DNA of 64,000 nucleotides from Polaribacter marinus (GTDB taxonomy: Bacteria; Bacteroidota; Bacteroidia; Flavobacteriales; Flavobacteriaceae). The notes under the pieces are model-generated. The model made no database searches. It was not told the DNA's origin and saw only the letters and a program-made list of their open reading frames with translations. The position numbers were made by a program, and so were the translations under genes. The stretch covers positions 62,001-126,000 of the forward strand of contig NZ_JAKQYM010000005.1 in assembly GCF_022662535.1 (NCBI RefSeq), read 5' to 3'. Shown one piece after another: positions 1 through 64,000 of this stretch; position 1 is the first letter of the stretch, and each line of letters starts with the position of its first letter.

Positions 1-41
1 ATGATAGCATAAAATAAATCATTATAAAAATATCATAAAAA

Positions 42-73
42 ATGCCAACGAAAATGACACGTTGGCATTTTTT
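42..73 (+). terminator. Rho-independent terminator of an upstream gene
   Basis: Nine-base inverted repeat ATGCCAACG (42-50) and CGTTGGCAT (60-68) followed by a run of T. It probably ends a plus-strand gene lying left of the window. An A-run before the stem could let it work in both directions. Confidence 0.8.
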
Positions 74-113
74 TATACCTCTATTTTACCTTAAGAATTC
101 AATCAAAGAAAAA

Positions 114-147
114 TTGTCAGTTTTAATAAATTGGCATAATTACTGTC
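114..147 (+). promoter_or_regulatory. Candidate groESL promoter, -24/-12 like
   Basis: No TAnnTTTG element is visible before groES. Instead TGGCAT (132-137) is followed after five bases by CTGT (143-146). The GG and GT sit 12 bases apart, the spacing of the -24 GG and -12 GC of sigma-54 promoters, although the final C is replaced by T. A TTGTCAG copy lies upstream at 114-120. The call is an inference from spacing; it could also be a heat-shock operator. Confidence 0.35.
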
Positions 148-195
148 TATTTACTAAATGTAAAACATAATTTAATTAATCAAAATTTATAAAAA

Positions 196-471
196 ATGGG
201 ATTAAACATTAAACCTTTAGCAGACAGAGTTCTTGTAGAACCTGCTCCAGCAGAAACAAAAACAGCGTCTGGATTAATTATACCAGATAATGCAAAAGAA
301 AAACCTCAAAAAGGGACAGTCGTTGCCATTGGAAATGGTAAAGTAGACGAACCTTTGACTGTAAAAGTTGGTGATACTGTTTTATACGGTAAATATGGTG
401 GAACAGAATTAAAATTAGAAGGAAAAGATTATTTAATGATGCGTGAATCTGATATTCTAGCAATTATTTAA
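196..471 (+). CDS. groES: Co-chaperonin GroES
   Basis: The 91-residue product is the normal length for GroES, the seven-subunit lid that closes the GroEL folding chamber in the cytoplasm. The N-terminal [10 protein letters not shown] (residues 7-16), the mobile-loop SGLIIP (25-30) that docks on GroEL, and the C-terminal [13 protein letters not shown] pattern are all present. The ATG at 196 gives the standard N-terminus and no Shine-Dalgarno is seen, as is usual in Bacteroidota. groEL follows after a 113-base spacer that contains short repeats, so the two genes are very likely one operon driven from the -24/-12-like element upstream. Confidence 0.97.
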
Positions 472-474
472 AAC

Positions 475-2213
<1,739 letters not shown>

Positions 2214-2253
2214 TTCACAAGATTATAAATCTTTAAAAACATCTATTTTTACA

Positions 2254-2290
2254 TAAAAAAATCCGTTAGAGAATTCTAACGGATTTTTTA
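2254..2290. terminator. Bidirectional terminator between groEL and metal cluster
   Basis: Ten-base stem ATCCGTTAGA (2261-2270) and TCTAACGGAT (2275-2284) with a four-base loop. It is flanked by an A-run on the left and a T-run on the right, so it can end groEL on the plus strand and the convergent minus-strand lipoprotein operon. Confidence 0.85.
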
Positions 2291-2293
2291 TAT

Positions 2294-2557
2294 TTAATGA
2301 TTATGATCTTCATGGTTCTCATGAGACTCTGAAACCTTTTTCCTAAGCTTCATCTCACAAACCGGACATTTTCCTTCCTTATCATACGTTTTGTCTTTTT
2401 CGCATTCCATAGGGCATTGGTAAACATCTTTTACAGCAACTTTCTTTTTATCAGTATCTACATGTTCTTTTTTAACTTCTTTCTTTTCTGACTTACAAGA
2501 GGTGAAAATTATACTTGTAGCAAATACAACTGCTAAAACTATTATTATTTTTTTCAT
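2294..2557 (-). CDS. Heavy-metal-binding domain lipoprotein
   Basis: This is an 87-residue predicted lipoprotein. A hydrophobic signal ends in FTSC with Cys21 as the likely lipidated residue. After a Lys/Glu-rich linker it carries YQCPMEC (46-52) and GKCPVCEMKL (62-71), the two Cys clusters of the short heavy-metal-binding domain found at the ends of copper-efflux proteins. The C-terminus is His-rich (ESHENHEDHNH), a second possible metal site. It overlaps the upstream HMA gene by one base (TAATG), which implies translational coupling. The likely role is binding copper or a similar soft metal in the envelope. The family match is clear; the metal and role are inferred. Confidence 0.8.
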   Translation of the reverse strand: MKKIIIVLAVVFATSIIFTSCKSEKKEVKKEHVDTDKKKVAVKDVYQCPMECEKDKTYDKEGKCPVCEMKLRKKVSESHENHEDHNH

Positions 2558-2967
2558 TATTGATTCTTCTTTTGTTTTTTTAATTCGCCTTTATGATTTA
2601 TGATAATTTCTTCATCTCTGTATTTACAACATGGATGTACAGAGTTGTATGCTTCTTCTGTTGCTACAATTTTCTTATTATCAAAGCCTATAACATCATG
2701 TCCTGCTTTTAAAATATTTTTTTGAACTGAAGCCACATCAGTCTTACGCTCATCTAAAATAATATTAAGCTGATGAGTTTGCACATCCCAAACAGCAAAC
2801 TTTACTCCCTTAGTTTTTAAAGTAGCAGTTTCTATTCTTTTTTTGCACATTCCGCAAATTCCATCTACTTCAAAAGATATTTTAGCGTTTTTTTTCTTTT
2901 TTACTTCTTGTGATTGTGTAGAAAATCCAATCAAAAATAAACTAAGTATTAATACTATTTTTTTCAT
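2557..2967 (-). CDS. Secreted HMA (heavy-metal-associated) domain protein
   Basis: This 136-residue protein has a signal peptide ending near residue 19 (FSTQSQ) and a single HMA ferredoxin-like fold. The metal loop reads GICGMCKKR, with Cys38 and Cys41. Unlike cytoplasmic CopZ-type chaperones it is exported and has a C-terminal extension with HPCCKYR (111-117), a second cysteine pair. It lies seven bases from the TonB receptor gene and is coupled to the metal-binding lipoprotein downstream, so the three probably form one operon. A periplasmic metal relay between receptor and lipoprotein is plausible but inferred. Confidence 0.85.
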   Translation of the reverse strand: MKKIVLILSLFLIGFSTQSQEVKKKKNAKISFEVDGICGMCKKRIETATLKTKGVKFAVWDVQTHQLNIILDERKTDVASVQKNILKAGHDVIGFDNKKIVATEEAYNSVHPCCKYRDEEIIINHKGELKKQKKNQ

Positions 2968-2974
2968 TTTTTAT

Positions 2975-5218
2975 CTATTTAATTTTAAATCGTAATCCTG
3001 CATACATAGCACGTCCAAAAATTGGAGAATATACAATTGTACTATCAAAATTGGCTCCAAAAGGATCATCACTTGCTAAAATAGGATTTTTTTGTTGAAC
3101 ATTTGTTAAATTTTCTACACCTGCATACATCTCAAACTTCTTTGAAAATATTTTTGTTACTTGAGAATTCAATAATTGATAAGGTTTAGAATATGCTGAT
3201 AATTGATATTGAATAGGGTTTGATGTTGTATTTGGCAAACGTTGTTTTCCTATGCTATTAAACGTAACATCAAATTTCCAATGAGAACCACTTTCTTGCA
3301 CAGGGGTTTCGTAAGAAAGGTTTGCAAAAAATCTATTTTTTGGTTGAATTGGTTTTTGCAAATTCCCCGACTTATAATCTGTAGAAATATCGAAATACTT
3401 ATAAGCCGTTCTAAAATTAAAAAAAGGTGCAATATTATAATTTACTTCTACCTGAAAACTATTAGCAATACTTTTTCCATCTAAATTATAGAATGAAATT
3501 TCTTGTGGATTTTCCCAATCTACAACCACTTGATTCTTAAAATCTGTTCTATAAAAATCAAATGTAATATCTCCTTTTTTCTCAAATAAATTAAATTTCT
3601 GCAAATAAGAAACTCCGTAATTCCAAGCAATTTCAGGATTTAAACCATAAATATTTCCACCAACATTATCAATTTTAATCTGTCTAGAACTTGCAAATAA
3701 TTGTTGGTTTTCAGCAAAAATATTTGCACTTCTTTTTCCTCTACCAAAAGATGCTCTAAAAACACCTTTATCCCAAGGAACATAGCGCAAATGTAATCGT
3801 GGTGTGATAAAAGTTCCTAATAAATTATGTGTATCTACACGTAAACCAGCTGTTAAACTAAAATCCTCTAAATTATCAAAAGCATATTCAAAGAAAGCTC
3901 CAACAGAATTTTCATTTCTACTAAAATCATTGGCATTTACCAACTCATTATATTTATCGTACGTATAACTTACGCCTGTTTTAAATTTGTTTCTTGTATC
4001 TCCAATTATTGAATTAAAAATTAGATTAGAATATACACTTTGGTGTTCAATGTCATACGTTTTCAATCCAAAATAAGAATCTTGTTGATGATTGCTATAT
4101 GCTAACTGAAATCCAATACTTTGAAAAGGCATTTCCGGAAAAACGTATCCTAATTTAGCAGATGTTTCAAAACGTTTTGTGTCAATTTCACTTCCCCATG
4201 CATTGGTGGTTCCTTTATCTAAAGTAGGGTTGAAATTAATTTCTCCTGTTTGTTTTTCATCATTTAAAAAGCGAACATTTATAAAACTAACCCAACCTTT
4301 TTCTGCATCAACAAATTGCCAACGATTCATTACATTGATTTGATTTGCTAACGGATTATCAAGAAAATTATCGTTGTTTTTATCAAATTTCTCTCCTCTA
4401 TAATTCCCATGAATGTATAAACCTGCATGCCATTTATCTGAAATTTTTTGATTAAAATGGGTGTTTACCTCTAGCCTTCCGTTTAATGAACTATAAGCAT
4501 TTAGAAAAAATTTATTATCGGAAAAAGGTTTCACTAATTCTGCATTTATTTGCCCAGAAATACTTTCATAACCATTTACAACAGAGCCTGCACCTTTGGT
4601 AATTTGAATACTTTCTACCCAAGTACCTGGAGTGAATGTTAATCCAAAAGCTTGAGAAGCGCCTCTAACAGAAGGAATATTTTCTTGAGAAATTAACAAA
4701 TAAGGACTTGTTAGACCTAGCATTTGTATTTGTTTTGTTCCTGTTAAAGCATCTGAAAAACTAACATCTATTGATGGATTTGTTTCAAAACTTTCGGCTA
4801 AATTACAACAAGCCGCCTTTAATAACTCATCGGAATTTACCGTAAAAACATTTGCTGTTGCAAAAAAAGATTTCTGTATTGCATTTTGCTTACTTCTAAT
4901 TGTTACTTCCTCTAATTCACTTTCTGGAGTTATAAAATGATGAATAGGTTTTAAACTGGTAATTGTTAAAGTATCTGTTTTATATCCTAAATAATTAACA
5001 ATTAACTTCTTATATTCTGGTTTATAATCTATGGTAAACCAACCTTTAGCGTTTGTAATTGCGCTAACATTTGTATTGAGCCAATGTACTGTAACATCAG
5101 CAACACCTAAATTATCTTTTGGATTATTTCTATCCATAATCATTCCTTTTAAAGTAGTTTGAGAAAAGATTATGATTGGGATAAATAGTAAAATACTACT
5201 TATAATATATTTTTTCAT
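2975..5218 (-). CDS. TonB-dependent outer-membrane receptor, probably metal-linked
   Basis: The 747-residue protein has a signal peptide (about 1-19), an N-terminal carboxypeptidase-regulatory-like beta domain (about 22-90), a TonB plug (about 105-225) and a C-terminal 22-strand-type barrel ending in GLRFKIK. A Cys-Cys pair (137-138, in KAACCNLAES) lies in the plug, which is unusual for TonB receptors and fits soft-metal handling. The plug also carries the typical ITKGAGSVVNG stretch. The downstream HMA protein and metal-binding lipoprotein support import or sensing of copper or a similar ion. The substrate is inferred from neighbours only. Confidence 0.88.
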   Translation of the reverse strand: MKKYIISSILLFIPIIIFSQTTLKGMIMDRNNPKDNLGVADVTVHWLNTNVSAITNAKGWFTIDYKPEYKKLIVNYLGYKTDTLTITSLKPIHHFITPESELEEVTIRSKQNAIQKSFFATANVFTVNSDELLKAACCNLAESFETNPSIDVSFSDALTGTKQIQMLGLTSPYLLISQENIPSVRGASQAFGLTFTPGTWVESIQITKGAGSVVNGYESISGQINAELVKPFSDNKFFLNAYSSLNGRLEVNTHFNQKISDKWHAGLYIHGNYRGEKFDKNNDNFLDNPLANQINVMNRWQFVDAEKGWVSFINVRFLNDEKQTGEINFNPTLDKGTTNAWGSEIDTKRFETSAKLGYVFPEMPFQSIGFQLAYSNHQQDSYFGLKTYDIEHQSVYSNLIFNSIIGDTRNKFKTGVSYTYDKYNELVNANDFSRNENSVGAFFEYAFDNLEDFSLTAGLRVDTHNLLGTFITPRLHLRYVPWDKGVFRASFGRGKRSANIFAENQQLFASSRQIKIDNVGGNIYGLNPEIAWNYGVSYLQKFNLFEKKGDITFDFYRTDFKNQVVVDWENPQEISFYNLDGKSIANSFQVEVNYNIAPFFNFRTAYKYFDISTDYKSGNLQKPIQPKNRFFANLSYETPVQESGSHWKFDVTFNSIGKQRLPNTTSNPIQYQLSAYSKPYQLLNSQVTKIFSKKFEMYAGVENLTNVQQKNPILASDDPFGANFDSTIVYSPIFGRAMYAGLRFKIK

Positions 5219-5292
5219 GATATGATTTATTTAATAATTAACATCTTCTTCATTATTAAAAATGAAGTCTAAACTGAATAATTATTAAATAA

Positions 5293-5697
5293 TCAAATTA
5301 AAAAAGTTTGGTATAAAACCTGATAATCTAACCGAGTATCTGGTGGAGAAAAGTCTTTATAAAAATTATTTACGGTTGTTGATGCTACAAATAAGTCTTT
5401 GTAAGAAAAAACAAACGCGACTAAGAACTGCTCTTTTTCGAAAGTAATCTTCTCTATTTTATTAGACTGAAGTTTATCTTGACCTTCTATTTTATGAACC
5501 TCATCTTTACAGCAATTGGTCTTTTTCACTACTTCCTTTGCATCCATTTTCATGCCGCAATCATCTAAATCTCCTACAAAAGATACATCCATTAAAAAAT
5601 CTCCACAATAATGCTTTTCTACCGTAAAAGAAAAGGTAGAGAAAAGCACTAAAAAGGCTAATGTTATTGATGCTATTTTTGAGAAAAATTGTTTCAT
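5293..5697 (-). CDS. HYC_CC_PP family secreted protein
   Basis: This 134-residue protein has a signal peptide (about 1-24). It shows the three hallmarks that name this Bacteroidota family: HYC (29-31), a Cys-Cys pair (62-63) and a Pro-Pro near the C-terminus (118-119, in DFSPPDTRLDY). A further Cys at 47 is followed by GMKMD, so four cysteines with Met and His nearby suggest a metal or disulfide site. No function is established that I know of. It sits 74 bases upstream of the TonB receptor on the same strand and is likely part of the same metal-linked group. A TAAATTTG -7 element lies at 5706-5713 on the minus strand. Confidence 0.82.
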   Translation of the reverse strand: MKQFFSKIASITLAFLVLFSTFSFTVEKHYCGDFLMDVSFVGDLDDCGMKMDAKEVVKKTNCCKDEVHKIEGQDKLQSNKIEKITFEKEQFLVAFVFSYKDLFVASTTVNNFYKDFSPPDTRLDYQVLYQTFLI

Positions 5698-5741
5698 TTC
5701 TACCGCAAATTTACAATAAGAAATTTAAAAAATATGTTAAA

Positions 5742-6173
5742 TTATCTATTGCTTAACTTTTGATAATAAAAAGCGGGTAACAAAAGCAATAAAAACAAAG
5801 GATGAATTATAAATCTTCTTATATAAAAAACTAATAAATAGCCATTTTGTAATTGATCTCTTAATAAAAGCATGAATGCAATTATTAAAATCATAAATGC
5901 CAGCATTAAAAAAAAACCTGAAAATTTTAAATAATCTACCCTTTCAAACAAAACCCAAATAATCCCTAAAGAAATTAAAGAATTAATTACATATCTAAAG
6001 AGCATATCTATCATTAAATGCCAAGTGTTGATATGAGGAATCTTGGTATATAAATAATCGTTTTTAAAATATTCTATCAAAGGATCATAAAATAATTCAG
6101 CAGAATATGCTCTTACTAAAAACAGCAATAGCACAAGAAACAGAAGCAAAATTATTTTAATGTATTTGTTCAT
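5742..6173 (-). CDS. Exosortase F system-associated membrane protein
   Basis: The 143-residue membrane protein has about four hydrophobic segments (near 5-22, 60-78, 84-106 and 116-136). It resembles the small protein always paired with flavobacterial exosortase XrtF. The match is to the general pattern (an N-terminal signal-anchor, a short periplasmic stretch with FYDPLIEYF, then three helices) and to its position directly after xrtF, with which it overlaps by four bases. Its biochemical role is unknown; it may help the exosortase assemble or handle substrate. Confidence comes mostly from context. Confidence 0.75.
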   Translation of the reverse strand: MNKYIKIILLLFLVLLLFLVRAYSAELFYDPLIEYFKNDYLYTKIPHINTWHLMIDMLFRYVINSLISLGIIWVLFERVDYLKFSGFFLMLAFMILIIAFMLLLRDQLQNGYLLVFYIRRFIIHPLFLLLLLPAFYYQKLSNR

Positions 6174-6706
6174 TTTTTATAGTTAGAAAATTTATTAACC
6201 CAAATAACCCACAATAAAAATACAGCTCCATAAATAATTGCAGGAAACACCAAATTATGGAGCAATTCCTGTTGATCAGGATATTTATAAAGCATTATAG
6301 TTAAAAAAGCAATTCTTAAAACATTGATAATATAAATAAAAAGGCTTCCAAAAAAAGAAAACAAGATGGTCGCTTTTATAGAACCCGCAAAGGCAACAAT
6401 AAATGAGATAAATAAAATAATAATACTTATAGAATTACAGCCCTCTATAACTCTAGCTGTATATTGGTTTTCAATTAACAACTTTACAGATAGTTCTTTA
6501 TCGTGCTGTATAGAATCTGCATAGTATCCTATCATTTCTAAAAAATCTACAGTATGTTCTGCTACTTTTGTAGTTATAGAAGCCGTTTGAAATCCGTTTT
6601 CTTTTTCTTGAGAGTTTTGTAAGTAAACTGCATAAATTGCGAACAAAATAAAATAGGTGGTAAAAAACTTGATCAGAAAAACGACTATATTTTTATGTTT
6701 TTTCAC
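6170..6706 (-). CDS. xrtF: Exosortase family protein XrtF
   Basis: This 178-residue integral membrane protease/transpeptidase is predicted to cut C-terminal sorting signals of exported proteins. The catalytic triad of exosortases is visible: Cys90 in IEGCNS, Arg131 in NVLRIA and His150 in LLHNLVFP. The length and placement beside the XrtF-associated protein fit the flavobacterial subgroup. No protein in the window carries a recognisable PEP-CTERM-like target tail, so substrates lie elsewhere. The gene diverges from the GAF gene at 6758 with a 51-base shared upstream region. Confidence 0.9.
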   Translation of the reverse strand: MKKHKNIVVFLIKFFTTYFILFAIYAVYLQNSQEKENGFQTASITTKVAEHTVDFLEMIGYYADSIQHDKELSVKLLIENQYTARVIEGCNSISIIILFISFIVAFAGSIKATILFSFFGSLFIYIINVLRIAFLTIMLYKYPDQQELLHNLVFPAIIYGAVFLLWVIWVNKFSNYKK

Positions 6707-6757
6707 AATAGAATTTAATTTAGTTTTGCAAACTATTTATACAACGAATATACAAAA

Positions 6758-7213
6758 ATGAATATACAAACTTTACAAAAAGAAATAGATGCAATTATTG
6801 CAAATAAAACATCATCTAAAGAAATAAAACTACAAGCTATTTGTGATCTATTAGAGAAAAAAGTTTCTTATTATGATTGGGTTGGGTTTTATTTTAAAAA
6901 TGGAAATAAAAATGAACTAAAGCTTGCTCAATACACAGGGGAAGAAACAGAGCATACAATCATTCCTTTTGGTAAAGGAATTTGCGGACAAGTAGCTGTT
7001 AGTAATGAAAATTTTGTGGTACAAGACGTTTCTGCACAAGACAATTATATTTCTTGCGGATGGAAAGTAAAGTCTGAAATCGTAGTTCCTATTTTTGTAA
7101 ATGGAGAAAATATTGGTCAAATAGATATTGATTCTCATACTGCAAATACATTTTCATCAAAAGACGAGAAGCTTTTAGAGTGTATTTGTCAAGAAATATC
7201 AAAGATTCTTTAA
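6758..7213 (+). CDS. GAF-domain protein, free methionine-R-sulfoxide reductase-like
   Basis: A single 151-residue GAF domain resembles fRMsr (YebR/MsrC), which reduces free methionine-R-sulfoxide in the cytoplasm. The conserved GKGICGQ and NYISCG cysteines correspond to two of the three redox cysteines of fRMsr. The third, ten residues before the GICG cysteine, is His here (EHTIIPFGKGICG), so the enzyme is either a two-cysteine variant or a signalling GAF protein. SEIVVPIF and GQIDIDS complete the family pattern. A TAGTTTTG -7 element lies at 6721-6728. Confidence 0.8.
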   Translation: MNIQTLQKEIDAIIANKTSSKEIKLQAICDLLEKKVSYYDWVGFYFKNGNKNELKLAQYTGEETEHTIIPFGKGICGQVAVSNENFVVQDVSAQDNYISCGWKVKSEIVVPIFVNGENIGQIDIDSHTANTFSSKDEKLLECICQEISKIL

Positions 7214-7218
7214 TTTTA

Positions 7219-7249
7219 TTGACTTATATCTATCTTTTCATTAAATTTG
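7219..7249 (+). promoter_or_regulatory. Promoter of the small ORF at 7290
   Basis: TTG (7219-7221), 20 bases, then TAAATTTG (7242-7249): a full match to the Bacteroidota housekeeping promoter. Transcription would start near 7256, about 34 bases before the small ORF. Confidence 0.7.
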
Positions 7250-7289
7250 ATGAATATAATATAATTTTGAATCATCAAATTTTAGAGTA

Positions 7290-7418
7290 ATGAGAAACCA
7301 AGAATCAACAGCTACATTTTCTTCAAGCAACTTAGAATCTAATCGTTCAACAAAAAAAGAATCTATTTTAGATCAATTTATTGTTTGGTTTAGGGATTTC
7401 TTGGACAATGCTGAGTAG
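7290..7418 (+). CDS. Small ORF, 42 residues, unknown
   Basis: ATG at 7290 to TAG at 7416-7418 encodes a 42-residue peptide. The first half is Ser/Thr/Asn-rich and polar (TFSSSNLESNRSTKKES). The second half, ILDQFIVWFRDFLDNAE, would form an amphipathic helix with aromatic residues on one face and acidic residues at the end. A complete promoter lies 40 bases upstream and the next promoter, for purH, begins only after the stop codon, so this looks like its own transcription unit. I do not recognise a family. A leader-type or membrane-surface small protein is possible. Confidence 0.5.
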   Translation: MRNQESTATFSSSNLESNRSTKKESILDQFIVWFRDFLDNAE

Positions 7419-7488
7419 GTTCTTAAAAGAAGAATTTTATTTTAAATTTTGTTGTTAATTACTTACTCTTTTTGTTACTATCTTTTTA

Positions 7489-7519
7489 TTGTGTCTCATA
7501 ATTGGTTTCACTAGCTTTG
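7489..7519 (+). promoter_or_regulatory. purH promoter
   Basis: TTG (7489-7491), 20 bases, then TAGCTTTG (7512-7519), matching the Bacteroidota TTG/TAnnTTTG consensus. The predicted start near 7526 gives a leader of about 17 bases to the purH ATG. Confidence 0.7.
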
Positions 7520-7542
7520 CGTGCTTAACAACACAACACTAA

Positions 7543-9072
7543 ATGAGCACTTCAAAAACAATTAAATCCGCATTAATTTCGGTATTTCACAAAGATGGTT
7601 TAGGACCAATTGTAAAAAAACTAAACGATTTAAACGTAACCATATACTCTACAGGAGGAACGGAAAAATTTATTAAAGAATTAGGAATAAATGTTATTCC
7701 TGTTGATGAAGTAACATCTTACCCATCAATTTTAGGAGGAAGAGTTAAAACCTTACATCCAAAAGTTTTTGGAGGAATTTTAAACAGACAAGATAACGAA
7801 AGTGATATTGCTGAATTGGCAGAATACAACATTCCACAAATAGATTTGGTAATTGTAGATTTATATCCGTTTGAAAAAACAGTAGCTTCTGGAGCTTCTG
7901 AACAAGACATTGTAGAGAAAATTGATATCGGTGGTATCTCATTAATTAGAGCTGCTGCAAAGAACTTTAAAGATACTTTTACTGTTTCTTCAATGGATCA
8001 GTATGATGATTTTCTAGAAATATTATCAGCAAATAATGGTACTACCTCTATAGAACAAAGAAAAAAGTTTGCTGCTAAATCTTTTAACATTTCATCACAT
8101 TACGATACCGCAATCTTCAACTACTTTAACGTAGATGAAGAACCCGCTTTAAAAATAAGTGAAACCAACGCAACGGTTTTACGTTATGGAGAAAACCCAC
8201 ATCAAAAAGGATTTTTCTTTGGTGATTTAGAGTCGATATTTGATAAACTTCATGGAAAAGAATTAAGTTACAATAACTTGTTAGATGTAGATGCTGCCGT
8301 AAATTTAATGGCAGAATTTAAAGGAGAAGCTCCAACTTTTGCTATTTTAAAACACAATAATGCTTGTGGATTTGCACAAAGAGAAACAATAAGACAAGCT
8401 TATATAGATGCTTTAGCAGGAGATCCTGTTTCTGCGTTTGGAGGAATTTTAATAGCAAACACAGAAATAGACGTAGCAACTTCAGAAGAAATTCATAAAT
8501 TATTTTGTGAAGTAGTAATCGCTCCAAGTTATTCTGAAGAAGCATTAGTTATTTTAAAAGGAAAGAAAAATAGAATTATATTAATTCAGAAAGAAGTTGC
8601 TTTACCAAAAACAACAGTTAGAACTTGTTTAAATGGTAACTTAGTTCAAGATAAAGATAATATTACAGATAAATTAGAAGATTTAAAATATGTAACCAAC
8701 AATAAACCTTCTAAAAATGAGTTAGAAGACTTGTTATTTGCTTCTAAACTGTGTAAGAACACAAAATCTAACACTATTATTTTAGTAAAAAACAAACAAT
8801 TATTAGCTGGGGGAACAGGACAAACAAGTAGAGTTGACGCATTAAACCAAGCTATAGAAAAAGCAAAATCTTTTCATTTTGATTTAAACGGATCTGTAAT
8901 GGCAAGTGATGCCTTTTTTCCTTTTCCAGATTGTGTAGAAATAGCAGATAAAGCTGGTGTAAAAAGCGTTATTCAACCAGGAGGTTCAATTAAAGATCAA
9001 CTAAGTATAGATTACTGTAATTTAAACGATTTATCTATGGTTATGACAGGGACAAGACATTTTAAACATTAA
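7543..9072 (+). CDS. purH: Bifunctional AICAR transformylase/IMP cyclohydrolase PurH
   Basis: This 509-residue enzyme performs the last two steps of IMP synthesis: formylation of AICAR using 10-formyl-THF, then ring closure. The N-terminal MGS-like cyclohydrolase domain has STGGT (36-40) and GRVKTLHPKVFGGIL (66-80). The C-terminal transformylase has the Lys-His pair in ILKHNNACG and the AGGTGQTSRVDA motif, and ends in the usual MVMTGTRHFKH. The length is typical. It has its own promoter and stands apart from the other purine gene here, purF at 53066-54964. Confidence 0.98.
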   Translation: MSTSKTIKSALISVFHKDGLGPIVKKLNDLNVTIYSTGGTEKFIKELGINVIPVDEVTSYPSILGGRVKTLHPKVFGGILNRQDNESDIAELAEYNIPQIDLVIVDLYPFEKTVASGASEQDIVEKIDIGGISLIRAAAKNFKDTFTVSSMDQYDDFLEILSANNGTTSIEQRKKFAAKSFNISSHYDTAIFNYFNVDEEPALKISETNATVLRYGENPHQKGFFFGDLESIFDKLHGKELSYNNLLDVDAAVNLMAEFKGEAPTFAILKHNNACGFAQRETIRQAYIDALAGDPVSAFGGILIANTEIDVATSEEIHKLFCEVVIAPSYSEEALVILKGKKNRIILIQKEVALPKTTVRTCLNGNLVQDKDNITDKLEDLKYVTNNKPSKNELEDLLFASKLCKNTKSNTIILVKNKQLLAGGTGQTSRVDALNQAIEKAKSFHFDLNGSVMASDAFFPFPDCVEIADKAGVKSVIQPGGSIKDQLSIDYCNLNDLSMVMTGTRHFKH

Positions 9073-9150
9073 TTAATTATATGTAATTTACAATCAGAAA
9101 TTTAGTAAATTTGTATAATTACACTAAAGTAAAAATAACAGAAATATTTT

Positions 9151-10179
9151 ATGGGTTTTTTCGATTTTATGACAGAGGATATTGCTATCGATTTAGGAAC
9201 TGCAAATACCTTAATAATTCACAACGGTAAGGTGGTTATAGACAGCCCCTCTATTGTTGCTAGGGATAGAATGACTGGAAAAATCATTGCAATTGGTAAA
9301 GAAGCTAATTTAATGCAAGGAAAAACCCATGAAAATATAAAAACTATTCGTCCGTTAAAAGACGGGGTCATTGCTGATTTTCAAGCATCAGAAGAAATGA
9401 TTAAGGAATTTGTAAAACAAATTCCCTCAATTAAAAAGAAACTATTTCCACCAGCTTTAAGAATGGTAATTTGTATCCCTTCAGGAATTACAGAGGTAGA
9501 AAAACGTGCTGTTAGAGATTCTGCAAAACACATGAATGCCAAAGAAATCTACCTGATTTATGAGCCAATGGCAGCCTCAATTGGTGTAGGAATTGATATC
9601 ATGGAACCAAAAGGAAATATGATTATAGACATAGGTGGAGGTACCACAGAAATTGCTGTAATTGCTTTAGGTGGTATTGTTTGTGATCAATCTGTAAAAG
9701 TTGCTGGAGATTTATTTACCAACGACATTATGTACTATATGCGTACTCAGCACAATTTACATGTTGGTGAAACTACTGCCGAAAAAATAAAAATACAAAT
9801 AGGTGCAGCTACAGAAGACTTGGATTCTCCTCCAGAAGAAATGCTGGTACAAGGAAGAGATTTATTAAGCGGAAAGCCTAAGCAAGTACAAGTTTCTTTT
9901 AGAGAAATAGCTAAAGCTTTAGACAAATCTATTCTAAGAATTGAAGATGCTGTTATGGAAACCTTATCAAAAACTCCTCCAGAATTAGCTGCAGATATTT
10001 ATAATTCAGGAATTTATTTAGCTGGAGGCGGCTCTATGTTACGTGGTTTAGACAAACGTTTGTCTAGAAAAACAGATTTACCCGTTTATGTAGCAGAAGA
10101 CCCTTTGCGAGCTGTAGTTAGAGGAACTGGAATTGCCTTAAAAGAACTAAACAAATACAAAAACGTTTTAATGAAATAA
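9151..10179 (+). CDS. mreB: Rod-shape-determining protein MreB
   Basis: This 342-residue actin-like ATPase polymerises under the inner membrane and positions the elongation machinery. The phosphate-1 motif DLGTANTLI (14-22), the phosphate-2 region DIGGGTTEIAVI and the adenosine motif YLAGGGSMLRG are present. The N-terminal MGFFDFM is a short amphipathic membrane-binding start, as in other MreBs. It is the first gene of mreBCD-mrdA-rodA. A TAAATTTG -7 element is at 9106-9113, without a clear -33 TTG. Confidence 0.98.
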   Translation: MGFFDFMTEDIAIDLGTANTLIIHNGKVVIDSPSIVARDRMTGKIIAIGKEANLMQGKTHENIKTIRPLKDGVIADFQASEEMIKEFVKQIPSIKKKLFPPALRMVICIPSGITEVEKRAVRDSAKHMNAKEIYLIYEPMAASIGVGIDIMEPKGNMIIDIGGGTTEIAVIALGGIVCDQSVKVAGDLFTNDIMYYMRTQHNLHVGETTAEKIKIQIGAATEDLDSPPEEMLVQGRDLLSGKPKQVQVSFREIAKALDKSILRIEDAVMETLSKTPPELAADIYNSGIYLAGGGSMLRGLDKRLSRKTDLPVYVAEDPLRAVVRGTGIALKELNKYKNVLMK

Positions 10180-10202
10180 AACTTTAAGTTCTAAATAAAA
10201 CA

Positions 10203-11030
10203 ATGCAACAACTTTTTTACTTTTTTCAGAAGTTTAAATATTTTCTGTTTTTTTTAATGTTGCAATTTATTGCGATGACTCTAACATTTAACAATCTTAA
10301 CTTCCATAAAAGTAAGTTTGTAAATTCTGCCAACTCAATTACTGGAGGTATTTATTATAAAATTTCTAATTTTTCTGAATATATGAGCTTAAAATCTGAG
10401 AATGAGATTTTAGCTAAAGAAAATACTCGTCTTAAAAACTTGATAGAAAAAAACAACTCGGTTGTTTTAGAGAAGGATTCATTATTTACTAAAACAACAT
10501 ATCAACAAAAATACACCTATACAAATGCTAAAATAATCAAGAATGATTATACAACTGCATTTAACTTTTTGCTATTAAATAAAGGTAAAAACCAAGGTAT
10601 AGAAAAAGAAATGGCCGTAATTAACAGTAAAGGTATTATTGGAATTACGGAAAATTCTTCTGATAAATATACAAGAGTTCAATCTATTTTAAATAAGAAT
10701 AGTAGAATAAATGCTCGAATAAAAAACAACACTTTTTATTACGGAACTCTAAAATGGGATGGTAAAGACTACAATACAATTCAATTACATGATATTCCAA
10801 GGCAAGCACCTTTAAAAATTGGTGACACTATTGAAACCGGTGGAAAATCTACCATTTTCCCTGAAGGAATTTTAATTGGTACAATTTCTAAAGTAAACCA
10901 TGGGAATTCTGCAGAAAACAAAGTTGACATTAAGCTTTTTAATGATATGAGTAATTTAGGTTATGTTTATATAATTAAAAATTTATATAAAAAAGAAATA
11001 CAATCACTAGAAAACATAGAAGATGAATAA
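10203..11030 (+). CDS. mreC: Rod-shape-determining protein MreC
   Basis: The 275-residue protein is a bitopic inner-membrane scaffold. One transmembrane helix (about 12-28) is followed by a coiled coil (about 58-95) and the paired beta domains typical of MreC, with AVINSKGIIGI and the GDTIETGGKSTIFPEGI stretch. It links cytoplasmic MreB to the periplasmic synthases. It starts 23 bases after mreB and overlaps mreD by eight bases. The sequence diverges quickly outside the beta domains, which is normal for MreC. Confidence 0.92.
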   Translation: MQQLFYFFQKFKYFLFFLMLQFIAMTLTFNNLNFHKSKFVNSANSITGGIYYKISNFSEYMSLKSENEILAKENTRLKNLIEKNNSVVLEKDSLFTKTTYQQKYTYTNAKIIKNDYTTAFNFLLLNKGKNQGIEKEMAVINSKGIIGITENSSDKYTRVQSILNKNSRINARIKNNTFYYGTLKWDGKDYNTIQLHDIPRQAPLKIGDTIETGGKSTIFPEGILIGTISKVNHGNSAENKVDIKLFNDMSNLGYVYIIKNLYKKEIQSLENIEDE

Positions 11031-11526
11031 ACCTTTTCAATTTATACTTCTATTTTTTTTCTTGTTATTCTTACAAGTCTCTGTATTAAATAACATTCAT
11101 TTTTTAGGCTACGTAAATCCGTACCTATACATTAGTTTTGTCTTCTTTTACCCTTTAAAAGAAAATAGATTTCCTTTTCTATTGGCTAGTTTTATATTAG
11201 GGCTTTCTGTAGATTTTTTCTCTGATTCAGGAGGAATTCATGCTTTTTCTATTTTAACAATTGCATTTATAAGATTGTTTTTTATAAAAATTTACTTTAG
11301 AAAAACCTCTACAGATTATCCTTTTTTTAACTTACATTCAGAGAGTTTTGGCAAAGTTTTCAACTATGTAACAACTTTAACAGTCATTCATCACTTTATC
11401 TTATTTTCTTTTGCTAATTTTAGTTTTCAAAATATATCACACGTATTATTAAACACTCTTTATTCTAGTATTTTTACGTTGATACTATTCTTTTTAGGAA
11501 CATATATTTTTACTAAAAACCAATAA
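11023..11526 (+). CDS. mreD: Rod-shape-determining protein MreD
   Basis: This 167-residue polytopic membrane protein has about five hydrophobic helices and the LGLSVDFFSDSGGIHAF motif characteristic of MreD. It has no enzymatic motif; the family stabilises the MreC/PBP2/RodA complex. The assignment is firm because it sits between mreC (8-base overlap) and mrdA, whose ATG overlaps the mreD stop region by one base, implying coupled translation. Confidence 0.9.
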   Translation: MNKPFQFILLFFFLLFLQVSVLNNIHFLGYVNPYLYISFVFFYPLKENRFPFLLASFILGLSVDFFSDSGGIHAFSILTIAFIRLFFIKIYFRKTSTDYPFFNLHSESFGKVFNYVTTLTVIHHFILFSFANFSFQNISHVLLNTLYSSIFTLILFFLGTYIFTKNQ

Positions 11527-13412
11527 TGAAAAGAAGTTTTTTACTTTATTTTTTAATTACAATTATAGGAGTTTTATTTATTGGTAGATTATTTCAGCTT
11601 CAAATAATAAAAGGGGCTAATTATGACCCAATACATAATGCTGCCGTAAAAACAGTGTACGATTATCCAGAACGCGGTTATATATATGATAGAAATGGCA
11701 AACTCTTGGTTGCAAATCAACTTTCATACGATGTAATGATACAACCGAACCAAGTAAAACCATTAGATACTTTAGAGTTTTGTAAGCTTTTAAAAATAGA
11801 CAAAGCAGACTTCTTAAAAAGATACAAAAAGGCAAAACATTACGCAAGTTACTTGCCTTCAGTTTTTTTAAAACAACTAGCCAAAGAAGATTTTGCCTAT
11901 CTACAAGAAAAACTTCATAAATATAAAGGATTTTATATTCAAAAAAGAATTATTCGAGATTACCCAATAAAAGCTGCATCCAATGTTTTAGGCTATATTG
12001 GAGAAGTAAATGAAGTTTTAGCGAAAAAAAACAACTATTACGAACAAGGTGAATTAATAGGTAAAGATGGTGTAGAAGTTGAGTATGAAGAATACCTACG
12101 CGGTAGAAAAGGAAAAAAATACCTACACAGAAACCGATTTAATAAAGTTACCGGTTCATACCGAAATGGAGAAATAGATACATTACCTGTAAATGGAAAA
12201 GATCTAACCTTAACATTAGATATCGATTTACAAGCTTATGCTCAAAAATTAATGTCCGGAAAAAGAGGTGGTATTGTTGCCATAGAACCCTCAACAGGAG
12301 AAATATTAGCTTTAGTAACCGCTCCGTCGTACGACCCAAATATGTTGGTTGGTAGAATGCGTTCTAAAAACTCTGTGCTTCTTTTTAGAGATTCTATTAG
12401 TAAACCTGCTTACGATCGAGGTTTATTAGCAACCTATGCTCCAGGTTCTCCATTTAAAATGATGAATGCTTTAATTGGTTTACAAGAAAAAGTAATTACA
12501 GAACATACTAGCTTTAAATGCTACAATGGCTTCAGATATGGAAATAGACCTAATGAATTTATGGGATGTCATTGTGGAATTTACGGAAAACCCATTCAAC
12601 TAAAAACAGCCATTGCAAAATCTTGTAATACTTACTTTTCAAACACTTATAAAAGAATCGTAGAACACAATAACAATCCATCAGAAGGGTTAGATATTTG
12701 GAAAAAACATATCAGTAGTTTTGGCTTAGGAAATTATTTAGGCTATGACTTACCAGCTGGGAGCCCAGGCTTAATTCCAGATGGAAAATATTACGATTCT
12801 CGATACAAATACACTTGGAATGGTTCTACAACAATTTCTAATGCAATAGGACAAGGAGAGGTGTTAACTACCCCTATTCAATTAGCAAATTTTACAGCAG
12901 CAATTGCAAATAGAGGTTATTTTTACACTCCTCATATTGTAAAAAAAATTGATAATACTCCTATTAACAATCCAAACTTTACCATTAAAAAACAAACTAC
13001 AATAGACAAAGAAAATTTCAATCCAGTTATTGAAGCAATGTCAGAAGTTTTTAAAACAGGAACAGGAAAATGGAGTCAAGTAAAGGGAATTGAAATTTGT
13101 GGAAAAACAGGAACTGCAGAGAACTTCATAAGAGTAAACGGCATCAAAGAACAATTAGAAGATCATTCCATTTTGGTTGCGTTTGCACCAAAAGACAATC
13201 CTAAAATAGCAATAGCTGTTTTTGTAGAAAATGGAGGTTTTGGATCTACTATAGCCGCTCCAATTACAAGCTTATTGATTGAAAAATATATTAATGGAAA
13301 AATATCTAAAGCAAATAAGTACAGAGAAACAAACATGTTAAAAATAAGTTTGCAAGCTATTTACGATAAACAAATACCAAAACCTCAAGAACTTGAGACA
13401 GGAACAAAATAA
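11526..13412 (+). CDS. mrdA: Penicillin-binding protein 2 (peptidoglycan transpeptidase)
   Basis: This 628-residue class B PBP forms peptide cross-links during elongation. A signal-anchor (about 4-24) is followed by the dimerisation/pedestal domain and the transpeptidase domain. The active-site motifs are complete: SPFK (308-311, nucleophile Ser308), SCN (366-368) and KTGT (527-530). Extra cysteines near the second motif (CHCGIYG, about 348-354, plus Cys332) form a small Cys-containing insert. It is the fourth gene of the cell-shape operon, and its end overlaps rodA by 20 bases. Confidence 0.96.
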   Translation: MKRSFLLYFLITIIGVLFIGRLFQLQIIKGANYDPIHNAAVKTVYDYPERGYIYDRNGKLLVANQLSYDVMIQPNQVKPLDTLEFCKLLKIDKADFLKRYKKAKHYASYLPSVFLKQLAKEDFAYLQEKLHKYKGFYIQKRIIRDYPIKAASNVLGYIGEVNEVLAKKNNYYEQGELIGKDGVEVEYEEYLRGRKGKKYLHRNRFNKVTGSYRNGEIDTLPVNGKDLTLTLDIDLQAYAQKLMSGKRGGIVAIEPSTGEILALVTAPSYDPNMLVGRMRSKNSVLLFRDSISKPAYDRGLLATYAPGSPFKMMNALIGLQEKVITEHTSFKCYNGFRYGNRPNEFMGCHCGIYGKPIQLKTAIAKSCNTYFSNTYKRIVEHNNNPSEGLDIWKKHISSFGLGNYLGYDLPAGSPGLIPDGKYYDSRYKYTWNGSTTISNAIGQGEVLTTPIQLANFTAAIANRGYFYTPHIVKKIDNTPINNPNFTIKKQTTIDKENFNPVIEAMSEVFKTGTGKWSQVKGIEICGKTGTAENFIRVNGIKEQLEDHSILVAFAPKDNPKIAIAVFVENGGFGSTIAAPITSLLIEKYINGKISKANKYRETNMLKISLQAIYDKQIPKPQELETGTK

Positions 13413-14673
13413 TATTTTTGCAGGGATAGATTGGATATTAGTTTTTTTATTCTTCTTTCTAGTTGGCTTTGGTTGGCTAAACATTTATGCTGCATCTAAA
13501 ACAGATACCTCTACAGAACTAATTAGTTTTTCAACTAAATACGGAAAACAATTAATATTTATTTGTTTAACAATTCCTTTAATAATTATAATTCTCTTTT
13601 TTAATTCTAAGTTTTATGAAAGATATGCAAGTGTTTTTTACGTTTTAGCCATCTTTTCATTACTTCTTTTATTCCCCTTTGGTAAAGAGATTAATGGCGC
13701 AAAATCATGGTTTAATTTTGGAGTACTAGGCCTACAACCCTCTGAGTTCGTAAAGGCTTTTACAGCATTGGCTGTTGCCAAACTACTAAGTGACAGACAA
13801 TACAATTTAGGATTAATTAAAAATCAAATAAAAGCTTTTTTTATTATTTTCTTACCTGCAATTTTAATTACATTACAGCCAGATGCCGGTTCTGCACTTA
13901 TTTACCTTTCATTCTTCTTTGTCTTAAATCGAGAAGGACTAACACTTAATTATATCTTATTTGGTTCTGCTTTTATTGTTTTATTTATTTTAACCATTTT
14001 CTTTGGAACAAATTGGATGCTTTTTTCAATGTTTAGCATCATTTCTATCTTTGTTTTTTATGCTATTTATAAAGGAGGAAAAAGATTTTTACGTTTCAAC
14101 TGGCATAAAATTATTGGAATTTACTTAATAGTTGGCTTATTTATTATAGGAACTGGATACACTTATAATAATATCTTTAAACAGCACCATAGAGATCGTT
14201 TTGAAGTTTTATTAGGATTAAAAGTTGACAATAAAAATATTGGTTACAATTCGTATCAATCTGAATTAACAATAAGTTCGGGAGGATGGTTTGGAAAAGG
14301 CTTCCTAAAAGGAGATATTACACAAGGAGATTTTGTACCAGAACAACATACCGATTACATTTTTAGTACAGTAGGTGAAGAATGGGGATTTATTGGTAGT
14401 AGTTTCGTCATCATCTTATTTATGCTGATGCTTTTTAGAATTATTTATTTAGCAGAAACACATGCTAATAAATTTGGAAGGATTTATGGTTATGGATTGG
14501 CTTCCATTTTGTTTTTTCATTTAATTGTAAACATCGGAATGGTAATAGGATTATTACCTACCGTAGGTATTCCCCTACCCTTTTTTAGTTATGGTGGTTC
14601 TTCTCTTTGGGGATTCACAATCCTTCTTTTTATTTTTATCAGATTGGATGCTCATAAGAATTATGATTGGTAA
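13393..14673 (+). CDS. rodA: Peptidoglycan glycosyltransferase RodA
   Basis: This SEDS-family polymerase has 426 residues and about ten membrane helices; it polymerises lipid II with PBP2. Family motifs include GAKSWFNFGVLGLQPSEFVK (near residue 100), QPDAGSAL and the C-terminal GIPLPFFSYGGSS. The reading frame opens with a TTG at 13393 inside the end of mrdA and has no ATG before the first helix, so TTG is the likely start with a 20-base overlap. The unusual start and overlap suggest translational coupling that keeps RodA below or equal to PBP2. Confidence 0.95.
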   Translation: MRQEQNNIFAGIDWILVFLFFFLVGFGWLNIYAASKTDTSTELISFSTKYGKQLIFICLTIPLIIIILFFNSKFYERYASVFYVLAIFSLLLLFPFGKEINGAKSWFNFGVLGLQPSEFVKAFTALAVAKLLSDRQYNLGLIKNQIKAFFIIFLPAILITLQPDAGSALIYLSFFFVLNREGLTLNYILFGSAFIVLFILTIFFGTNWMLFSMFSIISIFVFYAIYKGGKRFLRFNWHKIIGIYLIVGLFIIGTGYTYNNIFKQHHRDRFEVLLGLKVDNKNIGYNSYQSELTISSGGWFGKGFLKGDITQGDFVPEQHTDYIFSTVGEEWGFIGSSFVIILFMLMLFRIIYLAETHANKFGRIYGYGLASILFFHLIVNIGMVIGLLPTVGIPLPFFSYGGSSLWGFTILLFIFIRLDAHKNYDW

Positions 14674-14850
14674 AAAATAAAATGCTTTTGCTTTAGACTT
14701 CTAATTTCTTGTAATAGATACAAAGTAAACTTTAAATACTTATATCAAAAAATGGTATCATTTATCCCAATGTGATTTACAGCATTAATTTGGTTAGATA
14801 AAGTCTTCACCTATAATGAAATTCAAGCTTTATAAAATTTAAGCACAAAA

Positions 14851-14876
14851 AAAGCTCTGAATAAATTCAGAGCTTT
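14851..14876 (-). terminator. Terminator of the tRNA-Glu/rpsT transcript
   Basis: Twelve-base stem AAAGCTCTGAAT (14851-14862) and ATTCAGAGCTTT (14865-14876). On the minus strand it follows rpsT and is trailed by a T-run. It may also stop rodA readthrough on the other strand. The 14674-14850 stretch shows no further feature. Confidence 0.8.
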
Positions 14877-14899
14877 TAAATATTTTAAAAAATAAAATC

Positions 14900-15151
14900 T
14901 TACAATGCAGCAACGTGCTTTGTTAATTTAGATTTTAAGTTTGCAGCTTTATTTTTATGAATAATATTATTCTTTGCTAATTTATCTAACATAGAAATAA
15001 CATTTCCTAACTTTCCTTCTGCTTCCTTCTTATCTTCAACAGTACGTAAATCTCTTACAGCATTACGTGTAGTTTTATGCTGATATTTGTTACGTAGTCT
15101 TTTAGATTCGTTACTTCTAATTCTTTTTAATGCTGACTTATGATTTGCCAT
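14900..15151 (-). CDS. rpsT: 30S ribosomal protein S20
   Basis: The 83-residue basic protein begins MANHKSALKRIRSNESKR and ends AANLKSKLTKHVAAL, the normal length and sequence pattern of bS20, which binds 16S rRNA early in 30S assembly. The open frame extends upstream through the tRNA gene, but the ATG at 15151 gives the correct N-terminus. The start lies 35 bases downstream of the tRNA-Glu 3' end and no promoter fits in that gap, so rpsT is most likely transcribed with the tRNA and released by tRNA processing. Confidence 0.97.
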   Translation of the reverse strand: MANHKSALKRIRSNESKRLRNKYQHKTTRNAVRDLRTVEDKKEAEGKLGNVISMLDKLAKNNIIHKNKAANLKSKLTKHVAAL

Positions 15152-15186
15152 AATTCTTAATTTATTAGTTTTTTTATTAAAACTTG

Positions 15187-15258
15187 TAGTCCGTACGGGA
15201 ATCGAACCCGTGTTACATGGATGAAAACCATGCGTCCTAACCCCTAGACGAACGGACC
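15187..15258 (-). tRNA. tRNA-Glu (anticodon TTC)
   Basis: On the minus strand a full cloverleaf can be drawn. The acceptor stem is GGTCCGT/ACGGACT (first pair G-U), the D arm contains GTCTAGGGGTTAGGAC, and the anticodon stem CATGG/CCATG encloses loop TTTTCAT with anticodon TTC. The T arm is CGGGTTCGATTCCCG. With an A discriminator the length is 72 bases. CCA is not encoded. The gene starts about 25 bases from a complete promoter and precedes rpsT. Confidence 0.96.
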
Positions 15259-15290
15259 ATAACAACTAAAATATCTCTCAATTGCGGGTG

Positions 15291-15320
15291 CAAATATACA
15301 ACGTTTTTTAAATTCTGCAA
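15291..15320 (-). promoter_or_regulatory. Promoter of tRNA-Glu and rpsT
   Basis: On the minus strand TTG (15320-15318), 19 bases, then TATATTTG (15298-15291). The predicted start near 15284 is about 26 bases before the mature tRNA. Confidence 0.75.
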
Positions 15321-15355
15321 TAAATTTTAAAAAAAATTTACTTTTTTTTACAAAA

Positions 15356-16834
15356 TTAATACGCCTTAGCAAAAAACACTCTTTTTGAAGAAGGTTTTCC
15401 TGTAAAAACACAAACACCTAATTCCTCTTTTGCATCGTTAGGAATACACCTAATAGTTGCTTTTGTAAGCTCTTTAATCTTATCTTCTGTTGCTTCTGTA
15501 CCATCCCAATGAGCAGAAACAAAACCACCTTTATTTTCTATTGCGTCTTTAAATTCATCAAAAGTTGTTACTTCTGTTGTATGCGCCGCTCTAAAATCAA
15601 TCGCTTTTTTAAATAAATTCTCTTGAATTTCTTCTAATAAATTTGCCACCACTTCAACAACGTTATCTTGAGAATAAGTTTGTTTTTCTAAAGTATCTCT
15701 TCTTGCTACTTCTACAGTATTATTTTCTAAATCACGATTTCCAATAGCAATTCTTACCGGAACTCCTTTTAACTCATACTCTGCAAATTTAGCACCTGGT
15801 CTAAAAGTATCTCTAGTATCAAACTTAACAGAAATGCCTTTTTCACGTAATTCTTTTACAATTACATTTACTTTTTTAGAAATAGCCTCTAATTGGTCTT
15901 CACCTTTATAAATAGGTACAATTGCCACTTGAATAGGTGCCAATTTAGGAGGTAAAACTAACCCTAAATCATCTGAATGCGTCATAATTAACCCACCAAT
16001 CAAACGAGTAGAAACTCCCCAAGAAGTTGCCCAAACATATTCTTGCTTTCCTTCTTTAGATGTAAACTTAACATCAAAAGCCTTAGCAAAATTCTGCCCT
16101 AAAAAATGACTTGTTCCTGCTTGTAAAGCTTTTCCATCTTGCATCAAAGCTTCAATAGTATAGGTGTCTTCTGCACCTGCAAAACGTTCGCTATCAGATT
16201 TCACTCCTTTAATTACTGGCATTGCCATAAAATTTTCTGCAAAAGTTGCATACACATCCTGCATCTGTCTAGATTCTGTTACCGCTTCTGATTTCGTTGC
16301 ATGAGCCGTATGCCCTTCTTGCCATAAAAATTCTGCAGTTCTTAAAAATAAACGTGTACGCATTTCCCAACGAACCACATTTGCCCATTGATTTATTAAT
16401 AATGGTAAATCTCTATAAGATTGAATCCAACCTTTATAAGTATTCCAAATAATTGCCTCAGATGTTGGTCTAACTACTAATTCTTCTTCTAATTTAGCTT
16501 CAGGGTCTACTCTTAATTTTCCTGGTCGATCAGGGTCATTTTGTAAACGATAATGTGTAACTACCGCACATTCTTTAGCGAAACCCTCTGCGTTTTTTTC
16601 TTCAGCTTCAAATAAACTTTTAGGAACAAAAAGCGGGAAATAAGCATTTTCATGACCTGTTTCTTTAAACATTCTATCTAATTCTGCTTGCATTTTCTCC
16701 CAAATTGCATATCCGTACGGTTTTATAACCATACAACCTCTTACTGCAGAATTTTCGGCTAAATCAGCTTTTACAACTAATTCATTATACCATTTGGAAT
16801 AATCTTCTGCTCTTTTAGTTAACTTCTTGCTCAT
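15356..16834 (-). CDS. proS: Prolyl-tRNA synthetase (short, archaeal/eukaryal type)
   Basis: This 492-residue class II synthetase charges tRNA-Pro. The class II motifs are visible: motif 1 around [13 protein letters not shown], motif 2 near [28 protein letters not shown], and motif 3 in [18 protein letters not shown]. The length and the absence of the long editing insert place it in the type 3 group used by Bacteroidota. A TTG three bases upstream extends the frame by one residue, but the ATG at 16834 is the better start. It is transcribed toward the tRNA-Glu promoter region and stands alone. Confidence 0.96.
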
Positions 16835-17014
16835 CAATTATAAGTTTGGCACAAATATTGTTACCTTTAAAGTGAAACTTTTGTTAAATTATTTTTCTAT
16901 TTACAAAAACGTTACAAAACTACTATAAAATGATTATAGACCAAGTAAAGTTAAAAGTTTTTTTACAGAAGAATATATTAATAAAGTAAGTAATCATCAA
17001 AAAAACACATTATT

Positions 17015-18028
17015 ATGAAACTACAATATAAAAACCTCAGCTTTAGCAAAATGATATTATTCTTAACTGCTAATTTGTTTTTGGTTTCTTGCGGAACTTA
17101 CCAAAGCACCACCAATGATGATGGTATTTATGATGATGAAGTAAATACTAAAGAAAAAAATAAGGTTGTTGAAGTTCATCAAAAAGAGTACAGTAAATAC
17201 AACCAAAACTACTTTACAAAAGAGTTAGAGGATTTTCAAAACTTTAGAAACAATGATGTTTTTACAGATGTAGATGATTATAATTCTACCGATACTTTAG
17301 ATATAGATGACGAAACCATCTATGAACCTTTAGATTATAATACTAGTACACCTTGGGGACAAGAAAGCGATAATGACGTTGTTATAAACATCAACTTAAT
17401 CAATAACAATCCATATATGTATGGTTATGATCCGTATTATGGATACAATTATTATGGGTATAATTATTATGGATATAGCTATCACAGACCTTGGAGACAT
17501 CGTTTTGGATGGAGTTCTTATTACCCACCATATTACGCAGCAACTATTTGGGGCTACATTCCTCCATATTACCCTTATTATTACAATCGACCATACAGAA
17601 ACAACCGTTATAACAGAAATTACAGTTACGGAAGAAGAACAGCATACAATAATACCTATAGAAGAAATACAACAAGTAGAAGAAACAACACTACTGTTAG
17701 ACGCCCTTCAAATACAGTAAGAAGAAATAGTAGGGTAACCACACCTACAAGAAGAACTTCTACAATAAGACGTAGCTCTAACACTACTAGAAGAAATTCT
17801 ACTATTAGACGTAACTCTAACACCACTAGAAGAAGTTCTACTATTAGAAGAAACTCTTCTACAACTAAAAACAGAACAAATACATCAACAAGAAGAACTA
17901 CTAATAATAATAGAAATATTTCTTCAAACAGGAATTCTTCTATACGTAGAAATACCGGAACATCAACTAGAAATACTAACAGAACTTCTACAACAAGAAG
18001 TTCATCATCTAGAAGAGGAAAAAATTAA
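17015..18028 (+). CDS. Low-complexity lipoprotein, Tyr-rich then Arg/Ser/Thr/Asn-rich
   Basis: The 337-residue protein has an N-terminal signal ending in LVSC (Cys about 26), so it is probably a lipoprotein. Residues about 30-125 are acidic. Residues about 135-190 are extremely Tyr/Pro-rich (repeats of YYGYNYYGY type). The rest, about 190-337, is a basic repeat tract of RRNS, TTRR and STIRR units. No catalytic domain is visible. Such tails suggest binding to an anionic polymer or the cell wall, but this is inferred. The repeats also create long open frames in other phases, which are not genes. It lies 30 bases before the porin gene and may be co-transcribed. Confidence 0.75.
   Translation: MKLQYKNLSFSKMILFLTANLFLVSCGTYQSTTNDDGIYDDEVNTKEKNKVVEVHQKEYSKYNQNYFTKELEDFQNFRNNDVFTDVDDYNSTDTLDIDDETIYEPLDYNTSTPWGQESDNDVVININLINNNPYMYGYDPYYGYNYYGYNYYGYSYHRPWRHRFGWSSYYPPYYAATIWGYIPPYYPYYYNRPYRNNRYNRNYSYGRRTAYNNTYRRNTTSRRNNTTVRRPSNTVRRNSRVTTPTRRTSTIRRSSNTTRRNSTIRRNSNTTRRSSTIRRNSSTTKNRTNTSTRRTTNNNRNISSNRNSSIRRNTGTSTRNTNRTSTTRSSSSRRGKN
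17640..18015 (+). repeat. Degenerate AGAAGAAA-type coding repeats
   Basis: Within the lipoprotein gene the DNA repeats variants of ACTAGAAGAAATTCTACTATTAG, giving RRNS(T)(T/I)-type protein units. At least six near-copies lie between about 17760 and 17880. Such tracts can expand or contract by slippage in units that keep frame. Confidence 0.65.
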
Positions 18029-18058
18029 TATCTTTTTTCAGTAAAAAACTAAATTAAA

Positions 18059-19441
18059 ATGAAACGATTTTATACTATAGCGATATTATTCGCAGCAACT
18101 TTTACATCCTATTCTCAATCTTTAGGATACCAAGATTTAGCTTTACTTTTCTCTCAAAACGATGAAAATGGTTCAGCAAGATTTACATCAATGAGCGGAG
18201 CTTTTGGAGCTTTAGGTGGAGATATATCTGCAATAAATATTAATCCTGCTGGTTTGGCCGTATTTAAAAACAGTTCTTTTTCTGGAACATTTAACTCTAG
18301 AAAATCTGAGATTACTTCTAATTATTATGGAAATTCTTTAGCAACCGAAGATCAATTTTTTAATTTATCTCACGCTGGTGCTGTGTTAATTTTTGATAGC
18401 GCATACAATTCTGATTGGAGTAAATTTGCCATAGGTTTTAACTACAGAATCACTAAAGATTTTTTAGATAGTTTTTTAGCAGAAGGAAATAGTGGAGTTG
18501 CCACTTTTACAGAATTCCCATTAGACAACAACGCTACTCCTATTGATTATAACATTGCGGATGGGCAAAGTTTTAACAACAGATACGGAGGAGAACTTAG
18601 CGAGATAAATATTGCTTTTTCTTCTGTACATCTAAACAAATTATATGTTGGTATTGGTTTTAATGCTTACGACTTAAACTTTAGTCAAAAATCTACATTA
18701 ATAGAGCTTAATAGCGATGGAAACGGCAATGAGCTTGATGCTTATTCTTATCAAGAAAATTACACTACAGGTACGGGATTCTCTTTAAATGCAGGTTTTA
18801 TTTACAAAATACATCCAAATTTTAGATTTGGTTTAGCATATCAAACTCCAACTTGGTTTACAGAAATTGCAGAAGAAAGCAATATTGTAAATAATGATGG
18901 TTATTTTGCAGACACAGAAATTACAGTAAATAATGACAATGCTATTTACAACAATACATCTGGGGGATATTTTCCTTACCAAGAGTTAATTTATAAATTA
19001 AAAACCCCTGGTAAGTTAACTGCTAGTGCTGCATTCATATTTGGTAAAAACGGCCTGTTAAGTTTTGACTATAGCAACAAAAATTATAAAAACATAAAAC
19101 TTTCTGGAGACAATTTTACTACAGAAAATCAATTCTTTCAATCCGAATTAAGAAACACACATAACCTTAATGTTGGTGCAGAATGGCGTTTTGATAGGTT
19201 TAGCATTAGAGGAGGTTATAAATTTGAGCAAAACCCAGATAAACTGGCCATTGCCTCAGACAACTTAGAAGGATATTCTATTGGAGGTGGATACAACTTC
19301 ACTAAATTTAAGTTAGATTTTTCTTACAGCGACAACAACAGAACAAGTGTCTATAATTTTTACCCAGGATTTAATGTAAATGCGGCAGATTTAAACATAG
19401 ATAACAGAGTGTTTACCGCCACAGTTACTTTAAACTTATAA
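18059..19441 (+). CDS. OmpP1/FadL-family outer-membrane porin
   Basis: The 460-residue protein has a signal peptide (about 1-19, ending SYSQ) and an N-terminal MSGAFGALGGDISAININPAGLAVF stretch, the NPA-type hatch motif of the FadL/TodX/OmpP1 family. The rest alternates as expected for a 14-strand barrel and ends in a Phe/Leu-rich last strand (TATVTLNL). FadL proteins admit hydrophobic molecules; the actual substrate is unknown. A terminator follows at 19462-19500. Confidence 0.85.
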   Translation: MKRFYTIAILFAATFTSYSQSLGYQDLALLFSQNDENGSARFTSMSGAFGALGGDISAININPAGLAVFKNSSFSGTFNSRKSEITSNYYGNSLATEDQFFNLSHAGAVLIFDSAYNSDWSKFAIGFNYRITKDFLDSFLAEGNSGVATFTEFPLDNNATPIDYNIADGQSFNNRYGGELSEINIAFSSVHLNKLYVGIGFNAYDLNFSQKSTLIELNSDGNGNELDAYSYQENYTTGTGFSLNAGFIYKIHPNFRFGLAYQTPTWFTEIAEESNIVNNDGYFADTEITVNNDNAIYNNTSGGYFPYQELIYKLKTPGKLTASAAFIFGKNGLLSFDYSNKNYKNIKLSGDNFTTENQFFQSELRNTHNLNVGAEWRFDRFSIRGGYKFEQNPDKLAIASDNLEGYSIGGGYNFTKFKLDFSYSDNNRTSVYNFYPGFNVNAADLNIDNRVFTATVTLNL

Positions 19442-19461
19442 AGAAAAAGTAGCATAATCAT

Positions 19462-19500
19462 AAGACCTTGAATGTTTAAAACATACAAGGTCTTTTTTAT
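19462..19500 (+). terminator. Terminator after the FadL-type porin gene
   Basis: AAGACCTTG (19462-19470) pairs with CAAGGTCTT (19486-19494), with an inner TGTTT/AAACA pairing and a T-run after it. Confidence 0.8.
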
Positions 19501-19545
19501 TTTAATTCATTTTTTTTGCCGTAATTTTGCAATTCATTTTAGATT

Positions 19546-20451
19546 ATGAAAAACACAAAAATCACAATACAAGAAACCACGAACAATACCATTATAAAAT
19601 TTAATAGCAATCAAATTTTAATTAATGGAGGTAGTTACGAGTTTACCAATATAGATGAAGCTAAAAATTCTCCTTTAGCACAACAATTATTCTATTTACC
19701 TTTTGTAAAAAAAGTATTTATAACTGCCAATTTCATAGCAATCCAACGTTTTGATATTGTAGAGTGGATAGATGTTCAGTATGAAGTTGCAGAACAAATA
19801 GAAGCTTATTTAAATGATGGAAACACCGTTGTAGAAGAAGAAAACTCATCTACAAAAAAAGAAGCTATTGAAGTTTATGCAGAAGTTACTCCAAACCCTT
19901 CAGTAATGAAATTTGGGACCAACAAAGCATTAACACAAACAGATGTTGAGTTAAAAAACATTGATGAAGCTAGTAAATCATCACCTTTAGCCCAAGCTAT
20001 TTTTAACTTTCCTTTTGTAAAAGAAGTTTTTATTTCTGATAATTATATTTCTATTACAAAATACGACATGGTAGAATGGAATGATGTTTACGGAGAAGTT
20101 AGAACATTTATCAGAGAATATTTAGCTGCCGGAAAAACCATCATTAAAGAACTTCCAACACAAACCGTTTCAGAAACTAAAAAAGTTGTAGAACCTGAAA
20201 TTAAATTAGAAGGAATTTCGGCTCAAATCGTAGATATTTTAGATGAATATATTAAGCCAGCTGTAGCTTCTGATGGAGGAAATATTGCCTTTAAAGCTTA
20301 CGATGAAAAACACAAAGTTGTAAGTGTAGTTTTACAAGGAGCATGTAGTGGTTGCCCATCATCTACTGCCACCTTAAAAAACGGAATAGAAAACTTGTTA
20401 AAAGAAATGTTACCAAATCAAATTAATGAAGTGGTAGCAATTAACGGATAA
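19546..20451 (+). CDS. NifU-family Fe-S scaffold with duplicated Nfu N-terminal domain
   Basis: The 301-residue protein contains two tandem Nfu N-terminal domains (about 5-90 and 106-195). They are recognisable from the repeated pattern SPLAQ..F..PFVK.VFI..N.I...+.D.VEW.DV. A C-terminal NifU domain (about 220-298) carries the cluster-binding CSGC (Cys267 and Cys270). It would bind and hand on [4Fe-4S] clusters in the cytoplasm. The duplicated front domain looks like an internal duplication. It is followed after 10 bases by ubiE. Confidence 0.93.
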
Positions 20452-20461
20452 TAACTTATTT

Positions 20462-21190
20462 ATGTCAAAAATCATTAAACCTTATAAAGATTCAGAATTA
20501 GGAAAAAAAGAACAAGTAGCACAAATGTTCGATAATATTTCTGGAAATTACGATGGATTAAACAGAGTTATTTCTTTAGGTATTGATGTAAAATGGCGTA
20601 AAAAAGTAGTAGAAATTGTTGGCAAGAACAATCCAAAACAAATTTTAGACATTGCAACTGGAACAGGAGACTTAGCTTTAATGATGAGTTCTCTGAATCC
20701 TGACAAAATTATAGGATTAGATATTTCTGCAGGAATGTTAGACGTTGGTAAACAAAAAATAGCCAAAGCAAATCTTTCTGATAAAATAGAAATGATGGTG
20801 GGAGATTCTGAAGAAATGCCTTTTGCAGATAACACATTTGATGCCATAACTGTTTCTTTTGGAGTTAGAAACTTTGCAAATCTAGAAAAAGGAATCACAG
20901 AAATTGCTAGAGTTTTAAAACCAACAGGAGTTTTAGTTATTTTAGAAACTTCTAATCCAACTAAATTTCCTTTTAAACAAGGATACAAATTATACACCAA
21001 TTTATTTCTACCGATTGTTGGTAAACTTTTTTCTAAAGATAAAGTTGCGTACTCTTATTTATCAGAATCTGCAAATTCTTTTCCTTTTGGAAAAGCATTC
21101 AACAATATTTTACAAAAAAATGGGTTTACACATACAAAACATAACCCTGTAACTTTTGGAGTTGCAACAATTTATACTGCGCGTAAATAA
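20462..21190 (+). CDS. ubiE: Demethylmenaquinone methyltransferase
   Basis: This 242-residue SAM-dependent methyltransferase makes menaquinone, the respiratory quinone of Bacteroidota, from demethylmenaquinone. The N-terminal [20 protein letters not shown] is the UbiE/MenG signature. The SAM site [13 protein letters not shown] (about 60-72) and the late LETSNP and [10 protein letters not shown] stretches complete it. The stop codon overlaps the porT start by one base, so ubiE and porT are coupled. Association with porT is common in flavobacteria and need not be functional. Confidence 0.96.
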
Positions 21191-21900
21191 TGATGATTAA
21201 AAGACTTCTAATTTTCGGTTTTTTCCTATTTACTTCTGTTGCATTTTTTGCACAAAGAGAAAGAGTAGAATACTTACCAACTTTCGATAAGAGAAAACTT
21301 CATTATGGTTTTTATTTAGGAATGAATAAAAACGATTTTAAATTAAATTTAAGAGAGAGTAATATTGCCAATGCAAGCATTACTGTAGAACCAACCATAG
21401 GATTTAACGTAGGTTTAATTGCCGATTTACGATTACATAAAAACTTAAATCTACGTATAGAACCAGGTTTGGTTAGTAACTCTAAAAAAATCATATTTAA
21501 CCACCTTAGAACAAGTTCTGTTCCACAAGATAGTATTAGAGAAATTGGATCTACCTATTTACATATTCCATTACTTTTAAAATTTAGTACAGATAGATAT
21601 AAAAATATTCGTCCGTATTTATTAGCAGGAATTTCTTATGATTATAATTTTTCTAGTAATGAAGCAAATCAAGATGATAATTCTTCTGGACAATTTAGAA
21701 TGAAAACACACAACTTTATGTACGAAGTTGGTGTAGGAATTGATATTTACTTATACTTCTTTAAATTTTCGCCTTCTATTCGTGGCGTTTTTGCCATGAA
21801 TAATGAAATTAAATATGATGACGATCCAAATAGTAAATGGACTGCTCCTGTATATTATATGGGAACTCGTGGAGTTTTCTTAAACTTTTCTTTTGAATAG
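21190..21900 (+). CDS. porT: Type IX secretion/gliding outer-membrane protein PorT
   Basis: The 236-residue protein has a signal peptide (about 1-21, ending AFFAQ) and an eight-strand outer-membrane barrel in the style of PorT, a component needed for type IX secretion. Supporting features are KLHYGFYLGMNKNDF after the signal, STYLHIPLLLKFS in the middle, and the C-terminal Phe-rich strand (GVFLNFSFE). The ubiE-porT gene order is typical of Flavobacteriaceae. Together with gldB and gldC and the sorting-domain protein at 49038, it shows that the organism has a type IX system. Confidence 0.88.
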   Translation: MMIKRLLIFGFFLFTSVAFFAQRERVEYLPTFDKRKLHYGFYLGMNKNDFKLNLRESNIANASITVEPTIGFNVGLIADLRLHKNLNLRIEPGLVSNSKKIIFNHLRTSSVPQDSIREIGSTYLHIPLLLKFSTDRYKNIRPYLLAGISYDYNFSSNEANQDDNSSGQFRMKTHNFMYEVGVGIDIYLYFFKFSPSIRGVFAMNNEIKYDDDPNSKWTAPVYYMGTRGVFLNFSFE

Positions 21901-21924
21901 AAATTAAATAAAAAGACTTACTGT

Positions 21925-22659
21925 TTACAAACAATTTCTTTTAAACTCACTCAATAAAATAGCTGTTGCGGTCGCAACATTTAAACTTTCGGTTTCTTGA
22001 GTTTCACCAAACCTTGGAATAGCAATTTTATTACTAACAGAATCTTTTATTTTATCAGAGACCCCATTTGCTTCATTTCCCATAATTAAAACAGCTTCTT
22101 TTGGCAACGGATTACTGTACACATTTACACCATCCATGTCTGCAATAAAAGTGGGTAAATTAATTTCTGTTAAATATTTATTTAAATCAACATAATGAAT
22201 AGAAATTCTTGTTAAAGATCCCATGCTTGCTTGCACTACTTTTTGGTTATAACAATCTACAGTTTTGGTAGAACAAATTAATTCTGAAACTCCAAACCAA
22301 TCGCACAAACGAATGATAGTTCCTAAGTTTCCTGGGTCATTAATATCATCTAAAGCAACAATTAGTCCTTTATTATGAAGAGGTTTATCTTCAGGCATCT
22401 GAAACAACCCTAAAACTTTATTAGGTGTTTTAAGATTACTTATTTTTTTTAAATCCGTTTCAGAAATAGTTATAATGTAATCCTTAGAGACATCACTTAA
22501 AAAATCTTCTGTACAAAAAAGAGTTACTACCTTAAATGAAGAGCTTAAAAGTTCATTTACAACCTTTACCCCTTCTGCAACAAATAATTTATGCTTTTGC
22601 CTATACTTTTTTTGCGATAAACTTGTTATTAACTTTAGTTGATTTTTTGAAATACTCAT
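21925..22659 (-). CDS. RNA 2'-O-methyltransferase, SpoU/TrmH family
   Basis: The 244-residue SPOUT-fold enzyme has an N-terminal substrate-binding domain (about 1-85). Its knotted catalytic domain carries DDINDPGNLGTIIRLCDWFG (motif 1), IMGNEANGVS (motif 2) and IPRFGETQETESLNVATA (motif 3). It methylates ribose 2'-OH of rRNA or tRNA; which RNA cannot be told from sequence. It is transcribed opposite to porT and diverges from tamL with almost no spacer, as is common in this lineage. Confidence 0.93.
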   Translation of the reverse strand: MSISKNQLKLITSLSQKKYRQKHKLFVAEGVKVVNELLSSSFKVVTLFCTEDFLSDVSKDYIITISETDLKKISNLKTPNKVLGLFQMPEDKPLHNKGLIVALDDINDPGNLGTIIRLCDWFGVSELICSTKTVDCYNQKVVQASMGSLTRISIHYVDLNKYLTEINLPTFIADMDGVNVYSNPLPKEAVLIMGNEANGVSDKIKDSVSNKIAIPRFGETQETESLNVATATAILLSEFKRNCL

Positions 22660-22728
22660 TAATTAAATCTTATTGAAAATAAACCGTTGAAAAATACTAT
22701 TTTTGATTTTGATAGCACTGCTAAAGTA

Positions 22729-25209
22729 ATGAAAAAACTTTCTTTTTATTTTTTATTAACTTTCTTTTTAGTTTCATGTAATTCTACAAAACATGTTGCA
22801 GAAGATGAGTACATGCTTACGCAAAATTATATTTACGTAGATAGCGTTAAAAATAAAAGTAGCGAATTGCAAAAATACGTTTTACAAAAACCAAATCCAC
22901 GTTTTTTAGGTTTGCCTTTTGGTTTATATTTTCACAATATTGGAAACCATGAAAAACCAAAAACTCCAATTGAATGGGGTAAAAAAAATCCGCGTTCGTA
23001 TAATTTTATTAAAACTATTTTTTCTGAAAAACAAAGTATTGCTTATGCAAAATCTTTTATCAACTTAAACAAATGGTTCTTAAAATATGATGCCCCAGAA
23101 ATTATTAGCAAGAAAAAAGTAAAAAGAACTTCCGATAATTTATGGGCATATTATAAAACGCAAGGGTATTTTAAATCTAAAGTAGATACAATTGTAAAGC
23201 TGCATAAAGATAAAAAGGCTACTGTCGAATATCACATTACAAAAGGAAAGCCTACCGTTTTAGACACTATAAGTATTAAAATAGAGTCTCCTGTTTTAGA
23301 TTCTATTTATAAAAATTCTGGGCGTACATCCTTATTAAAAACAGGAAACCAATACAAAGATCAAACTTTTAGATACGAAGCAAAAAAAGTAGTTAAACTT
23401 TTTAGAAATAACGGAATTTATAATTTCATGGAATCTGCTTTAGGCTTTTATGTAGATTCTACACGAAAAGATAATAAAACCAATGTAAACTTTATTATCT
23501 CTGGAAATAGGTTGACAGAACAAAACGGAAATTATATTGAGAAACCCTATAAGGTTCATAAAATAAAGGAAGTAAATGTTATAACAGATTATTCATTTAC
23601 CAAAAAAGACAAAACTCATAAAGATTCTATTTCTTACAATGGAATAAACTTTTTGGCACACAATAAGATTAAATATAATCCAAAATATTTATCACAATCT
23701 ATTTTCTTAAAACCCGGAGAAATATATAAAGACACCCTAAGAAATTTAACCAGAACACATTTAAAATCTTTAAAAAACTTTAAATCTACAAACATTAAAT
23801 TTTCAACAATTCCCGGTTCTGACAATGAATTAAAAATGGATGTTTTTTTAGCTCCAATAGAAAAATACACACTTGGTTTTGAAACCGAGTTAACGCATTC
23901 TAATATTAGAAATATAGGAACTTCCGCTAAATTTTCAATTATTAACAGGAATGCACTTAGAGGAGCAGAATTATTAAAATTATCATTCTTAGGATCATAC
24001 TTTAACTCTAATAATGGTCCTGGATGGGAAATTGGTGCAGATGCTTCTCTCGAAGTCCCAAGATTTGTTGTTCCTTTTGGTTGGAGTAAATTTGTACCAA
24101 AAGAAATGTCTCCTAGAACATTATTTTCTATTGGTAGTAGTTTTCAAAAAAACATTGGTTTAGACAGACAAACATTTACCATTCTAGCAGATTACAAATG
24201 GCAATTCAACTCCAAAAAAACCATTCAATTAGAGGTGTTTAATACCCAATATATTCAAAACTTAAATATCGATAGATTCTTTAATATTTATAGCTCAGAA
24301 TACAACAATTTAAATACCGTAGCACAAGTATTTTATAATGACGCTACAAGAAAACTAAATCTTCCAGATGAAGCCATAAGTTTTATGAATATGGTTTCTA
24401 CAAACACCAATTTTAAAAATACAAATCCGGTAGAATACAATTCAAACCTAAATATCTTAAACAGATACAATATTGTAACTTCAGATTTCTTAATTCCTAC
24501 AATAGCTTACTCTTTTACCTATAACAGTCAATCAGATTTTAAAGACAATAATTTTTCTTTCTTTAAAATTAGAATAGCAAATTCTGGTAACATCTTAGGA
24601 CTATTATCTAAAAAAACAAACGCCAACAACAAAAAAACGTTTTTAAACATTCCCTTAGCACAATATTTTAAAACAGATATTGAATACAAACAATTTTGGG
24701 ATATTGGCACTAAAAATTCTGTTTTTGGTTTTAGAACTTTTCTAGGAACAATCATTACCTATGATAACTCTGCAATTCCTTTTACTAAAAGTTATTTTGC
24801 AGGTGGTTCTAATGACATTAGAGCGTGGCAAACATACGAATTAGGACCTGGAAGCAGAAACACAGGCTTAGAATACAACATTGGAAGTTTAAAATTCTTA
24901 ACAAGTGCAGAATATAGATTTGATGTATTTAGCAAATTAAAAGGAGCACTTTTTATTGATGCTGGTAATATTTGGGATATTACTGGCTCTAGTTTTGTTG
25001 ATGAAGATTCTACCTTTGATGGGTTTAATTCATTAAGTGATATTGCAATTGGCTCTGGATTTGGAGCAAGATTAGATTTTAACTTCTTAATTCTTCGTTT
25101 AGATATTGGTTTTAAAACCTACGAACCATATTTAAATGATAAAAAATGGTTTAAAAATTACAACTTTGCCAATGCTACTTACAATATAGGAATTAATTAC
25201 CCCTTTTAA
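22729..25209 (+). CDS. tamL: BamA/TamA-family outer-membrane lipoprotein TamL
   Basis: This is an 826-residue Omp85-superfamily protein. The ATG at 22729 gives a clean lipoprotein signal (MKKLSFYFLLTFFLVSC, Cys17). The open frame also extends to a TTG at 22687 that would bury it. POTRA-like repeats occupy the N-terminal half (for example the stretch with KGKPTVLDTISIKI). The C-terminal barrel ends in a FAGGSNDIRAWQ motif and a terminal Phe (NIGINYPF). A lipid-anchored BamA relative of this kind is the Bacteroidota TamL, which works with TamB in outer-membrane assembly. No tamB is adjacent. Confidence 0.9.
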   Translation: MKKLSFYFLLTFFLVSCNSTKHVAEDEYMLTQNYIYVDSVKNKSSELQKYVLQKPNPRFLGLPFGLYFHNIGNHEKPKTPIEWGKKNPRSYNFIKTIFSEKQSIAYAKSFINLNKWFLKYDAPEIISKKKVKRTSDNLWAYYKTQGYFKSKVDTIVKLHKDKKATVEYHITKGKPTVLDTISIKIESPVLDSIYKNSGRTSLLKTGNQYKDQTFRYEAKKVVKLFRNNGIYNFMESALGFYVDSTRKDNKTNVNFIISGNRLTEQNGNYIEKPYKVHKIKEVNVITDYSFTKKDKTHKDSISYNGINFLAHNKIKYNPKYLSQSIFLKPGEIYKDTLRNLTRTHLKSLKNFKSTNIKFSTIPGSDNELKMDVFLAPIEKYTLGFETELTHSNIRNIGTSAKFSIINRNALRGAELLKLSFLGSYFNSNNGPGWEIGADASLEVPRFVVPFGWSKFVPKEMSPRTLFSIGSSFQKNIGLDRQTFTILADYKWQFNSKKTIQLEVFNTQYIQNLNIDRFFNIYSSEYNNLNTVAQVFYNDATRKLNLPDEAISFMNMVSTNTNFKNTNPVEYNSNLNILNRYNIVTSDFLIPTIAYSFTYNSQSDFKDNNFSFFKIRIANSGNILGLLSKKTNANNKKTFLNIPLAQYFKTDIEYKQFWDIGTKNSVFGFRTFLGTIITYDNSAIPFTKSYFAGGSNDIRAWQTYELGPGSRNTGLEYNIGSLKFLTSAEYRFDVFSKLKGALFIDAGNIWDITGSSFVDEDSTFDGFNSLSDIAIGSGFGARLDFNFLILRLDIGFKTYEPYLNDKKWFKNYNFANATYNIGINYPF

Positions 25210-25328
25210 AAAAAGTACATTTTACTAAATCGTATTAGTAAACTATTCCCTTTTTTCTTCATATAAAACAAAAAATATGTAGTTTTGTTTTTATAATATT
25301 ATTTACACAACTAAAATTTACCTATATA

Positions 25329-26387
25329 ATGATAAAACCAGGTGTTGCCACAGGAAAAGAAGTTCAAGAAATTTTTAACCTTGCCAAAGAAAAAGGATTT
25401 GCATTGCCAGCAGTTAATGTTGTTGGTTCTAATACTATTAACGGAGTTTTAGAAACTGCCAAAGAATTAAATGCTCCTGTAATCATTCAATTTTCTAACG
25501 GAGGAGCACAGTTTAACGCTGGAAAAGGTTTATCAAACGAAAATCAGAAATCGGCTATCGCTGGTGCAGTAGCAGGCGCAAAACACATTCATGAACTAGC
25601 AGTTGCTTATGGTGTTCCTGTAATTTTACATACAGACCATTGTGCAAAAAAATTATTACCTTGGATTGACGGTTTATTAGATGCTTCAGAAAAGCATTTT
25701 GAAGAGACAGGAAAACCTCTTTACAGTTCTCATATGATTGATTTATCTGAAGAACCAATTGAAGAAAACATCGAAATATGCAAAACCTATTTAGCAAGAA
25801 TGAGCAAAATGGGTATGACTTTAGAAATCGAGTTAGGAATAACTGGAGGTGAAGAAGATGGAGTTGATAACTCTGATGTAGATGACTCTAAACTATACAC
25901 ACAACCCGAAGAAGTTGCATACGCTTATGAAGAATTGATGAAAGTTTCTCCTCAATTTACAATTGCTGCTGCTTTTGGTAATGTTCATGGTGTTTACAAG
26001 CCAGGAAATGTAAAATTAACTCCAAAAATCTTAAAAAACTCTCAAGAATTCATCACAAAAAAATACGGTGTAGAAGAAAATCATATCGATTTTGTTTTTC
26101 ATGGAGGATCTGGTTCTACTTTAGAAGAAATTAGAGAAGCAATTGGCTACGGTGTTATTAAAATGAATATTGATACTGATTTACAATTTGCCTTTACAGA
26201 AGGAATTAGAGATTACATGCAAGGAAAAGCAGATTACCTTGCAACTCAAATTGGAAATCCAGATGGAGCAGAACAACCAAATAAAAAATATTACGACCCA
26301 AGAAAATGGTTGCGTTTAGGAGAAGAAACTTTTAAAGCACGTTTAAAACAAGCCTTTTCAGATTTAAACAATATAGATACTTTATAA
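25329..26387 (+). CDS. fbaA: Class II fructose-bisphosphate aldolase
   Basis: The 352-residue zinc aldolase interconverts fructose 1,6-bisphosphate with dihydroxyacetone phosphate and glyceraldehyde 3-phosphate. Metal and catalytic motifs are present: HTDHCAKK, NVHGVYKPGNVKL and FHGGSGST. The closing QPNKKYYDPRKWLRLGE region matches class IIA aldolases. With fbp at 47232 it forms the reversible part of glycolysis and gluconeogenesis. A TAGTTTTG -7 element is at 25280-25287. A terminator follows. Confidence 0.97.
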   Translation: MIKPGVATGKEVQEIFNLAKEKGFALPAVNVVGSNTINGVLETAKELNAPVIIQFSNGGAQFNAGKGLSNENQKSAIAGAVAGAKHIHELAVAYGVPVILHTDHCAKKLLPWIDGLLDASEKHFEETGKPLYSSHMIDLSEEPIEENIEICKTYLARMSKMGMTLEIELGITGGEEDGVDNSDVDDSKLYTQPEEVAYAYEELMKVSPQFTIAAAFGNVHGVYKPGNVKLTPKILKNSQEFITKKYGVEENHIDFVFHGGSGSTLEEIREAIGYGVIKMNIDTDLQFAFTEGIRDYMQGKADYLATQIGNPDGAEQPNKKYYDPRKWLRLGEETFKARLKQAFSDLNNIDTL

Positions 26388-26408
26388 AAAGTAAAAATAT
26401 ATTTCAAG

Positions 26409-26440
26409 AAGCATTTTGATACTTATATCAAGATGCTTTT
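26409..26440 (+). terminator. fbaA terminator
   Basis: Thirteen-pair stem AAGCATTTTGATA (26409-26421) and TATCAAGATGCTT (26426-26438), one G-U pair, followed by T residues. Confidence 0.85.
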
Positions 26441-26579
26441 TTTATGAACTAAACTTTTCTAAAAAAGTTTCAATCAAAGAAAATTTATAGTTCATAAAAA
26501 ACTTTTACATTTGTAAGCTGCTATTATCTAGAAAAAGTATCTTTTAAAAACAAACAATAATAAAAAAAGTAAACTAACT

Positions 26580-27437
26580 ATGGCTTGGTTTAAACGTACA
26601 GATAAAGGAATACAAACCGCTACAGAAGACAAAAAAGACACTCCAAAAGGTCTTTGGTATAAAACTCCTAGCGGAAAAGTTATTGATACTGAAGAATTAA
26701 AAAAGAACTTATATGTAAGTCCAGAAGACGGCTATCATGTAAGAATTGGAAGTAAAGAATATTTTGAATTGTTTTTTGACGACAATAAATTTGAAGAATT
26801 AAACGAAAAGTTAACTTCTAAAGATCCTTTAAAATTTGAAGACACAAAAAAATACCCAGACAGATTAAAAGCTGCTCAGGAAAAAACAAAATTAAAAGAT
26901 GCTGTAAGAACAGCTGTTGGAAAATCTTTAGGAAAAGATTTAGTAATTGCTGCCATGGACTTTGCTTTTATTGGTGGTTCTATGGGATCTGTTGTTGGAG
27001 AAAAAATTGCAAGAGCAATTAATTATTCGATAGAAAATAAAATTCCATTCCTAATGATTTCTAAATCAGGTGGCGCAAGAATGATGGAAGCATCACTTTC
27101 TTTAATGCAGCTAGTAAAGACATCTGCAAAATTAGCACAATTAGCTGAAGCAAAAATTCCTTATATTTCTTTATGTACAGACCCAACAACCGGAGGTACA
27201 ACTGCTTCTTATGCAATGTTAGGTGATATTAATATTGCAGAACCTAATGCTTTAATTGCATTTGCTGGACCAAGAGTTGTAAAAGATACTACTGGAAAAG
27301 ACTTACCAGAAGGATTTCAAAAATCAGAATTTGTTTTAGAACATGGTTTTTTAGATGCCATTTACGAACGTAAAGATTTAAAAAAGCAAGTAAATTTATA
27401 TATCGATTTAATTCAAAATATACCTGTAAGAAAATAA
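26580..27437 (+). CDS. accD: Acetyl-CoA carboxylase carboxyltransferase subunit beta
   Basis: The 285-residue subunit transfers the carboxyl group from biotin to acetyl-CoA in the first step of fatty-acid synthesis. The crotonase-fold core is typical ([20 protein letters not shown] and [18 protein letters not shown]). The N-terminal zinc ribbon is degenerate: the CPSC and CPKC positions read TPSG (29-32) and SPED (47-50), so all four zinc ligands are gone while the flanking sequence WYKTPSG...GYHVRIG is retained. A TACATTTG -7 element is at 26506-26513. A terminator follows, then the accessory insert. Confidence 0.96.
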
Positions 27438-27444
27438 ATAAAAA

Positions 27445-27468
27445 AGCCAGCAAATGCTGGCTTTTTTA
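27445..27468. terminator. Bidirectional terminator of accD and the fulvocin-like operon
   Basis: AGCCAGCA (27445-27452) pairs with TGCTGGCT (27455-27462), with an A-run before and a T-run after, so it can end accD and the convergent minus-strand operon. Confidence 0.85.
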
Positions 27469-27477
27469 TTTATTAAA

Positions 27478-28299
27478 CTATTCATTTAAAAGTTTTTCAA
27501 TTTCATTTTCCATCTCATATAAAATTACATTCTTTTCATTTAAATTTAAATAACCATTAAATCTAACTTTTCCATTTTTTAATATTACCATATGTGGATA
27601 TCTATTAAATTCTAGTTGTTTAGGAATAGTATCTGAATCTGAATATAAAATTGGAAATTCGTATTTATATTTTTCAATCATTTTTTTCGCATAACCAAAA
27701 GTATCCCTCTTTACAGGTATATTTACAGCATACAAAAATACATTAGAATTGTTTTTATATTTTAAATATAATTTTTCAAAGTCTGGAAATTTTTGAAAAC
27801 ATGCTCCACAATTAGTTGTCCAATAATCTAATACAATCACTTTATTTTTTATGGTGTCAATTCTAAATTTATCATTTGAGTTTGAAAATAACATTTCTGG
27901 AGAATCCTCTATTTTACGAGCATTAAAATTTTCCAAAAGAAACCAAGAATTAACAAATCCATAAATTCCAATTAAAACTAATGTAATTGCATAAAGTATT
28001 TTCAAAAATATAGATTTACTTTTTAAGTAATAACCTAATAAAAAAGTAAGAGGAGTGAAAATAATATAGATAATTACACTAGTTATTTTTGAGTCTTCTA
28101 AAAACAACTGAATAAACCAAATTAATAACAGTGGCATAAAAGAAGCTATGGTGTTTTTGTAAGACATAAACATACTACTAGCTATAAAAGCAGATAACAT
28201 GAATACTGGAAAAATAATTTTTTGTGACTTCAAAAAGAATACACACATCAAGTATATCAAAACAACTAAACCTCCTCTAATTAATATCTTTTTTATCAT
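27478..28299 (-). CDS. Membrane-anchored thioredoxin-fold protein (TlpA-like)
   Basis: The 273-residue protein has an N-terminal membrane domain with about five helices (roughly 8-24, 29-45, 51-67, 73-92, 99-118). A thioredoxin-like domain (about 135-270) carries the redox site NCGAC (Cys164 and Cys167) and the cis-Pro at YPH (Pro235). The membrane part has only one cysteine (Cys19), so it is not a VKOR- or DsbB-like electron carrier itself. It starts six bases after the fulvocin-like gene and is clearly its operon partner, which suggests a role in forming or isomerising disulfides of that peptide. The partnership is inferred from position. Confidence 0.82.
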   Translation of the reverse strand: MIKKILIRGGLVVLIYLMCVFFLKSQKIIFPVFMLSAFIASSMFMSYKNTIASFMPLLLIWFIQLFLEDSKITSVIIYIIFTPLTFLLGYYLKSKSIFLKILYAITLVLIGIYGFVNSWFLLENFNARKIEDSPEMLFSNSNDKFRIDTIKNKVIVLDYWTTNCGACFQKFPDFEKLYLKYKNNSNVFLYAVNIPVKRDTFGYAKKMIEKYKYEFPILYSDSDTIPKQLEFNRYPHMVILKNGKVRFNGYLNLNEKNVILYEMENEIEKLLNE

Positions 28300-28305
28300 T
28301 AATAT

Positions 28306-28980
28306 CTAGTTCTGCGTTAAATCACCAGTACAATAACCAGTACAATTAGAAGTACCCCATACTCCACAATCTCCATTATTAGTTTCACATTTATCAGGTT
28401 TACTACAATCATTATTATATCCTGTACATCCCCAAAAAGAAGGTGTACAATTACAGTTATCTTGCTCTCCTCCTCTAGCTTCAAGTTTATCTTCTTTCGA
28501 TACAAAATCATTTTCTACTAAATTAACATCTTTAATAGTAAAAAATGTATTGTGCACAAATTCTTTACTCCAATTAAATTTTTTGGCACCAAGAGTTACT
28601 TTCTTATCTAACTCTTCTGTAAACTCTTTAGAAATAGGTGACTTATAATCTATTTCTTTAAATGTTTCTGTAAACAATTTTAAAAAAACCTTTTCTTCTT
28701 TAGACAAATTCATTTTTAAAATATAATCAACTTTCTCTTGCCATATTTCCTTTTTCTTATTTGCGGGCATTATCCTTAATATAGCCTTTTGTTTTTTCTC
28801 AGAAAATAACTTAATATCATCTCTACTGTAATTTAAAATCTCTTTTTTATTGGTTTTTACCCAAGCATTTATTTTTGAATCATAAGAAAATTCATGATCA
28901 ACACTTTCACTACAACTAGTAAAAAATAGAGATAAAATAACCGTACAAATTAATCTACTAAAAAAAATTACTTTTTTCAT
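28306..28980 (-). CDS. Fulvocin C-related cysteine-rich precursor lipoprotein
   Basis: The 224-residue protein has a signal ending FFTSC (Cys23, probable lipidation), then a helical Lys/Glu-rich region (about 35-165) with no cysteine. After a Gly-Gly site (170-171, in EARGGEQ) comes a 53-residue tail holding eight cysteines (176, 178, 185, 192, 198, 205, 213, 217). Spacing and composition resemble the Myxococcus bacteriocin fulvocin C, a peptide of about 45 residues with four disulfides. It forms an operon with the membrane thioredoxin downstream. No dedicated transporter or immunity gene is adjacent, so toxin activity is unproven; a signalling or structural peptide is also possible. Confidence 0.78.
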   Translation of the reverse strand: MKKVIFFSRLICTVILSLFFTSCSESVDHEFSYDSKINAWVKTNKKEILNYSRDDIKLFSEKKQKAILRIMPANKKKEIWQEKVDYILKMNLSKEEKVFLKLFTETFKEIDYKSPISKEFTEELDKKVTLGAKKFNWSKEFVHNTFFTIKDVNLVENDFVSKEDKLEARGGEQDNCNCTPSFWGCTGYNNDCSKPDKCETNNGDCGVWGTSNCTGYCTGDLTQN

Positions 28981-29017
28981 AATAATTAAAATTAATAATA
29001 TTTATAGATTTGAAAAT

Positions 29018-29048
29018 AAAGAATAAGTGTTCATAGCATTTATAACAA
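29018..29048 (-). promoter_or_regulatory. Candidate promoter of the fulvocin-like operon
   Basis: On the minus strand TTG (29048-29046), 20 bases, then TATTCTTT (29025-29018), a weak match to TAnnTTTG. It lies about 40 bases before the start codon, and the ATA repeat ends 10 bases upstream of the TTG. Confidence 0.4.
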
Positions 29049-29057
29049 TTTTTCATG

Positions 29058-29084
29058 ATAATAATAATAATAATAATAATAATA
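29058..29084. repeat. ATA triplet microsatellite, nine copies
   Basis: Nine uninterrupted ATA units lie upstream of the fulvocin-like gene, reading TAT on its coding strand. The tract sits immediately behind the candidate -33 element, at roughly -44 to -70, where changes in copy number could alter promoter strength. It is non-coding. It is the longest pure triplet tract I noticed in the window. Confidence 0.9.
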
Positions 29085-29240
29085 GCTTCCTAATTATTCT
29101 AAAAATTATTTTACCCTACTTTTACTTAAACAGTTATATTTCAGTTTATAATTAAACATGTTTATAAAAAATAGTTATATATTTGCAGCTTCGATGAAAA
29201 CATCATTGATATACATAAAAATCATTTAAATAATATTGGA

Positions 29241-29510
29241 ATGTATTTAACTAAAGAAGTAAAAGAAAGTATCTTCGAAAAACACGGTAAAGGAAAAAAC
29301 GATACTGGTTCTTCAGAAGGGCAAATCGCGTTATTTACGCACAGAATTAACCATTTAACAGAACACTTAAAAAACAATCGTAAAGATTTTAATACAGAGC
29401 GTTCTTTAGTAATGATGGTTGGTAAACGTAGAAGTTTATTAGATTATCTAAAGAAATCAGATATTACAAGATATCGTGCGATAATTAAAGAATTAGGAAT
29501 TAGAAAGTAA
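29241..29510 (+). CDS. rpsO: 30S ribosomal protein S15
   Basis: The 89-residue uS15 protein binds 16S rRNA in the platform. It has the typical KHGKGKNDTGSSEGQIALFT start and the RRSLLDYLKKSDITRYRAIIKELGIRK end. The adjacent pnp gene is a classical neighbour. A TATATTTG -7 element lies at 29178-29185, about 56 bases before the ATG. A terminator-like hairpin separates it from pnp, so pnp may be read by partial readthrough or from its own start. Confidence 0.98.
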   Translation: MYLTKEVKESIFEKHGKGKNDTGSSEGQIALFTHRINHLTEHLKNNRKDFNTERSLVMMVGKRRSLLDYLKKSDITRYRAIIKELGIRK

Positions 29511-29520
29511 TTCTTACAAA

Positions 29521-29551
29521 AAGAGGCTCTATAAACGTGCCTCTTTTTTTT
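29521..29551 (+). terminator. Terminator between rpsO and pnp
   Basis: AAGAGGC (29521-29527) pairs with GCCTCTT (29539-29545) across an 11-base loop, followed by T8. The following leader (29552-29693) is unstructured and CAA-rich at about 29638-29669; no promoter is clear there. Confidence 0.75.
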
Positions 29552-29693
29552 ATTTAAAAAAGTATTTCATTCTGCCTAACAAACAGAACCTTAATAAAAA
29601 AATCAAAAATAGTAACAGCATTTTTGAATTTCCATTGCAACAACAGACAACAACACAACAACAAACAAATTAAAAATTTAGAATTAAAAATTT

Positions 29694-31934
29694 ATGATTC
29701 CAAAAGTATTTAGAGAGGTTATAGACCTTGGAGATGGAAGAACCATCTCATTAGAAACCGGTAAGTTAGCTAAACAAGCACACGGTTCAGTTGTTGTTCA
29801 AATGGGAAAAGCAATGTTATTATGTACAGTAGTTTCTAACTACAAACAATCTGATGTTGATTTTTTACCATTAACAGTAGATTATAGAGAAAAATTTGCC
29901 GCTGCAGGTAGATATCCTGGAGGTTTCTTTAAAAGAGAAGCAAGACCAAGTGATGGTGAAGTATTAACAATGCGTTTAGTAGACCGTGTTTTACGTCCTT
30001 TATTTCCAAAAGATTATCATGCAGAAGTACAAGTAATGATCCAATTAATGTCTCATGATGAAGATGTTATGCCAGATGCATTAGCAGGATTAGCAGCATC
30101 AGCAGCTATTCAATTATCTGATTTTCCTTTCGAATGCCCTATCTCTGAAGCAAGAGTAGGTCGTATAAACGGAGAATTTGTAATCAACCCGAACAGAGCA
30201 CAATTAGCAGAATCTGACATCGACATGATGATTGGAGCTTCTGCAGACTCTGTAATGATGGTGGAAGGTGAAATGGATGAAATTTCTGAAGAAGAAATGG
30301 CAGATGCAATTAAGTTTGCGCATGAAGCTATTAAAGTTCAATGTGCCGCTCAAGTTCGTTTAGCAGAAGCTTTCGGAAAGAAAGAAACTAGAATATATGA
30401 AGGAGAAAGAGAAGATGAAGAATTGGCAGCAAAAATAAATGACTTTTGTTACGACAAATGTTATGCAATTGCTAAAAAAGGAACTTCTAAAGTAGAACGC
30501 ACCAATGCTTTTGCTGAAATAAAAGAAGAATTAAAAGCTTCATTTACAGAAGAAGAATTAGCTGATTACGGAGATTTAATTGGAAAATATTTCAACAAAT
30601 CTCAAAAAGCAGCTGTTAGAGAATTAACTTTAGCAGAAGGTTTACGTTTAGACGGACGTAAAACAACAGACATTAGACCAATTTGGTGTGAAGTAGATTA
30701 TTTACCATCTGTTCATGGTTCTTCAATCTTTACTCGTGGAGAAACGCAAGCATTAGCAACCGTAACTTTAGGAACTTCTAGAGATGCAAATAAAATAGAC
30801 ATGCCATCTCATGAAGGTGAAGAAAATTTCTATTTACATTATAACTTCCCTCCTTTTTGTACAGGTGAAGCTAGACCATTAAGAGGAACGTCTCGTAGAG
30901 AAGTTGGTCATGGTAACTTAGCACAACGTGGATTAAAAGGAATGATTCCTGCTGACTGCCCTTACACAGTAAGAGTTGTATCTGAAGTATTAGAATCTAA
31001 CGGTTCTTCTTCAATGGCCACTGTTTGTGCTGGTACAATGGCATTGATGGATGCAGGTGTTCAAATGACAAGACCCGTTTCTGGTATTGCTATGGGATTA
31101 ATTTCTGATGGAGATCGTTACGCAGTTTTATCTGATATTTTAGGTGATGAAGATCATTTAGGAGATATGGACTTTAAAGTAACAGGTACTTCAGAAGGAA
31201 TCACGGCTTGTCAAATGGATATTAAAGTAAAAGGATTAAGCTACGAAATTTTAGTAAATGCACTAAAACAAGCTCGTGAAGGTCGTTTACATATCTTAGG
31301 AAAGTTAACAGACACAATTGCTTCTGCAAATGAAGAAGTTAAGGCACATGCACCTAAAATGGTTAACAGAAGAATACCTAATGAATTAATTGGTGCTTTT
31401 ATTGGACCAGGTGGTAAACATATCCAAGAATTACAGAAAGAAACAGAAACTACGATTGTAATTACTGAAGATCCTGTAACGGAAGAAGGAATTATTGAAA
31501 TATTAGGAACAAAACCAGAGGGAATTGAAGCAGTGATTGCTAAAATTGAATCAATGATGTTTAAACCTCAAGTTGGTAGTGTATACGAAGTTAAAGTAAT
31601 TAAAATGTTAGATTTTGGTGCTGTTGTAGAATATACAGAAGCCCCAGGAAACGAGGTTTTATTACACGTTAGCGAATTAGCTTGGGAACGTACAGACAAT
31701 GTTGCTGATGTTGTGAAAATGGGAGATATCTTAGACGTAAAATACTTTGGTTTAGATCCAAGAACTAGAAAAGAAAAAGTTTCTAGAAAAGCTATTTTAC
31801 CAAAACCAGAAGGTTTTGTAGAAAGACCTCCAAGAGACAATAATCGTGGAAGAGATAATAAAGGTAGAGATAATCGTGGACGTGATAACAGACGTGATGA
31901 TAGAAAACCTAGAGAACCAAGAAAAGAAGAATAA
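29694..31934 (+). CDS. pnp: Polyribonucleotide nucleotidyltransferase (PNPase)
   Basis: This 746-residue phosphorolytic 3'-5' exoribonuclease has two RNase PH-like domains (the second has RRREVGHG-type [18 protein letters not shown]), a KH domain ([14 protein letters not shown], about 570) and an S1 domain (about 626-700). It degrades mRNA, and its RNA-binding domains are complete. The C-terminal 40 residues (about 706-746) form an Arg/Gly/Asp/Asn-rich tail of RGRDN repeats, which is not part of the core enzyme and probably adds RNA binding. A terminator follows directly. Confidence 0.97.
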
Positions 31935-31955
31935 GTTCTTTTTTTAACATATATT

Positions 31956-31988
31956 AAAAATCGCCAAAATATTTTGGCGATTTTTTTT
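31956..31988 (+). terminator. pnp terminator
   Basis: A perfect palindrome, AAAAATCGCCAAAAT (31956-31970) with ATTTTGGCGATTTTT (31971-31985), followed by T residues. A TTG at 31974 opens a longer frame for the next gene but lies inside this hairpin. Confidence 0.9.
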
Positions 31989-32036
31989 GTTTATAGCTAT
32001 TTTATAAAATGCTTTTATTTTCTTTGTAGACATTTT

Positions 32037-33161
32037 ATGAAAATTCAACGCATCACATATTTATCTTTAGGAACCAATCAAGGAAACAAACTTGAAAACC
32101 TACAAAAAGCAATCAACCTTATTGATAATGAAGTTGGTGCTATCAAAAAAATATCTTCTATTTATAAAACAGCTTCTTGGGGATTTGAAGGAGATGATTT
32201 TTATAATATATGTATTAAAATATCAACTTATCAGCAACCTGAAACCTTAATAAATTCATTATTAAAAATAGAAAACGAATTAGGAAGACAAAGAAGCAAT
32301 ACTAAAGAATATCAAAATAGAAATATCGATATTGATATTTTATTATTTGATGATGAGATTATCTTTTCTAAAATGCTAATTGTACCTCATTCTAAAATGT
32401 TAGATCGAAAATTTGTGATGGTTCCTTTATCAGAAATTGCAGAAAACATTATTCATCCTATAGCAAAAAAACAAATAAAAGTTTGTCTACAAAACTGTAC
32501 AGATTCTTCAGAAATTCATAAAATTGAAGAGCAACTTGTTCGTCCAATTCCATTGTCAGAAAAATACAATTACATTGCTATAGAAGGAAATATAGGGGCA
32601 GGAAAAACTTCTTTAACAAAAATGATATCCGATGAGTTTAACGCTAAAATAGTATTAGAACGTTTTGCAGACAATCCGTTTTTACCAAAATTTTATGAAG
32701 ACAAAGAACGATATGCCTTTCCTTTAGAAATGAGCTTCCTAGCCGACAGGTATCAACAACTAAGCGATGATTTAGCACAATTCGACTTATTTAAGAACTT
32801 TATTGTTTCTGATTACTATATTTTTAAATCGTTAATTTTCGCACAAATCACTCTTCAAAAAGAAGAATATTTATTGTATAGAAAAATGTTTGATTTAATG
32901 TACAAAGAAATAACAAAACCAGACTTGTATGTTTATTTATATCAAAACACAGAACGATTACTAGAAAATATAAAAAATAGAGGAAGAGAATATGAACAAA
33001 ATATTCAAGCAGAGTATTTACAAAAAATTCATGATGGCTATAAAAACTTTATCAAAACAGAAAAAAATCTAAATATTTTATTAATAGATGTTTCTGAAAT
33101 TGATTTTGTAAAAAACAAAAAAGACTACAATTACATTATTAATAAAATAAAGCTAAATTGA
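32037..33161 (+). CDS. folK: Fused FolK (HPPK)-deoxynucleoside kinase
   Basis: This 374-residue two-domain enzyme has an N-terminal 6-hydroxymethyl-7,8-dihydropterin pyrophosphokinase (about 1-155; signature RNIDIDILLFDDE at 95-107) for folate synthesis. The C-terminal deoxynucleoside kinase (about 175-374) has P-loop GNIGAGKT (184-191), ERFADNPFL, the DRY motif (237-239) and the Arg-rich lid NRGREYEQ, and salvages deoxynucleosides. The ATG at 32037 is the real start. The fusion is known in Flavobacterium and Polaribacter, where the kinase half is reported to prefer deoxyadenosine. Confidence 0.92.
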   Translation: MKIQRITYLSLGTNQGNKLENLQKAINLIDNEVGAIKKISSIYKTASWGFEGDDFYNICIKISTYQQPETLINSLLKIENELGRQRSNTKEYQNRNIDIDILLFDDEIIFSKMLIVPHSKMLDRKFVMVPLSEIAENIIHPIAKKQIKVCLQNCTDSSEIHKIEEQLVRPIPLSEKYNYIAIEGNIGAGKTSLTKMISDEFNAKIVLERFADNPFLPKFYEDKERYAFPLEMSFLADRYQQLSDDLAQFDLFKNFIVSDYYIFKSLIFAQITLQKEEYLLYRKMFDLMYKEITKPDLYVYLYQNTERLLENIKNRGREYEQNIQAEYLQKIHDGYKNFIKTEKNLNILLIDVSEIDFVKNKKDYNYIINKIKLN

Positions 33162-33238
33162 AAAAAAAATTATATTTTTGCAAATTAAGAATATTCCCCA
33201 ACTATAATTAAATTTAAGACTACAATAAAATACACCTA

Positions 33239-34711
33239 ATGAGGAGAATTTTTTTATTGCTACTTATTTGTAGCTTCGCTATCCATAAATCTTTTGGGCA
33301 ATTCACCACAGATGAAATTACTTATGGTAATAGAATCGACTTAGAAAACAGTAATAGTTGGGCTGTTGCTGCTGGATTTAGTAACTTTATCATGCATGGA
33401 GACATGCGTTCTATAGGTACAAGTGATGACACAAACTATCTAAATTTTGGAGCATATGCTTATGTAGATAAAATGTTTAACCCATTATTAGGGTTAGAAT
33501 TAAAAGCTTCTTTTTCTAAAATATCTGGTGGAGCACAATATTTCTCTGACGTTTACGAACTTTTGTATGTTCCTAATACAGTTATTAGAGATGATATGAA
33601 ATTTGAAGGTGTAGCTTATGGTGCTGAATTAAACCTTATTTTTAGTTTTACCAATTTATATCAAAAAAATGCAAATAAGTGGAATGCCGCAGGTTACTTT
33701 GGTATAGGTTATCATCAATATAACTCTGCTTTATATCAAAAACTAGCAGATGGTTCTTATGAAAAACTTCCAGGAGCAGATTTTGGTACTAATCCTGCAA
33801 GAAATAGTGTTAGTCAAGCTAGTTCTATATACTTATCTGCACAATTAGGTGTTAAAAGAAGAATTAACAAACGTATTGACTTAGAGTTTAGAACTGGAAT
33901 GTACTTTAATTACGAAGATCATTTAGATGCAGCAATATCTAACAAGCAAGATTGGGAAACCTTTTTTGTAACAAGTTTAGGGGTAGTTGTTAAATTAGGA
34001 AAGAAAAAAGTATTTACCATTTGGGGTGATGAAAACAAAGGCGGTAAAGAATTTAAAGTTGTTGATACTGATAAGGATGGTGTAATGGATCAATTAGATA
34101 TTGAACCTAACACTCCTGCTGGCGTAATGGTATATGGAAATGGTAAAGCAGTAGATTCAGACAAAGACGGTTTAGCCGACTACAAAGACAAATGTCCTTT
34201 AGAGTACGGACCAATATCTAACGAAGGTTGTCCACTGAATATAGATTCTGATGGAGATGGCGTAATGGATGGAAAAGATTTATGCCCAACAACTCCTGGT
34301 ACTATAGAGAATAGAGGTTGTCCTAAACAAGAAGCTGCAAAACCAGATAATATCAATCAACAAATTGCATTGCTTGCTACAAGTATTTATTTTGATACAA
34401 ATAGTGATAAAATTAAAAGTATTTCTCTTTCAAATATAGATAAGATTGTATCCTTAATGAAAAAAGTACCAAATGTTAAGTTTGTTATTGAAGGTCATAC
34501 AGATAATAGAAATAGTGATCGATACAACTTATACCTATCTCAAAGAAGAGCAGCAAGTGTAAGAAAGTATATGATTAGACAAGGTATCCCTGCCGATAGA
34601 TTACAATCTAAAGGTTATGGAGAATCTAGACCAAAATTCTCTAATGAGAATGCTGGTGGAAGACAATTAAATAGAAGGGTAGAAATTACTCCTGTAGATT
34701 CTTTTGATTAA
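33239..34711 (+). CDS. OmpA-family outer-membrane protein with TSP type 3 repeats
   Basis: The 490-residue protein has a signal peptide (about 1-20, ending SFGQ) and an N-terminal barrel domain (about 22-260). Calcium-type thrombospondin-3 repeats (DTDKDGVMD, DSDKDGLAD and DSDGDGVMD, about 275-364) follow. A C-terminal OmpA peptidoglycan-binding domain (about 377-487) has VIEGHTDNRNSDRYNLYLSQ and NRRVEI. It anchors the outer membrane to the cell wall. The barrel is of the kind often seen in flavobacterial major OmpA proteins. Confidence 0.93.
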   Translation: MRRIFLLLLICSFAIHKSFGQFTTDEITYGNRIDLENSNSWAVAAGFSNFIMHGDMRSIGTSDDTNYLNFGAYAYVDKMFNPLLGLELKASFSKISGGAQYFSDVYELLYVPNTVIRDDMKFEGVAYGAELNLIFSFTNLYQKNANKWNAAGYFGIGYHQYNSALYQKLADGSYEKLPGADFGTNPARNSVSQASSIYLSAQLGVKRRINKRIDLEFRTGMYFNYEDHLDAAISNKQDWETFFVTSLGVVVKLGKKKVFTIWGDENKGGKEFKVVDTDKDGVMDQLDIEPNTPAGVMVYGNGKAVDSDKDGLADYKDKCPLEYGPISNEGCPLNIDSDGDGVMDGKDLCPTTPGTIENRGCPKQEAAKPDNINQQIALLATSIYFDTNSDKIKSISLSNIDKIVSLMKKVPNVKFVIEGHTDNRNSDRYNLYLSQRRAASVRKYMIRQGIPADRLQSKGYGESRPKFSNENAGGRQLNRRVEITPVDSFD

Positions 34712-34733
34712 AGAATTCGATAAACATCAAATA

Positions 34734-34765
34734 AAAAAGCGATAACTTAAAAGTTATCGCTTTTT
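34734..34765. terminator. Bidirectional terminator of the OmpA gene and gldC
   Basis: AAGCGATAACTT (about 34737-34748) pairs with AAGTTATCGCTT (34751-34762), flanked by A-run and T-run, serving both convergent genes. Confidence 0.85.
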
Positions 34766-34788
34766 CTTTTTTGAAAGAAGATTCTTTC

Positions 34789-35124
34789 TTATTTTTTTAG
34801 TTCTAATTTTTCTGCAAAATAGTCACAAAAATCTCTCATTGTTGCAGCCATTTTAGTGTCATCTGTCGCTCGTTCAAAGGTATCTGCCATAGATACTAAT
34901 GTTTGATGATAAAACTGCTTCATTTCATCTACAGGCATGTCTTTTGTCCATAAATCCATACGTAAAGTATCTTTCTTTTTATGATCCCAAACAGAAATCA
35001 TAATTGCTTTAGAAGCTTCATGATCTATTCCTCCATCTTTTGCTGTCCAAGAAATTTCTTCTGGGACTTTATTCTCATCTAAACCTATTTTAAATTCTAT
35101 ATCTGAATTATGTTTAATAGCCAT
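34789..35124 (-). CDS. gldC: Gliding motility protein GldC
   Basis: The 111-residue cytoplasmic protein has the GldC pattern: NSDIEFKIGLDENKVPEEI near the start, the central ISWTAKDGG and the MATMRDFCDYFAEKLELKK-type end. GldC is associated with gliding and type IX secretion in Flavobacterium, though its exact biochemical role is unclear. It overlaps gldB by one base (TAATG), so translation is coupled. Confidence 0.93.
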   Translation of the reverse strand: MAIKHNSDIEFKIGLDENKVPEEISWTAKDGGIDHEASKAIMISVWDHKKKDTLRMDLWTKDMPVDEMKQFYHQTLVSMADTFERATDDTKMAATMRDFCDYFAEKLELKK

Positions 35125-36083
35125 TATTTTTTGGGTTTATATTTAGATTCATTCAATAAATCTAATTCGTTCTTTTTTAATAATTCCTGCAAAGATACAT
35201 CATTATGACTCATGTAACTCTTTACAATTTGCCATCCAACCCAAACACCAATTTCTCCAGGTGATAGATTATCTTGTTCCATATAAAATTTTGAAAAAGG
35301 GGCCTTTTCTAAGAACCTTTTATTCAATTTTGTATCTGTACTAAATAAGAGTTTTTTATCCATAAAATACATCCATATCTCTTCTTCATTAGCTTCTGCC
35401 CAAGCTAACTTATCCTTTTCATAACCAATTTTTTCTTTATCTGAAATTTTTGGCAAATACAAGTCTAATAAATACATCTTTTTTCCTTCATGTATCATCT
35501 TACTTACAAAACTTCTATTGTAAGTAGGTGGTAATTGCTTACTAATAATAGCATTTGCAACATCAACAACAATATGCTCTTTGGTATTATTTTCTTTAAT
35601 GTATTTAGGGTAATCTCCATAAAACTTATGCGCTTTTCCTAAATACACATCTAAAGAAATCAGCAACAAACTATCTGCGTAAATTACCCTACTATCATAA
35701 TCTATATTTGATAAGATAGTAACTACTTTTGGAGTTATAAATTTAGGATTGTAATATTTAACATGTTTAAAAAGAGAAACTAATTGGTCTTTAGTTGTTG
35801 TAAAATCTTTATATATTTTTTGAGTTTCGGCAAATAACTCTTGCTCATCTTTATCATTGATTTTAGCTAATGATAAACTATCTATAAACTCTTTAGGGAA
35901 TAAAAAAGGATATTTATTTTTTATTCTTGGCAAAGTTTCTGCTGATGCATTATAAAAATCAACCTCAAATCTATTTACTTCTAAATTTACATTTGTATTA
36001 GATAGATCAACTGTTTTTACATTATTTTTTTTACACGAATAGAAACTAAAGAAAACTATTAAAACTCTTAGAAAAAACCTCAT
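35124..36083 (-). CDS. gldB: Gliding motility lipoprotein GldB
   Basis: The 319-residue lipoprotein has a short signal ending FYSC (Cys17). The family stretches include FKNKYPFLFPKEF-like RIKNKYPFLFPKEF, YDSRVIYADSLLLISLDVYLG and PGEIGVWVGWQIVKSYM. Residues that look like a zinc-protease fold (KMIHEGKKMYL) occur as in other GldB/DUF2268-like proteins, but activity is not established. It heads the gldBC pair and diverges from nadE. Confidence 0.93.
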   Translation of the reverse strand: MRFFLRVLIVFFSFYSCKKNNVKTVDLSNTNVNLEVNRFEVDFYNASAETLPRIKNKYPFLFPKEFIDSLSLAKINDKDEQELFAETQKIYKDFTTTKDQLVSLFKHVKYYNPKFITPKVVTILSNIDYDSRVIYADSLLLISLDVYLGKAHKFYGDYPKYIKENNTKEHIVVDVANAIISKQLPPTYNRSFVSKMIHEGKKMYLLDLYLPKISDKEKIGYEKDKLAWAEANEEEIWMYFMDKKLLFSTDTKLNKRFLEKAPFSKFYMEQDNLSPGEIGVWVGWQIVKSYMSHNDVSLQELLKKNELDLLNESKYKPKK

Positions 36084-36142
36084 AAACTTTGTATATTGCT
36101 ATTAGAATTACAAAACGATAAAAATACTAAAATAGTTTATTA

Positions 36143-36931
36143 ATGAAGACTAAAAAAGTTGCAGAACATATAATCAATTGGTTAAAAGAATATGCAAAAA
36201 ATGCAAAAGTTAAAGGATTTGTAGTAGGTGTATCTGGAGGAATAGATTCTGCTTTAACTTCTACTCTTTGTGCAGAAACTGGATTTCCTACTTTATGTGT
36301 AGAAATGCCAATTCATCAAGCTGAAAGTCAAGTTACAAGAGCAGAAGAACATATTACTCAATTAAAAAATCGTTTTAAAAATGTTTCTGAAGTTAGAGTA
36401 GATCTAACTACTACTTTTGATGGTTTTAAAAATGTAGTCCCTAATGTTGCATCTTCTTCAAAAGTAGATTTGTCGTTAGCAAACACAAGAGCAAGGTTAA
36501 GAATGACCACTTTATACTACTTTGCTGGTTTACATGGTTATTTAGTTGCTGGCACGGGAAATAAAGTAGAAGATTTTGGAGTTGGTTTTTACACAAAATA
36601 TGGTGATGGTGGTGTAGATTTAAGTCCAATTGCAGATTTAATGAAATCTGAAGTTTATGAATTAGCAGCTTACTTAAAGGTACCTAATTCTATACAAAAA
36701 GCCCAACCAACAGATGGACTATTTGGGGATAGCAGAACTGATGAAGACCAAATTGGTGCTTCTTATGACGAATTAGAATGGGCGATGAAAATGCAAGAAA
36801 AAGAAAAAACAGAAGCAGATTTTTCGGGTAGAGATAAAGAAGTTTTTAAGATTTACTCAAGATTAAATAAAATCAATCAACATAAAATGATTCCAATTCC
36901 TGTTTGTGAAATTCCACACGAAATAAAATAA
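36143..36931 (+). CDS. nadE: NH3-dependent NAD+ synthetase
   Basis: The 262-residue enzyme amidates nicotinate adenine dinucleotide to NAD+. The ATP-pyrophosphatase P-loop SGGIDS (31-36) and VEDFGVGFYTKYGDGGVDLSPI (the NAD synthetase signature) are present. There is no glutaminase domain, so it uses ammonia. It is divergent from gldB, a gene pair order seen in other flavobacteria. A terminator follows at 36951. Confidence 0.96.
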   Translation: MKTKKVAEHIINWLKEYAKNAKVKGFVVGVSGGIDSALTSTLCAETGFPTLCVEMPIHQAESQVTRAEEHITQLKNRFKNVSEVRVDLTTTFDGFKNVVPNVASSSKVDLSLANTRARLRMTTLYYFAGLHGYLVAGTGNKVEDFGVGFYTKYGDGGVDLSPIADLMKSEVYELAAYLKVPNSIQKAQPTDGLFGDSRTDEDQIGASYDELEWAMKMQEKEKTEADFSGRDKEVFKIYSRLNKINQHKMIPIPVCEIPHEIK

Positions 36932-36950
36932 AACTTATTTTTTTAACCCA

Positions 36951-36986
36951 AAAAGCCTTATTGCATCTAAGTAATAAGGCTTTTTT
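36951..36986 (+). terminator. nadE terminator
   Basis: AAAAGCCTTATT (36951-36962) pairs with AATAAGGCTTTT (36973-36984) across a 10-base loop, then T. Confidence 0.85.
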
Positions 36987-37000
36987 GGATTATTATTATT

Positions 37001-37132
37001 TTATAATAAATTAGCAGCTATCATCATTTTTTTAATTCTCATATAGGCTTTTTTCTTGGAGCCTTTCGATATTTCAAATGGTAATAAAACAAATAACTGA
37101 ACTATTTTTAAAAGTTGCAATAATTTTTTCAT
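37001..37132 (-). CDS. Small ORF, 43 residues, unknown
   Basis: A minus-strand ORF starting ATG at 37132 encodes 43 residues: an N-terminal hydrophobic segment (LLQLLKIVQLFVLLPFEIS) followed by a strongly basic stretch (KGSKKKAYMRIKKM) and a short hydrophobic end. The Lys/Leu pattern looks like a membrane-inserted small protein rather than noise, and it fills an otherwise empty gap between nadE and dnaG. I recognise no family, no clear promoter was found, and it is short, so it may not be expressed. Confidence 0.35.
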   Translation of the reverse strand: MKKLLQLLKIVQLFVLLPFEISKGSKKKAYMRIKKMMIAANLL

Positions 37133-37218
37133 AGTAATTGTTTTTCTTTTTAGCAATCGCAATATACAAAAAAGTAATAATAAAAGAGGGCAATACCCTA
37201 TTTTACAATTTAATAACT

Positions 37219-39222
37219 TTACACAACTCTATTTAACTTTTCAAAAAGTCTCATTTTCAACCCTGTATAGTTCTTTACAATTTCTAAGTCTATTGATTTA
37301 GAAGGTTCTTTAGAAACTTCTAACATTAATTCTTCAATCTTTTTACCAATCAAAACTCTTCTTAAATTAAAAACAGAATCATTTACCAATTTATCTAAAA
37401 CCTCTAAAGCAGATTTAACTTCTATATTTTGCCCTTCCCAATCACTTAATTGATGCTTTTCTTCATCCATTAAAATTGAAGTTACGATACTACTTATATC
37501 TGGATTTTCATGATTAACCAAACGATCTACTTCTAATTTCTCAGATTGATTTAACTGATGAATCATTTCAATATAAATTTCTTGGAAAAGAGGATTTGTA
37601 AACTCAATTTCATCTTCTTGTAAATGCAAATAAATTTCTGCAGAAACTAAATTTTGATATTTTCTAACAGAAATTGTTTCTTTTCCTTCTTCATCAACAT
37701 TTGTTATTTCTTCTATAAAATCTACTTCTTCATTTCCAAACAAGAGTAAAATTCTAATAATTTCTTTTTCAAGTATTGATAATTGATCTACTTTTTTAGA
37801 AGAAATGCTCCCGCCTTTAACCAATCCCATTTGAGCTTGCTCTTGCTCCATAAAATATTCTGGTGGAGGTTGATTTGGATCTTGCTTAGGTTGATGCGAT
37901 TTTTTACTTTTTTCTTGTATTCCCTTCTTTAATAGTTGTGCCAATTCACTAAACAAAACTCGCTCAGAAATATCCATAATTCTGGCACATTCTTGCACAT
38001 AAACTTCCCGTTGAATTGCATCCGGAATTTTAGAAATGCTGCTAACAATATCTCTAATTAATCCAGCTTTTTTTATCGGGTCGTTTTTGGCTTCTTTTAA
38101 TAAAAGAGAAACTTTAAAATTGATGAAATCTTGTGCAGAACTTTCTAAATACTCTTTTAATTCATTATCAGAATGAGATTTTGCAAAACTATCGGGATCT
38201 TCTCCATCAGGAAACTGAACTACTTTTACATTCATTCCTTGTTCTAGAATCAAATCAATTCCACGAATGGAAGCTCTAATTCCTGCTGCATCACCATCAA
38301 AAAGCACCGTAATGTTTTTGGTAAGTCTATTTACCAATCTAATTTGATCTGATGTTAAAGCTGTACCAGAAGAAGCCACAACATTTTCTATTCCTGATTG
38401 ATGAAAAGAAATGACATCTGTATATCCTTCTACTAAAAAACAATTATCCTGTTTTGCAATTTCTTTTTTAGCTTGATAAATTCCGTACAAAATTTTACTT
38501 TTATGGTAAATATCGCTTTCGGGAGAATTTAAGTATTTTGCAGCTTTTTTATCTGCAGTTAAGATACGCCCTCCAAAACCTAAAATACGTCCTGACATAG
38601 AATGTATAGGAAACATTACACGTCCTTTAAAACGGTCGAATTGTTTGTTTTCTTTTACAATAGTTAAACCTGTTGAAGCTAAATATTTTAAATCGTATCC
38701 TTTTGTTAAAGCTGCTTTTGTAAAATTATCCCACTCATCTATACAGTATCCTAATTCGAATTTTTTTATAGTTTTATCTGTAAAACCTCGTTCTTTAAAA
38801 TAACTTAAACCAATAGCTTTTCCTTTATTAGAATTGAGCATTACATCATGAAAATAATCTTTGGCAAAATTAGAGACCAAGAACATGCTTTCTCTTTCAT
38901 TCATTTGAGCTTTCTCTTCAGAGGTTTGCTCAGTTTCTTCAATCTCAATATTGTATTTTTTAGCCAACCACCGTAATGCCTCAGGATAGGTATAATGTTC
39001 ATGTTCCATTAAAAAAGAAACAGAGTTCCCTCCTTTTCCTGTAGAAAAATCTTTCCAGATTTGTTTTACGGGAGAAACCATAAATGAGGGTGATTTTTCG
39101 TCTGTAAACGGACTTAAGCCTTTAAAATTACTTCCAGCTTTTTTTAACTGAACAAACTCACCAATCACTTCTTCTACTCTTGCAGATTCAAAAACACGGT
39201 CTATGGTACTTCTAGATATCAT
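37219..39222 (-). CDS. dnaG: DNA primase DnaG
   Basis: The 667-residue primase makes RNA primers for replication. The zinc-ribbon region is recognisable (NFKGLSPFTDEKSPSFMVSP and DFSTGKGGNSVSFLM), but all four ligands are replaced: Ser37, Thr40, Asp58 and Thr61 occupy the usual Cys-His-Cys-Cys positions. The catalytic TOPRIM core is intact (VEGYTDVISFHQSG, VVASSGTALT and FDGDAAGIRA). The C-terminal helicase-binding part is divergent, as usual. A CAAATATA (TATATTTG on the coding strand) -7 element is at 39250-39257. The gene follows clpX in the same direction but beyond a terminator. Confidence 0.95.
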   Translation of the reverse strand: MISRSTIDRVFESARVEEVIGEFVQLKKAGSNFKGLSPFTDEKSPSFMVSPVKQIWKDFSTGKGGNSVSFLMEHEHYTYPEALRWLAKKYNIEIEETEQTSEEKAQMNERESMFLVSNFAKDYFHDVMLNSNKGKAIGLSYFKERGFTDKTIKKFELGYCIDEWDNFTKAALTKGYDLKYLASTGLTIVKENKQFDRFKGRVMFPIHSMSGRILGFGGRILTADKKAAKYLNSPESDIYHKSKILYGIYQAKKEIAKQDNCFLVEGYTDVISFHQSGIENVVASSGTALTSDQIRLVNRLTKNITVLFDGDAAGIRASIRGIDLILEQGMNVKVVQFPDGEDPDSFAKSHSDNELKEYLESSAQDFINFKVSLLLKEAKNDPIKKAGLIRDIVSSISKIPDAIQREVYVQECARIMDISERVLFSELAQLLKKGIQEKSKKSHQPKQDPNQPPPEYFMEQEQAQMGLVKGGSISSKKVDQLSILEKEIIRILLLFGNEEVDFIEEITNVDEEGKETISVRKYQNLVSAEIYLHLQEDEIEFTNPLFQEIYIEMIHQLNQSEKLEVDRLVNHENPDISSIVTSILMDEEKHQLSDWEGQNIEVKSALEVLDKLVNDSVFNLRRVLIGKKIEELMLEVSKEPSKSIDLEIVKNYTGLKMRLFEKLNRVV

Positions 39223-39302
39223 TTATAAATATTAAATGGAAAGCGAACACAAATATAAGAATTCCTTATTTCTGATGAAGGCGAATTCTAAACGAACTCA
39301 AA

Positions 39303-39338
39303 ATAAAAAAACCTCACTAATCTAAACTAGTGAGGTTT
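39303..39338 (-). terminator. clpX terminator
   Basis: AAACCTCACTA (39309-39319) and TAGTGAGGTTT (39328-39338) form an 11-pair stem. On the minus strand it follows clpX and is trailed by T residues. Confidence 0.85.
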
Positions 39339-39356
39339 AAAATATGGAATTAAAAA

Positions 39357-40595
39357 TTAAGAAGCTGCTCTTAATTTTTTAAGTGTTGTATTTGTTAATT
39401 TTGCTTCTGCATATTCTTTAGTTACATTAAACTCTTTTTCATCAGAACTTGGTAAATCAAACATTGCGTCTGTAAAAATTGCTTCACATAAAGAACGTAA
39501 TCCTCTTGCTCCTAATTTATATTCTACCGCTTTTTCTACAATATAATTTAACGCTTCTTCCTCTATCGAAAATTCAACATCATCCATTGTAAACAATTTA
39601 GAATACTGCTTAATAATTGCATTTTTAGGCTCTGTTAAAATAGATCTTAACGTTTTAGCATCTAAAGGATTCATGTAACTTAGTACTGGTAAACGCCCAA
39701 TAATTTCTGGAATTAATCCAAAAGCTTTTAAATCGGAAGGGATGATATATTGCAATAAATTTTCCTCATCTAATTTATCATCGCTAATTGATGCACTATA
39801 ACCAACAGCTTGCATATTTAAACGCTTACTAATAATTCTTTCAATACCAGAAAAAGCACCCCCAGCAATAAATAAAATATCTTTAGTATCTACTTCTATA
39901 AATTTTTGTTCTGGATGTTTTCTTCCTCCTTTTGGAGCAACATTAACAACCGTTCCTTCTAATAATTTTAATAAAGCTTGCTGTACGCCTTCTCCTGAAA
40001 CATCTCTAGTTATGGATGGATTATCTCCTTTACGAGAAATTTTATCAATTTCATCGATAAAAATAATACCTCTTTGCGCCTTTTCTACATCGTAATCTGC
40101 CGCTTGCAGTAATTTACTTAAGATACTTTCTACATCTTCACCAACATAACCTGCCTGTGTTAAAACAGTGGCATCAACTATAGCGAAAGGTACATTTAGC
40201 ATTCTTGCAATTGTTTTTGCTACTAAAGTTTTACCGGTTCCGGTTTCTCCCACTAAAACAATATTAGATTTTTCGATCTCTACATCATCTTCATCGTCTT
40301 TTGTCTGTAACAATCTTTTGTAATGATTATAAACAGCAACAGACATTGCTCTTTTAGTTTCTAATTGACCAATAATATATTGATCTAAAAACTCTTTTAT
40401 TTGCAATGGTTTTTTAAGCGTTAAATCTTTTGATAAGCCACTTGATTTTGCTTCTAAAATTTCTTCTTCTACAATTCCATGTGCTTGTTCTATACATTTA
40501 TCGCAAATATGAGCATCCATTCCTGCAATTAACAAATCTGTTTCTGCTTTTTTTCGTCCGCAAAACGAACATTCTAAATTTTCTTCTTTCGACAT
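39357..40595 (-). CDS. clpX: ATP-dependent protease unfoldase ClpX
   Basis: The 412-residue AAA+ unfoldase feeds proteins to ClpP. The N-terminal zinc-binding domain is intact (Cys9, Cys12, Cys31, Cys34), in contrast to AccD and DnaG here. Walker A is GETGTGKT (116-123); Walker B IIFIDEIDKI and the pore loop region GYVGEDVE are present. It lies 106 bases after clpP in the same direction, and the spacer carries the short repeat shared with groES-groEL. Confidence 0.97.
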   Translation of the reverse strand: MSKEENLECSFCGRKKAETDLLIAGMDAHICDKCIEQAHGIVEEEILEAKSSGLSKDLTLKKPLQIKEFLDQYIIGQLETKRAMSVAVYNHYKRLLQTKDDEDDVEIEKSNIVLVGETGTGKTLVAKTIARMLNVPFAIVDATVLTQAGYVGEDVESILSKLLQAADYDVEKAQRGIIFIDEIDKISRKGDNPSITRDVSGEGVQQALLKLLEGTVVNVAPKGGRKHPEQKFIEVDTKDILFIAGGAFSGIERIISKRLNMQAVGYSASISDDKLDEENLLQYIIPSDLKAFGLIPEIIGRLPVLSYMNPLDAKTLRSILTEPKNAIIKQYSKLFTMDDVEFSIEEEALNYIVEKAVEYKLGARGLRSLCEAIFTDAMFDLPSSDEKEFNVTKEYAEAKLTNTTLKKLRAAS

Positions 40596-40610
40596 TTTCT
40601 TACGCGTTTG

Positions 40611-40692
40611 GCCTTTAGCTATTTGCTTTTGGCACTTAGTTGTATGTTAAAAAACTGACTCTTAGCTAACTAATAATAAAAAAGCTAACAGC
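40611..40692 (-). repeat. Short interspersed repeat cluster in clpP-clpX spacer
   Basis: Plus-strand GCCTTTAGCTATTTGCTTTTGG (positions 40611-40632) merges the two words found in the groES-groEL spacer; GCTATTTGCTTTTGG is identical there. Further variants CTTAGCTAACTAATA and AGCTAACAGC follow at 40660-40692, again as TAGC-based units. Confidence 0.6.
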
Positions 40693-40701
40693 TTAAAACA
40701 A

Positions 40702-41361
40702 TTATTTTCTTACTAAAATTTCGTCAATCATTCCATAAGCTTTTGCTTCGTCCGCTTTCATCCAATAATCTCTATCAGAATCATCATGAACTTTTTCTAA
40801 TGTTTGTCCTGAATGATTTGAGATGATTGCATACAATTCGTCTTTCAATTTCAAAATTTCTCTTGTAGTAATTTCGATATCAGAAGCTTGTCCTTGTGCA
40901 CCTCCTAAAGGTTGGTGAATCATCACTCTAGAATGTGGCAATGCAGAACGTTTTCCTTTTGCACCTGCACACATTAAAACGGCTCCCATAGAAGCTGCCA
41001 TACCTGTACAAATAGTTGCAACATCTGGTTTTATAAACTGCATGGTATCATAGATACCTAGACCTGCATAAACGCCTCCTCCTGGAGAATTGATATAAAT
41101 TGAAATATCTTTATTAGCATCTACACTTTCTAAAAACAATAATTGTGCTTGAATAATATTTGCTACTTGATCGTTAATTCCTGTTCCTAAAAAGATAATT
41201 CTATCCATCATTAAACGAGAAAAAACATCCATTTGCGTAATATTCATTTGGCGTTCTTCCATAATATATGGTGTTACACTACTGGTAATTTTACCAAAAT
41301 AGGTACTATTAATGCCGTGATGTTTTGTTGCGTATTTTTCGAACTCTTTTCCGTAATCCAT
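40702..41361 (-). CDS. clpP: ATP-dependent Clp protease proteolytic subunit
   Basis: The 219-residue serine peptidase forms the degradation chamber for ClpX. The nucleophile is Ser124 in GMAASMG, His149 is in RVMIHQP, and the Asp follows in DDSDRDYWM. A propeptide-like N-terminus precedes the core. It is followed by clpX and preceded by tig, the conserved tig-clpP-clpX order. A hairpin at 41441-41466 shows that tig can be transcribed separately. Confidence 0.97.
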   Translation of the reverse strand: MDYGKEFEKYATKHHGINSTYFGKITSSVTPYIMEERQMNITQMDVFSRLMMDRIIFLGTGINDQVANIIQAQLLFLESVDANKDISIYINSPGGGVYAGLGIYDTMQFIKPDVATICTGMAASMGAVLMCAGAKGKRSALPHSRVMIHQPLGGAQGQASDIEITTREILKLKDELYAIISNHSGQTLEKVHDDSDRDYWMKADEAKAYGMIDEILVRK

Positions 41362-41434
41362 CTTAGTGATTCTGTTTTAAGTTTAATACTGTAAATATAA
41401 GAACTATTTCTTACTATTCTATTTGAGTTTGTCG

Positions 41435-41466
41435 CTAAAAAAACCTGAATTTTACAATTCAGGTTT
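41435..41466 (-). terminator. tig terminator
   Basis: AAACCTGAATT (41441-41451) pairs with AATTCAGGTTT (41456-41466) across TTAC. On the minus strand a T-run follows, ending tig before clpP. Confidence 0.8.
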
Positions 41467-41488
41467 TCTTTTTTTTAATCAAAAAAGA

Positions 41489-42820
41489 TTATTTTTCTGT
41501 TTTGTAAACTTCTTTAATAAAATCTTCGTAAGAAACTTCTTTTGTTTTAAAATTCATATTCTCTTTGTAAAAGGCCAATAATTTTTGACTAATTAATTGA
41601 GATTGTAATTTTTGTGCTTCTTCTTGGTTTTGTAAGATTCTACCTGCAATATCATCCAATTCTTTTTCTTCTGGATTCATATTACCAAATTGTGCCATTT
41701 GCGTACGGATAAATCCTTTAGCATAATCTACCAATTCTGCATAATCTAGTTTGATATTATTATCTTTCATAATCTTTCCTTCGATTAATTGATAACGCAA
41801 TCCTTTTTCTGACTTATTATATTCTTCTGTAGCTTCTTCTGGAGTTAATTCTTTTTCTCCAGCTGTTGCCAACCATTTTTGTAAAAATTCTGCAGGTAAA
41901 TCAAACTTTGTGTTTTCTACTAAATGCTCTGTTACTGCGTTTAGTAATTGTTGATCTCCTTGTTGGTTGAATTGCTTTTCTGCATCTTCTTTGATTTTTT
42001 CTCTTAATTCTGTTACTGTTGTAACACTACCATCAAGAAATAATTTATCAAATAATTCTTTATCTAAATCTGCAGGTTCTGTTTTCGTAATTTCTTCGAC
42101 AGTTAAAGTAACTTTAATATCTAAATCATGAATTTCATCATGAGAAACCCCTAAAACATGTTGTAATTTATGATCGTCTTCAAACAATTTTTTTGTTTCT
42201 AATTCGATAACATCTCCAACTTTAGCTCCAATTAATTTCTTTTCGTTTTTCTTACCTTTTAGGTCGTTTACTAAAAAAGTTGATTTTTTATTAATTCCTT
42301 TCTCTTCATTTACAAAAGTTCCTGTTACATTAGAATGCTCTGTTGCTTCATCTAATGAACTCATTTTTCCGTAACGAGTTTGAATATTCTTAACTTCTTC
42401 GTCAATTAAATCTTCAGTTGCAACAATATTGTATTGTGTAACTTTCTTTTTAGATTTTAAATCAACGTCAAATTCTGGGGCTAAACCTAATTCAAATTCG
42501 AAAGAAAAAGTTTCTGCATCCCAATTAAAATCCTCTTTAACTCTTGGTAATGGATTACCTAAAATATCTAATTTTTCTTCCGTTAAAAATTTATTTAAAG
42601 AATCTTGTAAAAGCTTGTTAACTTCATCTATCATTATAGATTTACCATACTGTTTTTTAATCATCCCCATTGGTACATGACCTTTTCTAAAACCAGGAAT
42701 ATCTGCTTTTTTACGATAATCAGTTAATAACTCTGTTACTTTTGCTTGATAATCATCTGCAACAATATCTACTTTTACAACTGCGTTTAACGCATCTATG
42801 TTTTCTTTTGTAATATTCAT
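41489..42820 (-). CDS. tig: Trigger factor
   Basis: The 443-residue ribosome-bound chaperone has the N-terminal ribosome-binding domain with the GFRKGHVPMG signature (GFRK near residue 42) and a long C-terminal helical arm (about 260-443). The central PPIase domain is divergent, as in other Bacteroidota trigger factors (VTGTFVNEEKGINKKSTFLV instead of the FKBP core), so prolyl isomerase activity is doubtful. A full minus-strand promoter lies at 42854-42883. Confidence 0.92.
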   Translation of the reverse strand: MNITKENIDALNAVVKVDIVADDYQAKVTELLTDYRKKADIPGFRKGHVPMGMIKKQYGKSIMIDEVNKLLQDSLNKFLTEEKLDILGNPLPRVKEDFNWDAETFSFEFELGLAPEFDVDLKSKKKVTQYNIVATEDLIDEEVKNIQTRYGKMSSLDEATEHSNVTGTFVNEEKGINKKSTFLVNDLKGKKNEKKLIGAKVGDVIELETKKLFEDDHKLQHVLGVSHDEIHDLDIKVTLTVEEITKTEPADLDKELFDKLFLDGSVTTVTELREKIKEDAEKQFNQQGDQQLLNAVTEHLVENTKFDLPAEFLQKWLATAGEKELTPEEATEEYNKSEKGLRYQLIEGKIMKDNNIKLDYAELVDYAKGFIRTQMAQFGNMNPEEKELDDIAGRILQNQEEAQKLQSQLISQKLLAFYKENMNFKTKEVSYEDFIKEVYKTEK

Positions 42821-42853
42821 TTCTTTGTTCTTTTATCTTGAAAAAATCGAGTG

Positions 42854-42883
42854 CAAAATTAATCATTTTAATTGATTGCACAA
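42854..42883 (-). promoter_or_regulatory. tig promoter
   Basis: On the minus strand TTG (42883-42881), 19 bases, then TAATTTTG (42861-42854). The predicted start near 42847 gives a 27-base leader to the tig ATG. Confidence 0.7.
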
Positions 42884-42915
42884 ATGTTTAAATACTTCTA
42901 TTTCAGTATTTTTGT

Positions 42916-43275
42916 TTAGTTTTTTATTGATTTATTTTCTTCTTTTAATAATGAAAATAATGCTGATCTAAAAATAGAGAGTAATATGCTGAAAAAGAAT
43001 GCTGCAAAGAACCCTGAAACGGCAAAACCATCTACTATTTTATCTGCCAGTAATATAATAATTGCATTTATTACAAACAAAAACAACCCTAAAGTTACAA
43101 TCGTTGCTGGTAAAGTAAAAAATATCAAAAGCGGGCGTACAAACATATTTAATAATGAAACTACAACTGCAACAATAATTGCAGAAGTATAACCTTCTAC
43201 TGTAACACCCGGTAATATATTAGCCAAAACAATTACTGCTAAGGCTGTTAATAAGATTTTTAAAAATGTTTTCAT
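42916..43275 (-). CDS. Holin-superfamily IV (Phage_holin_4_2) membrane protein
   Basis: The 119-residue protein has four hydrophobic segments (near 6-20, 30-48, 52-78 and 86-108) and the NMFVRPLLIFFTLPATIVTLGLF block typical of this four-helix family. Despite the name, these proteins are widespread in non-phage bacterial genomes and no phage genes are nearby. The function is unknown. It is transcribed toward tig but separate from it. Confidence 0.8.
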   Translation of the reverse strand: MKTFLKILLTALAVIVLANILPGVTVEGYTSAIIVAVVVSLLNMFVRPLLIFFTLPATIVTLGLFLFVINAIIILLADKIVDGFAVSGFFAAFFFSILLSIFRSALFSLLKEENKSIKN

Positions 43276-43438
43276 ACTATAAGATTTAATCTATTAAAAG
43301 CGAAAACTGTACCAAAACAGAAAGTCTGACAAAAATGCAGATTTTAAAAAAAAAGCAAGTTGAATAGTAAAGAGGTGTTAAAATAATTATCCTTATTTCT
43401 GTGGAAGTTTACTTAAAAATACTCGGATTAATTTTCTT

Positions 43439-45250
43439 CTATTTATTGTTCTGTAATTCTGTTGCTTTACGCTCTAACTCTGCTTGAAACTCTTCCATTA
43501 CTGGTTTTACAGTACTATCTGGTATGTCTGCTACTTTAATATACATTAACCCGTCTACGGCATTGTTAAATTTTGGATCTACATTAAACGCAACCAAACG
43601 TGCATTTTGTTTTACATATTTTTTAATAAGTACTGGTATTCTTAAAGCTCCTGGTTCAATTTCATCGATAATTTTATCGAATTTTTGCATATCTGCTTTG
43701 GTGGCATCAAACACAAAATCTTTATCACCATCTTTTAATTTTACCTTGTATTCTTTCTTCGGATAAATATATTGAGCGATATATGGATCGTAGTAGTGAG
43801 ATTTCATAAACTCTATCATTAGCGATTTTGAAAAATCTGAAAATTGATTACTAATAGAAACACCTCCCATTAAATACTTATATTCTGGATAACGTAGCGT
43901 TACATGCACAATACCTTTCCACAATAAAAACAAAGGCATTGGTTTTTGTTGATATTCACCAATAATAAAAGCTCTCCCCATTTCAATGGTATTCTCCATC
44001 ATTTGATGTAATTCTGGTTCAATCCTAAACAAAGTTTGAACATAAAAACCGTTGATTCCGTGTTTTTTAAAAATTTCTTTTCCAAGTCCCATTCTATAGG
44101 CTCCTGCTAAACAATTAGCATCTCTATCCCATAAAAATAAGTGATAATAATACTTATCATATTTATCTAAATCAATAGCTTTATTGGTTCCTTCTCCAAC
44201 ATCTCTAAAAGTAATTTCACGTAATCTACCAATTTCATGCAATAAATTAGGAATGTCTTTTGCATTGGCAAAAAAGACTTCGTAATTTTTACTTTCCAAC
44301 AACCTACCATCTGCTTCTCTAAGTGCATTTACTTCTTTTATAAATAAGTCTGTATTTTTTTGAGAAGTAATTTTTTTAGCAGGTTTTTTAGGGATTTTTA
44401 AACTCTGAGTAGATAATATTTTGTTAGACTTCTCGAAAGGGTTGGCCAACATGTATGTTTTTTTTCTGATGAACTCATAAAAAGCAGGAATCTCTTTATA
44501 TTCATTTTGATCTTTTACAGAAATTGGTTTCCCTATTCTTACCTTTATTACTTTTCCTTTTTGAGAAATAACTTCAGAAGGTAATTTTGCAGTTCTTAAA
44601 GTTTCAGAAATTTTGGATAAAAAATAAAAAAGACGACTATTTTTTGCGTGAAAATAAATAGGAATTACAGGTACATTTGCTTTTTTAATAAATTTCACAG
44701 CACCTTCTTCCCAAGGTTTATCTACCTTTAATTTACCATCTTTATATGTAGAAACTTCTCCTGCAGGGAAAATCCCTAAAGGTTTTCCTTCTTGCAAATG
44801 TTTTAAGGCACCTTTAATTCCGGCAACACTAGATTTAGCATCCTTTCTATTTTCAAAAGGATTTACTGGCATCACATAAGGCTTTAAAGGCTCTATTCTG
44901 TGTAATAAAAAATTAGCTATAATTTTATAATCAGCTCTTTTTTCGATTAAAAGCTTTAATAAAAGGATTCCATCAATTCCGCCTAAAGGATGATTAGAAA
45001 CGGTAATAAAAGGACCCTCTTTTGGAATTCTTTTTAGATCTTCTTCAGGAATCTCGAATTTAATATTACAATCATCTAAAATTCCGTTTAAAAAATCTAA
45101 ATCAGATTTATTTTTATTGTTATTGTAAATCTTATTAATTGCCGAAATACGTAAAACTCTTATTAGCAGCCAGCCAATAAAAGTTCCCAGAAAACCAAAC
45201 TTCTCTAAACCAATTACTTGTGCAATTTCCTTAGATGTTACTATTGCCAT
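43439..45250 (-). CDS. Two-domain acyltransferase, OlsF-like
   Basis: This 603-residue protein has two acyltransferase domains. The N-terminal PlsC-like O-acyltransferase has NHPLGGIDG (86-94; the acidic residue is one position farther than in HX4D) and IFPAGEVSTYKDGK. The C-terminal GNAT-like N-acyltransferase (about 310-520) has EMGRAFIIGEYQ. The same architecture is described for OlsF, which makes ornithine lipids in Flavobacterium johnsoniae, so a phosphorus-free aminolipid product is likely. Glycine lipids are the alternative. A CAAATCTA -7 element is at 45273-45280. Confidence 0.8.
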   Translation of the reverse strand: MAIVTSKEIAQVIGLEKFGFLGTFIGWLLIRVLRISAINKIYNNNKNKSDLDFLNGILDDCNIKFEIPEEDLKRIPKEGPFITVSNHPLGGIDGILLLKLLIEKRADYKIIANFLLHRIEPLKPYVMPVNPFENRKDAKSSVAGIKGALKHLQEGKPLGIFPAGEVSTYKDGKLKVDKPWEEGAVKFIKKANVPVIPIYFHAKNSRLFYFLSKISETLRTAKLPSEVISQKGKVIKVRIGKPISVKDQNEYKEIPAFYEFIRKKTYMLANPFEKSNKILSTQSLKIPKKPAKKITSQKNTDLFIKEVNALREADGRLLESKNYEVFFANAKDIPNLLHEIGRLREITFRDVGEGTNKAIDLDKYDKYYYHLFLWDRDANCLAGAYRMGLGKEIFKKHGINGFYVQTLFRIEPELHQMMENTIEMGRAFIIGEYQQKPMPLFLLWKGIVHVTLRYPEYKYLMGGVSISNQFSDFSKSLMIEFMKSHYYDPYIAQYIYPKKEYKVKLKDGDKDFVFDATKADMQKFDKIIDEIEPGALRIPVLIKKYVKQNARLVAFNVDPKFNNAVDGLMYIKVADIPDSTVKPVMEEFQAELERKATELQNNK

Positions 45251-45305
45251 AAATTATAATTAGACGTAATTGCAAATCTACTAAAAAATCTAAAGCTTTG
45301 TTGTT

Positions 45306-46559
45306 TTAATTTTCTTTCAGTACAATTTGGACCGTTTCCCTACTCGTTTGCCTTAAAAGTGAAGCTCCTTTTTTAGTGATTTCTGCAACAGTTTTTTTAT
45401 TAAAATGACGTATTGTATATAAGTTTACACCGTTTTGAAATTCAATTTTAAACTGTGCTTTTAGTTCGTTGTAAAAAGCATCAAACTTATTAAATTTATT
45501 ATCTACACATAAAGAAAAACTAATTGCAGAATTCTGAATTAAATTTACTTTTAATTGATAATCGTGTAGTTTTTGAAAAATATAACTAATATTATTTTCT
45601 ACCATAAAAGAAAAATCTAATGCAGAAATAGAAATTAAAATTTGATCTTTTTTTACAATAAAACAAGGAATATTTGGCACTAGCATTGTTCCTTTAGAAA
45701 CTTTTGTTCCTGCTTCCTTTGGGTTTAAAAAAGAACGAACTAATAAGGGAATCTCTTTTTTCTGTAAAGGTTGTAATGTCTTAGGGTGAATAACAGAAGC
45801 CCCATAAAATGCCATTTCTATAGCTTCTTCATAAGAAATTTGTTCTAACAAGGTGGTGTTTTCAAAAACTCTGGGGTCTGCATTTAAAACCCCTTCTACA
45901 TCTTTCCAAATTGTTACACTCTCTGCATCTAAACAGTAGGCAAAAATTCCTGCGGTATAATCTGATCCTTCTCTACCTAATGTTGTTGTATTTTCTGTAT
46001 CATTTGCAGCAATAAAACCTTGCGTAATATTCAGCTTTTGCTTGTCTACTTTATTTGTAATTATATCTCCAGTTAATTCCCAATTTACTTTTGCATCTCT
46101 ATAATTGCTATCAGTTTTAATATAGTTTCGAACATCAAACCAATTATTTTGTACACCAGTTTTGGACAAATAAGCACTTACAATTCTAGTAGACAACAGC
46201 TCTCCAAAACAAATAATTTGATCATATACATAATTATATCTTTGTGATGTATTTCTTGCTAAAAACCACCCCAATTCTCCAAAAAGAATATCTACAGTTG
46301 TATAAATTTCATCATTCTTCTCAAAAAGAGTTTTCATAATATTTTTATGATACTCTTCAATAAGGTTTAACTTATTAGGTAATTCTTCAGACTTAGTATA
46401 ATACGTATCTACAACATCCTCAAAAGCATTTGTCATTTTACCCATTGCAGAAATTACTACAAGTGTATTTTCTGTTCCTTCTACCTGTAAGATTCTTGCA
46501 ATATTTTTAATACTTTCTGCGTCTTTTACAGACGCCCCCCCAAACTTAAAAATTTTCAT
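45306..46559 (-). CDS. lysC: Aspartate kinase
   Basis: This 417-residue monofunctional aspartokinase starts lysine, threonine and methionine synthesis. The N-terminal KFGGASVKD and the central TTLGREGSDYTAGIFAYCLDAE kinase signature are present. The C-terminal ACT domains (about 300-417) bind the feedback inhibitor; which amino acid cannot be told. It begins one base after the GNAT gene end, so the two are one operon. Confidence 0.95.
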   Translation of the reverse strand: MKIFKFGGASVKDAESIKNIARILQVEGTENTLVVISAMGKMTNAFEDVVDTYYTKSEELPNKLNLIEEYHKNIMKTLFEKNDEIYTTVDILFGELGWFLARNTSQRYNYVYDQIICFGELLSTRIVSAYLSKTGVQNNWFDVRNYIKTDSNYRDAKVNWELTGDIITNKVDKQKLNITQGFIAANDTENTTTLGREGSDYTAGIFAYCLDAESVTIWKDVEGVLNADPRVFENTTLLEQISYEEAIEMAFYGASVIHPKTLQPLQKKEIPLLVRSFLNPKEAGTKVSKGTMLVPNIPCFIVKKDQILISISALDFSFMVENNISYIFQKLHDYQLKVNLIQNSAISFSLCVDNKFNKFDAFYNELKAQFKIEFQNGVNLYTIRHFNKKTVAEITKKGASLLRQTSRETVQIVLKEN

Positions 46560-46560
46560 A

Positions 46561-47040
46561 CTAATTATTATTGATGAATTCTTCTAAACTTTTTTCATCC
46601 ATTTGTACCACAGACCAATCGTTTAAATAGGTTGCTCCGGTGCTTTTATAAAAGTTTATTGCATTAGTATTCCAATCTATTACTTCCCAAGCAACTCTTT
46701 TAAAATTATGATCATAAGCATATTTTAAAACAGCTTTATACAATGCTTTTCCTGCCCCTATTTTTTGCCTACTTTTTGTAACAATTAAATCTTCTAAATG
46801 AATTGCTCTTCCTTTCCACGTAGAATATCTTTCGTAAAACAAAGCAATTCCAATAACAATCTCATTTTCTTCAGCAACAAAAAGTTTAAATTTAGGGTTT
46901 TTAGAAAAACCATCTTTTAACAAATCATCAATGGTAATTTCTACAGCATTGGGTTCTTTCTCAAAAACAGCCAATTCTAAAATTAAATCTAAAACAGATT
47001 GCACATCTTTTTCCTCTCCTTTTCTAACTATAAAACTCAT
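46561..47040 (-). CDS. GNAT-family N-acetyltransferase
   Basis: This 159-residue single GNAT domain has the acetyl-CoA loop in SRQKIGAGKALYKAV (Q/RxxGxG/A) and an ending typical of the family (DWNTNAINFYKSTGATYLNDW). The substrate cannot be inferred. It is coupled to lysC with a one-base gap. A CAAAGATA -7 element on the minus strand is at 47058-47065. Confidence 0.85.
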   Translation of the reverse strand: MSFIVRKGEEKDVQSVLDLILELAVFEKEPNAVEITIDDLLKDGFSKNPKFKLFVAEENEIVIGIALFYERYSTWKGRAIHLEDLIVTKSRQKIGAGKALYKAVLKYAYDHNFKRVAWEVIDWNTNAINFYKSTGATYLNDWSVVQMDEKSLEEFINNN

Positions 47041-47231
47041 CTTCTAAAAAATTTTTTCAAAGATAGTTTTTTTGACATCCCTTAAAAATATTTAGCTTTT
47101 TTGAACATTTCTTTTTTATTTGTTAAAAAATCATACAAAAAAACCAACTTTTAAAATTGAAAAACACATACGAAAACGGTGTAGTTAAGAAAAAAATGGC
47201 ATCTTTGTATGGTGAAACAATTTCTTAAAAA

Positions 47232-48242
47232 ATGGCAGGAAAAAATCAAACTTTAGGCGAATTTATTATTGAAAACCAAGACTCTTTTAAATATACTTCC
47301 GGAGAACTTTCTCGGTTAATCAACTCCATTAGATTGGCAGCAAAAGTTGTAAACCATGAAGTAAACAAAGCTGGTTTAGTAGACATTACAGGTGCTGCCG
47401 GAGACATCAACATACAAGGTGAAGATCAACAAAAATTAGATGTTTACGCTAATGATAAGTTTATACAAACGTTAACAAAAAGGAACATTGTTTGTGGTAT
47501 TGCAAGTGAAGAAGAAGATGATTTTGTAGCAATTAATAGTCAAGATGAAAACAACCAAAACAAATATGTTGTCTTAATAGATCCATTAGATGGTTCTTCT
47601 AACATTGACGTAAACGTATCAGTAGGAACAATATTTTCTATTTTTAGACGTGTTACTCCTGCTGGAACCCCTGTTAAATTAGAAGATTTCTTACAAAAAG
47701 GAAGCAAACAAGTAGCTGCGGGTTATGTAGTTTACGGAACCTCTACCATGCTTGTTTATACAACTGGTGATGGAGTTAATGGTTTTACTTTAAACCCAGC
47801 TATTGGTACTTTTTATTTATCACACCCAAATATGACTTTCCCTGAAGACGGTAATATTTATTCTGTAAATGAAGGGAATTATTTAGATTTCCCTTTAGGA
47901 ATCAAAAAATACATAAAATATTGTCAAGAAGAAGAAGGAGACAGGCCTTATACTAGTCGATATATTGGTTCTTTAGTATCTGATTTCCATAGAAACATGA
48001 TAAAAGGGGGTATTTATATGTACCCAAAAGGCTCTAGAAATCCCAATGGTAAATTACGTTTGTTATACGAATGTAATCCTATGGCTTTTTTAGCAGAACA
48101 AGCAAATGGAAAGGCTTCTGACGGTTATGTAAGAACTATGGATGTTGAACCTACAGAATTACACCAAAGAGTTCCTTTTATTTGCGGTAGCAGAAATATG
48201 GTTGATAAAGCAGAAGAGTTTATGCGTGAATTTGGAGAATAA
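47232..48242 (+). CDS. fbp: Class I fructose-1,6-bisphosphatase
   Basis: The 336-residue gluconeogenic phosphatase has the metal-binding motif DPLDGSSN (117-124) and the C-terminal [21 protein letters not shown] signature. The length is standard. It opposes fbaA and aldolase flux in sugar synthesis. sodA follows 114 bases later from its own promoter, so they are probably independent. Confidence 0.97.
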
Positions 48243-48283
48243 GACTTTTCTATATCACTATAAATTATCAAAACACGAACTAC

Positions 48284-48314
48284 TTGTAGAACCATATAAT
48301 TATGGTTAAATTTG
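48284..48314 (+). promoter_or_regulatory. sodA promoter
   Basis: TTG (48284-48286), 20 bases, then TAAATTTG (48307-48314): an excellent Bacteroidota promoter match. The predicted start near 48321 gives a leader of about 36 bases. Confidence 0.75.
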
Positions 48315-48356
48315 TACAAATAAGAAATTTAATTTAATCTTTTAAAACATAAAATT

Positions 48357-48965
48357 ATGGCTTTTCAATTACCAGAATTAGGTTATGCATATGATGCTTT
48401 AGAACCAAATATTGATGCTAGAACTATGGAAATTCACCATACAAAACATCATAACGGATATACAACAAAATTAAATGCAGCTATTGCAGGTACTGATTTA
48501 GATGAAAAATCTATTGAAGATATCCTTACTAATTTAGATATGAGCAATAGTGCTGTAAGAAATAATGGAGGAGGTTTTTTCAATCATTCTTTATTTTGGA
48601 CAGTTATGAATCCTGAGGATAGAGGATATTTATCTGGTGAATTAAAAGATGCGATAGAAGATGCTTTTGGATCTAAAGATGCTTTTATTGAAGCTTTTTC
48701 TAATGCTGCTGCAACTCAATTTGGTTCTGGTTGGGCTTGGTTGTGTGTACATCCTGGAGGAAAAGTAGAAGTTTGTTCTACTCCAAATCAAGACAATCCA
48801 TTGATGCCTGGTGTTTCTTGTACAGGAATTCCTATTTTAGGATTGGATGTTTGGGAACATGCTTACTATTTAAATTATCAAAACAGAAGACCCGATTATA
48901 TTAATGCATTTTTTAATGTAATTAATTGGAATGAAGTTGAGCGTAGATATGCTGAAGCAAAATAA
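48357..48965 (+). CDS. sodA: Fe/Mn superoxide dismutase
   Basis: The 202-residue enzyme disproportionates superoxide. Metal ligands are His27, His77, Asp164 and His168 (in [13 protein letters not shown] and DVWEHAYY). The [10 protein letters not shown] stretch is seen in both Fe and Mn forms, so the metal cannot be decided. No signal peptide, so cytoplasmic. It has its own promoter and terminator. Confidence 0.96.
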
Positions 48966-48985
48966 GTAATTATAATATTTTAGCT

Positions 48986-49023
48986 AAAAAAATAAGGACT
49001 TATTTAAGTCCTTATTTTTTTGT
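48986..49023. terminator. Bidirectional terminator of sodA and the T9SS cargo gene
   Basis: AAATAAGGACTT (48990-49001) pairs with AAGTCCTTATTT (49006-49017) with an ATTT loop, A-run before and T-run after. Confidence 0.85.
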
Positions 49024-49037
49024 TTATTTTTTTAATA

Positions 49038-52000
49038 TCAAAAAAACTTTTTTGATATTTCCCCTTTGTTCGTTTCTATATTCACAATATAAACAACTTG
49101 CTTTAACTGGGTAGTTTTTAAAATAATTTCCGGTTTAGATAATACTTCTACATCATCTACTTGTACTATTTTTTGACCTAAAACATTGTAAATAGTTACT
49201 TTATTTATTGTAGCCTTACTATTATTCTTTATGATTACTTCTTTTAGATTTCTATTATGATAAACTAAAAAAGAATTTGTTAACTCATTTTCTTCTACGG
49301 CTAATACCGATTCTTTAAAAACAATATAAAATCTATTTGTATACGTACCAGACTCTAATTTAATTTTCAAAGAATTTGCAGTTAAATTATAGTCTATACC
49401 TGTTTCTTTATCTCTTAAAAAAACATCATGTGATATATTTTGTAATTCATCTATATTTAAACTTATGGATTGATCATTTTTTAAAACCAATTCAAAAGGA
49501 ACCTCAAGAGTCTCATCTATATTTTGAACACCAGATATAACATAATCTGAATCATCCCCAGGGAATTTCCAATAAATATCTGTTTCTCCTTTATCAGCCA
49601 TTTCACTGTCATAACCTCTATCATAGCTAAAACTATTTTCTTTTATAAAAGAAACTGCAATCTGCCTATGAAAAGTTTGGTTTTCTATAGGTGAATAATC
49701 CATTCCTAATTTTAAAACAGGCAAACTATTATTTACTACCCTATTGTCTTCATTTCTAAAGAAAAAAGAGTCATTTGTACCTTCTGGAATATAAACTCGT
49801 TGCCCGTTATTAAAAACCAAATCTCCTGCAGTATCTGTAGAAAAAAAGAATCCTTGGGCTATGGCTAAGTAATTAAAAGGCGGTACCTCATAACTAAATT
49901 TTTGACTGACATAAACCTTATCAATTGCGATTGTATTTGTGTTTTTAGATTTTAATAAAATAGTATCGTTTACATTAATGGCTAGCTCTAGTTTAAGAGT
50001 ATCTATAACATTTAATGTATTTGAGAAACTCACATTTGTTAATTCACTAATGCCATTTATATCTAAATCTAAATTTTTAGATACTGAAGAACGATATACA
50101 ATAAATAAACTATCTACAGATTTAGATAAACCATTAAAAATAAAACTAATGCTATCTGTAGCAGTTTTAAGTTCTACAGTATTGCCAACAATTAAAGCGT
50201 TTCCTCCTAATGTAGCGCTTTCGGCCTCTTTTATATATTCTGCTTTCGATGGCGCAGTTGCTTCTGCTGATGTTGCTGAATTTATAGTTGCATACCCTCC
50301 TACATAACCACTCTTATAATGTCCAAAAATTCCTTCTGAATTTTCTACCCCAACATGTTGATATAAATAAGCCGTAGTTCCTATAGATGAATTATCCGAT
50401 AAAAATGTTTGAATATTAAAAGCAGATGGATAAGGATTTCCAACTAGAATAGAAACATCTGCAGGCACACCTGTATATGTATAATCTCCATCATTAGGTG
50501 TTCCCTCAAAAGTGTAATTTTGCTCTCTTCCTGGACCTTTAAAAAGATATGATTTTCCAGGACTGATCTCTATTACACTTCCATTTCCAGAATTGTTATC
50601 ATATCCATAATCACCTCCTCCTAAATCATCATAAGTATAAACCCAATAATCAGGTAATTCTATTGGAGAATTACTGAAGTTTCCATCATAACCTCCTATA
50701 AAATTTATGGCTAAAGGTATTGAATTTGAACTTGTAGGACTTGTACCGTCTTTCATTACAGAGGCTACTTTATAAGTACTTTCACCAATAGTTACAACAG
50801 GTGACGCAAAATAGTTATAAAGATACTTGCTTTTTACTTCTGAATTTTGATCTACAAATAACTTTCCTGTTCCTGTAATTAATGAAGTTCCTGTATGTTG
50901 TTGAATTAACTGAGCTCCATCTATAAGTCTAATGTCTCCATCTAATTGTATTCCCTTTGAAACTGTTAATCCTAATTCTGAATTTACAACTAATTTTGCT
51001 CCAGGCTCAACTTCTACTTCTCTAACATTTGCTGTTTCCAACAATTCTAACGAAGTATTTTTTACCAATAATTTATAACATCCATCACTTGAGTTAGGTT
51101 TTCCTGAAGAACTTCCGTTATATGCCGTTGTTCCGTCTAAAACTATTGTATCTACATACTCAAAAGTAAAATAATCATTATCAGAAAAAGATACTTCTGT
51201 TGCTGTATAAACTCCTCCTGATAAAACTAAATCATAAGTTGTTTTAGATAAAAAATCTGAAGTACTACTAACTATTAACTTTAAATCATTACAACCATTA
51301 GAAGAATTAAATGTAAGGTCTGATGCTTTTAACGACAGGCTTACTGTACCTAAATCATTTCGTTTACTTACTCTCCATTTAGTATCTAATCTTTCTAAAT
51401 AATCTGTAGATGCTGATGAAGAAAAACTATAATTAGCCTCTTTTACGTCTTCTCCCCAAAATAAAAACTTATCTGGTGATAAACTAGAAGGTGTATTAAT
51501 TCTTATAATACCAGTTCCTTGAGAATCTAAATGAGCAGAACCATCCAAGGACTGACCAATACCTGCAACTTTATGGTCAAAATTACCATTAACCAAGTCA
51601 TCTTCATTGTAATAATTATTCACATTTAATGTCAACCCAAATTTTGCACTTAAATAATTATCAACAATTATCCGTTCAGCAGTGTTTAGCTTATTTTTAA
51701 AAAGAACAACTTCCGAAACATCTCCTTTAAAACCAGCTGAACCAGTAGTATTTGCTCCTAAATTAAATCTTTGTGTTGCATGACTTGTGTAACTAGATAT
51801 ACCTGCTTCATTTTGTAAAAGTGACCCATTTCTATAAAGTTGTTTCCCATCTGTAGTATTTGCATCATATGTCCATAAAGAATAAGAAGTTAAGCCTGTT
51901 AATGAACCTACTTGTATTCTGGAGTTTGTACCACAACAATTACCAAAGTCATAATAAACTGTTCCATTCCATGGTAGATGATTTGAAAATCTATTAGATG

Positions 52001-52928
52001 TTAAAGGGTCTGTTAAATAAACAGATGTATTTTGACTTGTATTATCTGCACGTGTAACAATAAAAGTGGAGGCTTGATTTGTTACAAAATTGTTAGTTGT
52101 TAAGGTTAAACCTGTTCGTAATCGATTAGAGCCAGAAAAACTAATTTCATCATATCCATTAATTGCTGAATTAACTAAGCTAGGTCGTTGTGTACCTGTT
52201 TCACTAATATCTAAAGCACTTACACCTGCAGAATTAGTAATTCCATCAATTAATGTACCCGTTGTACTTACACCTTTATCTGTTCGAATCCAAAATTTTA
52301 AAGAAGATGCTCCATCTGTATCCCCAACACCCCCAGGTCCCAAATGCCCATCTAAACCACTAACAGGTGTTAAATAACAAAGGTTTAAAATAATATTATT
52401 GATTGTACCTCCATCTAAATTTGCGTCATCAGAAACCTCTAAAGTCCAATTACCATTTGCGTTTTGACCATTAAAATCGGCTAAACTCCCTTCTGGTTTA
52501 TAATCTCCCGAGATTGTTAATGTTCCGTTTGGCAATGTATTTGAAGAAGCATCATTAAAAGTAACATTTGAATAATTATCACCTCCACCTCCTTTATCCG
52601 TAGCTAATTCTACCCTTGTTCCTAAAGGGGAAATTAAGTAAATATCTAAATCAGCATTATATGTATGTATAATATTAACAGTTATATTTACATCTGATAA
52701 AATATAAGAATCTGGCACATTTATAATTGTATTATATGTATTTGTACCAGAAGAAGAAATAGTAGTTCCAGGATTTTCAGAATAATCTGTACAAGTATTT
52801 TGGGCAAAAGAATTTATGCTTATTAGAAAAAACAAAAAAAACAGAAAACTAAACTTATTTTTTAATTTTTTCTTCACAAATAGGTGACCTAAACTAAACA
52901 ATATTTTAATAGGGGAATATTGGTTCAT
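49038..52928 (-). CDS. Large secreted protein with P-domain and type IX sorting domain
   Basis: The 1296-residue protein has a signal peptide (about 1-42, ending NSFAQ). A proprotein-convertase P-domain (about 45-187; YNADLDIYLISPLGTRVEL and GNWTLEVSD) follows. A laminin-G/concanavalin-like region (about 205-430) carries GSAGFKGDVSEVVLFKNKL. A long beta-rich middle follows. The C-terminal 75 residues end in GEISKKFF and carry VTIYNVLGQKI, the type A sorting domain of type IX secretion. It is an export substrate of the PorT-dependent system, probably displayed on the cell surface. No catalytic domain is visible; an adhesin or binding role is likely. Confidence 0.85.
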   Translation of the reverse strand: MNQYSPIKILFSLGHLFVKKKLKNKFSFLFFLFFLISINSFAQNTCTDYSENPGTTISSSGTNTYNTIINVPDSYILSDVNITVNIIHTYNADLDIYLISPLGTRVELATDKGGGGDNYSNVTFNDASSNTLPNGTLTISGDYKPEGSLADFNGQNANGNWTLEVSDDANLDGGTINNIILNLCYLTPVSGLDGHLGPGGVGDTDGASSLKFWIRTDKGVSTTGTLIDGITNSAGVSALDISETGTQRPSLVNSAINGYDEISFSGSNRLRTGLTLTTNNFVTNQASTFIVTRADNTSQNTSVYLTDPLTSNRFSNHLPWNGTVYYDFGNCCGTNSRIQVGSLTGLTSYSLWTYDANTTDGKQLYRNGSLLQNEAGISSYTSHATQRFNLGANTTGSAGFKGDVSEVVLFKNKLNTAERIIVDNYLSAKFGLTLNVNNYYNEDDLVNGNFDHKVAGIGQSLDGSAHLDSQGTGIIRINTPSSLSPDKFLFWGEDVKEANYSFSSSASTDYLERLDTKWRVSKRNDLGTVSLSLKASDLTFNSSNGCNDLKLIVSSTSDFLSKTTYDLVLSGGVYTATEVSFSDNDYFTFEYVDTIVLDGTTAYNGSSSGKPNSSDGCYKLLVKNTSLELLETANVREVEVEPGAKLVVNSELGLTVSKGIQLDGDIRLIDGAQLIQQHTGTSLITGTGKLFVDQNSEVKSKYLYNYFASPVVTIGESTYKVASVMKDGTSPTSSNSIPLAINFIGGYDGNFSNSPIELPDYWVYTYDDLGGGDYGYDNNSGNGSVIEISPGKSYLFKGPGREQNYTFEGTPNDGDYTYTGVPADVSILVGNPYPSAFNIQTFLSDNSSIGTTAYLYQHVGVENSEGIFGHYKSGYVGGYATINSATSAEATAPSKAEYIKEAESATLGGNALIVGNTVELKTATDSISFIFNGLSKSVDSLFIVYRSSVSKNLDLDINGISELTNVSFSNTLNVIDTLKLELAINVNDTILLKSKNTNTIAIDKVYVSQKFSYEVPPFNYLAIAQGFFFSTDTAGDLVFNNGQRVYIPEGTNDSFFFRNEDNRVVNNSLPVLKLGMDYSPIENQTFHRQIAVSFIKENSFSYDRGYDSEMADKGETDIYWKFPGDDSDYVISGVQNIDETLEVPFELVLKNDQSISLNIDELQNISHDVFLRDKETGIDYNLTANSLKIKLESGTYTNRFYIVFKESVLAVEENELTNSFLVYHNRNLKEVIIKNNSKATINKVTIYNVLGQKIVQVDDVEVLSKPEIILKTTQLKQVVYIVNIETNKGEISKKFF

Positions 52929-52990
52929 AGGGGTATATTAACTTATTCTTTAAATATAAAGAAATTAATTCATTATTCAAAGATAAAGAA

Positions 52991-53038
52991 CGATTAATTA
53001 TGATGTACTCAACTTAGTTAAAGTGAGTACATCAATCG
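52991..53038 (-). terminator. Long hairpin after purF
   Basis: GATGTACTCA (53002-53011) pairs with TGAGTACATC (53024-53033); an outer CGATT (52991-52995) can pair with AATCG (53034-53038). It lies downstream of purF on the minus strand and lacks a strong T-run, so it is either a terminator or an operator for the large secreted gene that begins beyond it. Confidence 0.55.
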
Positions 53039-53065
53039 TTTAATAATAAAGATGTGAAGTTAAAC

Positions 53066-54964
53066 CTAATAAGCTCTTTTATCACTTCCTTCAAAGTAAT
53101 TGATAAAAGCTTCGTTTACAACACGATGCCCTCCTGCCGTAGGATAATCTCCTGTAAAATACCAATCTCCCAAATTATCTGGACATGCAATATGTAAATT
53201 ATTTACCGTTTGATAAATAACCTCAACTTCCGCTTTTATATCCTTAGTTTTTAGCATTTGTGCAATTTTAGCAGAAATTTGCTCATTTGTAAAAGGAGCA
53301 TAAATTTCTTTTACAAAGTTTACTATTTCTTCATCGCTTTTAGATTGTTGCGCTTTCGATTTTTTATAAACTTCATCTATAATACTCTCTTGTTTTGTAT
53401 CTTTTAACAATTCTATTGCAGCTTTAAAAGCAATAAACGCATCAATTCTTGCCATGTCAATTCCGTAACAATCAGGATAACGAATTTGAGGGGCAGAAGA
53501 AACAACCACAATTTTCTTAGGACTTAAGCGGTCTAAAATTTTAATGATACTCTTTTTAAGTGTAGTTCCACGTACAATACTATCATCAATGATCACGAGG
53601 CTGTCTGTTGGCTTTACAACACCATAAGTAACATCATAAACATGTTCTACCAAATCATCTCTACTACTATCATCCGCAATAAAAGTTCTTAATTTTGCAT
53701 CTTTGATTGCAATTTTCTCAAAACGAGGTCTTTCCGATAAAATTTCAGTAACTCTTTTAGCAGATAATTTGGTACCTCCTGCTAAAATTTTCTCTGTTTT
53801 TTGTTGATTTAATAAATCTTCTGCAGCTTCTGTCATTCCGTAAAAAGAAGTTTCTGCTGTATTAGGAATGTATGAAAAAACAGTGTTAGAAATATCACTA
53901 TCAATAGATTTTAAAATCTGAGGGAACACTAATTTTCCTAGATTTTTTCTTTCTTCATATATTGATGCATCACTTCCTCTAGAAAAATAAATACGTTCAA
54001 ATGAACAAGCTTTGTTTGCTCTTGGCTCTAAAACCTGTTTAATAGAAGTTTTTCCATTTTTTTTAATAATTAACGCATGTCCTCTTTCTAATTCTTGAAC
54101 ATCCTCAATATTTACATTAAAAACCGTTTGAATTACGGGTCTTTCTGAGGCTACAACAACAACTTCATCATCCTCATAAAAATATGTAGGTCTAATTCCG
54201 TTTGGATCTCTCAACACAAAAGCATCTCCATGTCCTACCAAACCTGCCATAGCGTAACCACCATCCCAATTTTTAGAAGACCTTTTTAACACTTTTTTTA
54301 TGCTTAAATTTTCTTCAATATAAGGTGAAGCATCTTTTTTACTAAAACCTGCTTTCTTTGCTTTTTGATATAATTTTGCAACTTCATCTTCTAAGAAATG
54401 GCCAATTTTTTCCATAACAGTTACGGTATCTGTAAACTCTTTTGGATGTTGACCTAACTCTACTAATTCTTCTAACAATTGTTTAGAATTGGTCATGTTA
54501 AAATTCCCAGCAACAATTAAATTTTTATGTTTCCAATTACTTTGACGTAAAAATGGATGTACACTTTCTATACTATTTTTACCAAAAGTTCCGTAACGGA
54601 CATGACCCAAAAACAAATTTCCAACATATGGCATATTTTCTTCTTGCCAAGAAACATCATCTTTTTTATCTGGATTCTGTTCTAAAACGCCATTTAAACG
54701 ATTGTTTATTTGTGCAAAAATATCTTGTATGGGTTGTGATTTATTAGAACGAACTCTGCTAATATATCTAGTACCGGGTGCTACATTAAATTTTACACTA
54801 GCAAAACCTGCACCATCTTGTCCACGATTGTGTTGCTTTTCCATTAACAAATACATTTTATTAATTCCGTAAAAAGCAGAACCGTATTTATCTTTGTAAA
54901 ACTGTAAAGGTTTTTTTAATCTTACTAATGCAATACCGCATTCATGTTTAATTGCGTCACTCAT
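53066..54964 (-). CDS. purF: Amidophosphoribosyltransferase (PurF), long Bacteroidota form
   Basis: The 632-residue enzyme makes 5-phosphoribosylamine from PRPP and glutamine, the first step of purine synthesis. The N-terminal glutaminase nucleophile is Cys9 (HECGIAL), requiring removal of an eight-residue leader. The phosphoribosyl site VIIDDSIVRGTT lies at about residues 455-466. It is over 100 residues longer than E. coli PurF, with extra sequence between domains and at the C-terminus (IACPDNLGDWYFTGDYPTAGG). The long form is usual in Bacteroidota. Confidence 0.9.
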   Translation of the reverse strand: MSDAIKHECGIALVRLKKPLQFYKDKYGSAFYGINKMYLLMEKQHNRGQDGAGFASVKFNVAPGTRYISRVRSNKSQPIQDIFAQINNRLNGVLEQNPDKKDDVSWQEENMPYVGNLFLGHVRYGTFGKNSIESVHPFLRQSNWKHKNLIVAGNFNMTNSKQLLEELVELGQHPKEFTDTVTVMEKIGHFLEDEVAKLYQKAKKAGFSKKDASPYIEENLSIKKVLKRSSKNWDGGYAMAGLVGHGDAFVLRDPNGIRPTYFYEDDEVVVVASERPVIQTVFNVNIEDVQELERGHALIIKKNGKTSIKQVLEPRANKACSFERIYFSRGSDASIYEERKNLGKLVFPQILKSIDSDISNTVFSYIPNTAETSFYGMTEAAEDLLNQQKTEKILAGGTKLSAKRVTEILSERPRFEKIAIKDAKLRTFIADDSSRDDLVEHVYDVTYGVVKPTDSLVIIDDSIVRGTTLKKSIIKILDRLSPKKIVVVSSAPQIRYPDCYGIDMARIDAFIAFKAAIELLKDTKQESIIDEVYKKSKAQQSKSDEEIVNFVKEIYAPFTNEQISAKIAQMLKTKDIKAEVEVIYQTVNNLHIACPDNLGDWYFTGDYPTAGGHRVVNEAFINYFEGSDKRAY

Positions 54965-54992
54965 TTAATTGGTTGTTTTGTTGTATATGATG

Positions 54993-55026
54993 TATAAAAA
55001 AATCCGCGTTGTTAGACGCGGATTTT
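54993..55026 (-). terminator. Terminator of the PfkB-family kinase gene
   Basis: AAAATCCGCGT (54999-55009) pairs with ACGCGGATTTT (55016-55026); a T-run follows on the minus strand. It separates the kinase gene from purF. Confidence 0.85.
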
Positions 55027-55029
55027 CAT

Positions 55030-55956
55030 TTATGATAACTCTATATCAAATTGTGTTAACTCTTTAAAAGCTTGCAAGCGCTCTTTAACTTCATCCGCAG
55101 TAAGTTCTTGCATTCGTTCTGTGCCAAATTTCTCTACGCAAAAGGATGCTAAATTAGATCCATAAATAATAGCATTTTTCATGTTTTCAAAAGAAATATC
55201 TTCTGTCTTTGCTAAATACCCACAGAAACCTCCTGCAAAAGTATCTCCTGCTCCTGTTGGATCAAAAACATCCGCTAATGGTAAAGCTGGTGCAAAAAAC
55301 ATTTTTCCTTCATTAAATAATAAAGCTCCATGCTCTCCTTTTTTAATCACCACATATTGTGGTCCCATTTCATGAATTTTCTTTGCCGCATTTACAAGTG
55401 AATACTCTCCACTTAATTGACGCGCTTCTTCATCATTAATCGTAATTACGTCTACTCTTTTTAATACAGTATGCAAATCATCTAAAGCAATATCCATCCA
55501 AAAATTCATAGTATCTAAAACTACTAATTTTGGTCTTTCTTTCATTTGATCTAAAACAGATGCTTGTGTTAAAGGGTGTAAATTTCCTAACATTACAATA
55601 CCCGCATCTTTGAAATCTTCTGGCACAACTGGTGTAAAAGTTTCTAAAACATTTAATTCTGTAATTAATGTATCTCTAGAATTCATATCATTATGATATT
55701 TCCCACTCCAAAAAAATGTTTTTCCATCTTTTACAACTTCAATACCATCTGTATTAATTCCTTTAGAATTCATCATTGTTATATATGAATCTGGAAAATC
55801 TCCTCCAACAACAGAAACAACTCCTGTTTTTACTCCAAATTGACTAGCTGCTAAACCCACAAAAGTTCCTGAACCGCCTAAAATTTTATCTGTTTTTCCA
55901 AAAGGGGTTTCAATTGCATCAAAAGCAACTGTACCTACTGCCAATAATTTACTCAT
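55030..55956 (-). CDS. PfkB-family carbohydrate/nucleoside kinase
   Basis: The 308-residue ribokinase-fold protein has an early Gly-rich GGSGTFVGLAASQFG block and the catalytic C-terminal DPTGAGDTFAGGFCGYLA. The substrate is unknown. The family includes ribokinase, fructokinase and adenosine kinase; position beside purF hints at a nucleoside but is weak evidence. A complete promoter lies at 56014-56042 inside the divergent sufE start. Confidence 0.88.
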   Translation of the reverse strand: MSKLLAVGTVAFDAIETPFGKTDKILGGSGTFVGLAASQFGVKTGVVSVVGGDFPDSYITMMNSKGINTDGIEVVKDGKTFFWSGKYHNDMNSRDTLITELNVLETFTPVVPEDFKDAGIVMLGNLHPLTQASVLDQMKERPKLVVLDTMNFWMDIALDDLHTVLKRVDVITINDEEARQLSGEYSLVNAAKKIHEMGPQYVVIKKGEHGALLFNEGKMFFAPALPLADVFDPTGAGDTFAGGFCGYLAKTEDISFENMKNAIIYGSNLASFCVEKFGTERMQELTADEVKERLQAFKELTQFDIELS

Positions 55957-56013
55957 TTCTTATTTTTTATCAGTAATTTTGCACAATAATTGCACATAAG
56001 TTTTATCAAGGAG

Positions 56014-56042
56014 CAAAAATAAGTTTAAAAAATGACTATCAA
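56014..56042 (-). promoter_or_regulatory. Promoter of the PfkB kinase, inside sufE
   Basis: On the minus strand TTG (56042-56040), 18 bases, then TATTTTTG (56021-56014). It overlaps the first codons of sufE (ATG 56032-56034), and the opposite sufE -7 element TAATTTTG is at 55974-55981, so the two promoters are interleaved. Confidence 0.65.
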
Positions 56043-56457
56043 AGAAATACAAGAAGAAATTATTGACGAGTTTTCGATGTTTGATGATTGGATGGAGCGC
56101 TATGAATATATTATAGAACTAGGAAAATCGTTACCTATTATCGATAAAGAGCACAAATTAGACGAAAATTTAATTAAAGGTTGTCAATCTAAAGTTTGGT
56201 TATTCTCTGAATTAGAAAATGACACAATACGGTTTTCTGCAGATAGTGACGCCATTTTAACAAAGGGAATTGTAGCGCTTTTATTACGTGTTTTTTCTAA
56301 CCAAAAACCTCAAGATATATTAGACGCCAACACAGACTTTATTGATGAAATTGGTTTAAAAGAACATTTATCACCAACAAGAGCAAATGGTTTAGTTTCT
56401 ATGATTAAGCAAATAAAAATGTATGCAATTGTGCAACAAACTAAATTATTAAATTAA
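56032..56457 (+). CDS. sufE: Cysteine desulfuration protein SufE
   Basis: The 141-residue protein accepts persulfide sulfur from the SufS cysteine desulfurase. The acceptor Cys51 sits in IKGCQSKVWL, at the same position as in E. coli SufE. It is followed after five bases by a SufT-like gene. No sufBCDS genes are in the window, so the rest of the SUF system lies elsewhere. Confidence 0.95.
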   Translation: MTIKEIQEEIIDEFSMFDDWMERYEYIIELGKSLPIIDKEHKLDENLIKGCQSKVWLFSELENDTIRFSADSDAILTKGIVALLLRVFSNQKPQDILDANTDFIDEIGLKEHLSPTRANGLVSMIKQIKMYAIVQQTKLLN

Positions 56458-56462
56458 AAGAA

Positions 56463-56783
56463 ATGACAGATAAAGAATTAGAAGAAATTGGAGATAAAAT
56501 TGTTCGTGTTTTAAAAACCATTTTCGACCCCGAAATACCTGTAGATATTTATGAGTTAGGTTTAATTTATGATGTTTTTGTGAATGATGAAAACAACGCA
56601 AAAATATTAATGACTTTAACATCTCCTAATTGTCCCGTTGCAGAATCTTTACCAGCCGAAGTAGAAGACAAGGTAAAAACATTAAAAGAAATTAATGACT
56701 GTGAAGTAGAGATTACTTTTGAACCAACTTGGACACAGGAAATGATGAGTGAAGAAGCAAAATTAGAACTTGGAATGCTCTAG
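56463..56783 (+). CDS. SufT-like MIP18/DUF59 iron-sulfur assembly protein
   Basis: The 106-residue single DUF59 domain has DPEIPVDIYELGLIYDV and a conserved Cys57 in TSPNCPVAESLP. In this family the protein helps mature Fe-S proteins. It shares an operon with sufE, five bases apart, which supports the role. Confidence 0.92.
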   Translation: MTDKELEEIGDKIVRVLKTIFDPEIPVDIYELGLIYDVFVNDENNAKILMTLTSPNCPVAESLPAEVEDKVKTLKEINDCEVEITFEPTWTQEMMSEEAKLELGML

Positions 56784-56860
56784 AGTAATTATGTATGTTG
56801 AGTTTTAAGTGATACAACCTTGTCAATAAAAAACTTTGCAAGCTTTAAAATCTAAAAAAA

Positions 56861-57367
56861 ATGGCAGAAGAAATTATAAATAGAGTTGCAAATAGCAAAT
56901 TAAAAACCTTTGACCTTGAAGAAATTTATCCTCAAGGAAAAAGAGTTTTATTTGATATTAAAGATTGGCTATTTGAAGAAATTATTTTAAAAGAAAAAGA
57001 TTTTAGACAATCTGTAAAAAATCATGATTGGGCTCAATACAAAAAAACTTTTGTTGCTGTACATTGTTCTGTAGATGCCATTGTTCCTTCATGGGCATTT
57101 ATGTTAGTTGCTTCAGAATTAATACCACATGCTAACAAAGTTGTTATTGGAGACTTAGAATTATTAGAAACCGTCATCTATCAAGAATTAATTAGTTTTT
57201 TAGATTTTAAAAATTTTGAAAATGCTCCTGTAATTATAAAAGGATGTGCAGAAAAACCAATTCCTGCTACAGCCTTTGCTTTTATTATAGAAAAGTTACA
57301 ACCAATAGCAAAATCAATCATGTTTGGTGAAGCTTGTTCTACGGTTCCAATATATAAATCAAAATAA
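56861..57367 (+). CDS. DUF2480 family protein
   Basis: The 168-residue cytoplasmic protein is recognised as DUF2480, a Bacteroidota family of unknown function. Conserved-looking stretches include HDWAQYKKTFVAVHCSVDAIVPSWA and a C-terminal GEACSTVPIYK. It contains several cysteines (in VHCS, KGCAEKP and GEACS). Its place directly after sufE and the sufT-like gene suggests an Fe-S or sulfur link, but only from position. Confidence 0.85.
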   Translation: MAEEIINRVANSKLKTFDLEEIYPQGKRVLFDIKDWLFEEIILKEKDFRQSVKNHDWAQYKKTFVAVHCSVDAIVPSWAFMLVASELIPHANKVVIGDLELLETVIYQELISFLDFKNFENAPVIIKGCAEKPIPATAFAFIIEKLQPIAKSIMFGEACSTVPIYKSK

Positions 57368-57418
57368 TTTTCTTTTCTATACTTATAATATTATTTTTGC
57401 TTTATACGTTTTTAAAAA

Positions 57419-58285
57419 ATGAGGAGATTTCTACTTCTGTTTATATTTCTTTTTTCTACCATTTTTTATGCTCAGGAAAAAAAAACAGATACTTTACCAC
57501 AACCCAAATGGAAAGTTCATGGTAGAGTAGCCTTTTTATTTAACCAATCTACCTTTTCAAATTGGGCATCTGGAGGAGAAAACACTGTTGCAGGAAACAT
57601 AGATCTTAATTATGATTTCAATTATAAACGTAAAAATTTAAACTGGGATAATAAACTTTTAACAGGATATGGTTTAAGTCACATTTCTGGAAAAGGATAT
57701 AGAAAAACGAATGACAGGTTTGAATTCAATTCGTTATTAGGTATTAAATCTAAAAATTATTGGTTCTTTTCGTTCTTCACAAATTTTAAAACACAATATA
57801 CCACAGGTTTTGATTATTCAGTAACTCCAAACGTTTCTGTTTCTGATTTTTTCTCACCTGCATATTTAAGTTTTGGGCCAGGTATGTTATGGAAAAAATC
57901 CGATAATTTGCATGTAAATATTGCTCCAGCAACTTCTAGGTTTACTTTTGTTAATGATCAATTTTCAGGTAAATTTGGTGTAGAAGAAGGTAAAAACACT
58001 TCTTTTAGTTTAGGTTTTAACCTTTCTAGTTATTATAAATTTCGTGTTATGGAAAATATTAAACTAGAGAACATTCTTTCCATATATTCAGATTATTTGA
58101 ACAAACCTCAGAATATAGATATTGAATATCAAACAAATCTATTTTTATTAGTCAATAAATACATAACCATGAATATTACTTTCCATATGGTTATAGATGA
58201 TAATGCTTCAAGTAAAATACAATTTAGAGAAGTATTTGGACTTGGTGCCAAATATAGTTTTCATAAAAAAGTGACTTTTCAATAA
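57419..58285 (+). CDS. DUF3078 family outer-membrane protein, copy 1
   Basis: The 288-residue protein has a signal peptide (about 1-18, ending FYAQ) and a beta-barrel-like body with WKVHGRVAFLFNQSTFSNWASGGENTVAGN at the start, as in DUF3078 proteins. The function is unknown. A TATTTTTG -7 element is at 57392-57399. The next gene is a paralog. Confidence 0.83.
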   Translation: MRRFLLLFIFLFSTIFYAQEKKTDTLPQPKWKVHGRVAFLFNQSTFSNWASGGENTVAGNIDLNYDFNYKRKNLNWDNKLLTGYGLSHISGKGYRKTNDRFEFNSLLGIKSKNYWFFSFFTNFKTQYTTGFDYSVTPNVSVSDFFSPAYLSFGPGMLWKKSDNLHVNIAPATSRFTFVNDQFSGKFGVEEGKNTSFSLGFNLSSYYKFRVMENIKLENILSIYSDYLNKPQNIDIEYQTNLFLLVNKYITMNITFHMVIDDNASSKIQFREVFGLGAKYSFHKKVTFQ

Positions 58286-58290
58286 AACTA

Positions 58291-58318
58291 TTGTCTAAAT
58301 CAAAAAAGTGTACTTTTG
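58291..58318 (+). promoter_or_regulatory. Promoter of the second DUF3078 gene
   Basis: TTG (58291-58293), 17 bases, then TACTTTTG (58311-58318). The predicted start near 58325 gives a leader of about 23 bases. Confidence 0.65.
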
Positions 58319-58347
58319 CACGCTTAAAAAAATAAAATTTAAACAAA

Positions 58348-59268
58348 ATGAAAAAATTATCAATATTATTTTTATTTGTATTTATTGGTCTTTCTACGAA
58401 AGCACAAACTGCAGATGAACTAAAAAAAGAACAAGCTCCTAAAAAAGCAAAAATCGCAAAATTACAAGGAGAAGTAAATGCCTTACAAGCTAAAATTGAT
58501 GCACTTCCAGGATGGAGAAAAGGAGCATTTGGTACTATTGGAGGTAATATCTCTGGCTTTAACAACTGGTATTCTAAAGGAACACCAAATTCTTCAGCAG
58601 GAAACATTGGGATTACTTTTAATGGTTTTGCTAATTTAATTGAAGATGATTTTTTTTGGAGAAATTCATTAAACATTAATTTAGGTTGGGTAAAATTAGA
58701 CGATAAAGATATTTCTACAGATAGCGGAAGTTTTGAAAGCGCTACTGATGTTTTTAATATTTCTTCTTTATACGGTAAAAGGTTAAATAAAAAATGGGCT
58801 GTTTCTGCTTTAGGAGAATACAGAACCACCATATTAGATAATTTTAATGACCCTGGATTTTTAGACCTTGGTGTTGGTTTTACTTGGACACCAATAAACA
58901 ATTTAGTTGTTGTTATACATCCTGCCAATTACAATTTTGTTTTTAGTTCGGGGAGCAACGTATACAGCTCTTCTGCTGGTGCAAAAATTGTGGCTGATTA
59001 CTCAACTTCTATAAAGGCTTTCAAACTAAAATCTAACTTATCTATGTTTCAAAGTTATAAAGACGGAGATTTATCTAACTGGACTTGGACAAACTCTTTA
59101 GGATATACGCTTTGGAAAGGGATTGGTGTTGGTTTTGAATTAGGTTTACGTAAAAACAAACAAGAAGCTTTAAACAATGCTTTAGCTACAAACCCATTAG
59201 CAACATTTAGTAGCGTAGATAACAAATTACAATCTTACTGGTTATTTGGTATGAGCTATAATTTCTAA
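58348..59268 (+). CDS. DUF3078 family outer-membrane protein, copy 2
   Basis: The 306-residue protein has a signal peptide (about 1-19, ending TKAQ), a short coiled coil (about 22-50) and a DUF3078 barrel. It shares with copy 1 the FNNWYSKGTPNSSAGNIGI versus FSNWASGGENTVAGNI pattern and overall layout. It has its own promoter, so the two copies may be expressed separately. The function is unknown. Confidence 0.83.
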   Translation: MKKLSILFLFVFIGLSTKAQTADELKKEQAPKKAKIAKLQGEVNALQAKIDALPGWRKGAFGTIGGNISGFNNWYSKGTPNSSAGNIGITFNGFANLIEDDFFWRNSLNINLGWVKLDDKDISTDSGSFESATDVFNISSLYGKRLNKKWAVSALGEYRTTILDNFNDPGFLDLGVGFTWTPINNLVVVIHPANYNFVFSSGSNVYSSSAGAKIVADYSTSIKAFKLKSNLSMFQSYKDGDLSNWTWTNSLGYTLWKGIGVGFELGLRKNKQEALNNALATNPLATFSSVDNKLQSYWLFGMSYNF

Positions 59269-59288
59269 TAAAATAAGAAACATATTTT

Positions 59289-59322
59289 AAACCTTAAGAA
59301 GAAATTCTTGAGGTTTTTTATT
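59289..59322 (+). terminator. Terminator of the DUF3078 gene
   Basis: AAACCTTAAGAA (59289-59300) pairs with TTCTTGAGGTTT (59305-59316) across GAAA, with one G-U pair, then T residues. The -33 TTG of the next promoter (59308-59310) is inside the stem. Confidence 0.8.
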
Positions 59323-59335
59323 TTACTTACTTTTG
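59308..59335 (+). promoter_or_regulatory. Promoter of the CNNM/CorC gene
   Basis: TTG (59308-59310), 17 bases, then TACTTTTG (59328-59335). The predicted start near 59342 is about 12 bases before the ATG. Confidence 0.55.
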
Positions 59336-59353
59336 TAATTTAAATTTTTATTG

Positions 59354-60472
59354 ATGACGCTTTTAATAATTTTTGCAACTATTTCTATTTTCTTTTCATT
59401 TCTCTGTTCTATTTTAGAAGCAGTTTTACTAAGTATCACTCCTACTTTTATCAACTTGAAAAAGAATGAAGGTCATGAATATGCAACAGAATTAGAAGCT
59501 TTAAAAAAAGATGTAGACAAACCTTTAATTGCAATTTTAACTATCAATACAATTGCACATACCGTTGGTGCAATTTTGGTGGGTGTACAAGCAAAAGTTG
59601 CTTATGCAGAAATGTATGGTACAGAAGTAAAAACAATTTTAGGAATAAAAGTAACAGAAGACCTAATGGTTGGTGTAGTTTCTACAATAATGACTATTTT
59701 AATATTAGTTGCCTCAGAAATTATTCCAAAAACAATTGGAGCAACCTACTGGAAACAATTAGCTAACTTTACAACAAAAGCTTTAAAAGTGATGATTTTT
59801 CCATTAAAATGGACCGGTTTTTTATGGTTATTACAATTAACCACAAAACTTATTGGCGGAAAAGGACATGGAAGCATTTTAAGTAGAGAAGGTTTCTTAG
59901 TGATGACAGAAATGGCCGAAAAAGATGGTGTTTTTAAAGAAAATGAAAGTAAAGTCATTAGAAATCTATTAGGTTTTAAAGAAATAAAAGTAAAAGATGT
60001 AATGACACCTAGATCGGTTATAGAGATTGCTGATGAGAGCCAAACAATACAATCTTTTTATAACGAACATAAAAAATTGCGTTTTTCTAGAATTCCTGTT
60101 TTTGCTGAAAACCCAGATGAAATTACAGGATATTTTTTAAAAGATCATTTATTAGAAGCAATGATTAATGGTAAAGGAAAAGAGACTTTATCTACAATAA
60201 AAAGAAATATTATTGTTACAGATAGAGACCTATCTATTCCTAATTTATTTGATAAACTAATTCAAGAAAAAGAACACATTGCTTTGGTGGTAGATGAATA
60301 TGGTTCTGTTAGCGGACTCGTTTCTCAAGAAGATGTTATTGAAACATTATTAGGGTTAGAAATTATGGACGAGAGTGATTCTGTCGCAGATTTACAAGCT
60401 CATGCTAGAAAATCTTGGGAAAATCGTGCAAAAAGAATGGGAATTATTGAAGAGGAAAACAAGACAAAATAG
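59354..60472 (+). CDS. CNNM/CorC-type membrane protein (DUF21 plus CBS)
   Basis: The 372-residue protein has an N-terminal DUF21 transmembrane domain (about 1-180, with ASEIIPKTIGATYWKQLA) and a paired CBS domain (about 205-330, with VKDVMTPRSVIEIADESQ and HIALVVDEYGSVSGLVSQED). No CorC_HlyC C-terminal domain follows. Members export divalent cations such as magnesium or sense them. A TTG three bases before the ATG adds one residue, but the ATG at 59354 is the better start. Confidence 0.9.
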   Translation: MTLLIIFATISIFFSFLCSILEAVLLSITPTFINLKKNEGHEYATELEALKKDVDKPLIAILTINTIAHTVGAILVGVQAKVAYAEMYGTEVKTILGIKVTEDLMVGVVSTIMTILILVASEIIPKTIGATYWKQLANFTTKALKVMIFPLKWTGFLWLLQLTTKLIGGKGHGSILSREGFLVMTEMAEKDGVFKENESKVIRNLLGFKEIKVKDVMTPRSVIEIADESQTIQSFYNEHKKLRFSRIPVFAENPDEITGYFLKDHLLEAMINGKGKETLSTIKRNIIVTDRDLSIPNLFDKLIQEKEHIALVVDEYGSVSGLVSQEDVIETLLGLEIMDESDSVADLQAHARKSWENRAKRMGIIEEENKTK

Positions 60473-60602
60473 CTGTTTTGCTAAAATGTATTATTTTTTA
60501 CCAAGGGTTTTATGTAATATGAAAACAACTGTACCTCAAAAAGTAATTCTTTAAATTTATATTTTCAATACTTTTTAGAGGTAGATTGTTCTTTTACAAG
60601 TA

Positions 60603-61817
60603 CTACTCTTCCTCTTCTTTATATTCATAATATAAAAAGTCATTATAAGGAAAACGTTGAATATGAATTTTCTTTACTTCTTCGTATGTTTTTTCTTTAA
60701 AATCTTCTAAATTATCTTTGTTTAAAGCAGAAATAAAGATAGATTCCACATCATAGTCATTCATCCAAGTTTTTTGCCAATCTTGTAAGGTGTAATGCTC
60801 TTTCCCTTTTTCTGTAATTAAATCATCTTCTTCTATCGTTTCATACTGATATGCATCAATCTTATTAAAAACCATTAACGTTGGTTTATCTGCACATTTA
60901 ATATCTGCCAAAATGGTATTTACAGATGCAATATGATCTTCAAAATTTGGATGAGAGATATCTACAACATGTAATAATAAATCTGCTTCACGAACCTCAT
61001 CTAGTGTAGATTTAAAAGACTCTACCAATTGTGTTGGTAGTTTTCTAATAAAACCAACAGTATCTGTCATAAGAAACGGAATGTTCTTAATCACCACTTT
61101 TCTAACAGTAGTGTCTAGAGTTGCAAACAATTTATTTTCTGCAAAAACATCACTTTTACTTATAACATTCATTAAAGTTGATTTCCCAACATTTGTATAG
61201 CCAACCAATGCAACTCTAACCATTTTTCCACGGTTTTTTCGCTGCACAGCCATTTGTTTATCAATAGTTTTTAACTTCTTCTTTAAAAGTACAATTCTAT
61301 CATTAATAATACGTCTATCTGTTTCTATTTCTGTTTCACCAGGACCACGCATCCCAATTCCTCCTTTTTGTTTATCAAGGTGTGTCCAAAGTCTTGTTAA
61401 ACGCGGTAATAAATATTGGCATTGTGCTAATTCTACTTGTGTTTTTGCTGAACTTGTTTGAGCTCTCTGTGCAAAAATATCTAAGATTAAATTGGTTCTA
61501 TCTAAAATTTTACAATCTAGTACCTTTTCAATATTTCGTAATTGTGCAGGAGAAAGTTCATCATCAAAAATAGCCGTCCCAATATTATTAGACTCAATAT
61601 AATCTCTAACTTCTTCCAACTTTCCAACTCCCAAAAAAGTTTTAGGATTGGGTCTTTCCATCTTTTGTACAAAGCGTTTTACCGCTACTCCTCCAGCGGT
61701 TAAGGTTAAAAATTCTAACTCATCTAAATACTCTGTAGATTTTGTTTCGTCTTGTTGCTGTGTAATAACACCTATTAAAACAGCTTTTTCTGATATTGCT
61801 TCTTTTTGATCTATCAT
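60603..61817 (-). CDS. hflX: GTPase HflX
   Basis: The 404-residue ribosome-associated GTPase rescues or splits stalled ribosomes. The HflX linker GGIGMRGPGE (152-161) and G1 loop GYTNVGKST (206-214) are present, as are NKID and the DTVGFIRKLP G3 region. The -7 element CAAAAATA (TATTTTTG) is at 61824-61831 and lies almost on the start codon, so the transcript may be nearly leaderless. Confidence 0.95.
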   Translation of the reverse strand: MIDQKEAISEKAVLIGVITQQQDETKSTEYLDELEFLTLTAGGVAVKRFVQKMERPNPKTFLGVGKLEEVRDYIESNNIGTAIFDDELSPAQLRNIEKVLDCKILDRTNLILDIFAQRAQTSSAKTQVELAQCQYLLPRLTRLWTHLDKQKGGIGMRGPGETEIETDRRIINDRIVLLKKKLKTIDKQMAVQRKNRGKMVRVALVGYTNVGKSTLMNVISKSDVFAENKLFATLDTTVRKVVIKNIPFLMTDTVGFIRKLPTQLVESFKSTLDEVREADLLLHVVDISHPNFEDHIASVNTILADIKCADKPTLMVFNKIDAYQYETIEEDDLITEKGKEHYTLQDWQKTWMNDYDVESIFISALNKDNLEDFKEKTYEEVKKIHIQRFPYNDFLYYEYKEEEE

Positions 61818-61854
61818 ATGTTACAAAAATACAAAGTTTTAGTCAGTAAAGAAC

Positions 61855-61886
61855 ACAAAAAAAACCTCAATACAAATTGAGGTTTT
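61855..61886 (-). terminator. Hairpin between hflX and the 113-residue protein gene
   Basis: AAAACCTCAAT (61861-61871) pairs with ATTGAGGTTTT (61876-61886) across ACAA; on the minus strand a T-run follows. On the minus strand it comes after the 113-residue gene (61940-62281) and before hflX, so it probably ends that gene. Confidence 0.8.
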
Positions 61887-61939
61887 CTATCAAATAATTC
61901 AAATTTTGATACTCTCTAAGACATCGTTCTTTTTTATAG

Positions 61940-62281
61940 TTAATTTATTTTTTTAATAAACTTTATAGATAAAACAAACTTTTTCATTCTAGCAACATTT
62001 TTTAATGCTGTTTTTTTGTAATTTAATTTTGTTTTAACATAGTTTTCAATTACTTGCTCTTTAGAATCTACAGAAAGCACTACAATTTCTCCTTTATTAT
62101 TTATAAGGAAACTTACTTTTGTTTCTGTGTTCTTTTCTAAGAAAGATTCATAATCTCCTAATAATTTTACAATCTTATTTCTAAGTTCTAAATCTGCTTT
62201 TTTTACCGGTTTTTCATTGTTAGAAAAGGTAGATAAAGTTGTAAACACGGTAACTAAAAATACAATTATTAGCTTTTTCAT
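61940..62281 (-). CDS. Small secreted protein of unknown function
   Basis: This 113-residue protein has a signal peptide (about 1-20, ending STFSN), and the mature part is basic and Lys-rich (LNYKKTALKNVARMKKFVLS). A FLINNKGEIVVLSVDSKEQ stretch could be a small beta domain. No family is recognised. It stands alone, bounded on one side by a hairpin. Confidence 0.7.
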   Translation of the reverse strand: MKKLIIVFLVTVFTTLSTFSNNEKPVKKADLELRNKIVKLLGDYESFLEKNTETKVSFLINNKGEIVVLSVDSKEQVIENYVKTKLNYKKTALKNVARMKKFVLSIKFIKKIN

Positions 62282-62616
62282 TATTGGTTTTGTTTTTATT
62301 TTTTTTCAATTATTATTTGTTATTTGCTAGCGATGTAAAATTACATTACACATCAAATTAATTGAAGAAATATGCTGTTAACAAATTATTCTTTTTTAGT
62401 AAAATTATGTGTAAAAAATTAAAAGTTTACATAATATTTATATTGTTGAATCAACAACGTAAAACCTTTTTTTGTTGTGTTTATTAGATGATTTTATCTT
62501 TTATTAATAAAAAAACAATCAAGAACTTCCTATGGTAAACATATAATAATAAATCATATTAAATCAATGTTAATACAACTAGATATTTAACTATTTTTAC
62601 CTTCTAATACTTCTAT
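62282..62616. other. 335-base intergenic region
   Basis: AT-rich and without a coding frame. It holds the 15-base palindrome at 62443-62457. No full TTG/TAnnTTTG promoter was found for either flanking gene; the closest -7-like string is TATTTTTAC near 62592. It is a likely place for divergent regulation of the genes at 62281 and 62617. Confidence 0.5.
62443..62457. other. Perfect palindrome TTGTTGA-A-TCAACAA
   Basis: A seven-base inverted repeat with a one-base centre, in the middle of the divergent region between a secreted protein gene and the endonuclease-fold gene. The symmetry fits a dimeric regulator site. There is no direct evidence of binding. Confidence 0.4.
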
Positions 62617-63594
62617 ATGTTTCTATCAATCGCATCCTTAAAACAGAAAAAAAACATCACTACAATTGGGTTTTACAATGTCGAAAATTTGTTTGACACG
62701 GTAGACAACCCTAAAACAGCAGATGATGAATTTACTTCTAAAGGAAAAAGAAGATGGAACTATAAACGTTATAAAAATAAAATTCAAAAATTAAGTTCGG
62801 TAATTTCTCAATTAGGAATGAATCGTTCTAAATATCCTCCTGCAATTGTTGGTTTGGTAGAAGTAGAAAATGCAAAAGTTGTGGCAGATTTGGTAAATTC
62901 TTCTAACTTAAAAAAGCTTCATTATGGCTTTGTACATTACGACTCACCAGACGAGCGCGGAATTGATGTTGCCCTTTTGTATAATAAAATAGCCTTTGAA
63001 TTTTTAGGCTCAGAAACTTATCCTGTTTTTTTAGAGGATGATGAGGGAGAAAGAGATTATACTAGAGACATCTTAAAAGTTAGCGGTAATTTACATGGCG
63101 AATTAATACATGTTTTAGTGAATCATTGGTCATCTAGAAGAGAAGGTGCTGCAGAAACAGAACCCAAGCGAATTATTGCTGCAGAAACCCTAAGAAGTAT
63201 TGTTGATGATATAAAAAGCAAAGAAATTGACCCCAAAATTATTATTATGGGAGATTTTAATGATGATCCAAGAAGTAAAAGTGTTGCAGAATATGTAGTA
63301 AAGGATGATTTTTATAATCCTATGAAAAGTTTAATTGATCGAGAAAAAAAAGGGTCATTAACTTATGAAGGAAAATGGAATTTATTTGATCAAATTATTT
63401 TTAGCAAAAATTTTCTAGCAAAAAAAGAAGGAAAACTCTATTTTAAACATGCAGAGGTTTTTAATAAAAAATGGCTTAAAATATTTAAAGGAAAACTAAA
63501 AGGAAGTCCGTTTAGAACCTATATAGGCCCTTGGTATCAAGGTGGTTTTTCCGATCATTTTCCTGTGTATGCTTTTTTAAAAAAAGATGATTAA
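62617..63594 (+). CDS. Endonuclease/exonuclease/phosphatase-family protein
   Basis: The 325-residue single EEP domain has the metal motifs GFYNVENLFDTVD, GLVEVENA, IIMGDFNDDPRSKSV and SDHFPVY. The WSSRREG stretch is typical of the flavobacterial subgroup. The predicted start lacks an obvious signal peptide, although the N-terminus is weakly hydrophobic, so export is uncertain. The substrate could be DNA, RNA or a phosphoester. Its 3' end overlaps a convergent gene by four bases. Confidence 0.88.
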   Translation: MFLSIASLKQKKNITTIGFYNVENLFDTVDNPKTADDEFTSKGKRRWNYKRYKNKIQKLSSVISQLGMNRSKYPPAIVGLVEVENAKVVADLVNSSNLKKLHYGFVHYDSPDERGIDVALLYNKIAFEFLGSETYPVFLEDDEGERDYTRDILKVSGNLHGELIHVLVNHWSSRREGAAETEPKRIIAAETLRSIVDDIKSKEIDPKIIIMGDFNDDPRSKSVAEYVVKDDFYNPMKSLIDREKKGSLTYEGKWNLFDQIIFSKNFLAKKEGKLYFKHAEVFNKKWLKIFKGKLKGSPFRTYIGPWYQGGFSDHFPVYAFLKKDD

Positions 63595-63830
63595 TCTTTC
63601 CCTTGATTCTTAAAAGCTTTCATCAACTTTTCGTCATTTAAAATATACTTCTTGTATTTTCCATCTCTATATCTATAGTAAATAAAGAAAGGCATAAATA
63701 AAAACGAAAAATAAAATACAGCAAACCCCATCACAATTTGGGCTTTTTCATGTTCCGTTTTCAGTAAATAGATTCCAGCCGTTATCCAAATTATAAAGAT
63801 AACAAACATTATTTTTAACGCTAATTTCAT
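63591..63830 (-). CDS. Small two-helix membrane protein
   Basis: The 79-residue protein has two hydrophobic helices (about 4-22 and 33-53) and a basic C-terminal tail (YRYRDGKYKKYIL...KAFKNQGKD). No family is recognised. It overlaps the convergent endonuclease gene by four bases, so the two ends share sequence and may form complementary transcripts. Confidence 0.7.
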   Translation of the reverse strand: MKLALKIMFVIFIIWITAGIYLLKTEHEKAQIVMGFAVFYFSFLFMPFFIYYRYRDGKYKKYILNDEKLMKAFKNQGKD

Positions 63831-63831
63831 A

Positions 63832-63859
63832 TTGCAAAATTACAAAAGTTCTATCTTTA
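63832..63859 (+). promoter_or_regulatory. Candidate promoter of the partial phosphodiesterase gene
   Basis: TTG (63832-63834), 17 bases, then TATCTTTA (63852-63859), one base off the consensus. It would start near 63866, about 12 bases before the ATG. A second string TATCTTTG at 63869-63876 is too close to the ATG. Confidence 0.45.
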
Positions 63860-63877
63860 AAATCTAAATATCTTTGG

Positions 63878-64000
63878 ATGAAATCAATTTTAGTATTTTT
63901 GATGGGTTTGTTATTCTTTTCATGTAATCAAACAAAAACACAACCAACAATGAACAAAAAAATAGTTATTGCTCATAGAGGTGCTTCTGGGTATTTACCC
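63878..64000 (+). CDS. Glycerophosphodiester phosphodiesterase lipoprotein (partial)
   Basis: Only the first 41 codons are in the window. ATG 63878 encodes a lipoprotein signal (MKSILVFLMGLLFFSC, Cys16), a short linker and KKIVIAHRGASGYLP, the first strand and HRG metal/catalytic motif of GDPD-family enzymes (GlpQ/UgpQ), which release glycerol 3-phosphate from phospholipid head groups. The frame is open to the window edge. Confidence 0.85.
   Translation, partial: MKSILVFLMGLLFFSCNQTKTQPTMNKKIVIAHRGASGYLP

Follow-up and report, generated by a model that had tools for sequence, protein, structure and literature searches.

Fulvocin C of Myxococcus fulvus was reportedly isolated as a bacteriocin, and is said to have been sequenced by Tsai and Hirsch in 1981 as a peptide with a mature form of 45 amino acids. 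We take the isolated peptide to be essentially an eight-cysteine domain alone. NCBIfam family NF033852 ('bacteriocin fulvocin C-related protein') is named by similarity, and its listing gives no function, partner or repeat. In the accessible text of later papers fulvocin C is cited as a myxobacterial peptide (PMC8708641) and the family name serves as a keyword (PMC12333140). Our literature search found no paper on genes of NF033852; it is a named family whose anatomy and regulatory feature are not described in the literature found.

Two systems from other bacteria offer partial parallels. According to the available text of PMC10100652, the thioredoxin-domain gene blpT is required for the activity of gallocin A, and its deletion impairs killing. 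BlpT is a thioredoxin-domain surface protein in a bacteriocin locus, as may be the case for the partner protein described below; gallocin A differs in being a two-peptide streptococcal bacteriocin exported by BlpAB, and the two loci are likened by description, not by sequence. Fab1 of Bacteroides fragilis is an antibacterial protein with a prodomain that is cleaved off, and the downstream gene Rfab1 also occurs alone, as orphan immunity (available text of PMC8406203). The persistence of our partner gene resembles that of Rfab1; however, the words 'disulfide' and 'thioredoxin' do not occur in the main text of PMC8406203 as available, and the C11 protease family was not found in the 18 genomes surveyed here.

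Organisation of the locus

The window analysed is a 64,000-nucleotide stretch of the Polaribacter marinus genome. The initial annotation described in it a lipoprotein with a cysteine-free part, a Gly-Gly at residues 170-171 and an eight-cysteine tail, followed six bases later by a five-helix membrane protein with a CGAC thioredoxin domain. On re-reading the sequence, both ORFs, the six bases between the lipoprotein stop and the partner ORF, the Gly-Gly, the cysteine positions and an (ATA)9 tract were all found as described, and a structural model and hydropathy agreed with the five helices. The features are listed in Table 1. Upstream of the operon lies a divergent gene (29241-29510) read as ribosomal protein S15, and downstream a convergent gene (26580-27437) read as the acetyl-CoA carboxylase beta subunit; the inverted repeat between the latter and the operon is probably a shared terminator. 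PADLOC gave no anti-phage defence match.

Table 1. Features of the two-gene locus (window positions)
Feature	Position	Strand	Basis or remark
Fulvocin C-related lipoprotein precursor, 224 aa	28306-28980	-	ORF; NCBIfam NF033852
Putative signal peptide, residues 1-22, ahead of lipobox Cys23	28915-28980	-	sequence reading
Predicted Cys-free helical domain, residues 35-146	28543-28878	-	AlphaFold2
Eight-Cys fulvocin-type domain, residues 176-217	28330-28455	-	alignments
Membrane thioredoxin-fold partner, 273 aa	27478-28299	-	Redoxin, 3e-10; ResA-type structures
Membrane part of the partner, five predicted helices, residues 1-127	27919-28299	-	model and hydropathy
CGAC motif of the partner, residues 164-167	27799-27810	-	both Cys invariant in 10/10 partners
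(ATA)9, 27 bp, candidate contingency repeat	29058-29084	+	78-104 bp upstream of the lipoprotein ATG
Inverted repeat bordered by A and T runs	27440-27468	unstranded	direct reading

The lipoprotein precursor and its relation to fulvocin C

Signal peptide and lipobox (LFFTS followed by Cys23), as read from the sequence, mark the first protein as a probable bacterial lipoprotein. The lipobox cysteine was present in nine of the ten rows of alignment A1, the tenth lacking its start, and in 5/5 of another set. Cysteines occur at residues 12, 23, 176, 178, 185, 192, 198, 205, 213 and 217, that is, with none between 23 and 176 and eight in the tail. AlphaFold2, run with five sequences, predicted the helical domain as a block with pLDDT of 68-88 and left the cysteine tail below 50. 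Foldseek found no fold match for the helical domain in the PDB at E≤0.001. Sequence relatives of the lipoprotein in the PDB were also considered, and were rejected as not credible (best E 0.075).

The lipoprotein matched NF033852 with an E-value of 2.7e-25 and 90 bits against a cut-off of 35. The match spans residues 64-217, helical part included, and model positions 1-149 of 150, and all ten rows of alignment A1 matched the same model. All eight tail cysteines are invariant in a six-row alignment, seven are invariant and one nearly so in ten rows, and four further copies have eight, which bears out the expectation that homologues keep the cysteine region. The proposed relation to fulvocin C itself was likewise upheld: a 45-residue fulvocin C sequence scored 25.4 bits against a profile of the cysteine domain built from 18 copies including that of the window, and the best of 2000 shuffles with the cysteines fixed reached 19.7 and the best of 2000 full shuffles 10.4 bits. 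Taking this fulvocin sequence as given, and with the window in the profile, the tail appears to resemble fulvocin C beyond cysteine spacing; the two share eight cysteines, a CxC start and a GCG near the end. Fulvocin C is known as a 45-aa mature peptide, whereas the lipoprotein is known here from its gene. Mature fulvocin C presumably begins two residues before the first cysteine of the eight-cysteine domain, if the sequence used is right, and would therefore correspond to the tail alone.

The thioredoxin-fold partner

The second protein carries a thioredoxin domain at about residues 132-273 (Redoxin, 3e-10). Compared with ResA/DsbE-type structures, its modelled residues 132-270 gave a best Z of 15.5, with an rmsd of 2.4 over 131 residues. 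Cys164, Cys167, Phe171, Pro195 and Pro235 are among the residues invariant in ten partners. With a predicted thioredoxin fold, a CxxC and an invariant later proline, as in the ResA/TlpA/DsbE oxidoreductases, the partner appears to be TlpA/ResA-like. Those enzymes have a single membrane anchor; the partner instead has five predicted helices, in a low-confidence model (mean pLDDT 63) and in nine overlapping hydropathy maxima that reduce by eye to five. Its loops on the side of the N-terminus sum to a net charge of +7 and those on the opposite side to -1, which fits an outward-facing thioredoxin domain. When the membrane part was compared with 15 Pfam families (MauE not among them), only stray matches were obtained.

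Distribution and pairing of the two genes

The two genes were expected to be a conserved pair, and they are. The family sweep covered 299 genomes, with the lipoprotein counted above the cut-off of the NCBIfam model and the partner at a profile E≤1e-25, the two 299-genome draws, each of which includes the source genome of the window, being assumed identical. Eleven genomes had the lipoprotein and ten the partner; nine had both, two the lipoprotein only and one the partner only (Fisher 1.2e-14, genomes treated as independent). Among 166 genomes of the genus, eight had the lipoprotein, nine the partner and seven both, with one lipoprotein only and two partner only (Fisher 4.7e-10, again treating genomes as independent). 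For the genus count, 15 genomes had matched the lipoprotein at E≤0.001, of which seven weak ones were dropped (G735, G742, G745, G746, G766, G842 and G033). G238, G679 and G693 were also dropped, and the proteins inspected among the dropped rows have no Cys-rich tail. G111 and G281 were left out as being under the cut-off and having other cysteine patterns, and G477 was retained as a broken lipoprotein copy.

A partner lies nearby on the same strand in 16 of 22 lipoprotein loci. The remaining six (Lacinutrix, G288, G936, G020, G477 and G628) have no adjacent partner of the window kind, and a search of five of these six genomes found no full-length partner elsewhere; partial thioredoxin-level matches or none were found elsewhere in G020, G288, G936 and G628. 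In G628 the opposite strand carries two TlpA-like genes, which are of a different kind, and G276 has a distant partner without lipoprotein. In eight loci (L101, L102 and L107-L112) a DUF1573-type gene sits next to the lipoprotein or to the pair. Pfam supports seven of eight such genes; the eighth is that of G477.

Several loci depart from the simple two-gene arrangement. In G020 (L111), which has no partner there, the DUF1573-type gene comes after the lipoprotein. Lacinutrix mariniflava (L044) has two identical genes for a 221-aa fulvocin-related lipoprotein (3992-4657 and 6639-7304), about 2.6 kb apart, and no partner near either. G174 (L043) carries two tandem partner genes (4570-5409 and 5583-6401) behind one lipoprotein.

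Relatives on Streptomyces plasmids join comparable parts in one frame. From the N-terminus these are a CxxC domain (CALC, CGTC), a segment that by eye looks Tat-like or membrane-spanning, a helical domain and an eight-cysteine tail. Matches were obtained in 15 plasmid records, and in ten of these, some of them near-identical, at least 97% of the Streptomyces fusion is covered. The front domain is probably thioredoxin-like, as 10 of 11 PDB rows were thioredoxins, at weak E-values of 0.11-1.3, and Pfam Thioredoxin matched one of two at E 0.15. Since this domain precedes the export signal, its topology need not equal that of the partner. The annotated start of the fulvocin-related protein of NZ_CP108083.1 (L134, 5863-6399) looks too late, the open frame running on upstream through the CxxC domain and the export signal. 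L135 has tandem fusions (3145-4188 and 4494-5483) with near-identical front parts; their eight-cysteine tails differ, as though one had been exchanged for another.

Simple repeats at the lipoprotein gene

The (ATA)9 tract is the sole perfect repeat in the window (at least 15 bp and four copies, unit 2-9 bp). A (TTA)8 pattern, which can miss tracts of 24-25 bp and does miss one of 24 bp in G757, found four tracts in the whole source genome, the other three being inside ORFs. At the place of the window tract, G757 has 24 bp, G015 and G829 have 17 bp each, and G749 and G826 have interrupted tracts.

Perfect tandem repeats (unit 2-9 bp, at least four copies and 20 bp) were then scored from 300 bp upstream to the lipoprotein stop, and were found in six of 23 regions (22 loci, Lacinutrix counted twice). 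The start used for L078 lies one base away from its ATG (at 260), which leaves the repeat count unchanged. Triplet tracts account for three of the six, the window having (TAT)9, G757 (TAT)8 and G020 (GTT)9. The others are tetranucleotide tracts, directly after the ATG in G116, (AACA)17.5, and in a MAG, (AACA)5, and mid-gene in G019, (AAAT)6.2. In the assemblies, the lipoprotein frame at both AACA tracts differs from that of the ATG, and there are stops inside the AAAT tract. The same stretches contributed 227.9 kb of flanking sequence, in which no repeat scored; a background of 708 kb, drawn from four genomes, had three, each with a hexa- or heptanucleotide unit. About 0.09 repeats were expected, and at least five, leaving out the window because its tract had drawn attention, gives a Poisson probability of 5e-8; relatedness lowers the number of independent events to about four (TTA, GTT, AACA and AAAT, in our grouping).

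A long repeat at a place where it may alter expression, above background, points to a putative contingency locus, and the earlier suggestion of repeat slippage is strengthened by the recurrence of different repeats at the lipoprotein gene of other species. A triplet cannot shift the frame, so the window tract would act via spacing at or near the promoter, a mode of action considered for the GAA triplets of vlhA in Mycoplasma gallisepticum (available text of PMC6258824). The initial annotation placed the tract just behind a candidate promoter; the tract indeed lies upstream of the lipoprotein, but no TAnnTTTG-type element was found at one common place in the five upstream regions scanned.

Proposed function of the locus

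We tentatively favour the reading that the first gene of the locus encodes the lipid-anchored, phase-variable precursor of an antagonistic peptide rich in disulfides, and the second gene its redox partner. It is supported by the NF033852 match, the fulvocin C score, the co-occurrence, the Streptomyces CxxC fusions, the repeats, the out-of-frame states and the precedents described above. The lipoprotein would be exported by Sec and lipidated, its helical domain bearing a domain of the fulvocin C type that probably contains four disulfides. The outward thioredoxin domain of the partner may act on the tail cysteines, aiding their oxidation, and the mature product would probably be the Cys-rich domain, displayed on the surface or cut from it near the start of the domain, as in fulvocin C, and might then kill. 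Slippage would switch production, through the upstream triplet here and in-gene tetranucleotides elsewhere. Among proteases that might release the peptide, none of the C11 family of the Fab1-activating kind was found in 18 genomes (4 of 14 control genomes were positive). Against this reading stand the six of 22 loci without adjacent partner, triplet tracts that are common in the genus and the missing promoter element; tract lengths (27, 24, 17 and 17 bp) are a comparison between species only, with one genome per species. The partner may serve in maturation, as BlpT does for gallocin A, in protection, or in both.

If the favoured reading is right, the locus gives the fulvocin family an anatomy, namely a lipoprotein precursor, a redox partner and putative switching repeats, and a CxxC partner is linked to the family in two phyla. 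Some of the marine bacteria that carry it are in culture (P. porphyrae). Two questions are raised: is the weapon phase-varied while the shield is kept, and can a thioredoxin fold be a shield?

It is somewhat unlikely that the lipoprotein is instead a phase-variable surface protein other than a toxin, such as an adhesin or a phage decoy or receptor, with a partner that only folds its disulfides. Against this stand the similarity of its tail to a peptide reportedly isolated as a bacteriocin (fulvocin C) and the retention of the partner after loss of the lipoprotein. The lipid anchor and the candidate switching repeats agree with it, as do five loci without evident immunity gene and the triplet at the putative lipoprotein promoter, which recalls vlhA of Mycoplasma gallisepticum (available text of PMC6258824).

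One-sided decay of the pair

Of 18 partner loci, nine have both genes intact; in seven only the lipoprotein is broken, in one from a MAG (L042) both genes are, and that of G749 is doubtful. The seven (G116, G829, G019, G200, G324, G859 and G826) have an intact partner beside a lipoprotein that is broken, out of frame, truncated or deleted, and no broken partner beside an intact lipoprotein was found among the 18 (sign test for 7:0 about 0.016, by our own arithmetic and post hoc). The lipoprotein of G324 has one stop, and that of G829 is interrupted by a frameshift and stops. The G200 copy lacks most of the helical part, and its signal peptide and cysteine tail are in different frames. G829 and G200 are one-contig genomes. 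In G859 an intact partner at another site is preceded by about 33 residues of the lipoprotein tail, and the upstream region of G826, which contains a degenerate repeat, leads directly into an intact partner; no lipoprotein match was obtained elsewhere in either genome (completeness of G826, 86%). In G749 (L099), the signal-peptide frame of the lipoprotein has no ATG, GTG or TTG start before ATGAGCTGC, and may be either a dead copy or one with a rare ATT-type start. Five loci (G020, G288, G936, G628 and Lacinutrix) have an intact lipoprotein without such a partner or a remnant of it.

Persistence of the partner after loss of the lipoprotein is what an immunity gene would show, and the initial statement that no immunity gene is adjacent may therefore be wrong. 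We consider it unlikely, all the same, that the partner is an immunity protein, instead of or besides a maturation enzyme, with a thioredoxin domain that reduces or captures incoming peptide. The seven loci without any reverse breakage, the missing usual start in G749 and the relocated partner of G859 with its lipoprotein remnant are on the side of immunity. So are the dN/dS values of partner pairs with G859 or G826, at 0.14-0.26 and one of 0.38 (other partner pairs 0.18-0.40; dS about 1 or more); pairwise dN/dS, however, averages over the time before loss, with dS near saturation, and the count of broken loci is post hoc. Also against immunity are the five loci where an intact lipoprotein stands without a neighbouring partner of this kind; the four of those genomes that were searched gave no full-length one elsewhere. 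The fuller version, in which the partner is a redox immunity protein against a phase-variable, lipid-anchored fulvocin-type toxin, reduces or traps its disulfides at the cell envelope and is retained or acquired as orphan immunity by relatives with the toxin lost or off, we judge quite unlikely.

Neutral slippage in AT-rich DNA beside a decaying gene pair, the repeats having no regulatory role, is another improbable explanation. It could account for the several broken lipoprotein copies, and similar tracts do occur elsewhere: 53 of 166 genomes of the genus hold (TTA)8, in Asn-rich coding runs and before other genes, some of them for lipoproteins; G757 has four other triplet tracts outside ORFs, and (AACA)5 was found once elsewhere in G829 and in G028. 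That no promoter was identified fits as well. Neutral slippage does not readily explain why a single gene family should have four different repeat units, in three kinds of position, and none in its flanks, or the dN/dS of 0.26-0.38 between lipoprotein pairs (dS about 1 or more).

A classical double-glycine peptide, cut by a C39 peptidase at residues 170-171 and exported by an ABC transporter, is very unlikely, although this Gly-Gly directly precedes the cysteine domain, since a lipobox is present, Gly-Gly stands before the first CxC in only five of 19 readable rows (of 23; the four blank ones are L042, L078, L104 and L021) and not in the P. porphyrae orthologue, and no transporter or C39 gene was recognised on reading the ORFs of 22-35 kb. 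The Gly-Gly is thus not conserved as in C39 peptides, and the processing originally proposed at this site gives way to Sec/SPII export, which the lipobox fits, whereas it does not fit a C39 leader.

Other repeats in the source genome

Long repeats were also seen on other contigs of the source genome. On contig C11, runs of 14 and 21 triplet copies fall within ORFs whose products look secreted (L176, L177). Contig C3 starts with (TTACTGA)11 at the contig end (L069, 1-77), and by our own comparison this repeat differs by one base from the TAACTGA repeats that the available text of PMC4679880 gives for marine Beggiatoaceae.
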